Source of the DNA: Capsaspora owczarzaki ATCC 30864
Taxonomy: Eukaryota > Opisthokonta > Filasterea
Length of the DNA: 64,000 nucleotides
NCBI RefSeq assembly: GCF_000151315.2
Contig: NW_011887294.1
Coordinates: 1,402,601 to 1,466,600, forward strand
Direction of reading: 5' to 3'
The number at the start of each line of letters is the position of its first letter. Position 1 is the first letter of the stretch. Below are positions 1-64,000 of the stretch, in pieces. The translations under genes and the position numbers were made by a program. The notes beneath the pieces are model-generated. The model had not been told where the DNA came from. It did not search any database and was given only the letters and a program-made list of their open reading frames with translations.

Positions 1-1857
1 TGAACCAGAGTGGCATTGCGATCGTATCCAAGCTTTTCGATCAGAGCTGTGGCCTCCTCGAGGAACTTGTCAGCGGAATAGACAATGGCACTCGAATCTG
101 TCAACTCCTCGCCAAGATCCAACACCATCCGGATCCGGTCCAGCTTGGAGTGCGCTTCGAGCAGCTGTTGCGAAGCCAATCCAGTCTGGGCCGCTTGAAC
201 CTTGACGGTGCAGTTTGTCGTCAGCATTTCCAACGCTTCAAGATGCACCAGGCCCTGGTACTTGTCGAGCATGGCACTGAGGGACACGACTGCAGAACAA
301 GAAGAGAAAAGAGAGTGATACTTTGAGCGAGTGTGCGAAATCAAACGCATCGAAATGCAGGGCAACTCAACGCATCGAAATGCAGGGCAACTCAACTTAC
401 GCGCGGCTGCTTTTTGTTGTTGCGCGGAAGCAAGACCTCCGGCAAGGCCGTCGGACTCGGCACGTCTGTCGCGCAGCAGCTGGGACAGGGTCGGGCGAGG
501 GCCTGCGCCTGGGACACGCAAACGCACAGAGGCGCCCTCCCCACCTTGTTCCGTGATGGCGTCGATGGTTCGCTTGCCGATGGTTTCAAGAGCAACCAAG
601 CCGTGCGACATGACGTTCTGCCCCAGCGCCTCCAGGCCGGTGGTGTCGACTGGCACCACTGTTTTCACCTTTTCCAGCACCGATCCAAGGCCCCAGCCGC
701 CAAACAAGCTGGAAGAGCTTGCCGCCGACGGTGACGCGGTGGACTGCTCTGCTACAGGGGTCGCAACCTTGGCTGGAGTTGGCTCAGGCGCTGGGCTGCT
801 TGTTGATGGCGTGGCAGCAGGCGGCGCCTGCGACAAGCCAAGCGTGCAGTGAACCAAAAATCGGTCAGTGATACATGCTAGAGCTGAAAGAATCAAGAAA
901 GAGGCGGGTATGGCATCTTACCGAACTAGCACTGTTCGACGAAGTGTCCTCCGCCATTCGGCTCATTTGCTCGGGCGTGGGAATGTTGAGCGAGCCCTCT
1001 ACGCTCTCAATGGCCTCGCGGGTGATTTTGGAAATGTTTCCACTGAGGTTCGTCGCAGTCTCGGTGACGGAGGTGACCGTAGCAGCGGCGGCAGACCACA
1101 CACTTCCCCAGCTGCCCCAGCTGCCCCAGCCAGCGTTGTTCGAAGCGGCGGCGGGTGCTGGTGCTGGTGCTGGTGCAGGTGCAGCGACAGGCACAGTCGG
1201 AGGAGTGTTTTGAGCAGTCTGAATTGGCTCGGCTTGCTTTGAGGCACGTTCTTGAGGAGCAGCTTGCTTGACCGCCAGCTCGGGTGCATCGACAGGTACA
1301 GTCGAAGGAGTGCTTTGAGCGGTCGGTGCGACTTGAGTGGTGGTCGGGGTTGGCTCGGGCGAGACCGGCTCTGCTTGCTTGAGCGCCTTGGGTGCAGCGG
1401 GCGCTGTCTCTGGCTCGGAGCTCGGTGCCACGATTGACTCGGTGGGAGTTTGAGAGTTTGATTCAGCGACTGTGGCAGGAGTAGAAGTACCAGCAGCAGC
1501 AGTAGCAGCAGCAGCAGGAGGAGGAGGACTCGGTGCTGGCTCATGCTGGGCAGGCTGTGCGTCGACGCTGACGGCTGCTGGCCCTGGCTCTGGCTGCGAC
1601 GGCTCTTGTGCGACAGTCGCAGAATGAGTTTCTTCAACCTGTGCGGTGGCAGTGGCTGCTGGAGCAGGTGTGCTGTGCACTGTCGCGACGACTTCTGAAA
1701 CTGCCTCGTCAGCCTCGTCGTCAGCCTCAGTCGCTGGAGTCGCTGGAGCCGCTGGGCTGGGCTCGACAGGAGCAGCAGCATGGACATCAGCAGGTGATTC
1801 CTCAACGAGGTCTTGCGCGTCTTCAAAGACGTCGTCGTCGTCGGCAAAGTCAGACAT
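1..1857 (-). CDS. FAM114/NOXP20 family protein, 3' end beyond the window
   Basis: Three exons are visible: 922-1857, 545-827 and 1-289 (still open at the window edge). The start is the ATG at 1857, giving MSDFADDDDVFEDAQD, an acidic N-terminus. About 240 residues rich in Pro, Ala, Ser and Thr follow. The family signature GWGSWGSWGSVWSAAAATV leads into SLNIPTPEQM at the end of exon 1. Exon 2 carries a second GWG block and GLVALETIGKRTIDAITEQ, and exon 3 carries YQGLVHLEALEMLTTNCTVK; all three blocks match FAM114A1/A2 (DUF719). Both introns are GT-AG and keep frame. Vertebrate members are cytosolic proteins linked to Golgi/Rab2 traffic and neuronal cells, but the biochemical role is poorly defined. 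The promoter region is shared with the divergent F-box/WD40 gene. Confidence 0.85.
345..394. repeat. Perfect 25-nt tandem duplication in an intron
   Basis: Two identical adjacent 25-nt copies (345-369 and 370-394) beginning ACGCATCGAAATGCAGGGCA lie in the second intron of the FAM114-like gene. Identity is complete, so the duplication is probably recent. No function is evident. Confidence 0.9.
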
Positions 1858-2886
1858 CAAAAAGCACTTGGAGAGAAGCAAGGAAGGACTGAGATTGAGC
1901 CGGCTCACCAAACTCCCACGTTCAATAAAAGCATGTGTGGTCGATGTAGATCTAACATATTCACGCTGCACATGCTCCCCAAGTGCACAGGTGCAGTGTA
2001 GCTCCCATCGGTCGGGCATTGTTGGAGCGAATTTCGTGCTGCATTGTCGCCGCGCCGTCCTCCCACCCCTGCCAATTTTCCAACACCAAGCGCGAAATGC
2101 ATCAGGAAACTCGACGACCAGCAACCTCCATCACATCCTCAAAGTCAAGCTGAAACACAAACCCCGCGAGAGTCAGTCTTTTTTTTTTTTTTTTTTTTTT
2201 TCTTTTTTCTTTCTTTTTTTTTTTCTATTCTTTTGTCCCTTTTGATCTCCATCCTTTCGTATCCTTTGTCGTTGCTCCCCATTTTGTTGTGATTTCCAAT
2301 GTAAATGCTCTCCTTATCTCTCATTTGCTTGCCCTACATTCACCCTGGCTGCTCCTCCTCCTCCCTCCAAATGTCGAATGTGCTGCTGATGTCCAGCTGA
2401 TGCGTTTGATCATGCACGTCTCATTGATCGCCGACAGCCCCCTCCCATCGCCTTTTCGTCTTCCCTTCCCCCTTCCCTTTCTCTCCCCCTTTCTTCCTCC
2501 TCCATTTTTTTTCAAAGCCATCCTTTCATTCCAATCACCTCTGAATGCACATCCCCCCTCAAACCCCTTCCCCCTCAACTCCCTCAACTCGAAACCCCCA
2601 ACACGAATTTTGCATGGCTTTTTTTTTTTTTTTTTTTTTTCTTTGAATGAAGGTCAGCTGCCAGACGCCTGGTCAACCTTCGTCCAATCACTCGCCGTCT
2701 TTTTTTTTTTTTTTTTTTTTTTTTTTGGGGCTGGGTTTGTTTTGGTTGTCGGTCCATGCTCCAGCAAAAGCTCCTCCTCCTCTCCCCGCCATCAGAGACA
2801 CAGAGCATATGCGCACGGAGCGGGGGGAGGGAAGGGGCCACTCTGGATGAAGGCATACGTGATCGCTGCTGCGTGATGAAGCAGAA

Positions 2887-2918
<32 letters not shown>

Positions 2919-3534
2919 GGCGTTGCTCGGCTTGCTCACAGAAACGCCCCATCCCCACTTCCCCTCTCATGTCGATGGAGCGAGCTATCCCTTGCAAACT
3001 CATCGGCGGTGGTGGGCTGGAGGATGGATGGAGCGCAGTGGTTGAAGCGACGTGCACTAGCGGCAACACGTCAACGCTTCGCCTCCCCGTCCTTAGCCAC
3101 GGGAAAAACGCTCCGCACGCGTTGCTGCCCTCGTGGTCGCTTGTGCCATCTGCCTTTCCCTCTCCCTCATTCCTACTCACTGCGTGTCATCGGTCGCTCA
3201 ATTCAAAAACCCCGAATTCGCCAACCATTGTACAAAAAAAAAAAATCATAAAATCACAAAATAATAAAAATAAAAAATAAAAATCAAAAAACAGCCACTT
3301 TGTGCCGATGTTCGGCTTCTCGCTCAACCATTGTGCATTGGGCTCGAACCGACTATTGCATTGGATTTGCTACTGCGTTGACTTTGGATGCAATCGTACT
3401 CACTGCTGATTGCGATCGCTTGGGTGTTTTTTTTTTTTTTTTTGCTTGACAGAATTCTCTTAGACTCCTCGACTCTGTTCCGCCGCACTCACCTCATCAA
3501 AGAGCGACATCGACATTGACTCACAAACTACAAA
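1858..3534. other. Divergent intergenic region with four long poly-T tracts
   Basis: This stretch separates the leftward FAM114-like gene from the rightward F-box/WD40 gene and must hold both promoters. It contains near-pure T runs at 2179-2224, 2619-2640, 2700-2726 and 2887-2913, a shorter one near 3427-3443, and an A-rich stretch at about 3233-3290. Open frames here are low-complexity (poly-Phe/Lys from the runs) and I see no conserved protein in them. No convincing TATA box was found. Confidence 0.6.
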
Positions 3535-5774
3535 ATGCCGCTTCGCGATGTCTTGTTCCCGATGCGCGCGCGCAACAAGAAGGTGAGTGGCTCATCGTGA
3601 CTCCTATGGTGGTTGTTCACGAATGAATTTGTTGAAACCTCATTTCGTTTGCCGGTCCAAACCCCTCGCAGAAGGACGCCGAAATCTTCATGAATCAGGC
3701 ACAGGATGTCTGGACGTGGTTTGCAGGCTTGTTGTACACGCAACAGCAGCTCTTGTTGGACGGGCTGTTGCAGCGATGCGCGACAGTGCTGCATGCACAC
3801 ATTGCATCAGAGCTGCAGGCCGCGTTGAAGCGCGACTTTCTGGCGACGCTTCCAGTCGAGCTTTCGTTGCACATTGTCTCGTTCATTGACGATCCACAGA
3901 CGCTCTGCAGCATGGCGCAAGTGTCCCGGACGTGGAACCAGATCGCGTCCGACAACTTCCACTGGCACCGTCTGTGCTTGCGTCGCAACTTTATCCCATT
4001 CCGGCCAGAGCAGGTCCTTGCGACACGCATGGAGCAGGCATACGAAGAAATGTGGTGGGGCATGTCCTCGTCAACCGTGCCTGCCGCCATTGCGGCCGCA
4101 GCACCCACGGCGAATCTTGCCACCATTCCTGGTGCTGGTATGCTTGTGCCCTCTGCGACGTTTGCTGCTGGCGGCGCGTCGTTCCCGGCACCTTCCATCA
4201 CTGGCGAGGTGAGCTCTTCTAGTGCCATGGAAGCCGCCATCTCTGCTGCCATGGAATCATCGCCCATGACCATTTCTCGATCGCAATCACGACCCTCCGC
4301 CGCCTCACAACAATTGTCAGCCTCCCTCGCTTCCCACCACGGCAGTCTTGGCACTGCCAACGCCTCCTCCTCCTCGTACGCTCCATCGCACATCGACATG
4401 ATGGACGAGTCCCACTCGTCCCGCAACCGTCCTCGGCTTTCATCCTCCAGTTTATCCGCCACCCCGACAGGGCGGCGGTCTGGATCTTCTTCGCTGAGCG
4501 TTTCGTTGGGGAATCACGGCAGCGGCCTTCAAAGCATGGACGGAACTGTTTCCTCGTCATTATCATCGTCCATGCGCGCAGCTGGACACCTTTCGCCTCC
4601 CTCCCATTCCGCTGCGCTATCACCCTCCATGTCCACTGCCGCCGCCGTCTCGTCGTCCACTCCCGCCACCACCACCTCCTCGTCGTCAACCTCCATCTCT
4701 TCATCAGCGTCTTCTCAATCTGCGGCGGCACGACCACGGAGCTCCCATGTATCAGGCGAGCCGTCATCCCAGGACTTGCAACCGTACTACAGCGCAACCC
4801 CACAAAACCGAACCGCGCTCATATCGCTCTACAATGCGTATGGCGGCAACGAGGTCGATTGGAAGAGCGTGTTTGGTCAGTACTACCGCGAAACGATGCG
4901 GCTGCAGAGCAATTGGCGTCGAGGCGTGCACGTCAAGCACGAGGTCCAGGCGCACACGGAGGAGGTCACCTGCGTGCGGTACACGGAGGATCGTCTCGTC
5001 TGCGGCTCGTATGACGGCCTGGTGAAGGTCTGGGACATGAAGGAGAACTTGTGCCTCGGCTCTCTGATGGGCCACGGAGACGCCATCACCTGCGTCGCAT
5101 TTAACGAGAGTATTATTGTCAGCGGCTCGCTCGACCACTCGCTACGAGTCTGGGACGCGAACACGGGCCGTGCCGTGCGTGCGCTCATGGGACACACTGC
5201 CGAGGTGGAGTGCGTCGCCATCGACGCCACTCGCATTGTGAGCGGCTCTTGGGACAACACGCTGCGTGTGTGGAGTGTCGAGACAGGCCACTGCATCAAC
5301 ACGCTCTCGGGTCACCGCGGCTCCATCTACTGTGTGCAGTTTGACGCGGACAAGATTGTCTCGGGCTCTGGCGACCGCACGGTCAAGTTCTGGTCGTGGG
5401 CGACTGGTACTTGCTACCGAACGATCGAGGCACACAACGACACCGTCACCTGTCTGCAGTTCGACCACGAGCTGCTCGTCACGGGCTCGTACGACTGCGA
5501 CGTCAAGGTGTGGAGCATGGAAAGCGGCACGCCGCTCTTCACGCTCCGCGGCCATGTGGGCGAAGTCTGGTGTCTGCAGTTTGACGCCTTGGCGAATCGC
5601 ATCATTTCGGGCTCCAACGACGGCACCATCCGCGTCTGGAACCTGCAGGCCGGGCAATGCAACTATGTCTTGCGGCATGGCAGTGCGGTCAATTCTCTCC
5701 AGTTTGACGATCGCAAGATTATCAGCGGCTCGTCGAACAAGGCGCTGCAGCTGTGGGACTTTTCTGCACAATAG
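3535..5774 (+). CDS. F-box/WD40-repeat protein, SCF ubiquitin-ligase substrate receptor
   Basis: Two exons: 3535-3582 and 3672-5774, about 716 residues. The intron joins the start MPLRDVLFPMRARNKK to the main frame without a shift. An F-box lies at about residues 75-120 (LPVELSLHIVSFIDDP...FHWHRLCLRR), the segment that binds Skp1. About 300 residues of Ser/Ala/Pro-rich linker follow, then WKSVFGQYYRETMRLQSNWR, like the helix before the propeller in FBXW7 and beta-TrCP. Seven WD40 repeats from about residue 440 to the end show clear SGS-D-x5-VW endings and form the propeller that would read a phosphodegron. This is FBXW1/FBXW7 architecture; the exact orthologue cannot be fixed without a tree. 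The long Ser-rich linker is unusual. Confidence 0.9.
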
Positions 5775-6140
5775 CGCGCCCTCTCGTTGACTCGCGTGTT
5801 ATTCCGATCTTGTGTTTTTAGGGGTGTTTTTCGTTTATTTCTGTGGTCGTCACAGTTTGGTTTTATCATAATTCTCTTCCTCTCCTTCCTCTTCTTCCTC
5901 TTTTCCCTCATTGTTATATTGATTATTTTTTTTTGTATTGTAATTAGTTGTCATCTGGTTTTTGGTTATATCAAAACAAAAGTTTCGCTGATTCATTTCC
6001 ATTCGCAGATCAAGCCAAGCAAAGCGGTATGCTCTGCATGAGTTTTCATCTCGCAATATCAAACAACTCGTTCATCCCATGTCATGCTCGAGGCAGTCAT
6101 TCTTATTCTTGCAATAATTCTGCTTCAGTGGACATACAAA
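5775..6140. other. Short intergenic region, T-rich
   Basis: This separates two genes on the same strand: the 3' UTR of the F-box gene and the promoter/5' UTR of the homoaconitase gene. It is strongly T-rich (5800-5950) with no recognisable coding sequence. A clear AATAAA signal was not found close to the stop. Confidence 0.5.
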
Positions 6141-8973
6141 ATGATGCTCTTCGCCGCGAATCGCGTCCTGTTGACTCGGCCGACGCGCACCGCGACCATT
6201 CGGGTATGCCTTTTCCTCCCTCTGTCTCTTCCTATGCCCATCCCATAGAAGCCCTCGTCGATCGCCCCTTTTTTCTTGGTCCTGCGTGGTTCTGCTGAGG
6301 GAGTAGTGAATCAACTCGGTTGACGCCGCAATCTCACTCCGCACTCTGCATGCTCCACCCCAAACCCTCAAGCTTCAACTACCCCTCTACACCATTCATG
6401 GTCAGCGCAACACTCGCTCTTTCTCATCAGCCCATGCAAACGGTCGTCGCGTTATCGACGTTTCGTGTCGTGTTCGTCCGTTTGCGATGACTTCAGAATT
6501 GATTCCTTCTCCAATCTTGACTTCGCCTCGCTTTCGTTTTACCACCAACCAAGAACAACAAAAACAACACGCGCTTCTTTGCAATGTTGAGCCATTGATT
6601 TGAACTCACCGATTTTTGCTTGTCATTCTTATTCAATTCAAATCTGTCGCATACAAGGCGTTCCAAACATCGGCTCTGTGCGCGTGGCCCGGCCAGAATC
6701 TCGTCGAGAAGATTGCTCAAAAGTACGCGACCGATTTGGCGCCGGGCGAGACTGTGCGCGCAGGCGACTACCTGTCCATCCAGCCAGAACACGTCATGAC
6801 GGTATATGAGCTCACTAAAGATAGTTGCTGTATTGGGGTTTTCTTGTATTGATGGCAATTGCTCAAACTTCTCGTTTTACCGGCAATCGTGTCCTTTTCC
6901 TCTGCAGCACGACAACACGTCGGCCGTCATGTCCAAGTTTGCCAGCATCGGAGGCAAGCGCGTGTTCAATCCGACTCAGATTGTCTTTACGCTGGATCAC
7001 AACGTGCAAGACAAGTCACAAAAGAATCTGGACAAGTACCGCGCCATTGAAGAGTTTGCCGCCAAGCACAAGATTGACTTTTACCCGGCTGGCCGAGGCA
7101 TCGGGCACCAGGTCATGGTCGAAGAAGGCTATGCGTTCCCCAACACGCTCGTGGTTGCCTCCGACAGCCACTCAAACATGTACGGCGGAATCGGCTGCCT
7201 GGGCACGCCCGTGGTTCGCACCGACGCAGCTGCCATCTGGGCCACTGGCAAGACGTGGTGGCAGGTCCCACCGGTGGCGCGAGTGCACTTGACCGGACGC
7301 CTGCGACCCGGTGTCACAAGCAAGGACATCATCATCACGCTGTGTGGCGTGTTCAACAAGGATGAGGTCCTCAACCACGCGATCGAATTCACGGGCGATG
7401 GCATCGAAGGCCTCACCGTCGAAGATCGCCTGACGATCGCCAACATGACCACAGAGTGGGGCGCCCTGGCCGGTGTCTTTCCGGTGGATGGCGTGACGGT
7501 CGACTGGCTCCGCAAGCAGGCCAGCCTCGCCAGCCTTCGCCACAAGCTGGGGGCGCGAACCACCAGTCGTTCGGCGGCCGAGCGGTTTACAACGCAACGT
7601 TTACGCGGCGTGCTGGATCGGCTCAGCCCCGACGCGGATGCCTTTTACGCCAAAGACCTGTATCTCGATCTGGGCTCTGTCTCCTCGCATGTGTCTGGTC
7701 CCAACCACGTCAAGGTCATGCAGAACGTCGCCTCGTTGGCAGACAAGCGCGTCGCCATCCACCGCGCCTACATTGTCTCGTGCGTCAACTCGCGCATGCC
7801 GGATCTTGCCGCCGCAGCCAGTGTGCTCCGCGGTCGCAAGGTGGCGGAGGGCGTCCGCCTGTATATTGCCGCAGCGTCCAGTGAAGTGCAGAATGCAAGC
7901 GAAGCGGCGGGCGACTGGCAGACGCTGGTGGCTGCAGGCGCGACGCCGCTGTCGCCAGGGTGTGGCCCATGTATCGGACTGGGCACTGGTCTGTTGGAAG
8001 ACGGTGAGGTCGGCATTTCTGCCACCAACCGTAACTTTAAGGGGCGCATGGGCTCGCGCAACGCTGTCGCGTACCTGGCCTCGCCAGCTGTGGTCGCAGC
8101 GTCCGCGGCTGCAGGCTTCATCTGCGGACCCGAGCATTTGCAACAATCCAACGCGTCGGCCAGCAGTGCGTCAAGCGAGCATGCGCCGCAGTACGGCGTA
8201 ATCAGCTCGCTGGTGGTCAATTCCAAGAGTGGATCAAGCTCCTCCGTCGCTGCCGCCACAACCACACCAGCCTCTCCAGTCACGGCGCTGAGCGGGTTCC
8301 CGACCCAAGTGCGCGGTCGAGTCCTCTTTTGCCACCAAGACAATCTCAACACTGATGGAATTTATCCCGCTGCATACACGTACCGGGAAGATATGACCCC
8401 CGAGCTCCAGGTACAGTCGGTTCTCGGTTGTTGACCACAAGTTCATTTGTAGTTGGTTTTGTTCTCACGTCTTTGACGGTATTTGTACCACCACGCCCAT
8501 TGTGTCGATGGCAGGCCAAGGTGGTCATGGAAAACTACGACCCCCAGTTCGGCGCCATTGCGCACAGCGGTGACATTCTTGTTGGCGGATTCAACTTTGG
8601 AACGGGCTCGTCGCGAGAGCAAGCGGCGACAGCCCTGAAGCACAAGGGCATCGGCCTTGTGGTTGCCGGCTCGTTTTCAGAGACGTACAAGCGCAACGCA
8701 GTCAACAATGGTCTGCTTGCGATCGAGGCACCCGAGTTGGTGGAGCATCTCAAAGCCAAGTTTGGCACCACAGCACCAACGGTGCGGCTGGAACTTGAAG
8801 CTGTTATTGACTTTACCGCGGCAACCATGACCGTTGACGGCCAGGTCTACTCCATTCCTCGGATGGGTCTGATTGCCCAAGAGTTGATGGTGGTGGGTGG
8901 CTTGGAAAACTGGGTCAAAGCCAAGCTCGAGGATCAAACCGCGGCAGCGGCGCGCAAATGGCAATCGGTTTAG
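6141..8973 (+). CDS. LYS4: Homoaconitase, mitochondrial (aminoadipate lysine biosynthesis)
   Basis: Four exons: 6141-6203, 6658-6801, 6908-8410 and 8515-8973, all phase 0, about 722 residues. Exon 1 encodes an Arg-rich amphipathic presequence (MMLFAANRVLLTRPTRTATI), as expected for a matrix enzyme. The body matches fungal Lys4 almost block for block: GQNLVEKI, HDNTSAV, DFYPAGRGIGHQVMVEEGYA, SDSHSNMYGG, TDAAAIWATGKTWWQ, IANMTTEWGAL. The [4Fe-4S] ligands are the Cys in VSCVNSRM (about residue 360) and the two in GCGPCIGLG (about 419 and 422). The C-terminal swivel domain has GFNFGTGSSREQAATAL. It interconverts homocitrate and homoisocitrate via homoaconitate. TWWQ and TTEWGAL favour homoaconitase over aconitase or isopropylmalate isomerase. 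Confidence 0.93.
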
Positions 8974-9200
8974 AGGCGGCAATCGGTTGAGAGGCGGCAA
9001 TCTCGCCATCAAAAGCTGCTCTGATTTCCTTCGTGCGGTTCTTCCAGTGTGTCAAATACAATTGTGTAGCATCCATACATTTTGTGACTTTGCTCAGCAA
9101 CCTCACTCCTCTTCCACTCTCTCAGCAGCGCGTCGATAGTTCGTTCACTCCGCTACTCCCTCCCTTCTCACCCCCGCGGCCAGCCTGACTCGTCCTACAA

Positions 9201-11731
9201 ATGAGCCAGCAACCGTCCGTGTCTGCCCAGGCAGCAGCCATCGCAGCAGGCATTGCCGCACGCCTGAACTCGCAGCTCAAGCCAGCCGCTCCACCTGCTG
9301 CTGCAGCAACAGCAGCCCCTCCACTGCTCCGACCGGCCGACGCGCGCGGTCCTCCACCACCTCCGCTTGCATCGCAGCAGCAACAACAACAGCATCAGCA
9401 GCAGTCTGCGCCGACGTCGCAGGAGATTGAGATCAACGATGTGCCCAACCGCCACACGCTGCTCAAGAAGGGCGGCCGGATTGCCGAGATTGCCGCGGCT
9501 TGCAACGCCAGCATCACGCCCAAGGGCCGCTACATTGCCCCTGAAGAGCGTTCGCATACAACAGACAGGCCGCTGTATCTCGTCGTCCAGGCAGGCACCG
9601 AGGTCTGGTTTCACTTGTTGTTGTTGTTGTTGACGCCAATTTTGGGGCTCTTCTCAGATTTGTCGGCTCACTTTGAAATCTTTGATTGCTTCACACAAAA
9701 TAATGCAAAACCTTGGTACGATCTGCTTTTTCAAAATGCACAGGACGCCGTCAATCACGCCATGGCAAAGCTGCGCGAGGCGATTGCCGACCTGTCTCAG
9801 CCGCGAGATTCGCGAGGTCCTCGACGAGGTCCTCCACCGCTGGATCCGACCGGCGGGGGCCCCGCGAATTTCCCGCGTCCTCCGTCTTCTTATCAGTCGC
9901 ATTCTATTCCTGAACGCCCACCGCCCCACGGCATGCATGGCCACCACCGTGCGCCGCCGCTGGGTCCGCCCCCGCCGCTCGCCCCACCGCCAGGCTATGG
10001 TGCTGCGCCCGCCGCTGATACCACCGTTGTGCACGTTGGCATTCAGTATCCCAAGCCTGGGTTTCCCTTCCGTGAGAAGCTTCTGGGACCGAATGAGTCC
10101 TTCATCAATCACATTCGCACGCGCACCTCTGCAACAATCACTGCGACCGGCCTGAGCGAGTTTGAAGCCGGAAACTATAGCGTCCCACTCACGTTTGTTA
10201 TCAGGTAGGTTTCCGCCTTCCGACCGGAAAAGCGTGATTTTGCTTTGGTTGGAGCAAATGAATGATTGATTCATTTCGGGTGTGTTCTTTATCGAACTTT
10301 CTCGCCCTCCCCCCCCCTCCGCTCTCTCATTGATCATTGAAACTACACACCAGGCATCAAGATCCCGCCAACGTCAAGCAGGCTCGAGATTTGTGCGAAA
10401 GTCTTGCAAACACTGTTCGCAACGAACATCAAGCGTTTACTCCTGCGGTGGATCCGTACTATCAGCACATGTATCAGCAGCAGCAGCAATATGCACAGTA
10501 CCCTCCTTATTCTTTTCAACAACCCCATGGGCAGCATGCGTATGGCTATCCTCCGCCGCCAAACCCGGTAAGTCTTATTTGTCGAGCAATGATTGTTGTT
10601 GTGAAACGGTCAAAACTCTTGGCTCACTGTTGTTTCCACTGTGTTGTTTTTCTGTACCCTTTTCTACAACAACAGTATGGATACTATCAGCAGCCTCCAG
10701 CCCCAGATGCAGCTGGCTACACTGGGTACCCGCCTCAACAATACAGCCAGTATCCTCCTCCGCCGCCGCCGCCCGCAGCCAGTACTGCGCCACCGGTACC
10801 TTCTCCTGCAACTGAGGCAACATCAACAGGAGGCCTTGGTCCTGTACTTGGTCCTGAACGTCCACCAGCGCCGCCTTCCACGCCAGTCACCGCTGCCGCT
10901 GCTGCTGCTGCGGCTTCGACATCGGCGTCAGCGTCGGCGCCAGCCCAGAGCGCCTCTTTGTTGGCTGCGTTGGAAAAGCGCATCGATCCTGCGCCACCAG
11001 TAGATCCACCGCGCCGCAAGTTTGCCGAACAAGGAGTCCGTCAGGTACAGGTTCTTACTTTGTTTGTCCGTTTTTATGAATGTTGTTCTTGGCGCTCGTC
11101 CAAAACTCTCATCTCTATTCCGTGATCACCCTGATTCCTGTATCATTCCAGCGACCCAAAGCTGATGAATTTTTCGACGCTCCAGTTGTTGATCCGATTC
11201 AAGCTGCGAGCGCGCCGTCCCGTTGGAACGAAGGTTTGCGATTGTTTCATCTCAACTTTCTGTTGGTTTTGGTCTTGCAATATCGAGGCTCATGTTCCCG
11301 TCGCCGCTTTCCTGCTTTTTCTCTTTTGATTGGTAGATGAGCCTCAGTCACGTAAGCATCGTCGCGACGAAGACATTCCGCCAGCGCCAGTGTCCTACTC
11401 GCGATTTGCAGCAGCTGGCTCATCATCGTCGTCGTCGTCGTCGTCTTCAACATCTGCGCATCAGCACGATCAACGCGATGAGCGAGATAGCAAGCGGGCA
11501 CGGTTGGACAATGAGCAACAACCTTCGCAGTCCAATCCTGCATCATCGTCCTCGGCCTCGCGACCGTTCTGGGCAGCACCTGCGCCATCGGGATCCACGG
11601 GAAGCCCGTTTGATGTCCTGGCCAGCGCGACCGCTCCTCGATCTGGGCGGGATTCGGCAGCCGCGCCTCCAGCTGAAGAGACGGCTGAGGAGAGGTACCG
11701 ACGTGTGCGCGCAGAGCTTGGGATGAACTAG
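9201..11731 (+). CDS. KHDC4-like KH-domain RNA-binding protein
   Basis: Six exons: 9201-9602, 9744-10204, 10354-10567, 10676-11044, 11152-11233 and 11337-11731, about 640 residues; junction phases agree throughout. The N-terminal KH-like part has EIEINDVPNRHTLLKKGG, then CNASITPKGRYIAPEE and DRPLYLVVQA, all matching KHDC4/BLOM7 (KIAA0907). The second conserved part, FREKLLGPNESFINHIRTRT...RHQDPANVKQARDLCESL, is the KHDC4-type block with its 'GPGxSYLxHI' loop. The tail is rich in Pro, Gln, Tyr and Ala and ends in RYRRVRAELGMN. Vertebrate KHDC4 is a nuclear pre-mRNA splicing factor with several alternative forms. The first intron stays open in frame with its flanking exons (141 nt), so read-through would not be stopped. 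Confidence 0.87.
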
Positions 11732-11913
11732 TTTGCTTCCCCCCCCCCCACGCTTTTGCAAGGTTATCTGCATGCGCTTCATCACGGGCGTCTATCTTGT
11801 GTGTTGTCTCTGCCTTGTGTCATGTTGTTCTCGACTTGACTTTTTGTTTAATCACAAAGTGCACACATCCAGTCCTTCTTTTGATATATTTGGAAAAAAA
11901 TAAGATCCTTCCA

Positions 11914-12500
11914 ATGCTGTCCTATCAGAGTATGACTGAGAGCCAGCGCGAGTTCTACGACATGTGGTCTCCTTAGTCCCACGATTCGCAACTGCTGAGA
12001 ACATTCAGATCGTGTTTCGCTTGCTGACCAGCGAACTGGCACTGGAAGATCACTCGGCAGCTCTGCCGGCGTTACCAACCGAACTTGCCGAGCTCATTAT
12101 GGACGAAGCGCGTTACTGGCAAGGCGTGCAGCGTATCAAGCGATCGCGGTTTCGTGATGATTCCCCCGAGCATATTCTGAGAGTCACTGTGCCGCGGAGC
12201 ATCGGTGGAAATTCAGTCCGTGTGAAAGCAATTCAAGTGCTTCGTGACTGGGAGAAACGTTCCGACAACTCCACCGGTGACTGTGTTTTCGATTTGGCTG
12301 TTCGAGACGAACAAGGTGCAGTTCGATATGAATGCTCGGCGATCTCGACTTTCGTCGATTCGACCCTCCAGCGTGTAACAATCAACCATCCTGTCATCCG
12401 ACAAATGCGCGAGGGTTGGCAAGTTCAAGTTCGTCCCAACAAGTCTTGGTCACACAATGAGGTGTTCGAGTCGCTGTATGTCGGATATACATGCCTCTAA
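11914..12500 (+). pseudogene. Relic of the LRR-family gene, lacking all LRR exons
   Basis: The ATG at 11914 begins MLSYQSMTESQREFYDM, the counterpart of the first exon of the LRR gene at 43731 (MLAYQCMTDRQREVYDKV). That frame stops at TAG about 60 nt later, and the sequence runs directly into a different frame (11967-12500) encoding the C-terminal domain: PRFATAENIQIVFRLL, LPTELAELIMDEARYWQGVQ, VRVKAIQVLRDWEK, MREGWQVQVRP, ending ESLYVGYTCL. No LRR exon or recognisable intron lies between. First and last exons have therefore been joined by deletion of the middle, and no ATG opens the C-terminal frame before codon 46. A short expressed protein from an internal ATG is possible but unlikely. Confidence 0.65.
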
Positions 12501-12732
12501 CGACAATTTTGAAAGTCGTTGGCGGTTACGAGATTCCTCTGTCGACTGCATTTTGAAAGTTCCCCACAGTGTCCAGGTTGGCCTACAAGCTCGTGGCCCT
12601 AGGGACGTGGCAAGTGGCTTTTACCTGTCTGCACTCGTTCCACCTTTTGTTTGTGATTGATGTTCAATGTCGCGCACACTTCTTTGATCTGTATTCAATT
12701 TTTGCTCAGTCATTCTCTGTTTTCATCCATCG

Positions 12733-12764
12733 TTCATTCATTCATTCATTCATTCATTCATTCA
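12733..12764. repeat. (TTCA)n microsatellite next to the OSGEP start codon
   Basis: Eight perfect TTCA units end three bases before the ATG at 12767, so they occupy the presumed 5' leader of the OSGEP gene. Confidence 0.9.
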
Positions 12765-12766
12765 CG

Positions 12767-14290
12767 ATGACGATTGCGGTTGGGTTTGAAGGCAGCGCCA
12801 ACAAGCTCGGCATTGGCATTGTGCGCGATGACGGGATTGTGCTTGCGAACGTGCGCCACACATTTGTGCCACCGCCCGGCGAAGGTCTGTGCCACAAAGT
12901 GCCAGTTTAGTTTGTTTTTGGAGAGCTCTATATTTGCAACTGTGTCGTCAGAGTCTGCATTCGAGCTCGCTGGGCCACGACGGAGCGAGCAAACCAAAGC
13001 ACACTCTACTCACTGGCTCTCTGTTCCTTGCCTCTCAATCACAGGGTTTCTGCCGCGCGACACGGCCAAGCATCACCAGCAGTATGTGCTCTCATTGTTG
13101 CAACAAGCGTTGACGTCGGCGTCGCTGAAGCCCGCGGACATTGACGTGATTTGCTACACCAAAGGTACCATCACGCCCGTCTCCCGTCTCCCGTCTCTCT
13201 GTCTCTCTGTCTGACTTGGATTTCGGGGATTTTGGCGTCTCACTCCCTCACGGTTTATGGTTTGGCTTGGCGGCGCGGTTTGGGGTGGACAACGCCAGGT
13301 CCTGGGCTGGGCGCACCGCTCGTGTCGGCTGCCGTTGTTGCTCGCACCGTCGCTCAGCTGTGGGACAAGCCGATGGTCGCTGTCAACCACTGCATTGGCC
13401 GTAAGATTGGAGTTTCGCGTGTGCATTGAGCTTGCCATGCATTTGAGCTCTTTTTTGTTTTTGTTTTTTTTTTCGAACTTTGGAGCCTCAAACTCCCTTG
13501 CTACTTGCTGCGGTGCTCAGATATCGAAATGGGCCGGCTAATCACTGGCGCTAAAGATCCGGTCGTGCTCTATGTTAGTGGCGGCAACACGCAAGTGATT
13601 GCCTATTCGATGAACAAGTATCGCATCTTTGGTGAAACCATCGATATTGCCGTGGGCAACGTCTTTGATCGGCTTGCTCGCGTTCTCAACATTTCAAACG
13701 ACCCAAGTCCTGGTTACAATATTGAGCAACTTGCCAAAAGGTTTGTTTTTGATGAATGGCTGTGTGTGTGGGTGGTGCACTTTTGGGGTCGTTTGCTTGT
13801 TTCCTTGCTCACGTTGCTGCTGCTGTTGCTGCTGCTGTGTCCCGTCTTCCGGTGATTGCTTTCGCATAGAGGTACTACCTTGTTGGAATTGCCATACACG
13901 GTCAAAGGAATGGATGTCGCCTTCACTGGAATTATCGGAAAGCTCGAAACGCTTGCTCGCACGAACAAGTACACGAAAGAAGACTTGTGCTTCTCGCTTC
14001 AGGTACCGGAACGGGTTGGTTGGTCCGATGTTGGCACCCACCATTTTTCGAAAGCTCATCCACTTTATTCCAATTCTATGATGTGTTCTTTTTTGCAGGA
14101 AACGTCATTTGCAATGCTCGTCGAAACGACAGAACGTGCCATGGCTCACACTGGTGCCACTGAAGTGCTCATTGTGGGCGGCGTTGGCTGTAAGTGGTCG
14201 AGTGCAACACCTAAATCATGAGCTTTGCTTTTGGTGTCCATCTCATCCCAATATCGCTTTTTTTTTTCTTTTTCTTTTTTTTTTTTTTCT

Positions 14291-14348
<58 letters not shown>

Positions 14349-14739
14349 GCAGGCAACAAGCGATTGCAAGAAATGATGGAAGTAATGGTTGCAGAAAGGA
14401 ATGGCAAGCTCTATGCGACTGACGAGCGGTACGTTTACATAGGGTTTCCGTTGTTGAAATGTGTGAAATGTGTGAAATGCGGAATTTTGCTTCTAACTTT
14501 GGGTGGTGCCTGCTTTCGCCCGCGGCATATAGATTCTGCATTGATAATGGTGTCATGATTGCATGGGCTGGCTTGGAAATGTTCCGAGTGGGCGTTGTCA
14601 CACCTTTGCGCGAGACGTGGTGCACACAGCGGTAAGCTTTCTTGTTCGAGGGCTTGTGTTCCTGGCTGTGTGAAATCTAACATGTTTGTTCCTCTCCAGG
14701 TACCGCACAGATGAAGTCGATGTCACCTGGCGCGACTAG
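12767..14739 (+). CDS. OSGEP: tRNA N6-threonylcarbamoyladenosine synthase (KEOPS catalytic subunit)
   Basis: Nine exons: 12767-12884, 13045-13164, 13299-13400, 13521-13740, 13870-14002, 14099-14189, 14353-14428, 14533-14631 and 14700-14739, about 332 residues, the normal size for Kae1/OSGEP. Together with Bud32, Cgi121, Pcc1 and Gon7 it transfers threonylcarbamate to A37 of ANN-decoding tRNAs. Visible motifs are [30 protein letters not shown] (metal-binding His), [50 protein letters not shown] and [10 protein letters not shown] (metal-binding Asp), ending [12 protein letters not shown]. No mitochondrial presequence is present, so this is the cytosolic form and not the Qri7/OSGEPL1 type. The intron before exon 7 is nearly all T at its 3' end. 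Confidence 0.96.
14258..14347. repeat. About 90-nt near-pure poly-T tract in an OSGEP intron
   Basis: T runs interrupted only by single C residues fill the 3' half of the intron and end about 5 nt before the acceptor AG at 14351-14352. It works in place as an extreme polypyrimidine tract. It is the longest homopolymer tract in the window. Confidence 0.9.
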
Positions 14740-15051
14740 TTTGCTTTTTGTTGCTCGATGCATCAGCGTTGTTTTGCTCTAAATGCATAAAATTCACAAC
14801 TCGACTTCCATTTTCGCATTCTCTCTCTCTCTCTCTATTTCTCTCTCGCTCTACGTTTTCTTTTTGTCAAGCACTCACAGCATCATACAATCTCCTTGCA
14901 CCCTTACTTGTACGTACGCGTCGCCTCAGTCACTTTGATACCCTTTCGTTCCACTATTGTTCTCTGTTTGAATTGCAGCGCTTTCTCTCTCCCCCCCCCC
15001 CGCCCACCTCCCCTTTCCCCTCCGCCTCCTTTCCCTCTGCATTCAAACTCG
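14740..15051. other. Intergenic region, pyrimidine-rich leader
   Basis: Between OSGEP and the zinc-finger gene, this stretch has CT repeats at about 14820-14855 and a C-rich run near 14990-15002. An open frame extends the zinc-finger ORF upstream to 14896, but its composition is that of untranslated sequence. No other feature was seen. Confidence 0.5.
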
Positions 15052-16059
15052 ATGGCGTGGATCAACAATGATTGCCGCTGGCCCGGGTGCGGACACACGT
15101 TCGGGTCGCTGGATGATCTGATCCACCACATTGAGCACACACACATCCAGCCCGAGGAGACGCTCGTCGGACTGGGGCTGGACGAGCACAACCTGCCGCC
15201 GCCCACCATCCACATGTCCTACATCAACAGGTACTTTTCGCCCCAGGAGCTGAGCGCGCGCAAGCTGCCGCAGCCAGTCGCACTCGCCCCGCCGACGTTC
15301 GTCCCGTCCCTGCCGCCGGGCTTTGGTGGCCACCCGGCTGCCGGCGCGCTGCTCCTGCCGCCATCCGCAGCTGCATTACAGCAGGCGTCGTCATTGGGCT
15401 CATCATTGGCGTCTGCATCGGGCTCGGGCTCGGCCGCTGCTGCTGCGTTGGGCTCGTCGCAGTCGCAGTCGCTGGCATCTCAAACCCAAGTCCAGCCGTC
15501 ATTGTACCCCTTCTCGTCGCAGGCGCAATCGCATCAGAGCGCTGCAAGCATTGGAGCCGGATCGTCAGGATTGCTGCGTGGTGCTGGCTCGTCCTCCTTG
15601 GTGTCGTCGTCGTCGGCAAGTACGTCTGGATCGCTGCTGGCTGGACTGGCAACCAGCCCGACCAAGCTGACAGATGCGTTGCTCGGGCGCCAGCACCAGC
15701 AACACCAACAGCAACAGCACCAGCAGCATCTTCAGTCGAGTAATGCTCTGGGTGGGCTTGATGCGGACTTTGGGTTGCTTCACGGCACAAACGGGTTGAA
15801 CGGCTCGTCCGCCTCGAGCTCGCTGCTGAACTTGCCAATGCTGTCCGTGCCAATGATGTCGTCCGCATTCTCGCAGGGAGCACTCCAGCAAAGCGCATCT
15901 AATATTAGTGCCAACGCAATGGCATTATCTGCCTTGGCGGGATCCGTTCCGAACGGGAAAGGCGCGGCCAACACTGGCGCCGGCCGAAAATTCCCAAACA
16001 AGCTCGCCTCACAACAGGCACAACAGGTACAACAGCAGCAACAGCAACAACAACAACAG

Positions 16060-16090
<31 letters not shown>

Positions 16091-16944
16091 TGCTTTTGCA
16101 AACGCCGTCGCCGAGTATGTCGCAGCGTGCATCGCCAAACCCATCAGGAGCGCCTGGTAGCAGGAATAACAAACGCACGCTCAGCACGGCGAGCAAAAGC
16201 AGTGTTAATACGTTCGACCCGGAGCTCGAAAACGAGCACCTTGTCGTCGACGACGCTCCTTCAGACGACGACGAGCTCGGCGATCCAGAGGACTTTGATC
16301 TCGGCGAAGAGGAGGAGGACGAGGACGGCAACGATTCCGACGACTCGGAGCTTCCGACAACGCCTGCTGTGGGACAGCTGGTGCGAACAAGATCGGGTCG
16401 TCAAGCCGGACGCAGTAGCAAGCACAGTGATGACTTGGGTGGTGGGTCTGGCGGCGCAGCTGGCCCGCTCAGCAAGGAAGCGCATCGGCTCGCCAACGAA
16501 TTTATTCTCAACCACGTTCGCGTCGTCGACGGCGCCGAGAAAAAGTACGTGTGTCTTGTGGCGGACTGCGGCAAGCGCTACAAGAACCTCAACGGCATCA
16601 AGTACCACGCATTGCATGGACACAAGCTACAGATGAAATCCACCAAGCGGCAATTCACCTGCGCCCACCCGGGATGCGGAAAACAATACACAAATAGCTC
16701 TGGGTTGAAAACGCACATGCAGATGCGTGGCCACCGCGCCCCTGGGCACGGGTACCACCAGTCTTCCTCCTCGGCCTCGTCCTCGACGCTCAACAGTCCA
16801 TACCCATCCGGCGGTCATGGATCGCGGCTTCTCGGACAAAGTCACAGCTACTCTGCCTTTAACTCGGCGGCTGCGTCCACTAGCACGTCTATTATGGGTT
16901 CGCCCACTTCCTCCCAGGCTTCCGACATGTCTTCGCCTCCTTGA
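15052..16944 (+). CDS. JAZF1-like C2H2 zinc-finger transcriptional regulator
   Basis: A single exon of about 630 residues; the ATG at 15052 is placed exactly where JAZF1 homology begins (CRWPGCGHTFGSLDDLIHHI). The N-terminal finger is followed by HMSYINRYF, a JAZF1 hallmark. Near the C-terminus (about residues 498-563) come YVCLVADCGKRYKNLNGIKY and FTCAHPGCGKQYTNSSGLKT, again as in JAZF1 and fungal Sfp1-type proteins. Between lie Ser/Ala/Gln-rich sequence, a poly-Gln tract coded at 16027-16089 and an acidic segment (about 16250-16350). Human JAZF1 (TIP27) is a nuclear cofactor in NuA4/TIP60 complexes. The gene is longer than the human protein (243 aa) because of the low-complexity middle. Confidence 0.88.
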
Positions 16945-17277
16945 CGGGTGCAGGGGGAACGAGGGTTTCATCAACAGGGGAAAAACGGCAAACACAAACA
17001 AGTCACGGCGGCGCTGGAGGGAAAAAGAGTCCTAGATTTCGAGTGATGACCGTCATTGGAATTGTACCATGTTGGTTGATTGTTGGGTTGCTACATCTTT
17101 GTGTTGACTATAATAGAGACTTAGACCCGCTGAGCATACAGTAACTTCATGTTGATGTTGCTGGTTGAACGAAACTGCTTCAAGCGCTTCTGTGTTCTAA
17201 CCCTTTTACATTTTATTATTACTCGCATTATTATTCACATCACTCCAACTCCACTCCTTGTTTCTTTTTGTGCCCAT
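16945..17277. other. Intergenic region
   Basis: 3' UTR of the JAZF1-like gene and leader of the NDUFA6 gene. A TATAATAG-like sequence lies near 17108. Nothing else could be recognised. Confidence 0.45.
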
Positions 17278-18041
17278 ATGACGTACCAAGTCGTCCCTGC
17301 AGTCGCGCGCACTGTCTCTTCAGCAAGCGCAAACGAGGCTCGCGCTCGCGTCCTGTCGCTCTACCGGGCGTGGATGCGCGAGGCAAGTTGTCCGCCAGTC
17401 TCTCCCCTCCATCATCGTCATCATCATCAATGCACACACGCACTACTCAAACCGAGCCAGTGCATGCTCGGTGGTGGTGGGGGTGATCGACGTTGGACAA
17501 AACTCAATGAAAAGGATTGAAAGATCTCGTTTTTTGCAGCAGTTCCATTGGAGCCAGTTGCGGTCCACCTCCGCTGTCAATCCATGATGATGTTGTGATG
17601 CTGATGATGATGATGATGATGATGAGAATGATGATAGAGGTGGGGGGAGGGGAAAGCGTGAGCCGTGCTGGCTTGGGATTTCAAAGACCACACAACTCTT
17701 CACTCACTCACTCACTCACTCACTCACTCACTCACTCACCTCACTTCCATGAACTGCCATCGTCACAACAGGCACCAGCATCGGTCGAAAAGTACGCGCT
17801 GGACCTGCCCGTGTCGCAGGCAAAGGCCAAGGTGCGCGAGCTCTTCCGCGCCAACGCCGGCATCACCGACATCAAGATAATAGACCTGCTTGTCTTCAAG
17901 GGCAAGCAAAACCTCGACGAGGCACACAACGTGTGGATGCAAAAGACTCACATCATGCGCTTCTTCCCCGAGCTCGGATCGCAGCCGCCCGCAGAGAAGA
18001 AGACCGGCTTCTTGGACCGCTTCTACGCCGGCCACGATTGA
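17278..18041 (+). CDS. NDUFA6: NADH dehydrogenase 1 alpha subcomplex subunit 6 (complex I LYR protein)
   Basis: Two exons: 17278-17382 and 17772-18041, 124 residues, matching the usual size (about 128-130). Exon 1 has the LYR-type motif in context: EARARVLSLYRAWMRE. Exon 2 has YALDLPVSQAKAKVRELF, DIKIIDLLVFKGKQNLDEA and THIMRFFPEL, and ends FLDRFYAGHD, all as in NDUFA6/B14. In mitochondria it binds the acyl carrier protein on the matrix arm of complex I. The 389-nt intron must use a GC donor: GAG/GCAAGT joined to ACAACAG/GCACCA gives the only in-frame conserved product. The intron also contains (GATG)n and (CTCA)n microsatellites. It converges with the HD-domain gene. Confidence 0.92.
17701..17740. 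repeat. (CACT)n microsatellite in the NDUFA6 intron
   Basis: About ten CACT units lie near the 3' end of the intron, just ahead of the acceptor at 17770-17771. A (GAT)-rich microsatellite lies upstream near 17584-17640. Confidence 0.85.
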
Positions 18042-18457
18042 TTTTTTTGGCCAAGGTTTGACTTTGTCGACTCGTTGATCTTTGCGCGCGCACTTTGCAG
18101 ATTGTGTTATTTGTCGTCTTTCTTTCCTCTTCTCTTCCCTTGTGGTGTGCAAAGTGCGATCTGTACCGGATGAAGCAACGTTTATGTCAAAGCACGTTCC
18201 TGAATTCTTTGTTTCATTTCTCAATCAAGTCGAGGTTTGTTCATTGATGTATATTTTTTGGTTGAGGCACCAGTACACTCACAATCAAGTCATGTCTTAG
18301 CGAAACATCAGCCGGGTGAGGTTTCTTTGGGGAGAGAGAGAGGAAGAAGGGGGGAGGGTCTGAGTTACAAATATCAAAATCACACAAAGCACGCAAACTA
18401 TCATACACACGCAGCAGCGAAAACAGAGTTGGAGCGGCCATCTCTTTTTCATGTTTC
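18042..18457. other. Convergent 3' intergenic region
   Basis: This stretch lies between the stop codons of NDUFA6 (+) and the HD-domain oxygenase gene (-), so it holds two 3' UTRs. No conserved coding or repeat was seen. Confidence 0.45.
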
Positions 18458-19765
18458 TCATGCGACAACCGCCTGCGATTGTCGGAGTCGGCGCTGCTCG
18501 TCAATGTGTGCGGCAAGCAGAGGAATGTACGAGTCGGCAGTCGGGATGTGCTCGGGGTGGGGAGCAATCTTGGCCTTCTCGTCGCAATAGCGGATGGCCA
18601 GCTTCTCGGCAAAGAGAGGATCGTGCTCAAACGCAGTCGCCTCAGCCTCGTTCATGGGTCCGCCCTGGCACATGAGCGTAAAGCTCGACGCAGGCGACAG
18701 CTTTGAGTAGTACTCTTGCCCTCGCTTCCACGTCAGGTAGCGCTTTGCATCAACGTGCGCAGCCACCATGCTGATAATCTCCTCCGAGAATCCGCGGACG
18801 CGCAAGTACGTTGCGCCAATGAATTCGTGGTGCGCGGTGCCGTGCGTCGGGTCGCCCATCTGCTCTGCGTCCTGCTCTGCGCAAATGTGGCCAAAGTCGT
18901 GTAGCAACGCTGCGAGAACGACCTGTTGTGGATAAAAGCGGGGGAGGGGGGGGGAGAAATCGTGAGTTTGGTGTTGGCGAGGTCTGAGCGACCGCGAACG
19001 GATTTGGGGTCTGAGCAACGGCGTTCCCTCTTCTTTTTCTTCTCTCGTCTCTGTCATGTTGTACTTCTGAATGACGATCGTGTTGTTCTCTGACGATTGT
19101 GTTGTTCTTTGATGGAGGATCGTGTTGCCAGGGTGTTTTCTTGCTCCCTTCCCTCTTCCCACACCTTCCCTCTCCCCTTCCTTGTGTCCTGTCCTACCAT
19201 GATGTTGTTTGTGGTTTGTGTTTGTGTTTGTGTTTTTGGCTGTTGCTTGCGGTTGATTTTGTTTCCCACTTTTTCCCTCTTTTGTTCGTTTTTTGCTATC
19301 GTGAAATGAGTCCCTTCCTTCTCTCAATGCAAACTCAATGCAAACCCAATGCAAACGAACAAAACAGGTGATGTTGTTCGCTGTTCGTTTTTGGTGACTG
19401 GATTTTGGCCAATGGTTGGCTTCCGCCGTTGACATGTGCTAGTTGTTGGTTTTGCTCACAGGAGCATCCATCGCCGCACTGGCCCTCCCGCCAGTTCGCG
19501 CTTCAAACCCGCTTCCATGCTCACCAGAGCAGATTTTTGTGCCCTAATTTCCGTTCTTCGTTCGTTTTTCTTGATTTTCTTTTCTGTTTTTTTTTTTTTC
19601 TTTCTTTCTTTCTTGCTGGAGAGTGCTTCATTAAATGCTCTTCTTACCTCGTTGCGGCATCCGTCGAGCTTGGCGTGATACGCAGCCTGCAGCATGTGCT
19701 CCTGTTGCGAGACTGCAGCGAGAGAGAAGCAGAACAAGAGTTAAAAAACCAAAAAACCAAAAAAC

Positions 19766-19799
<34 letters not shown>

Positions 19800-20419
19800 C
19801 CGGTTTTCCTCGTTCGTTCTGACATCTTCCCTTCTCTGCTGTCGTCTTGCGTTGTTGTTTCGCTCTCTCTGCGAGACAAAACTCTCGATCGCAAGGTTGC
19901 TTTTTGTTTGTTTGTTCGTCTGCTTGACACTCGTTGATACAATTTGACTCAGCCTCCATTTTCAAGCATCACTGTGGACGAACCGCTGAACTGAAACCTC
20001 ACATGTGCTGCAATTGTGCCACCCAAAAACAAAAAACCCGTCTTCTCGCGGTTTGGTCATCACTTCCTTCTCCTTCCTTCCTTCTCCCTCTCCTCCCTCC
20101 TGGTCCTTCTCCTCGTTCAACCACGAGCAGTCACCTCGTCAAAGCACAGACCAGTTGCAGCAAGACCACAGAATTCAAAAAAACAAAACCGACAACCAAA
20201 GCAAGAACAAGAACAAGAACTCGACTCACTTGCTTCGCCAATGTACGGCGAGAACTGCGAATCCTTCAGCAGCTGCATCATTTCGGTCGCGATGCTGGTC
20301 GAATCGCGGGCCCGCATGGTCTTGCTCAGCATGTGCTGGTGCTCGTTCATGAGGGTCGTGCGCACAGACGGCTTTTGGGTAAACTCTGGCACAGGCGTTG
20401 GTGTCGAGACGGCAAGCAT
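18458..20419 (-). CDS. HD-domain oxygenase of the PhnZ/TmpB (myo-inositol oxygenase-like) type
   Basis: Three exons: 20230-20419, 19648-19712 and 18458-18922, 239 residues; phases agree (1, then 0). The joined protein has YIGEAISQQEHMLQAAYHA, then VVLAALLHDFGHIC (HD motif), HHEFIGATYL, HVDAKRYL, YYSKLSPAS, CQGGPMNEAEATAFEHDP and IRYCDEKAKI. These blocks match the mixed-valence di-iron HD oxygenases PhnZ and TmpB, which cleave C-P bonds of hydroxylated phosphonates, and more distantly myo-inositol oxygenase. The metal-binding His/Asp residues are in place. The substrate cannot be told from sequence; no PhnY-like hydroxylase is nearby. The two introns are long for this genome and contain poly-A (sense poly-T) and T/C-rich stretches. 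Confidence 0.85.
19767..19798. repeat. 32-nt poly-A tract (poly-T on the sense strand) in an intron
   Basis: The tract lies in the first intron of the leftward HD-domain gene, about 55 nt before its acceptor at 19714-19713. On the transcribed sense it is poly-U, like the other intronic tracts here. Confidence 0.9.
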
Positions 20420-21627
20420 TGTATGCGTTCAAGTTGGTTTTTGTTTTTGTTTCAAAAAGACTGAGCTCGCGGCAAAATCCATCAAAATGAAAACAAAAAC
20501 AAAAAAAAGTCTGACTTCATTGATTCAACGCAGACAACATCAAGTGATACATTGCACTGTGTCGATTTGCATCAGGCTGAAACGTCGAGATTATTCCAAG
20601 AAGGGGAAAAAGCAAAAAACGCTGCACAGAAAAACCATTACGCGTGTCTGTTTCCCTTCAACGATCTCGTCGTGCTGCGCTCGACATTGCAGAAATTCTT
20701 ACCTGTCATTGCAGATCGAATACTCTTCCTTTGCTACTGATAACCTAGGTGACTGTACGACCCACAGAGAAACCCGTTACGCGTGTCCGTTTCCCTTCAA
20801 CGATCTCGTCGTGCTGCGCTCGACATTGCAGAAATTCTTGCTTGCCATTGTGCATTGTTCCATTATTCCCTTGCAAGCGTGATTGTAGAGTTTACTGTGC
20901 TCTGCTCTGAGAATTTGATCGATCACCGCTTCATTCCTCATTTTTTTCCCTTTTCTGCTCTTTTCAATCACGTCGCAGCCCGATCCGCTCCTTCCGCCTG
21001 GCAGTCTTCTCCGCCAGCATTCCCACGCCATCCATCTGAACGCCGTTGCCCGTATTGTGTCTCTTGTTGAGCATCGTGCGCAGCTCCGACATCACCAGCA
21101 CCAGCAGCACCAGCAGTCACTGAATCTGTCATCAAATGAAGGTGAGGTTTGTTTCGTGATTTTCCCCTCCCCCCGCAGCTCCTTGTCACTTGTCCCTCCT
21201 TTCTATTGCTTGCTTGCTTGCTTTGCTGTTTGTCTGCCTTTTCATTGGGTTTGGTGGTGAGTGTGCTGGCAGGTGGTTTGATCCTGTCTAGCCAGCTGTG
21301 TGCTCGTGGTTTCCTAATGAGTCCCACCTGCCTCCGTTGGGGCGAACGCACAACTTCCCCCAACAATCACCACCACCAGCAAGCAAGCAAGCAAAAGGCC
21401 TGAAGATAGCATCAGACTGTTGCAATCCGCATTGAGAAGCAGCGCAATGGCGTCAGAGTGAAGTTGAAAAGAAGAATCAATGAAGAAGTGTGATGCCCAA
21501 TTCAAGCAGCGGGCATGCGGGCTCATCGTCCGCCGCTACTCGACTCGCCACACACCATGCGGGTACAAATGTTTGAGAATGAGAAATTCACAAAAAGCAA
21601 ACGAAGGGAGCGTGCGTCGATTGCACT
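20420..21627. other. Divergent intergenic region containing a direct repeat
   Basis: Separates the leftward HD-domain gene from the rightward TMEM86 gene. It contains an imperfect 87-nt direct repeat (listed separately), A-rich stretches near 20490-20510 and 20600-20640, and small poly-C/T islands. ATGAAG/GTGAGG at 21136-21147 looks like a possible short first exon of the TMEM86 gene, but this cannot be supported further. Confidence 0.5.
20625..20849. repeat. Imperfect 87-nt direct repeat, 138 nt apart
   Basis: Copy 1 (about 20625-20711) and copy 2 (about 20763-20849) share CACAGA, then ACGCGTGT(C/T)(C/T)GTTTCCC, then a stretch identical through TCGACATTGCAGAAATTCTT. Only a handful of differences are seen. 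The 51 nt between the copies is unrelated. No protein or RNA identity was recognised. Confidence 0.85.
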
Positions 21628-22476
21628 GTGATGCAGTTCAAGTTGCGGTTTTTTGGGGGGGTTTTTTGCGCACTCTGGACCTCTCAGATTCAGACGGTCA
21701 AAATTCTAACGCTCTTTGTTTTGCTTTTCGCCTCTTGTTCGACTCCGGACATTTCCCAGAAAACTTTGGCATCCATTCTGTGCCTGGCCTCGGCGGCCCT
21801 CTTCACGGGCATCCTCTGCGAGCGCGACTTTAACATGCCGCTGGGAATTGCTCCGCTCATCACTGGAGAGCCAAACAAAATCTCCTCCAGCGACGTCTAT
21901 GCCGTGTTCAAGCTCCTGCCCATGTTCTTCTTGCTCGTGGTTGTGTACACCTCTGGTCTCGGCCAGCGCTACAATTTGCTCGTCTTTTTCGGACTGATCG
22001 CATCCTCGTTTGGCGACTACTTCCTGGTCTACCAGAACGTTGATAAGATGTACTTTGTCTATGGCATGGCCTCGTTTGGCCTGGCCCATCTCTTGTATGT
22101 GCTTGCGCTCGGCTTCCGTCCGCTCCGCCTCGGCCTGGCCGTCATTCCGTTCTCGCTTGGCATTGCCAGCCAGTACAACTTGATGCTTGGCACCTTGCCC
22201 GAAAAGCTCGTCATTCCTGTCGGCATCTACCACTTGCTGATTGCCAGCATGATTTGGCGTGCGCTTGCTCGCAAGTCTGTTCCTCATGCCGACGGAACTA
22301 GCCCCAGCTTGGCCGCATATGGCGCCCTGCTTTTCGGCGTCTCGGACTCTCTGCTTGGCTTGAACAAATTCCGCTACCCCTTTGTCCAGGCACATCTCGT
22401 TGTGATGGTCACCTACTATGCAGCACAATTCCTGATTGCGCACTCCGTTGCCAAGCGTAAAGCCAAGACAGCCTGA
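21628..22476 (+). CDS. TMEM86/YhhN family membrane protein, probable lysoplasmalogenase
   Basis: About 282 residues in one open exon. Roughly eight hydrophobic segments are present. Family blocks are VFKLLPMFFLLVVVYTSGLG, SSFGDYFLVYQ, YFVYGMASFGLAHLLYVLA, FGVSDSLLGLNKF and VMVTYYAAQFLIA, in the order of TMEM86A/B. TMEM86B hydrolyses the vinyl-ether bond of lysoplasmalogens; acidic residues in the GD and SD motifs are retained. The start is uncertain: homology begins near QKTLASILCL, and CATTTCCCAG at about 21756-21765 could be a splice acceptor from an upstream exon. An AATAAA begins at the last base of the stop codon. It converges with the phosphotyrosine-docking receptor gene 207 bp away. 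Confidence 0.82.
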   Translation: MMQFKLRFFGGVFCALWTSQIQTVKILTLFVLLFASCSTPDISQKTLASILCLASAALFTGILCERDFNMPLGIAPLITGEPNKISSSDVYAVFKLLPMFFLLVVVYTSGLGQRYNLLVFFGLIASSFGDYFLVYQNVDKMYFVYGMASFGLAHLLYVLALGFRPLRLGLAVIPFSLGIASQYNLMLGTLPEKLVIPVGIYHLLIASMIWRALARKSVPHADGTSPSLAAYGALLFGVSDSLLGLNKFRYPFVQAHLVVMVTYYAAQFLIAHSVAKRKAKTA

Positions 22477-22481
22477 ATAAA
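22476..22481 (+). promoter_or_regulatory. AATAAA poly(A) signal overlapping the stop codon
   Basis: The last base of the TGA stop of the TMEM86 gene is the first A of AATAAA, implying an extremely short 3' UTR if the signal is used. Confidence 0.4.
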
Positions 22482-22683
22482 CAACAACAAAAACAAAGCA
22501 CGGAGCGGTCGTATTTTCGTTTCGTTGATGAACTTGTCCACACAAAGTGTTGTATTCAAGCATGTCATTCTCAACTTAGAACGCAATCATTACCAATGTA
22601 CATCTACATGAAGCTCGCACAGGTTCACCATCGAGCAAGTCCAAAATAATGCTCCAGCCAGTTATGCTTTGCTCGCGTCGTGC

Positions 22684-25546
22684 TCAGACAGGAGAAAATG
22701 TGCTGGGCTGGGCGTCGTCCGGCATGTGATACACATCCTCACCACCAGCCATCTCGCTATTATCTGGGAGAGCATACGTGTCCTTTTGATCGACAGAAAG
22801 CGCGTTCACAGCCAGGTTCATGCTCGTCGGTTCCGCCGGTTGCCGCATGGGCTCGTTGTAGATTGCCTGATCCTGGTCTGGTTTCTTTGCGGCGGTGTAC
22901 TCTGCATAGATGGCCTCGCTTTCGACTCCAGGCACAGTGTCGTACGCAGCGTAGGCACGCTTGGGCGCTGGCTGCGGATCGTAGTACGTATCCAGCGATT
23001 GGTAATGCGCTGCGTATGTGTCACTTGGTTGAACGTAGTTGTCCTCTCCCTTGTCAGGGAGTGGTCGCTGCATATGCCCATCACCGACAGATTGGTACAA
23101 GTCGCCTTCGCCAGGAACAACATAATTGTCGTAAGTGCTCAATCCAGCTTGCATGGATATCGCGTTGGCTGATGTCCTCGAGCCGTGAGAGCGATTGAGG
23201 GCAACAAGAGTGACGACTCCCGGGTGATGCTTGCGCATGGGCGGACGGGTTCGACGGCGACGCAGGAGCACTACGGCTACCAGAACTAGAAGCAGGAAAC
23301 ACGCGCCTCCCAGACCGCCAGCAACGGCGGCAATGGGGCTCCCGGATGCAGCGTTTGATTGCGCGTTGCTATCGTTGCCAGCGCGCTTGCTAGAAGGCGC
23401 GAGACTGGTGGGAGTCGCCGATTCCGACAGCCTTGTGGAGGACGCCAAAGCGGCCGATGCGACCGAGGCAGCGGAAGCCGACGATTCAGCGACTGCCAAT
23501 GCCGCAGATGCAGATGAAACGGAGGCAGCGGAATCAGATGAAACAGAGGCAGCGGAAGCAGATGAAACAGAGGCCGCAGCGGCAGACGACACCGATGCAA
23601 CTGATTCGGCAGAGACAGCAGCAGCAGCAGACGAGGACGATTCAGATGCAACGGACGCGATGGAAGCAAGACGAACGGAAGCATCTAGCGCAGACATGAC
23701 AGAGGAAACGGACGCGGCAAAAGCAGCGGCGGATGAGGAAGCTGCAACTGCAGAGGCTGATGCTGCAGAAGCAGAAGACGCGGACACTGCGGAAACCGAG
23801 GACACGGAAGCGACAGATGTCGCAGAAGCAGTCGCTGGCACACATAAAGTCGCCCCGTCAATGTTTGTAAACAGATCCATCCCGACGGTGCACACAGTGC
23901 ACTGCGAACCGCTGGTGCAGGCTGCGCAGTTTTGAGGACAGGCTGTACATTGCAGTTGGTCAATCGCAAAGTAAGGACATGGAGTGCACAACGACACAGC
24001 CGAAACACAGGAAACGCGACTTACAAAAGCAGACTCCATCACCGGCATACGAGCCGAAAGAGCACGCGCTCTTGCAAACACCAGACTCGGCCACCAGCTT
24101 GTTTGTGCATTGAGTGCACGTGGCATAATCCTTGCTGCATGCCGTGCACGAGCCGGAGCGGCAAGGCACCAGACCACCGTCGGCATCCGGTCCAAACCCG
24201 TTCGTACCAGCGGAAGGCAAGCACTGTGTCTGACCCGCCCATGTGGTGACCAGGGTGAATTTGGGTGTGCAATCCGTGCACCGACCTTGATTCATTTTGC
24301 GACATCCGTCTGGCATGTCTGTTCGCACTGCAACACGAAAAAGAGAAACAAAAAACAAAAAAAAAAAAAAAAAAAAAAGTCGGATGTTAGCACAGAAGAT
24401 GTACCACTACGATGGGCATCTCTTGCAAAAGCACATACTCATTGGGGTACATCCGTTGGACCCGAGCCTGAAATTTGGATAACACTTTGTGCAGCGACTA
24501 GAGGAGCATTCTTTGCAGTTTGCCGGGCAAGCTGACCGTCACAAGCAGAAAAAAAATAACGTCGCCAGCAGAACAAAAACAGATGAGTTTTTTTTTCAGG
24601 AGGTGTGCCATGTGCATGGGCAGACTTACATTGAAGTTTTGCTTGGCCAACATAGAAACCATCGCCGGCAAATTCGTCCGAGTCGAAGCACCCTTCCAAA
24701 AATGTTCCAGCTCCAGGTGGCTTCATCGGCAGAAACCCGCTTGTGGTGCTACAGGCAGAGCACTCTGTTGAGCTTGCACATTTTGTGCAAAAGTCGATGC
24801 CTTCACCGCAAGATGCTGCGATAAAAACACCAAAACAAAAACAAAAACAAAAAAAAACGAACAAATGTAGCACTTTTTGCCAAAACAAAAGAATTTTCCA
24901 GATCCGTCGATTTCAACCATCATGAGTTGTGTGGTGGACTGCTCCCAGTCCAACCCTTCAACGTGTCAATGCTGATGTTGCCCAACTCTGTCTGCGGCAA
25001 TGGAGCATGGCCGAGGATTCGGCACAATGACGGAATGGGACATGTTTTTGACGTGTTATTTTTGGGAGGGGCTTGCATTTTGTCGCTGTTTTTGAGTTGT
25101 ATTTTACATCAACCAACGCGGCCCTGAGGACCAAGTTCCACGATGGAATCCGCAGTGTCAGAGTTGTACAGCATGTGGTGAACGTAGTCTGAAAGCAGCG
25201 ACCCCTCCAGAACGACAAAACGCCAGAGAAAAGAGGGCATCGGCGTGGGGTTGGTCAAGAACCCAAAGCATCTAATGGAAAAAACCGCAACACATGCTCT
25301 ATCACGATCGCGGGTTTGTGTCAGTCTCTCGCTTTCTCCCCCCCCCTCCTCCATCCCCTTGGTCTTTCGCTTTTGATGGCTTCGTCGAGACGTGAAGTAG
25401 AAGTGCATGGCACAGCGGGCAAACGAGTGGGTGGCGGGGACGGTTACCGGGAGAAGGAGGCAAAGGAGAACAAAAACGCGCTTACCCGCAACGAGACATG
25501 GAAAAGTCGCAACCACAAAAAGCAGCAAGAGCCGGGTCGCGATCAT
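22684..25546 (-). CDS. Cys-rich single-pass receptor with a multi-YxxP phosphotyrosine-docking tail
   Basis: Five exons: 25486-25546, 24630-24815, 24439-24531, 24025-24327 and 22684-23942, every junction in phase 1, about 633 residues. Exon 1 is a signal peptide (MIATRLLLLFVVATFPCLVA). Exons 2-5 encode Cys-rich furin/GFR-like repeats (FCTKCASSTECSAC, SCPANCKEC, CSKDYATCTQC, SCPQNCAACTSGSQC). A stalk of about 170 residues, almost all Ala, Ser and Val, follows, then a transmembrane helix (IAAVAGGLGGACFLLLVLVA) and a basic stop-transfer RRRRTR. The tail of about 180 residues has no kinase but many tyrosines in docking contexts: NYVVPG, NYVQPS, TYYDPQ, YDTVPG, IYAEY, IYNEP, TYALPD, VYHMPD. The symmetric phase-1 exons are typical of shuffled extracellular modules. 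No named family was recognised; the ligand is unknown. Confidence 0.8.
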
Positions 25547-26146
25547 GGCTGGATGGGGACAAGACGGGTCGACGAGAAAGCTCCACACACAACGAGAACA
25601 AAGACAGGAGACAGAGTGCAGCACGGAAAGCACCGGAAAGAGAGAAGAAAGAGAGATGGTAAGAAATGAGTCAAATCCGAAAAAGAGTGAGGTTTTGTCA
25701 GATGCGAAAAAACAAAAAGAGCAAAAACCAGACACGAATGCGGGATGCAAGCCCCGTTTCCAACCAATCTGATCTGACAAGGCAGGCAGTATCTGGTGGA
25801 TGATTGGTACCATTTCGCTCTGCATCATTCAGTCCCGTGAACAGGAACAAACAAGGCAAACGCGAAAAGCAACGCAAAAAACTTGAAACCCAAGTGTGCC
25901 AAGGTTTGCACATCTGTGTTTTGTTATTTCTCTAATCGGAACATCCGAGATGGATGCGGAAGTATCCATTCCTTCACCTTTTCCGTTTCGGCTTCCGGCA
26001 ACGCTTCAGCTCATCACTACAATCGTTCTTCCATTGCGCGCGTGCGTTGTTTTGCTATCGGCTCTCATTCTGACTATCGTGTTGATCTGCACTGCCAAAA
26101 CTGAAATTCCGTCCTGTCATTTCAGTCTTTGCTCAGCAATCGGACA
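25547..26146. other. Divergent intergenic region
   Basis: Promoter region between the leftward receptor and the rightward methyltransferase gene. An open frame at 25950-26125 reads MDAEVSIPSPFPFRL and then a hydrophobic stretch; it could be an upstream exon of the methyltransferase, but I could not find a splice pair that keeps frame with a good donor. Otherwise nothing was recognised. Confidence 0.45.
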
Positions 26147-27182
26147 ATGCTCAAGACCACGAATCATGTCTGGATGTCGTCTCTCGCACTGCTCCTGTTC
26201 ACGCTAGCCACCCGTACTCTCGCCGCCAACCAGGCGCAAGATCCTACGCATGCAAGCGCGACCTCATCAAGGGGCTCGCCGGTGTCGGTGCAAGTGCTCT
26301 CGCTGCTTCTGGTGCTCGGCTACACCTTCGGGACGGAGCGGTATGCTCGCCATGGCAGCAAGACCGCTCGAGCGGTGTCTGACAATTCATCGCGCTCCAC
26401 TGTGATTACAATCGTCTCGGGTAAGGCATATGTTGTGTTGTCGATCTCGAACGAGACAAACGAGCGGCAAGCGCGGGGGAGTTGCCCGAGTTTACAAAAC
26501 AAAAAACAACGAGAGCGTGCTCAGACTTCTTTCTCATGCATCTCGGTTGTCACAGTTTGAAGATGATAATAATGCTAACTTGATTGCGGGGGGATGATCA
26601 GCCACCATTTTCCCGTTTGCAGGGGCTCTGAGCCTATTCGACCCACTGGCAATGCCGCCGCTTCCAACTGTCGTCGTGGCATTTTTATTTGCAGTCGAAC
26701 TCTTTGCCATCTGGCTTCGTTACCATTCTATGCACATGTACGTATCCACTCCTGTTGTCCTTGACTTGCGTTGCAGTGAGGGATGGAGGGCATTGCTGCT
26801 TGATGTGCCGGACCACCCAATCCGAAATCATGATTTTGTTTTTCCAAGAGGATGAACGCAACTCACCTGACCCCATGCTGGTCACAGTCTGGGCATCTAC
26901 TTTACACGCTCCCTCAAGGTCCAGGAAGGTCAGCGCGTGATTCAATCGGGCCCGTACGCGTACATTCGCCATCCGGGCTACTTGGCGAATCTGCTCGCAT
27001 TTTTCGCCCATGCCGTGTTGGTTTCCCAAAACTATGGCGTCTTTGCGATTGTCTTTTGCGCCATGGCAGTTGTCTGGTCGGTGCGCATCGATCTTGAAGA
27101 GCGCATGCTTGTGTCTGAGCTGGGGGCGGCGTATGTCGCCTACCAGCAGCGAACAAAGCGGCTGATTCCGTTTGTTTTGTAA
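26147..27182 (+). CDS. Isoprenylcysteine carboxyl methyltransferase-like membrane enzyme
   Basis: Three exons: 26147-26420, 26623-26737 and 26888-27182, about 227 residues; phases 1 and 2 match. The N-terminus (SSLALLLFTLATRTLAA) is hydrophobic, and further membrane segments occur in exons 1-3. The C-terminal catalytic block is diagnostic: RVIQSGPYAYIRHPGY, then RIDLEERMLVSELGAAYVAY and TKRLIPFVL. The RHP motif and the paired Glu (EE) bind S-adenosylmethionine in the ICMT/PEMT superfamily. Substrate could be a prenylated CaaX protein or a small molecule; many short ICMT-like enzymes are not true Ste14. The start is the first ATG of the conserved frame; an upstream exon is possible. Confidence 0.82.
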
Positions 27183-28345
27183 AGTGCGGGAGAGCATGCG
27201 TTGGAATTCTGGTTGTGTTGTTGCGTTGTTGTTGTTGTTGTTGATTTTGTTGTCGATAGTGTTGCTGTGGCTGTTGTTGGCTGTGTATTGCTTGTGCTGG
27301 TGCTGTCCGATGAATGGATTGAAAATGCTGCGCAACAAAAAACCACGAACACATCTTGCTCGAGCTGCAGCCAACCTTCTCCAGCACCGTGGTCGACCTC
27401 TCTGGCTCGACGGACACGTGAAACCGTGCGACTCGCCTCCAATCGGTGTGCCAGTGCAGATGCCGAGGCCGCTGCGGTTTCGGGGGTTGCGGGGGTTTGG
27501 AGCTCCGCGCCACCCTTTGATTACGCGCGCTTATGGATTTCGCGCGTGCATGTTCGTTCTACCGCCCACATCCTCCTCCTCCTCCTCCTCCTCCTCTTCC
27601 TCCCCCGAGCGCTCGCCGTAGCCGTTGATTTCGAGGGGCCCCAACTCTCTCCGTGCCTGTGTTTGCTTTTATGTGGACACGAGTGCTATCAGTACCCAAC
27701 AACGGTTTTTTTTTCTTTTCTTTTTTTTCAAAGAAATCTGTTCCATGCAATCTTGCGCGAAAAACCCGTCGCTGCTGCTGATATCCGCTTGCGTTCGATG
27801 GGCTGTCTGGTGATGGCTGTCAGCATCGCCAACCCGGCGTAGTTGAGGTAGGACGGAGGAAGCTGTGTGCAGTCAAGGAGGTCCAAAATCTCAGTGCATG
27901 GGCGCATGACCAATTGTGTTTTGGTTGCCAGTTGTCGTCGCACTTGTCCTCGTTCCGCTCCAGCATGTGCGCTCCCCTCATTCGAGAAAAGGCTCAGACT
28001 TGTCGTCCTTGATTGTGTCGCTGCTTTTTCCATTCCCGAGCTCGTCTCCAATCTTCCGTTTTCGTCGTGACTCTCAAAACGTCCGATGCAACCAGTTTTT
28101 TTTTTTTTTTGAAATTCTTTGTGACGCCCCCTGATTTTTTTTTCTCTTCCGTTTCGCCTTTCTTTCCCCCCTCCCCTTCTCTGTTTCGTGGGGATCTGGT
28201 TCGACCTCGCCACTCACGAAGGGCGTGCTGCGTTCCATCGCTCGCGTGGCCAGCAGCAGTCTTCTTGCCTCTGACGCGCGCGAGTGCCGCTCAACACACA
28301 CACACACAAAAAAAAAAAAAGTCTTTTTGTGCTGACAGCTTTTGA
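27183..28345. other. Intergenic region with one coding-looking minus-strand island
   Basis: Between the methyltransferase and WOPR genes. Most is low-complexity: GTT repeats near 27225-27245, a (TCC)n run at 27569-27605, T-rich 27706-27728 and 28097-28110, and a CACACA/poly-A stretch near 28300-28320. On the minus strand, 27740-27930 reads TEILDLLDCTQLPPSYLNYA and onward with coding-like third-position bias, but I could not assign it to a family or find convincing partner exons. Confidence 0.35.
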
Positions 28346-31300
28346 ATGACGACTTCGGCTGAGCCGAAGCAGCCACCTGTGGGGCTGAACTCGTTCTTTG
28401 GCGCCATCATTGACGTGCTGGATGCTGAGCAGATTTTTCGGCTTGCAGCGCGCGGCGTCTGCCCTCGGCTCGCACGGCGCGTGAGCTTTGCAAAGCAGGA
28501 CATTGTTTCCGGTGAGTGAGGACGCTGCTTCGGCATCTTTGATGGGCTCTCCCCCTTTCCCATCGGCTTTGTTTGCCGTGGTTTTGGTGCGACCCCCGGG
28601 GTTGCTGCTCGCTCCATTGACGATCGATTGGCGAATGCTGCCTTTATTTATTTCATGCGTGGTGCTGTTCTCGAGCGGGGCAAAAAGCTGGAGGACTTTG
28701 CAAACGCGATCTGATTTTCCACATGTCATGTTCCAACAACAAAAACAAAAAAAAAAAAAAAAAAAAAAAAAAAAGACGATTTGTTTTTTTGTTTTTTGTT
28801 GTTGTTTTTGTCGATTTGTTTTTTTGCTTGAGTGTGGTGGTTTGGGACTCGCTTGCTCTGCAAGTCGCGATCCAGGAAGATGGCCAGAGATTGCTTATCT
28901 GCAAGATGACACATTGTGGAAACGCTGGGATAGCGGTGGGCATGTGGAGCACCAGTACGCGTGGGATGTTCACGTTGTTCTTTCTCACTTGCAGGCTGCG
29001 CTCGTTTTTTTTTTTTTTTTTTTGCTTTTTTTTTTTCGGTTTGCAACACGACGCAGGAATCGGGTTTGTCTACGACGAGAACGAGTCGCTCATCCACCGC
29101 TGGACAGACAGGCTCCACTGGGGCGACGCGCTCCACGATGGCGAACGCGTAATGGTAACGAGCAATTTAACAATCACACTTCACTTCAAAAAAAAAAAAA
29201 AAAAAAAGCAAGGTGAACGTGCCTTTTTCTTTAAAACCGCAGCCTTGCTCGCGAGCGATTTGGCGAACGGCGCCAGGAGACTCTTGATGCGTAGTCTCAT
29301 GGCAACTCTAGTGAGTGAGCAGTGAAAGGAATTGCAAGTGAAGCCCCCCCCCCTTTTGTCCGGCAGCGGCATCAAGAGGGGGAGGGTGGTTTGATCTGGG
29401 AGGAGGACTCATAGCATTGGTCGTCTGACACGCGTGAAATCCGGTTTGAAAAAAAAGACAAGAAAAATAACAAAAACAGATAACGAACGCTGTGGCAATT
29501 AGCTTGTCGCTGCGCCTGCACAGGCCGCTGAGAGGAGGCGAAATTCGAACGATTGAGATCTCTCGAGACTCGTGAAACAAAGAGGACAGGCCCGGTGCAT
29601 CAGCAAGCCCAAAACAATTTAAAAACCCACCCAAAAAAAAAAAAAACATTCCGCACCTCATCAGCATTCAATAATTTCCCCAAACCTGTTTTTTTTTTTT
29701 TTTTTTTTTTTTTTCTGCGTGTGTGTGTGTGTGGCTGCGGGCAGATTTACCGCCAGTTGACGACCGACAGCGAAGGCAAACAATCACGGGTCGTCAACGG
29801 CCTGTGCAAGAAGACCATTGCGGATACGGCCTCGGCGCTCCGGATTGTCTCGTACTACACCGAGTTGTAAGTGCTGCTTCTCCAATCACTCAAAGATCGC
29901 TTTGTGGTTTGTGGTTCGAATCGCCCGATTCACTTGCTCTCGTTAATTGTTCGAACATAGAGCGCTCCATTCGATTGGTCCCTTGCGAATCAACGCGGAC
30001 GTGCTGGACGGCGCGATGCTGCGGTCTCCGTTTCAACGGACCCCAAACCACACCGCACGGATGCCGGATGCCGATGAGCTGCTTCTCGAGACGCTTGCGG
30101 GCCGTGATTACTTTCCTCTGCTCGAATCAAGCTACGACCAGCTGGTTCAGAGCGCAAGCCGGCCGAAAATTGTGGGCCCAAACGAGCTGTACCCACCGCT
30201 GAATCTCAATCTGGTCAGCGGAAGCGCTGCAGGAGGGACTCGCAGGCGCGCTGGTGAAGCTGAAGGTGCTGATCCCGCAACCGCAGATGGGCGGCGTGTC
30301 CGGGCGCGAAGCACGAGCGACTTGAATCCGGATCCTGCCAGCAGCTCCAACAGCACTGGCGCAGCAGCCAGCCTTGGAGATGCAGTTAAGGGCACTTTTG
30401 AAAACGAAGAGGACGAGGAGGTGACAATGGTGCTCAAACGAAGGCGACGCAGTCGCAACACCTTCACCATTGTTGATAGCTCAAATTCGTACTTGCCAAG
30501 TGGCATGCGATTGTCCCCCGTTCGTTCCCCGCTGCCCCGCGCTGCGCTGCGGCACATGGTTTCCACGGCCTTATCTTCCCATCCGGAACCTCAGCGAACG
30601 AATGGACACCCGGCAGCTGCAGAAACCTCGCTCGGAGCCAGCAGTGTGTCTTTGGCCACTCGTGTGGCTGAAGCATCTGATCGCCAACCGCCGCCGCCGC
30701 CACCACCACCACCACCACCAGTATCAGCAGCGGTAACAGCAACAGCAACAGCAGCAACAGCAGCAGCAACCCCACCTATCTCGACCAGCGCGTCATCATC
30801 CTCGTCTGAGCTAGATGCGATTCGAGACATTGCCAAAGTTGATCCCGCAGCTCCCAGCCAGCAACCAATCATCGATGTATCCCCACGGATGCCAGTCCTT
30901 GGACCACCACAAATTCAGTCCCCGCAACTGCAGCTCGGCGTGTCGCAACCAACGTCGCAGCAAGTCCCGATGTACAAGCAACCATCACCAACGAGCATGG
31001 GATTTTCAGTGTACTCTTCGCAGCAACCTCCGCAGTTTGAACCGCAGTACTTTGGAACTCTGCACCATCAGCATCAGCTTCAGCCCCAGATGTACCCGAG
31101 TAGTAGCATGCCCGCACCCACGCCCTCCATGCATGTCATGATGCTCCCCAACGGGCAGCAGGTGCTTGTCAATCAGGCTCCTGCGCAGCAACTGTACATG
31201 CAGATGCCTCGTGCTCAGAATCCCCAAGGCTACCCGGCAGAGGCACCCGTATTTGGATCACCCTTCCCTGCTCCACAGTACAATCCGCCGCCGCCGCCGA

Positions 31301-32022
31301 TGCGTCAGTCGATCGGCATGAGCTCGTTTCATCACCAACCTGCCATGCAGCCAGCATTCCTTGGACAGCAGCCTGCCCCCACCTTCGGGTTTCAGCCAGT
31401 TCAGTACTCGACGCCGCAACAACCTCCTGTTCAAGAAGTCCAGTACGCGATGCACCCACAGCAATCCATGATGCAGATGCAGCCCATCCAACCGCAACTG
31501 CAGCCAATGGGCTATGGCCCCTGGTCTCAACCTCAACAGCCCCATCAAGTGGCACATCCTCAGCTCCAGTATCAGCACCAATATCAGCCACCACAGCAGC
31601 AGCAGCAGCCACAGCCGCAGTACCAACTCGTATACCAGCATCCGCCACAGCAGGTGCAACATCTACAACAACAATCGCATCAACAACCTCAGCTCGTGCC
31701 GCAGCCACATCAGCTCTATCAGGGCCAATCACAGCAACAGCAGCCACAACAGCAACCACAACAGCAACCACCACCACCCCAGCAGCAGCAGCAGCAGCAG
31801 CAGGTCAGCCAGCCCGAAGTCAATTCGGAAGATCGAGCGAGTGTGCAGGCTCCTCCCACCAGCACCAATTCTAACGAATCGCTCCCAAAGCAGGAAATGC
31901 AGCCTGCTTCCGCAACTCTTGAGCCTGTACCAGCGGCTATGCCAGCTGGAGCTGAGCCACCAACTCTTGCAGAGCCATGCAACAGCATCGAGGGACAGCA
32001 ACAACCTGGAAACGAACGATAG
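28346..32022 (+). CDS. WOPR-domain (Gti1/Pac2/Wor1-type) DNA-binding regulator
   Basis: Four exons: 28346-28511, 29057-29154, 29745-29866 and 29961-32022, about 815 residues; phases 1, 0 and 2 match exactly. The first 150 residues form a WOPR domain: SFFGAIIDVLDAEQIFRLAA and GVCPRLARRVS (first half), then GFVYDENESLIHRWTDRLHW, RVMIYRQLTTDSEG, NGLCKKTIADT and LRIVSYYTEL, matching Wor1, Ryp1, Gti1 and Pac2. These proteins bind DNA and act as master switches of cell state in fungi. The rest is disordered: a Lys/Arg cluster (VLKRRRRSRN), Ser/Pro/Ala stretches, then several hundred residues of Gln/Pro/Met-rich activation-domain-like sequence. Introns 2 and 3 end in T tracts. It converges with the BAH-PHD gene, 113 bp between stops. 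Confidence 0.88.
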
Positions 32023-32135
32023 AGTAGCGCTATGTGGTTTAGCAACCATAGTTGTGATTGATGCCCAGTAGGATTCGTCAAAAGTAGTCGTATTTATTTT
32101 TGTTTGAAATATGGAATAGGCCATGTTTCAACACA

Positions 32136-33291
32136 TCATTGTATCATTATCGTACTGCTCTTGCTTGAGCAGTTGGGGCAGGTATAAGAGTCCTACCAAC
32201 AGTCGTCGTTCGATCACAAGCTGTGAGTTGAAAGCATTTTCACATCGAAAGTGTCCCAGCTGAACACAAGCTAGAATCATCAACGACTTACAGGGAGCGG
32301 CTCATTCGAATCTATTCCAACGCACTTGGCGTGATACCAAAACCTGCACTCGTCGCATTCAATATATAGCAAGTCGGGATTATGGGGCTCGTCGCAACAG
32401 AGCAAGCTCAGAGCAGATGTCTTGGAGGGGGGGGGGAAAAAACGTGCAGGAATGAGACCCGAGCCCAAAACCCACCATCTGAACCCCCCTGCACAGAATA
32501 AACACCAACACTGACGGCTGATACAATACCAAGAGGTCTTACATCAACTGTGCCCTTGCGATGGTCGTACGTGGTGCGGCAATAGTAGACGTTGGAAATG
32601 TCGACTGGCGCGAAAAGTTCTTCCTCTGGCAAGCTCTTTCGCAGACGGTGACGCACACAGTTGACTTGGTAGTTTTGGAACTGATCGACGCCATCAATCA
32701 CAATCACTTGGCCGATGACACGATATGCGGGGCAAACGTCAAAATGGTCTGTTACAAACAGCTCGCTCTCGCCAATCCAGGGCAAGTCGCGTGCCTTTGT
32801 ATCCTAACAGAGAACAGCAAGAAGAAAAAGTAGGAATAACAGTGAGTGTATTTGAGCAAGCTCACCTTCAATGTCAAGGTCGAGACGTTGCAGTAATCCG
32901 AGGAGGAGCGCGACTATGCTGCGACGTCTCGACTTACTGCTGCCTGGTAGTACCACTTGACGCGGATCCAGATCTCGCTGCCTGGCTCTGAGGCACTGAA
33001 AATGTCAACAATCTGTGCAATGAACGGGCCCTCGTGTCCACCTGCGCTTGGTGGCTTAATGTAGACTGACAAGCGCGCAGCATGGGAACCGCCGCCGTCC
33101 AGTCAGTCAGTCAGTCAGTCAGTTTACGTCGATCGCAGCGCCTTGTTAAAGTCACAAGAACAGCTTTAACAAAAGTCTTCCGCTCGAAAGCCTGGCTCAC
33201 CTCGGTCGTGCAGGGCAAACACTTCACGCGTCGGCAGCACAAAGCGAGAATAGTGCTTCAGTTCGTCGGCTGCCTCCTCGTCTTGGCTCAT
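32136..33291 (-). CDS. BAH-PHD chromatin reader, EBS/SHL-like
   Basis: Five exons: 33201-33291, 32938-33065, 32543-32803, 32292-32420 and 32136-32192, 221 residues; phases 1, 0, 0 and 0 agree. The start is MSQDEEAADELKHYSRF. A BAH domain spans most of exons 1-3 (IWIRVKWYYQA, ESELFVTDHFDV, DISNVYYCRTTYD). The PHD finger is split: LLCCDEPHNPDLLYIECDEC and FWYHAKCVGID in exon 4, completed by YTCPNC in the tiny last exon, giving the full C4HC3 set. A small BAH plus one PHD and nothing else is the layout of plant EBS and SHL (about 220-230 aa), which read H3K27me3 and H3K4me through the two domains. A (CAGT)6 repeat lies in intron 1 (33099-33122). Confidence 0.87.
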
Positions 33292-33709
33292 GTGTGATTT
33301 GATTTGGTTGGGGAAATTAATCTGATACTAGAAAATTGAAGACTACATCATGCAACAAAAGCGCTCTTTTTTGGCAGTGTGCATTGGTTCAAAGCCTGCA
33401 GACAAAGCCAAAAAGTCCAAAAGCCCAAGAAATCCAAGACAGCGTTGACTACGCATCCGTACGCGGACCTCAACTGAGGTGTAACTCATCGAGTACTGTA
33501 CTCACAGATTGTTATGCGCCAAACCTTGATCTCACAGAATAGAGTCAAGACGACCTGAACTTTCCCCGTTTCGTTCAACCTCAGCGTTTCAGACGAAAAA
33601 GCAACCGGTAACGACGATTGACGGTATCGTTTTGGCATATTCTCACTGTCTTGCTTTTTTCGAATCTTCTCAGACGCACACTCCTCTTTGTCTTCACCTC
33701 CTTTCACAT
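33292..33709. other. Divergent promoter region
   Basis: Shared by the leftward BAH-PHD gene and the rightward LSM3 gene. No coding sequence or long repeat was seen. Confidence 0.5.
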
Positions 33710-34515
33710 ATGGCGGACGTTGCAGCTGCACCCGGACACGCCGAGGCCGTCTCCACCAAGGTCGACGTCCCGCTCGATCTGATCAAGCTGTCGTTGGACG
33801 AGCGCATCCTCGTCAAGATGCGCGGCGACCGCGAGCTCCGAGGACGCCTTCATGTGAGTGTGCAGCACGAAAGCCAAACGCGCGAACAGCGTTCGTCTGC
33901 TTTGGGGAGGGAGAGAGAGAGAGAGAGCCATCGCACCACTGCACTTGGCATTGTCACGACGAAGGGGCTCTCTCATTCGATTAGTGGAGGGTGGCCGGTG
34001 GCGGAGGAGGAAGAGGAGCGGAGGGAGGAGCACACTCCTAGTCTCGCGCAATGGTCGCTCCAGCCAACAACGACTGCACTCACTCGTTGCTCCTGCTGTT
34101 GCTTGTGATGCGCCACTTTGTATACAGGCTTATGACCAGCATCTTAACATGATCCTCAGCGATGTCGAAGAGACCGTCACAACCGTCGAAATTGACGAGG
34201 AAACGTTCGAGGAAATGGTCAAGGTACAGCTCTCCTATACTCACAAGCTTTTCCTTACGATTTAGATAACCGTGGTGAATGCGCGATTTTGTTGGCATTT
34301 TATCGAAGCAACCCTTTGTTGTTGTTGTTGTTGCTTGTGTCGGATTGTTCTCTGATCAACCGTGAATGTCAACTCACCGTCCGTGCTTTGCTTCGTTTGC
34401 GTTTTGTTAAACCGCTCTGTTGCTCACCCTGCAGACAACCAAGCGAGAGGTCCCCATGCTGTTTGTCCGAGGAGATGGTGTTATTCTGGTTTCGCCTCCT
34501 TTGCGAGCACAATAA
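33710..34515 (+). CDS. LSM3: U6 snRNA-associated Sm-like protein LSm3
   Basis: Three phase-0 exons: 33710-33853, 34128-34223 and 34435-34515, 106 residues (human LSM3 is 102). Sm1 motif: [20 protein letters not shown], then [20 protein letters not shown]. Sm2 motif: [16 protein letters not shown]. These are near-identical to LSM3 elsewhere. It is part of the nuclear LSm2-8 ring on the U6 3' end and of the cytoplasmic LSm1-7 ring in mRNA decay. The N-terminal extension is short and Ala/Val-rich. WDR74 follows 160 bp downstream on the same strand. Confidence 0.97.
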
Positions 34516-34674
34516 CTGATCTGAATGGAAAACGATGCTTTGGATGTTTTTTTTTTTTTTTTGCTTTTTGTATTGTGTTTGCTGATGCATTGTTCGCCAC
34601 AGCATTAAAAACAACAAACCCATACTGAATATTTTTCAACGTACCACTCTTTCATTTTCACCTACGCAGCAACA

Positions 34675-37600
34675 ATGCGCATCTGGGTTGGCGACGAAAC
34701 GGGCCTTCTCAAAGGTAACAAAGCCAAAACGTTTCAATGGCCCACTCGCGCACCACTCATCCGCGATCACCTTCGAATTTGCAATAGGACTCAATATTGA
34801 ACGATCTGTCGTCAACCGCTATCTGGAGCGCGATCGCCAGCGCGGGATTACACACATGTCGTTCGCTGGCGTCGACGGCACTGAGCGCGAGGACGAGGTT
34901 TGTGTGGCCTTTTTGCATCTGCCCGTGCTGTCCTGTCCTGTCCTGTCGGGGGAAGGGGCAAGGGCGTTGTGTTTGAACAAGGATTTGTATGAGAGGGGGC
35001 CCCTCTGAGTGGCTCGTGTGCGAAATCCTGACAGAGTGAGAGGAGAGTGGACTGAGTGAGACACATGGACTGCATGTGGAGCTCTCCATCATCATCATCA
35101 CCATCAAGCATCAAGCATCCATCGTCACCTCCATCCAGACTAGATTGAATCCAGCGTGCTTGCTCTTGTTGCAGGATGCAAGAGTCCGGTGGTTGCTGCC
35201 GGGGTTGCAAGCACGGTCAAAAGCCCGTTGGATTCAAAGCAACGAAAACCAACCTCCTTCCCTGGCCTTATTGTCATCAGATTGCCGTTGGCCTCGCGAA
35301 TGGAACCGTGGGCATCCTCAGCCAACTCCAAGCCGCAGAGACGCCCATCTTGCGCGAGTTTCTGCCGGTGCCCGCACCCGTCATGGACGGCATCGAGCCA
35401 TCGCCGGCAAACAAGGACGAGCCTGCTGGTGCCTACACCGCTCCCGGCACGCGTGCACCTCGCCCGCGCCACTACGTGAATTCTGCATTCTCTGAAAGCA
35501 CCGCGTTGGCCGGTGTCGAGGTGTTTAACAGGTACGCCAAAACGTTTTTTGACAGAGGCGCGAACTCTCAGTCTCACCAACGCCACCACCACACTCTCAC
35601 CCCTGATTGTCGTACTGTTGTGACGATAATGATGATGATTGTGATGCAGATCTCTCATTACTTGCACCAAGGAGGGATGGGCAGCATTCCGAAAGCTCGA
35701 CGGAGAGACCACCGATGCGCCAGTGTTGCATTTCAAAGCCGCACCCCATTGCGAAAAGATGCGCCTTGCACCGGCCTCAGAAGGCCGATTTATCGCCACT
35801 GGTGGCAACGAGTCAGATCTTCGAGTTTGGGACGTGACAAACACCGCGGCGCCTGTATTCCAAGCAAAGAACGTAAGACCTCGGGGAGTTTGGTTTTTAA
35901 GAGTTTTCTTGTGTGTTTGAGAGCGACTCGAAAGAATGCGCTCACTTGTGTGTGATTTGTGCTTTTGTGCGGGTACGTTCGATTTCCAGCTTCCGCATGA
36001 TAACACAGAGTTGCGCGTGCCGGTCTGGATCACAGACCTCAACTTTATTCCCAACACGAGTGCGCAGCAGGTTGTCGTGGGCACTGCTTACAAAGAGGTA
36101 AAAGGAGCAAAAGAGGGGGAGAAGCACACACAAACGAACGCCTGTTGATAGGTACTGATGGCTGGCTGTGTTTGATCAATCCCTCGTGTCAGATTCGCCT
36201 TTATGATGCGCGTGTCAAGAGGCGACCAACCCTGATGATTACAGTTGGCGAGTATGGAGTAAACAGCCTGACTTGCAGCAACGATGGCCGGTACGCAATC
36301 TTCCTGCTTGTCTAAATTTGTTTCTTGGTGTTGTGATTGTTGTTGTTGTTGAGGGCTTTGCCGTGTTGCATCGCAACCTTGGATGTCTGTTTTTGGGATG
36401 TGTGAAGGGGAGCGACGGAGGCTTGTCCAGATGCGGTGCGAGATCTAAGTCTTGTTTTGGGCTGGTCTTGCGTTATTTTTTTTTTTTTTTTGGACAGATC
36501 TGTTTTTGTTGGCGACAAGGCCGGGCACATTTCCGCCTGGGATCTGCGCAATGGTGAGCTTGTCCATCTTTGGCTTGTGCGATCTTGGTTCAAACGGAAG
36601 GAGATGGCGCGTGGCGACCATCGAAAAGGCTTGGTTGATGTCTCACGCTGCTTGCGCCTTTCTTGGCAATTTTCGTCTCCTTGTCGCCAACACCCCCGCA
36701 GGAAACGCGATGGGTCGTTACAAAGGCTGTGCCGGTGCAATCCGCGGAATGCAGCAGCATGCCACGCTGCCTTTGTTGGCCGTTGCCAGCGTTGACCGGT
36801 TTGTTCGAGTGTACGACGTTTCCACTCGCGTTCTGGCTCACAAGGTATGGTCAAAAAAGCACACAAACCCAAAAACCCAAAAAACACAATACCCAATTCT
36901 CGCGCCCAGGCGTGTTCCGGGACAAGGCTTGGTCCGCACTGTTTTAACTGTTTTAGGCTTTCGTGGTTGAGATCTACGGGAGTGGCGATTAGCAGCGTTC
37001 GATCATTTGGGTTTTTCTGTTCCCTTTTGGGATCATGTTCGCTGCCCACAAGCTTATTTTGGGCATGTTTGCGAACGGCGCGCGCGCTCCCTGTGGAAAA
37101 AAAAGAAAAAAAGGCAGCGTAAAAGGGCGTGGTTTGAGTAGATCTCCAGATCCCGATTGCCTGCACGCTCACCGTTGCCCCCATTTTAACCACCTGTTGC
37201 CCCCATTTTAACCACCCGTTGCTAACTGTTGCTTGTGGTTCTTTTTTTGCTTTTTGCTTGTTTGGATTGGCAGTTTTATGTCAAGCAGCAACTCTCGGCG
37301 CTGCTCTTCTCGTCGGAGGGCCGCATCAAGGTGAACAAGCCCAACGCGGACAGCGACAGCGATGAACGCAGCGATAACGAGGACGATGTCGAGGATGACG
37401 ATGAGGATGCGCAAATTCGCGCAAACGGTACGTACAAAAGCGTACACAACGTGAGCGAGCATGCGCTTGCGCTCGCTCTTGCGATTATTTTCGGATTTGG
37501 GGTTGTTTTTTTTTTTTTTGTAACTCACATCGTCACCTCACCATCGCATTCGTGTGCCCCTTTTTTGACATGCCCTTCCCCTTCTTCTTTTTGTAACTTG

Positions 37601-38020
37601 AAACGGAGCGTAGGCGCAGAGCTGGATGATTTTGGTGCCAAGGCGCGCCAGCAACGCGAACAGGCAAAGAAGGGCGCAGCCAAGGGTGCTGCCGCGACCC
37701 CCGCCGCCAAGGCCGCCGCGGCTGCCAAGGAGGACGAGGAGCAGGAGGAAGACATCTGGAAGCAGCTGCGAAGCACCAAGGAGCAAGCAGGCAAGAGCAA
37801 GAGCGAAAAGGCGGCCAAACCGCAAACCGCAACGACGGCTGCGGTTCGCGGCCCGAAGCGGACGGCCGCTGCGCGCAAGACGGCCGAATCCGACGCCGAG
37901 TCTGATGCTGACAATGCCGATAGCGCCCACGAGGAGGCTGCAGGTGGTGCGGCGGTCGTGGATGTGAAGGGGAATGCGGGGGCGCGCAAGCAGCCCAAAA
38001 AGGCGCGGATGTCCAAATAA
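34675..38020 (+). CDS. WDR74: WD40 ribosome-biogenesis factor WDR74/Nsa1
   Basis: Ten exons: 34675-34714, 34788-34897, 35281-35531, 35650-35872, 35990-36097, 36193-36290, 36498-36553, 36702-36844, 37274-37427 and 37614-38020, about 529 residues; all phases agree. Start MRIWVGDETGLLKGLNIE equals the WDR74 start. Other blocks: IAVGLANGTVGIL, EGRFIATGGNESDLRVWDV, LRVPVWITDLNFIP, IRLYDARVKRRPTL, VGDKAGHISAWDLRNG, MQQHATLPLLAVASVDRFVR, KQQLSALLFS. The C-terminus is an acidic stretch then a Lys/Ala-rich tail ending KKARMSK. It joins pre-60S particles in the nucleolus with Rix7/NVL2 and Mtr4. The true exon 3 acceptor is at 35280, judged from the conserved reading; an upstream AG gives a non-homologous frame. 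Confidence 0.93.
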
Positions 38021-38021
38021 A
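38016..38021 (+). promoter_or_regulatory. AATAAA poly(A) signal overlapping the WDR74 stop codon
   Basis: The TAA stop (38018-38020) lies inside an AATAAA hexamer, the second such case in the window. Confidence 0.4.
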
Positions 38022-38896
38022 GTGTTCGGACCCTGATCGTTGCCCAAAAAAGGCCAGATCTCGCCCGTTTTGGTGATTTCCAGGCTGACCGCTCGCCATG
38101 CACTTGCGTTGCCCGGGCGATCCTGCCCCTCCCAGACGGTGGCGGTGAGGTAGAAATAACGTGTAGAATGGAGGGGAGGGTGGGGCGCGGAGTGGCGCGG
38201 CGTGGAGCGCCAGCGCTGCGATTTGGGTGACCAAACGCGGAAATGTGTGACCCGATGAGGCAGTTCCTAAAGCGGCGACTCCCGGCCTTCAAACAGCCGC
38301 ATCCACCCGAACTGGACACATCCCGGTGCTGGCGCCGATGTAATCGACAATTCAAGACACACCGAACGGTGCTGGTCCGGGCGCGGGAGCTCGAGCGCAC
38401 GCAAAGTTGCTTTTTACGGAACTGACAAGGCCAAAATCTCAACGGTAGCTTCAATTAGTTGTCACCTCCGGAGCACGCCAGATGACATCCCAGCTCCGTG
38501 TGCATATGCTACACTGAAAAGTCGGCAATAATTTTGCGAGTCGATCGGTATGCGGCATGTCGTGCAGAGTCGGCGCGATCGTCTTGAAACTGCGCGTTTG
38601 AGTTGAATTGACGGAGTGGGATTTAAAGCTCGAGCTCGGTTTCGTTGGTTTCAGTTCACTCTCCATTTTTTTCCGGCTTTGCTTTTCGGCGCTCTTCTTT
38701 CGCTTCTGCTTCTGCTTCTTCCCCCCGCTTGCAATCTCTGAAATTTTTATATTGACTCTTTGTGATCCTTGGTGCTTGCCATCTCAAACATCCGGCTCTC
38801 AAGCGCGCAGCAACACTGTTTCGTTCCCCGACTCTCCTGGTTTTTTTTTTTTTTTTTCCGCCAACGAAAAACTTCGTCATTTCGGTCAAAGACAGA
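38021..38896. other. Intergenic region
   Basis: Lies between WDR74 and the KLF-like gene on the same strand. GC-rich to about 38420, then a T-rich promoter-like part with a poly-T run at 38839-38855 just before the next ATG. Antisense open frames here are shadows or low-complexity. Nothing conserved was recognised. Confidence 0.45.
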
Positions 38897-40301
38897 ATGA
38901 ACACCCCATCCTCCACGGGCATGCTTCTTCAAGCACTGCTGGGACAATCGTACCCAGTCACAGCATCGCGCACCGCATCGCTCGGCTCCATTGTCGGCAT
39001 GGATGTCAGCGTCGATTCGTTGCTGAATGAATGCGAAATCCGAAACCAACAGCTCGAGCAGCAACAGCAACAGCAACAGCAGCCTTTTATCGCGTTGCAC
39101 GCAAGCAGCCCAGCAGCGTCTAGTGTTTCGATGTCGTCTTCGGAAGCATCTGTTGAGCAGCAACAGTATCAGCGACACCAGATGCTCATCCAACAACAAA
39201 TTCTGCAGTTGCAAGAGGTCACGCAGCAGCAACTGTATCCGCAGCAGTACCTGCAACACGCCTCGCTGCCTCAACAACAGCAACAGCAACAGCAACGGTC
39301 GTACCAGCAGCAAAGCGTTCTGTTGAACGCTTCGACTGCCGCTCAACAACAGCAGCAGCAACACCAACTTTCGCAGCAGCAAGATTCGCAGCAGCTGGCC
39401 ATGTTGGAGCTCTCCCTCCGACAAGACACCGACGAAGACAGCTTCAGCACTGTCTCGAGCGACTACTCGTCACACTACGGCTCGAGCGACACGGATCACG
39501 ACGAGCACGAGCATTGCGACCATCAACATGCACAGCAACAACAACAACAACAACAGCAACAGCTGGCACCTGCCATCAGTAGTGTTCTGCCTTTCGCTGC
39601 TCCGGATCAGCACTTCTTCGGCTTTGACTTTTCGCAGCACCACCACCAACCACAACAGCAACTACAGCAGTTCCAGCTGCTGCAGCAGCAGCGACCGCAG
39701 CCGCTCCAGCCTCAGGCCATGCTGAGCGTTCCGGAAGCAGGGATGTGGCTGGGCGTTGGCCAAACCCCTGCTGTTGCGGCTGATGCCCTCACAAGCCCTC
39801 GCAGCCCCCGCAGCCCCCGTAGCCCCCGAAGCCCTGTCAACGACGCCTCGCAGTCAGCCCTGCTCACTGCTCTTGGCTTCAAGCACCGCCCCAAGACTGT
39901 GCTGCTGGACGAGGAGAAGCTGTTCGTCTGCCCGTTCGACGGGTGCGGCAAACGCTACGGCAAGAACTCGCATCTCAAGGCTCACCTCCGTCTGCATACT
40001 GGCGAGAAGCCCTTCTCGTGCAAGTGGCCCGGCTGCGAGCAGACATTTCATGCGCTCCGACGAGCTCACGCGTCACAAGCAGAAGCACTCGGGCGCCAAG
40101 CCTCACGCTTGCCAGCTGTGCTCGCGCTGCTTCTCGCGCTCAGACCACCTGATTGCTCACATTCGCCGCCACATGAAGGAGCCTTCCAAGAAGACGCGCG
40201 GCCCCAAGACTGCTGCCATGCACGCCGCCGCTGCTGCCCTTGTTGCCAGCCACAGCTTCGACCATGCCAACGCGCAAGCCGCCATGATTCCGCGCCCGTA
40301 A
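38897..40301 (+). CDS. KLF/Sp-like three-finger C2H2 factor with an apparent +1 frameshift
   Basis: The frame from [20 protein letters not shown] continues through many poly-Gln tracts to finger 1 ([20 protein letters not shown]) and the start of finger 2 ([10 protein letters not shown]). At 40046-40052 the conserved reading moves by one base: ACATTTCATGCGC must be read as F then M-R-S-D-E-L to continue finger 2 ([12 protein letters not shown]) and finger 3 ([20 protein letters not shown]), ending at 40301. The three fingers together match the Kruppel-like factor family closely, where such proteins bind CACCC/GC boxes. Either one base is extra in this sequence (TTT run) or the gene is truly shifted. 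Without correction the frame ends at 40390 with an unrelated tail. A single exon is assumed. Confidence 0.82.
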
Positions 40302-40671
40302 CCCGTGGCCTACAGCATGGCTCGTGTGACTGTGTCTTGGTCTCATTTTTAATCCCCCCACCACCACCACCACCCTCACCAATCCATTGAGTGTGTGATT
40401 ATCAGTTTTAATCCTCCCCCCCCCCTCATTTGAGGCTTTGTACATTGTTTGTGGGACGGTTTGATACCTCCCGATTGTACTGTTCTGTAATACACATGAT
40501 ACAGTATTTGTCTGAATCTTGTTTCAACCTTCTGCAGAACACAAGACATTCGTCTGAAGCGTTTTCAACCCCTTTTTTTTGCTTTGCGAGTCAGTGAGTG
40601 ATTGATGGGCTTGGGAAAAACGGAACAGCATTACGTTATATCGTTGGAAAACAATCTCTCTGACAAACATT
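40302..40671. other. Convergent 3' intergenic region
   Basis: Holds the 3' UTRs of the KLF-like gene (+) and frataxin (-). CACCACCAC and C-rich runs occur at 40358-40430. No gene was seen. Confidence 0.45.
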
Positions 40672-41640
40672 CTATCGCAACGAGACGCGCAATCCAATCC
40701 GGGATGCAAACTCGGTCTCTAGCAATTCAAGCAGATTCAGCTTTGGGTTTTGCGTTGAAATCCAAGCCTGTTGTGTGCTTGACCAGTCAAAGCGATGAGG
40801 CCCGCTGGAGAGAGTTTGGAGCGTTGTGACAAGTGAGCTGAATCATCCGATTTTGGTCTCAAGCGGAACTCGACACTCCCCAAACTCACCTGGCGGGTGA
40901 CGAGAGCCACATTTGCTGATTTGGTGCTTGCTTGTTGAGCACATAGGTTCCTTTAGATCCGAACGCCATCGTCATCACACCACTCTGACAAGATCAACCA
41001 AACGAAATAACAACGGGTGAGAGACATACGCATACCCATCTCATCCAGCGGCGCCCAGCCCGCAGCCCAATCATCCAAAACTCCTGAGAGAAGCACAAAG
41101 GAGTTGGCTGCTCCTCAGTTTGCCACTTGAAACGTTGACTGTCAACAGTACCTGTTCGATAATATCATAGTCGAGAACTTCATCGCCAGCATTGTCAATG
41201 GTCTCCTCCAGGCTTGCTCGCACGTCGTGAAGGGTGCTGTCTGCCAGACGATGGTACTCGTGCGCCGTGAGCGCTGAAGCGGCGGACTCGTCGCCACGCG
41301 TCGACTTGGGCGCCATGAACGTCGAGGCCGTGCCTTCGCCGCTGGATGGCGCAGTCTTGGACGTCGACGGCGCGGCCTCGGCAGCATTGAGGCGGGACGA
41401 CGAGGAAGGAGCAGCTGGATGCTGTGCCGCCTTCGAGACGGCAGCCAATGAAATGGACCGGCGATGACCAGCAACAGCAGCAGCAGCAGAAGAAGAAGGA
41501 AGCCCAAACCCAGCAGACCGCGCATCCGTGCTCAATGGCGCATGGCTGGCAAGAGCTTGGCGGAGTGATGCTTGGGATCTTGGAGCAGCGGCTACGGCTA
41601 GTCGCAGGCGCACCAGGGCAGAGAATGATGACCGCAGCAT
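40672..41640 (-). CDS. FXN: Frataxin, mitochondrial
   Basis: Three exons: 41152-41640, 40890-40984 and 40672-40804, 238 residues; phases 0 and 2 agree. The chosen start ([20 protein letters not shown]) gives an Arg-rich mitochondrial presequence; an upstream in-frame ATG exists but adds non-homologous sequence. The frataxin fold runs from about residue 128: [20 protein letters not shown], acidic [48 protein letters not shown]. The acidic ridge binds iron and the ISC scaffold in Fe-S assembly. The linker between presequence and fold is unusually long and Ser/Ala-rich. It is divergent from the first LRR gene 160 bp away. Confidence 0.93.
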
Positions 41641-41800
41641 TGGAGGAAAAGCTGTTGACAAATAGACTGGATGGATCAGATTAGAACAAAACAACCAGTG
41701 GATGATGCGCATCATGATGTGAAGCGAACTCGCTGTGAATCGAGGGTCACTGTGCGCCAAAATCGTTTGACGTAGATCAGTCTGCAATTCCTAACAGAGG

Positions 41801-43533
41801 ATGAATGCGAAAGAGCGCGAATTGTATCGCGACGTCCAGAATGCGACCGAGTGGCTCTTGTAAGAGAAAGCAGAGTGTATTGTAACAGTGTGGTTGGCAG
41901 CGCATGCACTGACGAAAGGGGGGATAGAATGGGCATGAAGCAGATTGGCGATGCCGGAGCAGAGGTGATTGCTGAGGCACTCAAGGAGGTGAACACGTCG
42001 CTGACTGGGCTCAGGTCTGGCATGTTTCACTTTCACTGATGCATGCAAGTGGGTGATTCAGAAGAGTGCTCACTGACGCAGGGGACGGGCAGTTTGTACC
42101 AGAATCAGATTGGCGATGCTGGAGCACGAGCGATTGCAGAAGCACTCAGGGTGAGCACGACGGTGACGAAGGTCTTGTAAGTCATCTAAGTTTGACTGAT
42201 GTAAGCAGCTGGGTGATTCTCATCATAGCTCACTGCTGAAGCGGGGATGGGCAGTTTGTACCAGAATCAGATTGGCGATGTCGGGGCGCAGGCACTAGCT
42301 GACGCACTCAAAGTGAGCTCGACGGTGAAGGAGCTCCTGTAAGGCATTTCATTTATTTAAAAGACGAGGGTGATCCAGCGTGGAGCATTCGGTGTGCTCA
42401 ATGATGTGGGAGGAGGACGGACAGTCTGGGTGGAAATCAGATTGGCAATGCGGGAGCACGGGCGATTGCTGAGGCCCTCAAAGTAAATAGGACGCTGGTT
42501 GTGCTCCAGTAAGGCATCAAATCGAATGTGACTGATGCATGCGAGTGGTTGATTTCAGCCGATGGCACTAACAGTGCTCCCTAACGGAGGGATTGGACAG
42601 TCTGACTCAGAATCAGATTGGTAACGATGGAGTTCAGGCGATTGCTGAGGCACTTCAAATGAACACGACGCTGACTTATCTCAAGTAAGTTGCTGTGTGG
42701 TGCATTGCTCGTCTTGGAGGTTTGAGCCAACTAGACCCAGCTACGTGATCAGCCTGCTCATTTTGTTGCGTTTCGCGATAGTCTCCAGTCGAATTGCATT
42801 GGCAGTGTTGGTGTTCAAGCTATTGAGGAGGCACGCAAAGTCAACTGCACGAGTGAGGTTCAGTAAGTTGTTTTGGCCAATGTGAGCCATTTCCACTCAT
42901 GCAATGCTCCTCCACCCCCACTTCCCAACACTGAATGAAGCGGCCCTTGTCCACTGCTTGTTTCTCGCGCTGTACAGCCTCGACAACCAGATCAACCCAC
43001 TTGCATTTTCCACTTTTCCACAATGCGCAACTGCTGAGGACACTCAGACCGTGTTCAACCTGCTGATGAGCGGACAGGAGCTGGAAAATGAGTTTGCATC
43101 TCTACCGACATTACCAGCTGAGATTGCCGAGCGCATCATGGACGAGGCGTATTACTGGCAAGGTGTGCAGTTCACGAAGCGAGATCTGTTTTCAAGCAAT
43201 CACCCCGACCATTTTCTGAAAGCCACCGTGCCTCGGAGCATCAATGGAAGTTCGATTCGCGTGAAAGCAATTCAAGTGCTACGTGACAGCGCCGACGCCA
43301 CAAATGGCGACCTCTTCCATGTGATTGTCCGGGATGAGCAGGGTGCTGCTCGATACGAATGCTCTGCGAAACCGACGTTCGTTGATTCAACCATTGAGCT
43401 TGCGACAATCTGGCCAGCGAGTCATCTCATCATTCGACAAATGCGCGAAGGCTGGGAGGTTCAAGTTCGGCCCAGCGAGTTTCCCTATGATGTGTTGTAT
43501 GAGTCTCTTTATATTGGATATACAGAATGTTGA
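41801..43533 (+). CDS. LRR protein A: one LRR per exon plus a shared C-terminal domain
   Basis: Eight exons: 41801-41859, 41928-42014, 42093-42176, 42255-42338, 42425-42508, 42601-42684, 42782-42862 and 42978-43533, about 372 residues. Every internal junction is phase 2. Exon 1 is MNAKERELYRDVQNATEWL. Exons 2-7 each encode one 27-29-residue RI/NLRC-type repeat, for example LYQNQIGDAGARAIAEALRV. The last exon encodes a domain also found at 11967-12500 and in the next gene: FSTFPQCATAEDTQTVF, LPAEIAERIMDEAYYWQGVQ, IRVKAIQVLRDS, IVRDEQGAARYEC, MREGWEVQVRP, YESLYIGYTEC. No signal peptide, membrane segment or NTPase domain is present, so the product is probably cytosolic. The function of the C-terminal domain is unknown to me. 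Confidence 0.82.
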
Positions 43534-43730
43534 AATTTATGGGATGAGTCACTTTTCGTAGCAACATGGAAAATTTGTCACAGGGTCGTGCAAGAAGAAG
43601 TTTTACTGCATTTCAAAGTGAAAGACACCGTGCTCAGTGACTGTGGATTTGAATATTGAGCACGCATTGGAAAGAACCAAGACAAAAATGTCTTGAGCGA
43701 AGGGAAGTCAGAACAGTCGTTCTTGTCACA

Positions 43731-45779
43731 ATGTTGGCATATCAGTGTATGACTGACAGACAGCGCGAGGTGTATGACAAAGTCATGAATGCGAGTGGAT
43801 ATACCTTGTAAGAGAAAGCCGGGTTTCTTGGAAAGTGTCACAACGCAAGTGCTGACGAACTGGAGGAACAGGATGAGGGAGTATCGGCTTGGCGATGCCG
43901 GAGCGCAGGCGATTGCTGAGGCGCTCAAAGTGAACACGGGGGTGACTACGCTCGTGTAAGGCATCTCACTTTGACTGATGTATACAAGTGGGTATTCCAG
44001 CCGAGGACATTTCGAGGGCTCACTGATGAAAGGGATAGACTTGGTGAGAATCAGATTGGCGATGCTGGAGCTCAAGCTATTGGTGAGGCACTCAAAGTGA
44101 ACAGGACGCTGACCGAGCTCCTGTAAGTCAGAGTGACTGATGCATGTCAGTGAGTGATTTCAGTAAAGGGACAGTAAGAGTGACTCACTGATGGGGGAGA
44201 TGTGGACAGGCTGAGTGAAAATCAGATTGGGGATGCTGGAGCGCAGGCAGTTGCTGACGCACTCAAAGTGAACACGTCGCTGACCGAGCTCAGGTATGGC
44301 GTTGTACTTTCACTGATGCATGCAAGTGGGTGATTTTCAGCATAGCTCATTGACGGAGGGGGGGGGAGACGAGCAGTTTGGACCAGAATCACATTAGCGA
44401 TGCTGGAGCACAAGCGATTGCTGAAGCACTCATCGTGAGCACGACGCTGAATTCGCTCTTGTAAGTGGACTGATACCTGTGAGTGGGTGGCTTCATCAGA
44501 GGGCAGTTTAGCGTGCTCATTCATGGAGGAGATTGGACAGTCTGCGTCAGAATCAGATTGGGAATGCAGGAGCACAGGCGATTGCTGAAGCACTCACAAA
44601 AAATACGACGTTGACTGAGCTCCAGTAAGGCATCTCGCTTGAACTGATGTGTATGAGTGAATGATTCAAGATTGAACTCAGTGCTCACTGATAGAGGTGG
44701 TGGACAGTCTGAGCACGAATCAGATTGGCGATGCTGGTGCGCAGGCAATTGCTGAGGCACTCAAAATGAACGCGATGGTGACTGAGATCGGGTAAAGCAT
44801 CTCACTTTTGACTGATGCCTGTGAGTGGGTGATCTAGCAGTGGTTGTGTAGTGCTCACTGAGTGAGGGATGGACAGTCTGCGTGAAAATCACATTGGCAA
44901 TGCTGGAGCGCAAGCGATTGCTGACGCACTCAAAGTGAACACGACGCTAAGATATTTAAAGTACGTTGACGTTGATGTGCGCTCTGCTTGTTTTGGGCAT
45001 TGAGTTCTGGATCGACAGGCCTGGCACTGCTGTCATCCTGCTCACCCGTCGAGCGACAGTCTATCCCAGAATTGCATTGGCAGTGTTGGTGTTCGAGCGA
45101 TTGACAAGGCCCACAAAGGCAACAACACGCATGCCATTCGGTACGTTGTCCTTGCCGATGATAGTCATTTATGCCCTGCTGACTGGTCATTCATCTTGCT
45201 TGTTCGTTGCTCAGCATTGACGGCCAGATTAGCCCTCTCGTCTTTTCCACACTTCCACGATTCGCAACTGCTGAAGAAATTCAGACCGTTTTTTGCTTGC
45301 TAACGAGCGGACTGGAGTTGGAGGATCAATTAGCATCTCTACCGGCACTCCCGGACGAGCTGGCCGAGCGCATTGTGGACGAAGCGTGTTACTGGCAAGG
45401 CGTGCAACATACCAAACGAGAGTGGTTTGCGGACGATACCCCCGATTCTATTCTCAAAGTCACAGTGCCTCGAACCATCGACGGAAATTCGATCCGTGTG
45501 AAAGCAATTCAAGTGCTTCGTGACTGGAACAAACAGCCCCGCACCACCGGTGACATTGTTTTTGATTGGATTGTCCGAGATGAGCAAGGGGCTGTTCAAT
45601 ACGAATGTGCTTCCTCGCCAACGCTCGTCGATTCGACCGTTGCGCTTGTGACACTCCAGCCACCGGGCCATCCCATCATCCGACGAATGCGCGAGGGTTG
45701 GCAAGTTCAAGTCCGACGCAGCAAGTCTGTCCAAGATATGCGATTCGAGTTGCTATATGTCGGATATACATGTATCTAG
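43731..45779 (+). CDS. LRR protein B: tandem paralogue with eight single-LRR exons
   Basis: Ten exons: 43731-43807, 43872-43955, 44039-44122, 44210-44293, 44377-44460, 44541-44624, 44708-44791, 44877-44960, 45060-45140 and 45215-45779, about 436 residues. Seven consecutive LRR exons are exactly 84 nt and the eighth is 81 nt, all phase 2 to phase 2. Repeats read like LSENQIGDAGAQAVADALKV. Exon 1 is MLAYQCMTDRQREVYDKV. The last exon carries the family C-terminal domain (PRFATAEEIQTVF, LPDELAERIVDEACYWQGVQ, IRVKAIQVLRDWNK, MREGWQVQVRR, FELLYVGYTCI). It starts 197 bp after LRR gene A ends and is clearly its tandem duplicate, with more repeats. Intron sequences share GTGAGTGGGTGATT-like blocks, showing duplication of exon plus intron units. 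Confidence 0.83.
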
Positions 45780-46142
45780 TGACAATCTTTGGAAAAGTTG
45801 GGGATGCCACACAACTCCTTCGTCGAGTTCGTTGAACGTTTTGTCTTTGCGCAAAAGTTGGAAGACAAGTCGCTCGAAAGGCCAATAGATGCAGTATTTT
45901 TTGGCCGCTCCCCGTTTCCTCCGACCATCTCGTTCTCGTGCACGTTCGTTCTGCTGCTGTAGTAGTGGGTTTCTTTCTTCGAGCGAAAATAGCAGCTTGT
46001 GTTGGGCAGTTTTGTGTTCTAAACTTGGCTTTTCCATTTTTCTTTTTTTTATTTTATTTTATTTTTTCGATTGTTTCCCTCATCTTTTGCCCCGCATTCA
46101 ACCGGAGCAACAAGTCGTTTTCTTTTTTCCACCTTCTTCCTC

Positions 46143-46174
<32 letters not shown>

Positions 46175-46182
46175 GAGGCGAC
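45780..46182. other. Intergenic region upstream of the RTK gene
   Basis: 3' UTR of LRR gene B and leader of the receptor kinase. T-rich at 46040-46075, with a (CAG)n run (46145-46175) directly before the ATG. An open frame extends upstream of the RTK start but is low-complexity. Confidence 0.45.
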
Positions 46183-49100
46183 ATGCGAGCAAGTGGTGCC
46201 GCTATTTGCATTGCGAGCGGTAGTCGCTGCGGTGCAGCGGTTTTCGCGCTTCTGTGCTTCGCCGTCCTCAGCTGCGTCTTCAGCAGCGCCCATGCAGGTA
46301 CCCACCTCCTTCTGTGCTTGTCTCATCACCATCCGCCTCTAACCTGTCCCCTGCCGGGCCCCGTTGCGTTCGCGGGCGCTGCTGCTCAACGATACGATTG
46401 GTCGCCGAAACAACCAGCGGCCACGTTGAGTTGCACTCTGCCCGCGCCACCCAAACCGCAATAACTCAGCAATAGAGCATGAGAGAGAAAGTGTCCATCC
46501 CAGTCCATCCAAAGCGAGAGAGGGAGAGCGACAGAAAGAGAGAGGGGGATTATTTTCCATTGATCGTACGTTTTTTTTTTTTTTGTTTGTTTTTTTTTTT
46601 TTTTTTTCTTTTGATCTTTATTTTTGTGCTTGGCAATGCTATTTCTTGTCGGTGGTCGCGCGCATCGAGCAACTGGTGATTTGCGTTGTAGTTGAGCGGT
46701 ATCGAGCACCCCCCCCCTTCAAAAACATCAACACTGAAGCGGCTTGCTTGCTCGGAAAAGGGAGCAAACCCAAAAGATCAACCAGCTGGGAGTGAGATTG
46801 CGTTCATCTTTTTGTTGTTGGGTGCACTTCTAACCTTGTTGTTGTCTTTGTTTTTTTGGTTTTGGGGGTGGGGGTGGCACCTGTCGTGGCATCTGCGCAT
46901 TGACAAAAAAAAGCGCCTGGTCCTGGTGGCGGTTCGGTCGCTGTCAACCTGAGTTCACCGCCAGTCGCTGTGCCGCTGACGCCGTATTCCGTGAATGTGA
47001 GCTGGATTGGCTCCTTCTCGTCGTCCGGGAGCCTCTCGTACTTCCTCTCAGGTGCGGGTCTGTGGACTACTAGCGGAGGCGGCGGCGAAGGCGAAATCGG
47101 ACGTCGCTCAGCTCTACCTGGTGGAAGCATCAATGGTTTGTCTGTGATTGTCAGTGAGCTTGCACCCTTCACCGCCTATACCTGGACTGTCACCGCACGT
47201 ACGGTTAATGGAGACCAAGCGGAGCAAAGCACCGCCCTGAGGAGCACCTTTGCCGATGCTCCAGCTGTGGCGCCTGGCACCATTTCCTTCCAGTCGGGCG
47301 TCATGTCTGCGCAGTGGCCAACGGTTGTGCTGAACGGACCCGCGCCCCTCGTGAGCCGTTGCACCGTTCTGAATGGCGGCGTTATTGTCGTGGACGCAAC
47401 TTCCAATAATAGCCCCACGCTCACAGTAACCGGGGTGAATTGGGCCCCGTACACGGATTACACGCTGGCTTGTCGCTTTTCCAACAATGGTGGCACCGGA
47501 AACCAAACTGGAGTTCAAAATCAGGGTTTCAAGACCCCTCCACAAACCCCCGACTTGGACACGACCAGATTCAAGTCTGACGACCAAGGCCTCACATGGC
47601 TCACGGCGAAATGGACAAACGTCCTCAAGTACTTGAACGGTCCTCCTCCCGCCCAGTTCTTTTTGAATGTCTCCAATCCAGACGGCACATTCACTCGCCC
47701 ACTTTACAACGTCACCATTCCGACGTCGTTCAATGTGACCGACCTGCTGCCATACACCTCATACAGCCTGGTATTGACCGTCGTCAACGGGGCGGGCTTG
47801 TCGACCTCTGTCACACGGTCCTTCTCCACGAAACCCGCGCCCCCAGCATTCAATCCCTCCCTCGTTGCCGTGCTGTCTACGCCATCCAGTGCTAACTGTG
47901 GCGGTGCCTCTCAGTGTGTCACCGTGCGTGTGGACTGGGCGAACGCGCTGATTCTGGGCTCGTTGCCCGTAACGAGCCAAAGCATCACCAACCCAACAGT
48001 GCAATCATTGCCCGCGACCGTGCGTTCGAGGGACCTGGTGGGCTTGAGCTTTGCCACAAATTACGTATTCTCCCTGGTTGTCACCGATTCGGCTGGCTTG
48101 AATGCCACAGTCGACGTGCCCTTCACGACCCCACCTTCGCCACCGCCAATCCCGACAAGTCTTCTCGTAGATCAAGTCACCCGAACTTCCGTGACATTCA
48201 AGTGGAATGCCAACTCCAGTCCCTTTCATCGCGTGTCGTACTTGGTGACAGAGCCCAATCCCATCATGGTTGGCACCAGCGAATTTTTCCAAGTCTCCTC
48301 GGGAGTGTCTATCTGGACTGCGCAAAACCTGTCGGCAGGCGCGGAGTACACATTCAGTCTGGCCGCCTGTTCTGGCGCGGGCTCCTCGTTCACCTGCTCG
48401 GCTCCAGCCACACTTGTGGCGCGGACAATGCCAGGAAGTCCCATCTGGGGGTCTGGCATTTCACTCTCTTCGTCGTCAACGCTCGGATCCATCGCAGTCA
48501 CATGGTCAAGTCCTCCTCAGTACCCTCAGTGTGACCCTGACTTGCTCACGTACTTGGTCATCTATCAACGGATTGACGTCCAACCGGCCCCTGCGGCTCA
48601 GACCGCAACTGTGCAACCGTCGAATCAAGTAGCTGTAACGCCCTCAGGAACAATTGTGCCGTACGGGCTGTACAACTTTACTGTGATTGCGATCGGCGAT
48701 TCGGCAAACCCACAGCAGACGTCGTCACCCCTCCCGTCGTACTTTGTGCGCGCCAGCTCGGCGATCGCCGCTTGGGGCAACGCAAACATTTCGATTTCCA
48801 TCGCCCCAGGCCTTGGTATTGCATTGGCATGGACGCCGCCCGAGTTTCTGAACGACAACCCAGCTTCAATCAGCTATGCCGTCAGTTTCTCCTCGATCTT
48901 CCCATCGATGACAGTGTCCTTCTCCAACCTGACAGCTGGACCTTGCATTCTGCTAAACCTTCTCGAGTCGGTCCAATGGATTGCCCAGGTTACATGCTAC
49001 AACTCAGTTGGTTATGTCAAGAGCCAGTCGCTCACGATCACTTCTCCGACGTTTCCCCGATTTGCCGTTGGCTCCGCTTTCGTTGTGAGCGAAGTTACTT

Positions 49101-51469
49101 CAACGGGACTTGCACTGACTCTTCCCATCGCCACATCCCCGTCTCACGCTGTCACGTCATACACAATTAGTGTGAGCGACAACCATTTCCTCGATCCCGT
49201 GTCTCCAGCAACCTTTGAGCTCATCCCAACCACTTCCGGTCCTTCCTCGTACATTATTCGCACTTGGGCAACCGCGCTGTTGCCAAATCGGCCCTACACC
49301 TTCACGGCCATCGCGCACACGGCTGTTTCATCAACGCCTGTTGGAGAAGCGCTCGTAATCACATACCAAACACTCCCCGCACCAGCGCGCTTCTCAGCCC
49401 CTTTGCATATCTTCTTCCCGAGCGGCAAGACAGTGAAAATTTCGTGGAGCGTACCGTCCGATCGAGATTCAAACGGCCAAGTCACGGGGTACGGCGTGAC
49501 TTTTGACAATCACCCGCTTGTGCTTCTGGATGCGACGGAAACCGAGTATTCGCCCGACGTGACGCTGGTCAAAGGGCGCACTTACCAGGTGACGGTGGTA
49601 TGCTTCTCGGCCGCTCAAGGTCAAACATTCACCTCCGATCCTGTCACTGCCGCCGTCACGGCGCCAGCCAATGACTCAGCGTCCGGCCCCGCAACCGGAG
49701 CCATTGCCGCTGTTGTGGGTAGTGTACTTGGAGTGTTGTTGCTCGTTCTGCTCATCATCTTCCTTGTTCGTCGTCGTCGCAACAAGTCTTCGCCGAATCT
49801 CGCTCGACGCAAAGGCAAGAAGGGGTCCGTTGACGACGAAAGGTGTGTTGCTGCTAATCAACCCATTCGACTATGCTTTGAGAACCAAAAAACAAAATGG
49901 GAGGGGGGTGCTTTTACTTTTGCGCGTCTCTGACCTCACACCTCTTTTTCGATTCCCTGCTGTTGGGGTATATGCGGAACAATTTGGTTAGTTCGACAAT
50001 GGAGATGAACCGAAATGACTTGACCTACACCTACATTGGCTCTGATCCGCTCTATGCTGCCGTGAACATGGTGCCAAACTCCCAACAAACCTTCTCCGAC
50101 TATGCTGCTCCGGGCGTCTACTTTAACGAAGGCCATGGAAAATCGGGCGCAAAATCCGCAAAGTCGGCCGAAAGTCACTATGCCTACGCTGCAGCTGTGC
50201 AGCAAGTTTATGCCGTTGCGCACGAATCTCCCTACACGACCTCCACCAGCAGCATGAATCGCGCCGACATGGAGTTTGGCTCGGTTCTTGGCCAAGGCGA
50301 GTTTGGCCGCGTTGTGCAAGCGTCTGCTCCCGCTTGGTGGCTGGGCTTGCAAAACGCTAGCGGCAAGTCCCCCAACGACAGGATTACGGTGGCCGTGAAG
50401 AGCGTGAAACAGGGAGCCTCCGACAAGCAAATAGCCGACTTTGACGCTGAGGGTGACATGATGAAGCAATTCAATCACATTAGCGTGGTGCGCGTCCTCG
50501 CTTCATTTACGGATGTGCACCCCCATTTGCTGGTCTTGGAGCTTTTGCCGTATGGCGACCTGCGAGGACTCTTGCAACGCTGCGCTATGCTCGATCCGCC
50601 CGTACTGCCAACCTCCACGGAGATTGCGCACATCTGTGCTCAGGTCGCCTCTGGCATGGCCTATCTTGCTCGAATTCGATTCGTTCACCGTGATCTGGCA
50701 GCCCGAAATTGCTTGGTCGCTGGAGACCTTGTTGTCAAAATTGCAGACTTTGGCCTGTCTCGCTCTCTTTCCGAAGAGAAGGACTACTACAGGGTCCAGA
50801 ACAAGAGCAAGCTGCCGGTTAAGGTGAGAAGGGGAGTTCAAACCCGCTGTTTGAAGTCTGTGGCTTGTTGCGGCCAATGTCTCAATGCTGGTGGTGCGGG
50901 GGAGATTTTTTTGTTGTTGTCGTTAATTGTTTGCTTGCATCTGGGACGTTTCATTTCTGGTAGTGGATGGCGCCAGAATCCCTGATGTACCGTAAATTCT
51001 CCACCGCGAGCGATGTTTGGTCGTTTGGTAGGTGCACGGGCGATATGCTCCATGCTGTGTTTGCAAAAACGTGACGACTGACTTGTGCTACAGGTGTTGT
51101 GTGCTGGGAGGTTGCTACAAGTGGCAGCAGCCCGTACGGAAATATGCCAGGCAAGGATGTTCCCGCTTACGTCGAGGCGGGAAATCGCTTGACTCGGCCC
51201 GAAACATGCCCTTCAGAAATGTACGTCAGTGCGCTTTGCAGGTGGACAAGGGGGATGCATCCTTTGATGACATTTGTTCTCAATTGTATTCGTTGGTGAT
51301 TTTTAGTTGGGAGCTTGTCCAGACATGCTGGTGTTGGGAGCCAGCCGCACGTGCATCTTTCGAATCTCTGTCTTCAAGTCTTCGTGCAATGGTCGGTGCT
51401 GAAGACCCCGTCAGAGATCTCGGTGCAATGGCGTCTTCCGCAAAAGAGGTTAAAGCATCCGACAACTAA
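46183..51469 (+). CDS. Receptor tyrosine kinase with an FN3-repeat ectodomain
   Basis: Six exons: 46183-46297, 46914-49842, 49992-50823, 50964-51027, 51094-51220 and 51307-51469, about 1409 residues. Exon 1 is a signal peptide ending FSSAHA. Exon 2 (about 976 residues) is a run of roughly nine fibronectin type III domains, with repeated Y-S-L/F-x-V motifs and Trp in the B strand, then a membrane helix ([20 protein letters not shown]) and RRRRNK. The juxtamembrane part is tyrosine-dense ([14 protein letters not shown]). The kinase has [31 protein letters not shown], paired Tyr [19 protein letters not shown] and DVWSFG, a complete catalytic set of animal RTK type. The first intron's acceptor (AAAAAAAAG) is weak and least certain. 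It converges with KAT2, 108 bp between stops. Confidence 0.88.
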
Positions 51470-51577
51470 GACTTCTGTTTTGTTTGTTTGTTTTGTTTGG
51501 TTGTTTTCTAGCATTTGCGGTTTTTTTTTTGTTTGATTGTGCTTTATTGGCCTTGTTACCGACAATGCCATCTTGAT

Positions 51578-54500
51578 TTAAAACTCGGAAACGCGCGCTA
51601 TTGCGAATTTTTCCAGATCGTTTGCGTACTGTATGGCGGCACGATGAACAGAATGTGACGGGTGAACATCATCAACTTTTCAGTCAAAAACCGGTAGTCA
51701 AAATCGCTAGTTGCGTTGTTTCTATACCTTAACAATCGCTGAATCGGCCTGATTGTACTTGCGACAGTTACTTGCTATCAACTTGATGTCGTCCACGAAT
51801 GATTGCTTGGTCTTGTAGTGGGAGAAACGCTCGGAAAGTCTTTTCTCCATGGTGCTGAGATCCATCGGTTTGCTGATAATGCTAAAGTAGTTGGGTGCTT
51901 CGCGAGGGTCCACCGGATTGAGAAAGGGCTCGGCAGTGTGGTGCGTTTTGATATCCCGCAAAGCCAGCTGCAGATTGTGAAGAAGATTTTTGACATGGGA
52001 CGCTGCTGCGGAAGCTGCAAGCGCATCTGATGGTCGAAAGCCTGCGCGCACAATAGCAGGAACGGCAAGAGGAGAAGCCGCAGCAGCTGTAGCAGACCCG
52101 ACCTGGCGCGTTTCTGTCAGCATTGCCACATGGCCGACGCCTGGATGGTAGCGGCGCTCGCGTTTGGCCTTTCCGGGTGACAAGGTGATCTCTGACTCGG
52201 TAACTGGGGCAAACGCGCCCGAAGCAACAAATTTCAGCCCTGGATGAACCACTTCCGAGCATGTGGCTGCTTGCACAATCGAAAGTAGGCGTTGGCGTTG
52301 ACGTTCAACCATCCCACTGCAGTCGAGGTAGGACACAGCAGGGTAAAGCCTGCATTCCATCAGGTGCGCCCCTTGGTAGTCTTTGATGTAACCGACATAC
52401 TTTGAACGGTCGATGGTGATGGAGCGAGAAAACCCCTGCTTCTCAAAGTACCCCACTGCGAACGTGTCTGCATACGTCAGCAAAAAACGAATGCCAATGT
52501 TGTGGTTGGGAGCGACGGCCATGGGAGTCGTGCCGGCGGTTGATGGCAAGGCTTGCGGTTCAGCTTGAGTTGTGGCAGTTGTGCTGCTGTTGAACGATCG
52601 CGATGAGCTGGAAGAAGGTGTCCGAATACGTGTGGCAGTCCCAGAAAACGCATTCAGCAGCAGCTTTGTCCTAGACGGTTTGCGTTGATTGGTGGTAGAC
52701 GGTTGCTCAGACGAGCCTGAAGGGTCGCGCTGAAGAACTCGAGCGACTTGATTTTGTAATTCCTTCCGCTGCCGTAGCAGCAAGTCCTTCAGGTGGTTCA
52801 TCATGTGCATTCCATAGCCCTTCACCTGCTCGTTCGAGGCTACTGCGCAGAAAACGACTTCGGCAAAGCCTTGAAGCTCAAACGGGCGGTAGCATATCCC
52901 GCCTGCCACCTTGTTCGCCTTGATGAGGAGCAGATTGCAATGCTTCCGATCAAAGACCAACCGGGTGATGTACTCTTTGGGCATTTCCTTTAGCTGCCGT
53001 GCAAACACGTTCTTCACGCCAGTCAGCCACAACGCATGCTGACTTGAGAGCGCGCTAGAGTTTGAGACGAGGTGAAACGAGATGATGCCTGCCATTCGAG
53101 CAATGGTACCAAAGAAACCAAACAATGCGGGAAAAGGCAAAGATCAGATTGCACAATCACCGACAGATTTGCAGTGAGTTTTGGGACGCGAAGCGTCTTT
53201 CGATCGGCTTACCGTCATTTTCTTCTTGACGCGCTCGTTGGTCGCGGGAAAACGCCGGTGCACTGGCAGCTCCGCCACTCGATGTTGAGGCAACAGCCAC
53301 AGGGCCCAGCATTTGACTGGCATCTGTCGTAAATTGCGGGGTGGCTGGAGGCAAAAGTGTCGGTTCGAAGTCTCGCGAGGCCAGTCGCTCTCGTTTTGGA
53401 GAACCGTCAACCGGTGTTTCGGCTGCGCGTTTACGGTGCTTTGTGCCTATTGGCGCAGTTGGATCGGTCGAATCTGCATGGCTTGCTTGTGGATGAGCTG
53501 CTGGCACCATGGGCTGAAGAAGTGACGGAGTCGAAAAGCCTTTCACCCCCAATGCCTTTGACTCTGTGGCTTGAAGAGAGCGGGGCTGACTCGATTGCTG
53601 CAGTTTCAACGCTTGGAGATGTTCGGGGAATCTAGCATGCCAACAAATAGACTGCTTGTTGGTCAGTTCGGCTTGAAGCTGGGCAATAAAAATCGGGAAA
53701 TAGCCTAACAAGCAAGGTGGAGGAAGGTGTCAGTTTGTTCCGAGCACCATCAGGTCAGCGTTTCAGAGCTGCAGCACAATCAAGTCAGCGTTTCAAAGCT
53801 GCAGTGCTGGCGTGAACGTACGAATGAGGGCAGGTTTGTGAACGAGCGTGCTTTGCACTTGTTTGGCGATTGTTGGAAAAATAAACCGCAAATAAGCAAT
53901 GCCAAACACGTCACACGGCTTCGAGATCAGCTCGGGTGGAGGCCCAGGGTCTGTCGCCGGTTGCATTTCACGTTGAGCTGCTGAAGCTTTCTGAGCAGCG
54001 CGGAACACGCGCACTCGCTCGCAGTATCTGTGAAACTCGGCGGGGGTTCCCGCTCGTCCAGCATTCATCTCTATCAATGCGTCTTGCTTTGCAGTTGGAT
54101 GTTCGGGATTCAGTGAGTTGACCAACTGCAGAAAGAGCTGCTGCGCGGCCACAAATCGGCGAACAAGCTCTTGTTTGCTGTCGACCGATGCGTCTGCGAT
54201 CGGACCTCTTGCCATGGCTGAGGCACCAGTCGCAGCAGCAGTAGTAGCAGTAGTAGCAGTAGTAGTAGCACTAGATCCACTGCTTGTCGCATCAGCACCA
54301 ACGGGTGGTTGTGGTGGAATTGTAATCTGGCCATTCTCAATCCGATGGACCAGAACGTAGAGAAAGTTCTTGACGCCCTGCAATATTGCAACAACCAAGG
54401 ACGAGAGTGAGACAGCTGAGCATCAATGAATGACGATCAACGGGGAGTCCAGCAGTGAAGCACGAGCGATGGAAGTGTGAGAGTTTTGGCTGGAGCTGCA

Positions 54501-54675
54501 TTGGGCTGCTGCACTGCCCTCAACCAGCACCACCACCACCACAGCCACACACGACCACGGATCTGGCAGAGAGGTGACAAGCATAACACCCAGGATCAGC
54601 TCTGACCTGAGCAATCGACGGCGTCTCGCCAGCGGAATCCGCCCCAACGGACGCTGCTGCTCTGGCGCTCGCCAT
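51578..54675 (-). CDS. GCN5/PCAF-type histone acetyltransferase
   Basis: Five exons: 54607-54675, 53822-54377, 53213-53704, 51728-53088 and 51578-51628, about 842 residues; phases 0, 1, 1 and 0 agree. The N-terminal half is the PCAF_N domain (GVKNFLYVLVHRIENGQI, VFGIAYLRFIFPTIAKQV). The acetyltransferase has FARQLKEMPKEYITRLVFDR, VAGGICYRPFELQGFAEVVF, the acetyl-CoA loop SNEQVKGYGMHMMNHLK, and FLLTYADTFAVGYFEKQGFS. About 85 extra Ser/Thr-rich residues sit between those last two blocks. The bromodomain runs from LLHNLQLALRDIKTH through PMDLSTMEKRL to CRKYNQADSAIVK, completed by YANDLEKFAIARVSEF in the small last exon. It is the SAGA/ATAC catalytic subunit acetylating H3. A stop appears if the final intron is missed. 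Confidence 0.92.
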
Positions 54676-54988
54676 CTGTTGCGTCTGTTGCGTTTGGCCA
54701 ATGAAGCCAAACGAGCAAAGTAAGTGAGATGTGTGAGGTGGGGAAAAAACGACTGAAAAACAATAGTGATAGATACTGTGGGTGGAAGAACATCCGAAAG
54801 CGCTGGTTTCGAGTATGGTCGTGTATTGCTGCAGCTTTTTGGCGCCAAAAAGCAAAAGCAAAAAAAAAAGCCGAAACCGTGCATTCGCAGACCTTCATGG
54901 AGCAAACACCTTGTTTCTACACTCTGCAAACAACAATCATCAGCTGTGGAAAATGGAATACATTGAGGTGGGTGGGGGGTGGGGCAAA
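54676..54988. other. Intergenic region between two leftward genes
   Basis: Promoter of KAT2 and 3' UTR of the sphingosine kinase gene. No coding sequence was recognised. Confidence 0.45.
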
Positions 54989-56326
54989 CTATGGAATATG
55001 CTTGGGAGAGTACACGCGAACGGCGCGCGGCCAGACAGAAACGGTGATGGGCTGCGCGGGAATCACTTCGCCGTCAATCGCCATGTACCCTGGAGTGGAT
55101 GGGAGAATGGTGAACGAGCGGCATTGGTAGTACCGCATGTGGCGGTGCATCACCACCGACCCATTGGTCATGCCATCCAAGGCCATTGCAATTTGAAAGC
55201 GGTTTTCGTCCTCAAAGACCACGGCATCGAGCAGACCATTGTGGCAGCGAGAAAACGGGGCCGCCAGAGCCTCGTCAGCAATGCATGGCGTGTTGCACAC
55301 CATCACGTTGACAAACGGGCCTTCTAGCTCAACACGGGTTCCATTGTTCGAGTAGCGAGCCGTCAGAACGCCGCTTTGCACATAGCCGGGGTCTTGACTC
55401 TGGTTGTCTTGGTTGAGCGTACTCTGGTGCACTTTGAGACGGTCGGCAGGTGTCTTGAGGTAGTCGGGCTGCTCTGGAATGGCGCAAGGGTCGGGCGAAA
55501 CCACCCCTTCAAACACGATTCGACCGTGTTGGATTCGTTTCATGCCAAGCAAGTACAGCGGGAGCAGTGTCCGCCGCAGCGGGCCCATCCAGCGCAGCTT
55601 GCCTTCGCCAAGATGGTCGAACTCGGCCAAAAATCCCCAAGCGACGCTCAAGAATCCGACGTTGCCCAAAGTGGACAAATCATCATGCGCGGTTTCGTCC
55701 AGCGGGCTCGGGCAGAACGGTTTAGCAGCCGTGTTGCTCGTGGAGTACTCTTCGTCCGTATCATTCGACGAGTGGTGGTGAGGGTGGTGGTGGTGGTGGG
55801 GAGGGATTTGCAACGATGTCCTGAACAAATCGAGCGGTGCGGTAAACCCGGCAAGCATTGCATCCACCACTTGCTCTGGAGTGGTGATTCCGAGACTTGC
55901 ACAAAGCCCATTGCCAGAGCCAGCAGGAATAACGCCGATCGGAATTGTCAGTGGACTTGCGTTGGACGGCTGCTGAGCGGCGTTGTCGGTCTGTGGTGTG
56001 TGTTGTTGATTGGGGCCATGCGAATTTGTCGCTTGGTCGTCATCGTACTGCTGCACAATCCCGTTGATAACCTCATGGATGAGCCCGTCGCCACCAATGC
56101 ACAGCAGCCCAGCGTCGTACCTGGTCCAGTCTGTCTCTCGTGCCAGCTCGAGCGCGTGGCCACGGTACTGCGTTTCAACGACCTCGACCTCGACGCCCGC
56201 AGCCACCAGGAACGGTAGGACGCGCGTGTTGCAAATGACTCGCCCCTGCCGCGCTCCGCCGATCGGATTCACCAGCACCATCAGGCGTTTCCCTGCCAGC
56301 GCTGACTTTGGTGGTGCCACACTCAT
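54989..56326 (-). CDS. Sphingosine kinase
   Basis: An intronless reading frame of 445 residues starting MSVAPPKSALAGKRLMVLVN. The diacylglycerol-kinase-like catalytic domain shows NPIGGARQGRVI, GVEVEVVETQYRGHALELAR, the nucleotide-binding CIGGDGLIHEVINGI, and IGVIPAGSGNGLCASLG. The C-terminal lobe has GFLSVAWGFLAEFDHLGEGK, RWMGPLRRTLL, and ends YMAIDGEVIPAQPITVSVWP, all typical of SPHK1/2 and not of bacterial DAGKs or ceramide kinase. It phosphorylates sphingosine to sphingosine-1-phosphate in the cytosol or at membranes. A His-rich, then acidic insertion sits in the middle (about 55690-55810). Lacking introns is unusual here. Confidence 0.92.
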   Translation of the reverse strand: MSVAPPKSALAGKRLMVLVNPIGGARQGRVICNTRVLPFLVAAGVEVEVVETQYRGHALELARETDWTRYDAGLLCIGGDGLIHEVINGIVQQYDDDQATNSHGPNQQHTPQTDNAAQQPSNASPLTIPIGVIPAGSGNGLCASLGITTPEQVVDAMLAGFTAPLDLFRTSLQIPPHHHHHPHHHSSNDTDEEYSTSNTAAKPFCPSPLDETAHDDLSTLGNVGFLSVAWGFLAEFDHLGEGKLRWMGPLRRTLLPLYLLGMKRIQHGRIVFEGVVSPDPCAIPEQPDYLKTPADRLKVHQSTLNQDNQSQDPGYVQSGVLTARYSNNGTRVELEGPFVNVMVCNTPCIADEALAAPFSRCHNGLLDAVVFEDENRFQIAMALDGMTNGSVVMHRHMRYYQCRSFTILPSTPGYMAIDGEVIPAQPITVSVWPRAVRVYSPKHIP

Positions 56327-57565
56327 GTTCCTCTTTGTCCCCCGTTGTTTGGCCTTGTGCAGTTTGAGGCTGCCGTGCGATTGTTGGGGGGGACCAATTT
56401 ATAGGGAAGAGATAATTTATAAAACCTCCGCTGCTCCCTTCGCTGCAGTGATCTACCAGGATTGGTGGTCAGAAGCGTCGTGCTTGTCAGACTCGAGAGA
56501 CGACGTTGAGTGGCTTTGAAACTGAGCAAACGGTCGTGTCGTGTGCTCGGCTGCGGAATGGAGAAACAGCACAGCCCGAAAAAAAAAAAAAAAAAAAAAA
56601 GAGTGGATTTTTCGATTATTTGATTTGTGCATAAACACGAGCCAAGGAACCAACCAGAATCACTTTCCTTACTTACGTCTCTCTTTCGTTCTCTCGCTCT
56701 CGTCTTTGCTCACGAGCTCACTCAGCCCAGTCCCTTGCAGTCTGACTCGTTCATTCATTCGTTCACACTCTGGCTCGTTCACCCACACTCACGCATTTCT
56801 CACTGACTCGCTTGGATTGTGCTTGATTGCTCGCTTTTTACTTTTCCCGAAATGGGTGCTGCAATCATGCGCAGTGGTTCAGTCACTAATACGCTTTGGA
56901 TTGCCATCTATTCTCTGCGTTATGAACGGGAACAATCGGCTTTGTTGTGCTCGCGCGTGGTCTCGTTCGTGTTTGAATTCTCTCACTCGCTCTCTCGCTC
57001 TCCCGCATTTCGATTTTCGGTCTGTGTGGCGCTCCTCATTCGTCATGATTACAAGCGAGAGCAGCCGTACCCAAGTCCAAGCTCATCTCCTTTCTGGGGG
57101 CGAGTTACAGTCCAAACTGACAACGAAAAGACTGTTTTGTTGTTCATCGTGCGAGTTTTGCCGTTCACCCGACCTCCCGAGCTGTCCTTGTGCAACAATG
57201 AACTTGGATCCAATTTGGATCCAATTTGCTGACACTTTGGGTTTGAAAAGGGGGCCCCAAGTCAGCCTTTTGCCTCTAGACAGTTGTGCACGATCACTCA
57301 GTTTTCGCAAATTCCCAGCAAGCCACTGAAGCGAGTAATCGACACTTCCTCACTCTCTTCCACATTACACACGCACTCACTCACACACACACTGCGCTTT
57401 TCGCCTTCCACTCTTTGTTTTTTCTTCTTGGTTCTCTTTCTGTTTGAACAAATCTGGTATTCAGATTGTTCTCCAACAAACGCAATTTTCGACCAACTTT
57501 CACACATCCATCCACAAGACAAACAAAAGCTCGGTCTTTTTTGTTCGTTTTCTGTGCTTGTGTGA
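56327..57565. other. Large divergent intergenic region
   Basis: Between the leftward sphingosine kinase and the rightward DENN gene. It holds a poly-A run at 56579-56600 (poly-T upstream of the sphingosine kinase start) and CT/TC-rich stretches near 56680-56770 and 57340-57400. A 262-codon open frame from 56541 is driven by the A run and pyrimidine-rich sequence and has no protein-like features. Confidence 0.5.
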
Positions 57566-60500
57566 ATGTCGGGGCGACGACCGCAGGCCAGCAACAGCGG
57601 CGGGGGAGGCGGTCGCGGCGGTGCGACTGCTGCAGCTGCGATGCCCAGCCGACTCGTCTCTGGCGGCCCATCGCACGCCTCCACCACCAGCAGCAGCACT
57701 GGTAGTCGCACTAGTAGAAATAGTGGTAGTAGTAGTAATGGTAGCAGTAGTATTAGCCACGGTGATGGCAGTATCAGCAGTAGCAATGCGAATAGTATGG
57801 CGCGTGCTTCACAAGTTCCGCGCGGCCGAATGATGATGCTGCCGCAAACAACCGACTCGACGTCCACGTCCACGTCCACTTCCACTTCCACCGCATCCGT
57901 CGCAGCTAGTCTGTCGCAGTTGTCGCTGTCGGACGGCGCCATCGCTGTTGCAAGCCCGACTGCAGCCACCGACAGTCCCCGCAAGCCGCTTCCCATTCCA
58001 ACGACGCTCGCTTCCTCCTCCTCCAGTGCCAACGCAAACTCTGCCATCATGAATTCGTCAGTATCGTCGTCGTCGTCATCATCATCGTCGTCGTCGTCTT
58101 CTGTGGTTCCGGGCGCGGGTCCTGCGCAGAGTCGTGCCAATTCAACCGCAACCAGGACAAGTTCAAATCACGAATCAATCGTCGTTCGGCAGAGTCACAT
58201 CACAGCGACAGCCGCTCCGACCCAGCGATCCAACAACACCGGATTGCCAGCCGCGACGATGGTACTACCACCATCATCATCATCATCATCATCGTCGTCG
58301 TCGTCGGGCGCTGGAGCTGGAGTGCTCAGCCCGTCCTCAAGAACCACTGCGGTTGAGCCAAACCGACGCGCTACCACAACTGGTGCTGCTGGTGCTACTG
58401 CTGCTGCTGCTGCCTCTGGGGCAATCCCAAGGTCAGGAACGCCGGTTCAAGCACCGAGCTCGGCACCAGCGGGTGTTGGAAGCAAGCTGGCCGCATCCTC
58501 CAATGTTCGTGCTTCAGTGGCTCCGACAAGAACGTTGCCAACACTCACGTCGGGAGGAGCACCAGGCAGCACGACTGCTGACAGCACATCGGGGTGCAGG
58601 GGTGAAAACCACCACACCTGCAGCAGCAATCTCTGGTGTGCCACGATCGCAGACAACCTCCGTCGCCGCCCGGCTGACGGCCAAACCTATGAGCCAGCCG
58701 ACGGTTCTGCCAGCGCTGCCGCCTTCCCGCACGACTGGCCGCAGATTCACCTCGGCTGTAGACCACATCAATGACGCCGATCCAGCGGGCCATGGTGGCT
58801 CACGCAAGCAGCTCATCTCTGGCGGCAATACGAGCTTCAAACCGCGCTCCAAAACGATCGACTCGACTCCCACACCATCCTCGACAAGCTCACCAGTTAG
58901 CAACAGCACTCCCGTCAACGGAACTTCTGCCAATGGAACACCCGTCAACGGAACTCCTTACAGCAATACAACACCTGCCGAATCGCCAGTCACAACGCCA
59001 AGCTGGGCCAACAACGCGCCATCCGCCACGCAGATATTCACGGCCGCTCTGAGTTCTCCACAGGCGCAACTTCCGACGCAGACAGCTATCTCATCTCCGC
59101 AGTCTGCGTCGGCAATCAACGCCGAGGCAATTCATCCACCAGCTCGAAGAGTGCCTTCCGCGCCAGTGCAAACATCGGTCGCCTCCAAAGGAGCCGCACC
59201 ATCCAAGCCGCTCCCGGGTCTCATTTCAGGAGGTGACCCCAGCACACGGCGGCCTCATGTTGCATTTTCGACAGAGCCGTCCAGCGCGAATGGCGCTTCG
59301 GTCAAGCCTGCAGCTGCGGCGGCAAACGACGCTATTGTGAGCTCGGGGCTCTCCCGAGTCGAGACGGACAACATTTACCGTCCAAGAACGCGCACTTTCA
59401 GCGCTTCCGATAACAAGCAAGAAAGTTCCTCACACGGTGATTCTGAAACTGTCATAGCTCCACCTCCGCGTAGCTATCGGCAGCGCGCAATGACCGCTGA
59501 ATCTGCACCCGCGCCGCCTGCTTGGGTGATGAATTCGGCCAACTCGGCAGAGTCTGTGTTTGATGAGGATCTCAAAGGGCATGATTCTCCCAGCTCTCGC
59601 AAAGTTGCCTTCGCCGTTCCGTCGACCAATCCCTCAGCTCCCCCGCGACCACTGGCCAAATCTTTCAGTGTGGTGCCGCAGTCGGCGCCAGTTGTGCCAC
59701 CCGCACTGCCTCCAAAACCCAAGATAATGCAGCGCTCAGCCTCCGCGGCCGCGGAGGACTTGTTGTCAGTGTCGGACGACTCGGCTGAGGCCAGTCCCAC
59801 CAAGGTTTCCACTTCTGGCTTCTCGCTCGATCAACAAGCAGCGGCTCTTCGGCGCGCGAAAGCTGACTCGCAGTCTCAGGCATCGTCTCGCTCTGCTTCC
59901 TTCCGCAGTTTGCCTCCCGGCGCCTCGCTGAATCGACCGCCTGCGCCTCCACCACAGGATTCATCCCATGGCATTTCGCTGCCCCAGAATTTGCGCACTT
60001 CCCAACTCCCCGTCGCAAAACCGCAGCCAGCCCCTCGTCGTCCCCCACCAGCCATGTTGCCGTCCAGACCCAAGCGCCCGTTGCCCGTGCCAGGCACTGC
60101 GCCTCCTTCGCACCCTCTTCCTCCAGCCCCTACTGCCGCTCCTTCCAATCTTCCTCAGCCAGTGTCGGCTGCACACCAACCTTTGGCGAATCCACCAGCT
60201 CAGGCAACCTTCCACCCATCCTCTCATCCATCTTCACCGCCGTCGACAAACGGGCTTCACGCCCCGCGCTCGCGTGTGCAGCAGTATGCTGGAGACCAAT
60301 TGTTTGATTTTGCGGTCGTGGTGGCGCTCCAGCCAGGTAACAATATGGTGTTATTTGTTTGAGATTGCTTTTTCCGTCTGCTGCTTCGAGGATTCTTTCA
60401 TCACTCACGCGCGTTGCATGTCTCTGTCTCTGTTTGTTTTATCTTTTGATGTTGGCAGCTTCTGGATCAGACTCTTCCTCGTCCAATCGCTGCGGCTTGG

Positions 60501-62432
60501 TAGCCAAGATTGCGCGCCATATTCCGGATGACCTTGACGAATTGACTCGGTCACAAATTGGCGCGGTTCCGCAATTCTGCTTCCCTGACGTTGAAGAGTG
60601 GGATTATCGATCCTCATATGCGAGGTACAGACCAAGATTGTTGTGCGAGTGGTGTCTGTTTGAGGGATTTTCGGTCGTCTTTGCTCAGCATTCTTTTTTT
60701 TGCCTTTCTGGTTTGCATTCCCTACTTTAGCGAGACCTTTTCGTTTGTCCTGACGGATGGCGAAGGGCACAAGCGGTTTGCCTATTGCCGGCGACTGTTG
60801 CCGCCTGGAAACGGACCGAGGTTGGCTGAAGTCTACTGTCTCATTTCGCCAATAGGCTGCTTCTCCCTCTTTGAGGCTATTTTGAATGTAGTGGACGAGC
60901 GCCGACGTGTTTCACTCCAGTGAGTAGTTTTGCTTGGTTTGCATTTTGTTTGTTGCGCTTGTTTGTTGCGTTTGTTTCTTTTTGTTGCTTGCGTCGCAGG
61001 AGAGAACAACTAAACTCATTGTTTGATTTGTCACGTCGTTCTAGTGCGGTTGATGCATTCCTGCGCGTCGTCTCTACTGCTGCGTTTCCGCAGCCAGGAC
61101 AGGCGCTTGTCATTACGACGGATAATGTCACTGGTGACGGCGAAGAAGAGTTTACCTTGTGTCCACCGGGTGACTTGGCCAGGCTGGAGCAAGTATGAAC
61201 AGCAAAAAAAAAACGCGCATTTGCGTTGCTGTTAGACCGTGTTTTGCCTTTGTTTCTACTGCGCGGCATATTCGACTAACCCACCCGCACTTTGACGTTG
61301 CTAGGTCCACTACACTCCCTTGTTTGACGCTCTTGGAATCACGGGTGTGCTGCAAGTGTTTGCCGCCCTCACTCTTGAGCGTCGCGTGCTATTCTGCGCA
61401 TCCAGCTTGACCACGCTTTCGGCCTGCGTGCATGCTGCGACGGCTCTTCTCTATCCGTTCAGTTGGCAGAACGTCTACATTCCTGTGCTGCCGCACGCAC
61501 TGTTGGACTTTGTCTGCTCGCCCATGCCGTTTGTGATTGGCATTTTGTCGTCGTGCAAGCCGCTGCTGCAAACAATGCCCATGGAGTCGGAAGTGTTGAT
61601 TGTCGACCTGGACTCTGGCAAGTTTTTAGCCCAAGTGGGCGATGAAACCCAACTCTTGCCGGCCAACCAGCTGGTGCTCTTGAAACGGCATCTCGTCAGT
61701 GCTCTTTCAACGGGCATCAAGGGGTCACCTTCAAATGCCCAGGAACGCGATCAGATGATTGGCAGTGCCTTCCTTCGCTTTTTCGTTGACGTGCTGCGCT
61801 CCTACCGTCGATGTCTGCGCAAGAAGGCCGACACCTTCATTTTTGATAAGCGCACTTTTCTATCGACTGCTCCCCGCACCGACGTTCCTGTGAGTGGGAA
61901 CAGGTTCAAAAGCGGATTGATTTTATTCTTGCCGGTTCCTCATCGTTGTGCTGAATGTTGCGCTGAATGTTGTGCTGAATGTTGCGCTGAACAGTTCTTG
62001 ACCCGCTTCCTCGAGTCGCAAATGTTCGACGTGTTTATTGCCGAGCGCGAGGACACAATTTCGGCGTTGGCTCTTTCTGACGGTACGGTTCTTCTCGTCG
62101 TATTGTTGGACATTTAGCGTTTCGATGCTAAACGTATTTCCTCTTTCCCTCTTGGATATCTCTGCTTGTCTCTCGTGATTTCAGGTGTCTTTGAGAAGCG
62201 GCTGTCGCAGATTGACGGTGCAGACTCAATCTTTGATGAGCACATCAAACAAATGCAAAGGTAACGTTGTGAATTGGTGATTTTGTGTGATTGCAATGCA
62301 ACAAGCGCACCATCTCATTGGGACTTGTTGTTTATCGTGCCCCTCTCCATAGTGTTGCTCGAGCTCCGCTGAGCGATGTCCGGGGTCGACTGCAAACGCT
62401 GACTTCTCGAGTGAGCGTGCGACGCAAGTGAG
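57566..62432 (+). CDS. DENND2-type DENN-domain Rab GEF, with an apparent frameshift in the disordered part
   Basis: Eight exons: 57566-60336, 60459-60624, 60731-60919, 61000-61192, 61305-61889, 61995-62082, 62185-62260 and 62354-62432, about 1381 residues if one extra G at 58591-58594 is discounted. Exon 1 is a Ser/Thr/Pro-rich disordered region. The DENN module starts at FDFAVVVALQP (uDENN) and goes on through VPQFCFPDVEEW, FSFVLTDGEGHKRFAYCRRL, EVYCLISPIGCFSLFEAIL, LERRVLFCASSLTTLSACVH, LLYPFSWQNVYIPVLPHALL and VCSPMPFVIGILSS. Position at the C-terminus after a long disordered half, and these motifs, match DENND2 (exchange factors for Rab9-type GTPases on endosomes). The last exons are the dDENN. 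In exon 1 the frame used by the start ends at 58774, while the downstream frame is open from before 58594. Confidence 0.85.
61945..61992. repeat. Four 12-nt tandem units ending at a splice acceptor
   Basis: GTTG(T/C)GCTGAA(T/C) is repeated four times in the fifth intron of the DENND2-like gene, alternating T and C at position 5; the last unit runs directly into AG/TTC, the acceptor. Each unit supplies a CTGAA(T/C) branch-point-like element. Confidence 0.85.
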
Positions 62433-62596
62433 CCAGCCATCCCTCGACCTCCGTTTTTCCCTCCTCTCATTTATACATTTTCTTTATCTTTTGGTTTTAA
62501 TCTTTTAATACATGCACATAACCATTCGACTTGTTCTACAGTACTCGTTACGTTCGCAGGTCACTCTATTCTGCTTCACTTCACTTTCTTGCAAAA

Positions 62597-62814
62597 ATGA
62601 CGGAACCTCAACGCGTGGTCGCCGATCCAAACCGCAAACGGTTCACCGCGTCTGGCAAATCCGCGCCTGGTCCTGCTGCCGTGTCTGATCCTGCGGCGGC
62701 GGCTGACTTTGGCATTGACGATGTGGGCAGCATGGCTCCAGCAGCAGCGTCGGAGCAGTTTGCCGTTGTTCCGGTCGCCGGTGCTGCCACCACCACGACC
62801 ACTGCTGCTGCTAC

Positions 62815-62848
<34 letters not shown>

Positions 62849-64000
62849 GGTGGTAGTGGTAGTGGTAGCAGTGGTAGTGGTGCTGCTGGACGAGCTTCAG
62901 GTTGGTCTCTCTCATCACACACGAGGACGCGTTGGCTGCGTGAGGGTCGAGAACGCGTCGGCTCGGCGCCCATTTGTTGCCAATGGGGTTTGGAGAACGG
63001 AATGAATGAGTCATATGTGCATCAACGAGTCTCACTTGTTGGGATCAGCCTAGCGGGAGAGCGAGATAGAGCGAGAGAAGCGAGAGAGAAACCGAGTTTG
63101 GCTCACTTTCGCACTGCTTTGTGCTCGTTGTAGCTGCTCGAGGTGCGCGCTTTGCCAACCAAGTCCCAGACGAGATTTTGAACAACGAGGCACTCAATGC
63201 GGCAATTCGAATGGTGAGGACTGCTTGTTGATCGTGTGCTGTTTTGTGAGACGGAACCAACGCCAGCAATCTCACACACGCACATGTGCGTATCCGATTC
63301 TGGATTTGATCGACACGACCTGAACAGTTGCCATCAAATTACAATTTCGAGCTGCACAAGACAGTGTGGCGTGTTCAGACAGCCGGGTGCAAACGAGGTT
63401 TGTTCGTACTTTGATTCACACGCTGGTTTTGCGATGATGTGCTTTTGTTGTTCTCAATTTTGCGAGCTGCTTCCGTTGTGCAGTTGCTCTGCAGTTCCCA
63501 GAAGGCTTGCTGATGTTTGCTTGCGCGATTTCTGACATTTTGGAAAAGTACGAACGAGACCATGGCCGACCAGCGAAAACTTGTTGTTCGTTGTGCAACT
63601 AACTAACTTTGTGGCTGAACCCCCTTGTTTCTTGCAGGTTTGCCAACGTTGAGACGTTGATTATGGGTGATGTCACGTACGGAGCATGCTGTGTTGATGA
63701 TTATACCGCTACAGCGCTCGGAGCAGACTTTCTGGTTCATTACGGTCATAGCTGTCTTGGTAAGGTTTGACTGTTTGTCGCTTTGTGTCGTTGTTGCTTT
63801 CGTAGCGGATCGTGTCATCCTCTTTGGGAGTTTGCTGTTGCTCATTATCTGTGTTTCTGATCCCTTGACACCTGATTTTACAGTGCCCATCGACTCGACA
63901 AAATTGAAAATGCTCTACGTCTTTGTCGACATCAAGATTGACACTCAACATCTCATTGAGACGCTCAAGTTTAACTTTGAAGCTGGATCTCGTCTTGCGT
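62597..64000 (+). CDS. DPH1: Diphthamide synthase subunit DPH1, 3' end beyond the window
   Basis: Six exons visible: 62597-62900, 63134-63213, 63328-63397, 63484-63547, 63638-63759 and 63884 to the window edge; phases agree. Exon 1 begins [16 protein letters not shown], then about 40 residues of Ala followed by Gly/Ser. Exons 2-3 give [20 protein letters not shown] and [20 protein letters not shown]. Exon 4 gives [20 protein letters not shown]. Exon 5 gives [20 protein letters not shown], containing the first Cys ligand of the [4Fe-4S] cluster, and [10 protein letters not shown]. With DPH2 this non-canonical radical SAM enzyme transfers the 3-amino-3-carboxypropyl group to the His of EF2 in the first step of diphthamide synthesis. 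Later cluster Cys residues lie outside the window. Confidence 0.94.

Follow-up and report, generated by a model that had tools for sequence, protein, structure and literature searches.

A predicted kinase-less membrane receptor with a YxxP-rich cytoplasmic tail in Capsaspora owczarzaki

ErbB3 and the docking proteins of the LAT and FRS2 types hold a tyrosine-rich docking segment at the membrane and have little or no catalytic activity of their own. Closer in kind are pre-metazoan transmembrane proteins with cytosolic YxxP repeats, of which the available part of PMC5043372 names PTSG_05573, 12435 and 12436 from S. rosetta and A9VAL3 and A9V449 from M. brevicollis. The SH2 domain of M. brevicollis crka1 binds pYxxP peptides, two of them from the S. 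rosetta membrane protein PTSG_05573, and the authors propose that membrane proteins specific to pre-metazoans tie Crk to the membrane (PMC5043372, available sections). As far as the same text goes, C. owczarzaki has crka and no BCAR1; a second, chained HMM matched Capsaspora membrane proteins, a subset of them with YxxP repeats, and the Capsaspora matches of the first HMM had no such repeats (PMC5043372). The kind of receptor described here is already published in that source, Capsaspora included by name, and our gene may be among its Capsaspora membrane-protein matches. New here are an exact gene model, further kinase-less receptors, statistics of the +3 position set against those of receptor tyrosine kinase (RTK) juxtamembranes, and a selection test. 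A literature search for Capsaspora receptors with a Tyr tail and no kinase, and for choanoflagellate tails resembling ITAMs, was run without most subscription papers and found no other paper on such a group of receptors, the available part of PMC7260276 included.

The gene lies in a 64-kb window, the whole stretch of C. owczarzaki DNA that was analysed. On the minus strand, from an ATG at 25546 to the end of a TGA at 22684, a five-exon gene with a 633-aa product is predicted, and the limits given in an earlier sequence-only reading (22684-25546) proved exact. The four introns, predicted from matches to the splice consensus, have GT-AG ends and phase 1 throughout. Exon 1 (25486-25546) encodes the start Met and putative signal peptide and ends at a GTAAGC donor at 25485. 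The Cys-rich ectodomain begins in exon 2 (24630-24815; AG acceptor, GTAAGT donor, phase 1) and continues through exon 3 (24439-24531; AG acceptor, GTATGT donor, phase 1) and exon 4 (24025-24327, placed by the gene model), for which an alternative AG acceptor 9 nt downstream (24319) would preserve the frame. Exon 5 (22684-23942), supported by the model and by codon usage, holds the last Cys-rich unit, the Ala/Ser stalk, the membrane helix, the entire cytoplasmic tail and the stop. With ten RTK-locus open frames from the same genome as the training set, the codon-usage score of the model frame was the best of the three sense frames in all five exons, and also in the tail taken separately; in exons 1-3 it is ahead by a small margin, and in exon 3 its score stays negative. 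An exon-skipping network has been reported for C. owczarzaki tyrosine-kinase genes (PMC3870316, available part), so other isoforms of the receptor gene are possible. Divergent from the receptor gene is an ICMT-like methyltransferase exon (window 26871-27179, plus strand). Convergent with it, and directly beyond its stop, is a YhhN-family gene (window 21586-22473, plus strand), which we take to be of the TMEM86 type.

The predicted protein starts with a hydrophobic N-terminus, MIATRLLLLFVVATFPCLVA, assigned by eye as a signal peptide (exon 1), and its ectodomain contains 30 Cys between aa 23 and 248. An Ala/Ser-rich extracellular stalk (about aa 250-417; 23335-23838, minus strand) leads to a membrane helix (aa 418-441; 23263-23334, minus strand; 19-residue hydropathy 2.67) followed by RRRR. 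The cytoplasmic tail (aa 442-633; 22687-23262, minus strand) comprises 192 aa counted from RRRR, slightly more than the roughly 180 residues first estimated; it carries 15 Tyr, compared with four in the remainder of the protein, and is expected to be disordered. The layout of signal peptide, Cys-rich ectodomain, membrane helix and Tyr tail claimed at the outset is thus recovered in the 633-aa predicted model, the signal peptide by eye. A Pfam scan of the full protein gave no family above the cut-off; its sole match, DUF2970 (E 0.014), fell below it. Searched against the PDB, the ectodomain returned only weak matches, to bacterial beta-lactamase inhibitory protein (best E 0.0036), and these were taken as chance.

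A receptor tyrosine kinase carries a cytoplasmic protein-kinase domain; here the tail is followed by the stop at 22684, and no such domain is encoded. When three RTK kinase regions were compared by tblastn with the whole 64-kb window, the sole match was a plus-strand RTK (50.27-51.39 kb), in agreement with a genome-wide search with a protein tyrosine kinase (PTK) profile, among the matches listed. Fusion of the receptor to a downstream kinase was rejected, as tblastn placed no kinase on the minus strand of the window. Together with the Pfam result, the lack of a nearby kinase on the same strand bears out the earlier statement that the receptor has no catalytic domain. The RTK gene on the opposite strand (window 49966-51394, plus strand) encodes a transmembrane helix (TM) and a Tyr-rich juxtamembrane, read by eye, and kinase exons (PK_Tyr_Ser-Thr, E 1.5e-45).

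The receptor has the membrane helix and several cytosolic YxxP motifs of the pre-metazoan proteins of PMC5043372, which likewise have an ectodomain and for which the available text mentions no kinase. A Cys-rich ectodomain is also found in A9V449, where it is growth-factor-receptor-like; C-terminal SH2-like domains, present in three of those five proteins according to the same partial source, were not found in the receptor by Pfam. With the substrate domain of p130Cas/BCAR1 the tail shares repeated YxxP motifs, and its six repeats are as many as the source, as available, reports in BCAR1 of sponges and Trichoplax. Unlike p130Cas, the receptor spans the membrane, and the Pfam scan found neither an N-terminal SH3 domain, the N-terminus being signal-peptide-like, nor a C-terminal FAT-like domain, the protein ending in the YxxP tail. 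Membership of the p130Cas family was rejected since no SH3 or other domain was found, and the kinship with p130Cas drawn in the sequence-only reading is not borne out: what the receptor resembles most are kinase-less receptors and RTK juxtamembranes encoded elsewhere in this genome. By description, ErbB3 is set apart by its kinase-like domain, of which the receptor has none, and LAT and FRS2 by having no large ectodomain.

We favour the reading that the receptor is a single-pass surface protein without a kinase that acts as a phosphotyrosine docking platform, with a probability of about 0.63. The tail offers six strict YxxP sites, which the last exon (minus strand) encodes in frame: Y488 (DNYVVP, 23113-23124), Y517 (DNYVQP, 23026-23037), Y534 (DTYYDP, 22975-22986), Y576 (AIYNEP, 22849-22860), Y604 (DTYALP, 22765-22776) and Y619 (DVYHMP, 22720-22731). 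All the motifs first singled out by eye (YVVP, YVQP, YNEP, YALP, YHMP, YYDP, YDTV and YAEY) lie in frame in this exon; "eight or more" docking sites were then proposed, and among the 15 tail tyrosines the strict YxxP count is six, not eight. Asp occupies -2 in five of the six sites, and an acidic residue lies at most three residues before the Tyr in 10 of the 15 tail sites, a count matched by 59 of 5000 shuffles. Among 14 Pro offsets tested (-6 to +8), +3 stands out with 6 Pro against 1.4 expected (0 of 500 shuffles); among the other 13 the closest is +6, matched by 73 of 500 shuffles, and the rest were matched at least as often. In a separate set of shuffles the mean was 1.46 YxxP. In a disordered tail rich in Pro, Asp and Tyr, YxxP motifs might come about by chance through composition, and 28 of 20,000 of these shuffles did reach the observed six; that +3 alone is enriched among the 14 offsets makes such an origin very improbable. 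A feature that counts against the docking reading is the +1 residue, which is V, V, Y, A or H in five of the six YxxP sites, unlike animal Crk ligands, in which an acidic or amide residue is common at this position.

The receptor is not unique of its kind in the genome. The TM and tail of a YxxP-rich kinase-less receptor first met as an ectodomain match (L049, C8:937199) served as the query and gave 48 matches, of which 30 were taken as loci: 12 contain a kinase-like stretch and 18 have a membrane helix in frame without one, 16 of these 18 with at least four tail tyrosines. L072 and L078 were left out of the kinase-less set for a kinase-like stretch in the locus. L062 (C9:788365), L069 (C2:1965976) and L070 (C9:973852) are membrane receptors whose cytoplasmic tail contains one SH3 domain; since some or most of the few tyrosines in that tail fall within the domain, the three were left out, and 13 remain, the receptor gene and the query included. 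Four more kinase-less Tyr tails, at C19:45501, C19:41120, C29:8532 and C4:1267122 (7, 7, 11 and 7 Tyr), are all of the regions hand-picked, for having no kinase match listed nearby, from the 29 rows that the receptor's own TM plus tail gave as a query. The resulting 17 proteins, the receptor and 16 further membrane proteins whose tails each have four or more tyrosines, are not a census. Kinase absence in the others holds within the stretch read at each locus; for genes other than that of the receptor, a far 3′ exon is possible.

The ectodomains of the group vary. A domain scan of 10 proteins found Sushi (L061), Calx-beta (L058), furin-like (L063) and M60 peptidase (L062) domains, and gave no match above the cut-off in the remaining proteins. 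L082 (C4:1267122) has the layout of the receptor, with a Cys-rich unit, an Ala/Ser stalk, TM, RRRR and a Tyr tail without a kinase; L079 (C19:45501) and L080 (C19:41120) share the Ala/Ser stalk, TM and kinase-less Tyr tail, and as their stretches begin inside the stalk, the Cys-rich unit was read in L082 only. The latter two lie side by side at a distance of about 4 kb, and their tails are almost identical (dS 0.09); a recent tandem duplication is their probable origin. L049 and L054 (C5:1384421) are kinase-less paralogues with YxxP, YAQVNK and YEELP tail motifs in common, and the L049 tail contains a long Asn run. Among five related kinase-less tails, dN/dS is 0.21-0.46 in 10 of 10 pairs, and these five tails are under purifying selection. 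A search of its own genome with the receptor tail alone recovered nothing but that tail and a single match at E 1.56; the tails on C4, C2, C9 and C11 show no similarity to it.

YxxP-rich examples, with 9 (C8), 7 (C9:729658), 7 (C5:1384421) and 6 (C1:3508337) motifs, stand beside kinase-less tails that use Yxx[VIL] and are rich in YxxV, YxxL and YxxI. The latter tails, and three Yxx[LIV] motifs in the receptor tail itself, would suit an endocytic or sorting function, some of the tyrosines being Yxx-hydrophobic AP2 signals of an adhesin or nutrient receptor with no phosphotyrosine role. We consider this improbable for the receptor, since the excess in its tail is of Pro at +3, which does not fit AP2 signals, and 15 tyrosines are more than sorting needs.

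The +3 preference extends to part of the group. Across 16 kinase-less tails, including those of L062, L069 and L070, Pro at +3 occurs 43 times against 12.6 expected (0 of 500 shuffles), the set having been gathered through its similarity to a query that is itself rich in YxxP. With the query, the receptor gene and the three SH3 tails removed, 11 tails retain 27 against 8.7 (0/2000), and every other Pro offset is matched by at least 136 of 2000 shuffles; removing the query paralogue L054 as well leaves 20 against 6.7 in 10 tails (0/2000), a further argument against a compositional origin of the motif. When the YxxP-rich L051 and L061 are also taken out, the remaining eight tails have 7 against 4.4 (299/2000), as a compositional origin would allow. 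The excess is therefore carried by the YxxP-rich members, and YxxP marks a subset of the kinase-less group, not the whole of it. This, together with the missing similarity to the C4, C2, C9 and C11 tails, lowers our confidence both in the docking reading and in the notion of enzyme and docking functions split between receptors that is taken up below, and slightly raises each of the alternatives.

RTK juxtamembranes of the same genome resemble the receptor in that the TM is followed by a basic stretch and this by a Tyr-rich segment; they differ in that a kinase follows, and in their +3 residue. They could be read in 16 of 30 loci found by their kinase, the other 14 lacking a TM within 330 aa in the open frame, and contain 117 Tyr in 1997 aa (2 to 17 each), several being near-copies of one another. 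Two RTK copies on one contig, L060 (C5:741455) and L065 (C5:916003), are nearly identical over the part of the tail that was read. Ala is the commonest +3 residue (38), followed by Pro (16 against 8.9; 10/500), with further Pro excesses at -2 (28 against 9.0; 0/500) and +5 (16 against 8.4; 3/500).

These juxtamembranes bear on a further alternative, in which the receptor is an ErbB3-like kinase-less partner that pairs with an active RTK, maybe the one at C15:18-20 kb with its like Cys-rich ectodomain, and lends it docking sites. The docking step would be common to both readings, the receptor being a subunit of an RTK complex in one and independent in the other. Beyond its own gene, matches of the receptor ectodomain include the C15 RTK (E 0.0012, 0.0026), along with the C8 kinase-less receptor (E 0.01); the C15 juxtamembrane has 186 aa with 11 Tyr and four YxxP; and the best match to the receptor TM and tail is an RTK TM and juxtamembrane at C3:1979669 (E 5.2e-6, the TM and RRRR supplying part of the score). 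However, Cys spacing alone can yield such ectodomain scores, a 3386-aa open frame on C4 without a listed kinase reaching E 0.0019, and +3 in the 16 RTK juxtamembranes is mostly Ala (38 A, 16 P). We regard a partnership of this type as unlikely, though clearly less so than a sorting tail.

A docking platform would depend on kinases and SH2 proteins encoded elsewhere. Profile searches of the genome (27.46 Mb, 29 contigs) gave 34 SH2, 101 SH3 and 176 tyrosine-kinase-profile matches, the last counting exon pieces separately and from a profile that also takes Ser/Thr kinases. Adjoining domain coordinates place an Abl-like SH3-SH2-kinase at C12:367-368 kb, whose SH2 (C12:367448; SH3 just upstream, kinase just downstream) has ABL1 as its best PDB match (1.2e-25), and a Src-like SH3-SH2-kinase at C3:586.7-587.6 kb, whose SH2 scores highest with SHP-2 and RASA1 chains and then with Src-family kinases. 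A Crk-like SH2-SH3 gene lies at C1:594.5 kb (SH2 at C1:594536, best PDB match CRK-II, 6.8e-26; SH3 downstream). An SH3-SH3-SH3-SH2 open frame at C3:106.4-107.6 kb has the Nck layout, its SH2 matching RASA1 and SHP-1/SHP-2 chains best and NCK1 lower, and SH3-SH2-SH3 at C17:166.4-168.1 kb has the Grb2 layout. As judged from these domain matches, the genome contains candidate writers (RTK, Src-like and Abl-like) and candidate readers (Crk-like, and of Nck and Grb2 layout).

On the docking reading, the Cys-rich ectodomain on its Ala/Ser stalk would sense or cluster, and clustering would bring the tail to a tyrosine kinase from another gene, either an RTK or a cytosolic kinase of the Src/Abl type. 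The repeated D-x-Y-x-x-P sites would then be phosphorylated in trans and recruit SH2 proteins with a preference for pYxxP, in the first place Crk and after it perhaps Nck-like adaptors and Abl itself, for all of which candidate genes are present; several weak sites in series may provide avidity, as proposed for p130Cas-type substrates. A segment of an M. brevicollis RTK tail is phosphorylated by its own kinase and by MbSrc1, and is then bound by the MbSrc1 SH2 (PMC3584944, available part). MbAbl2 gave no enhanced phosphorylation of peptides carrying SH2-ligand sequences in the available part of PMC4474922, which argues against a processive phosphorylation step. Of the transmembrane docking hub originally suggested, the idea survives as the best reading, with candidate writers and readers at hand; its kinship with p130Cas, its singularity and its number of sites have changed.

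More broadly, it is possible, and we put it forward only tentatively, that this lineage had divided its phosphotyrosine signalling before animals arose, placing the enzyme on some receptors and the docking platform on others. About seventeen kinase-less receptors, or more, would then bear Tyr cassettes that differ in their +3 code, with YxxP read by Crk/Abl-type and Yxx[VIL] by other SH2 domains, and that are common to or drawn from RTK juxtamembranes. The arrangement would be like that of animal immune receptors and Cas/LAT scaffolds but separately evolved. If the tails are phosphorylated and bound by SH2 domains, a unicellular relative of animals without p130Cas (PMC5043372, available part) uses receptor-borne YxxP cassettes instead. 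The group would also offer a natural receptor set for reading +3 specificity against the SH2 repertoire of one organism, and it suggests that RTK counts alone miss part of this signalling system.
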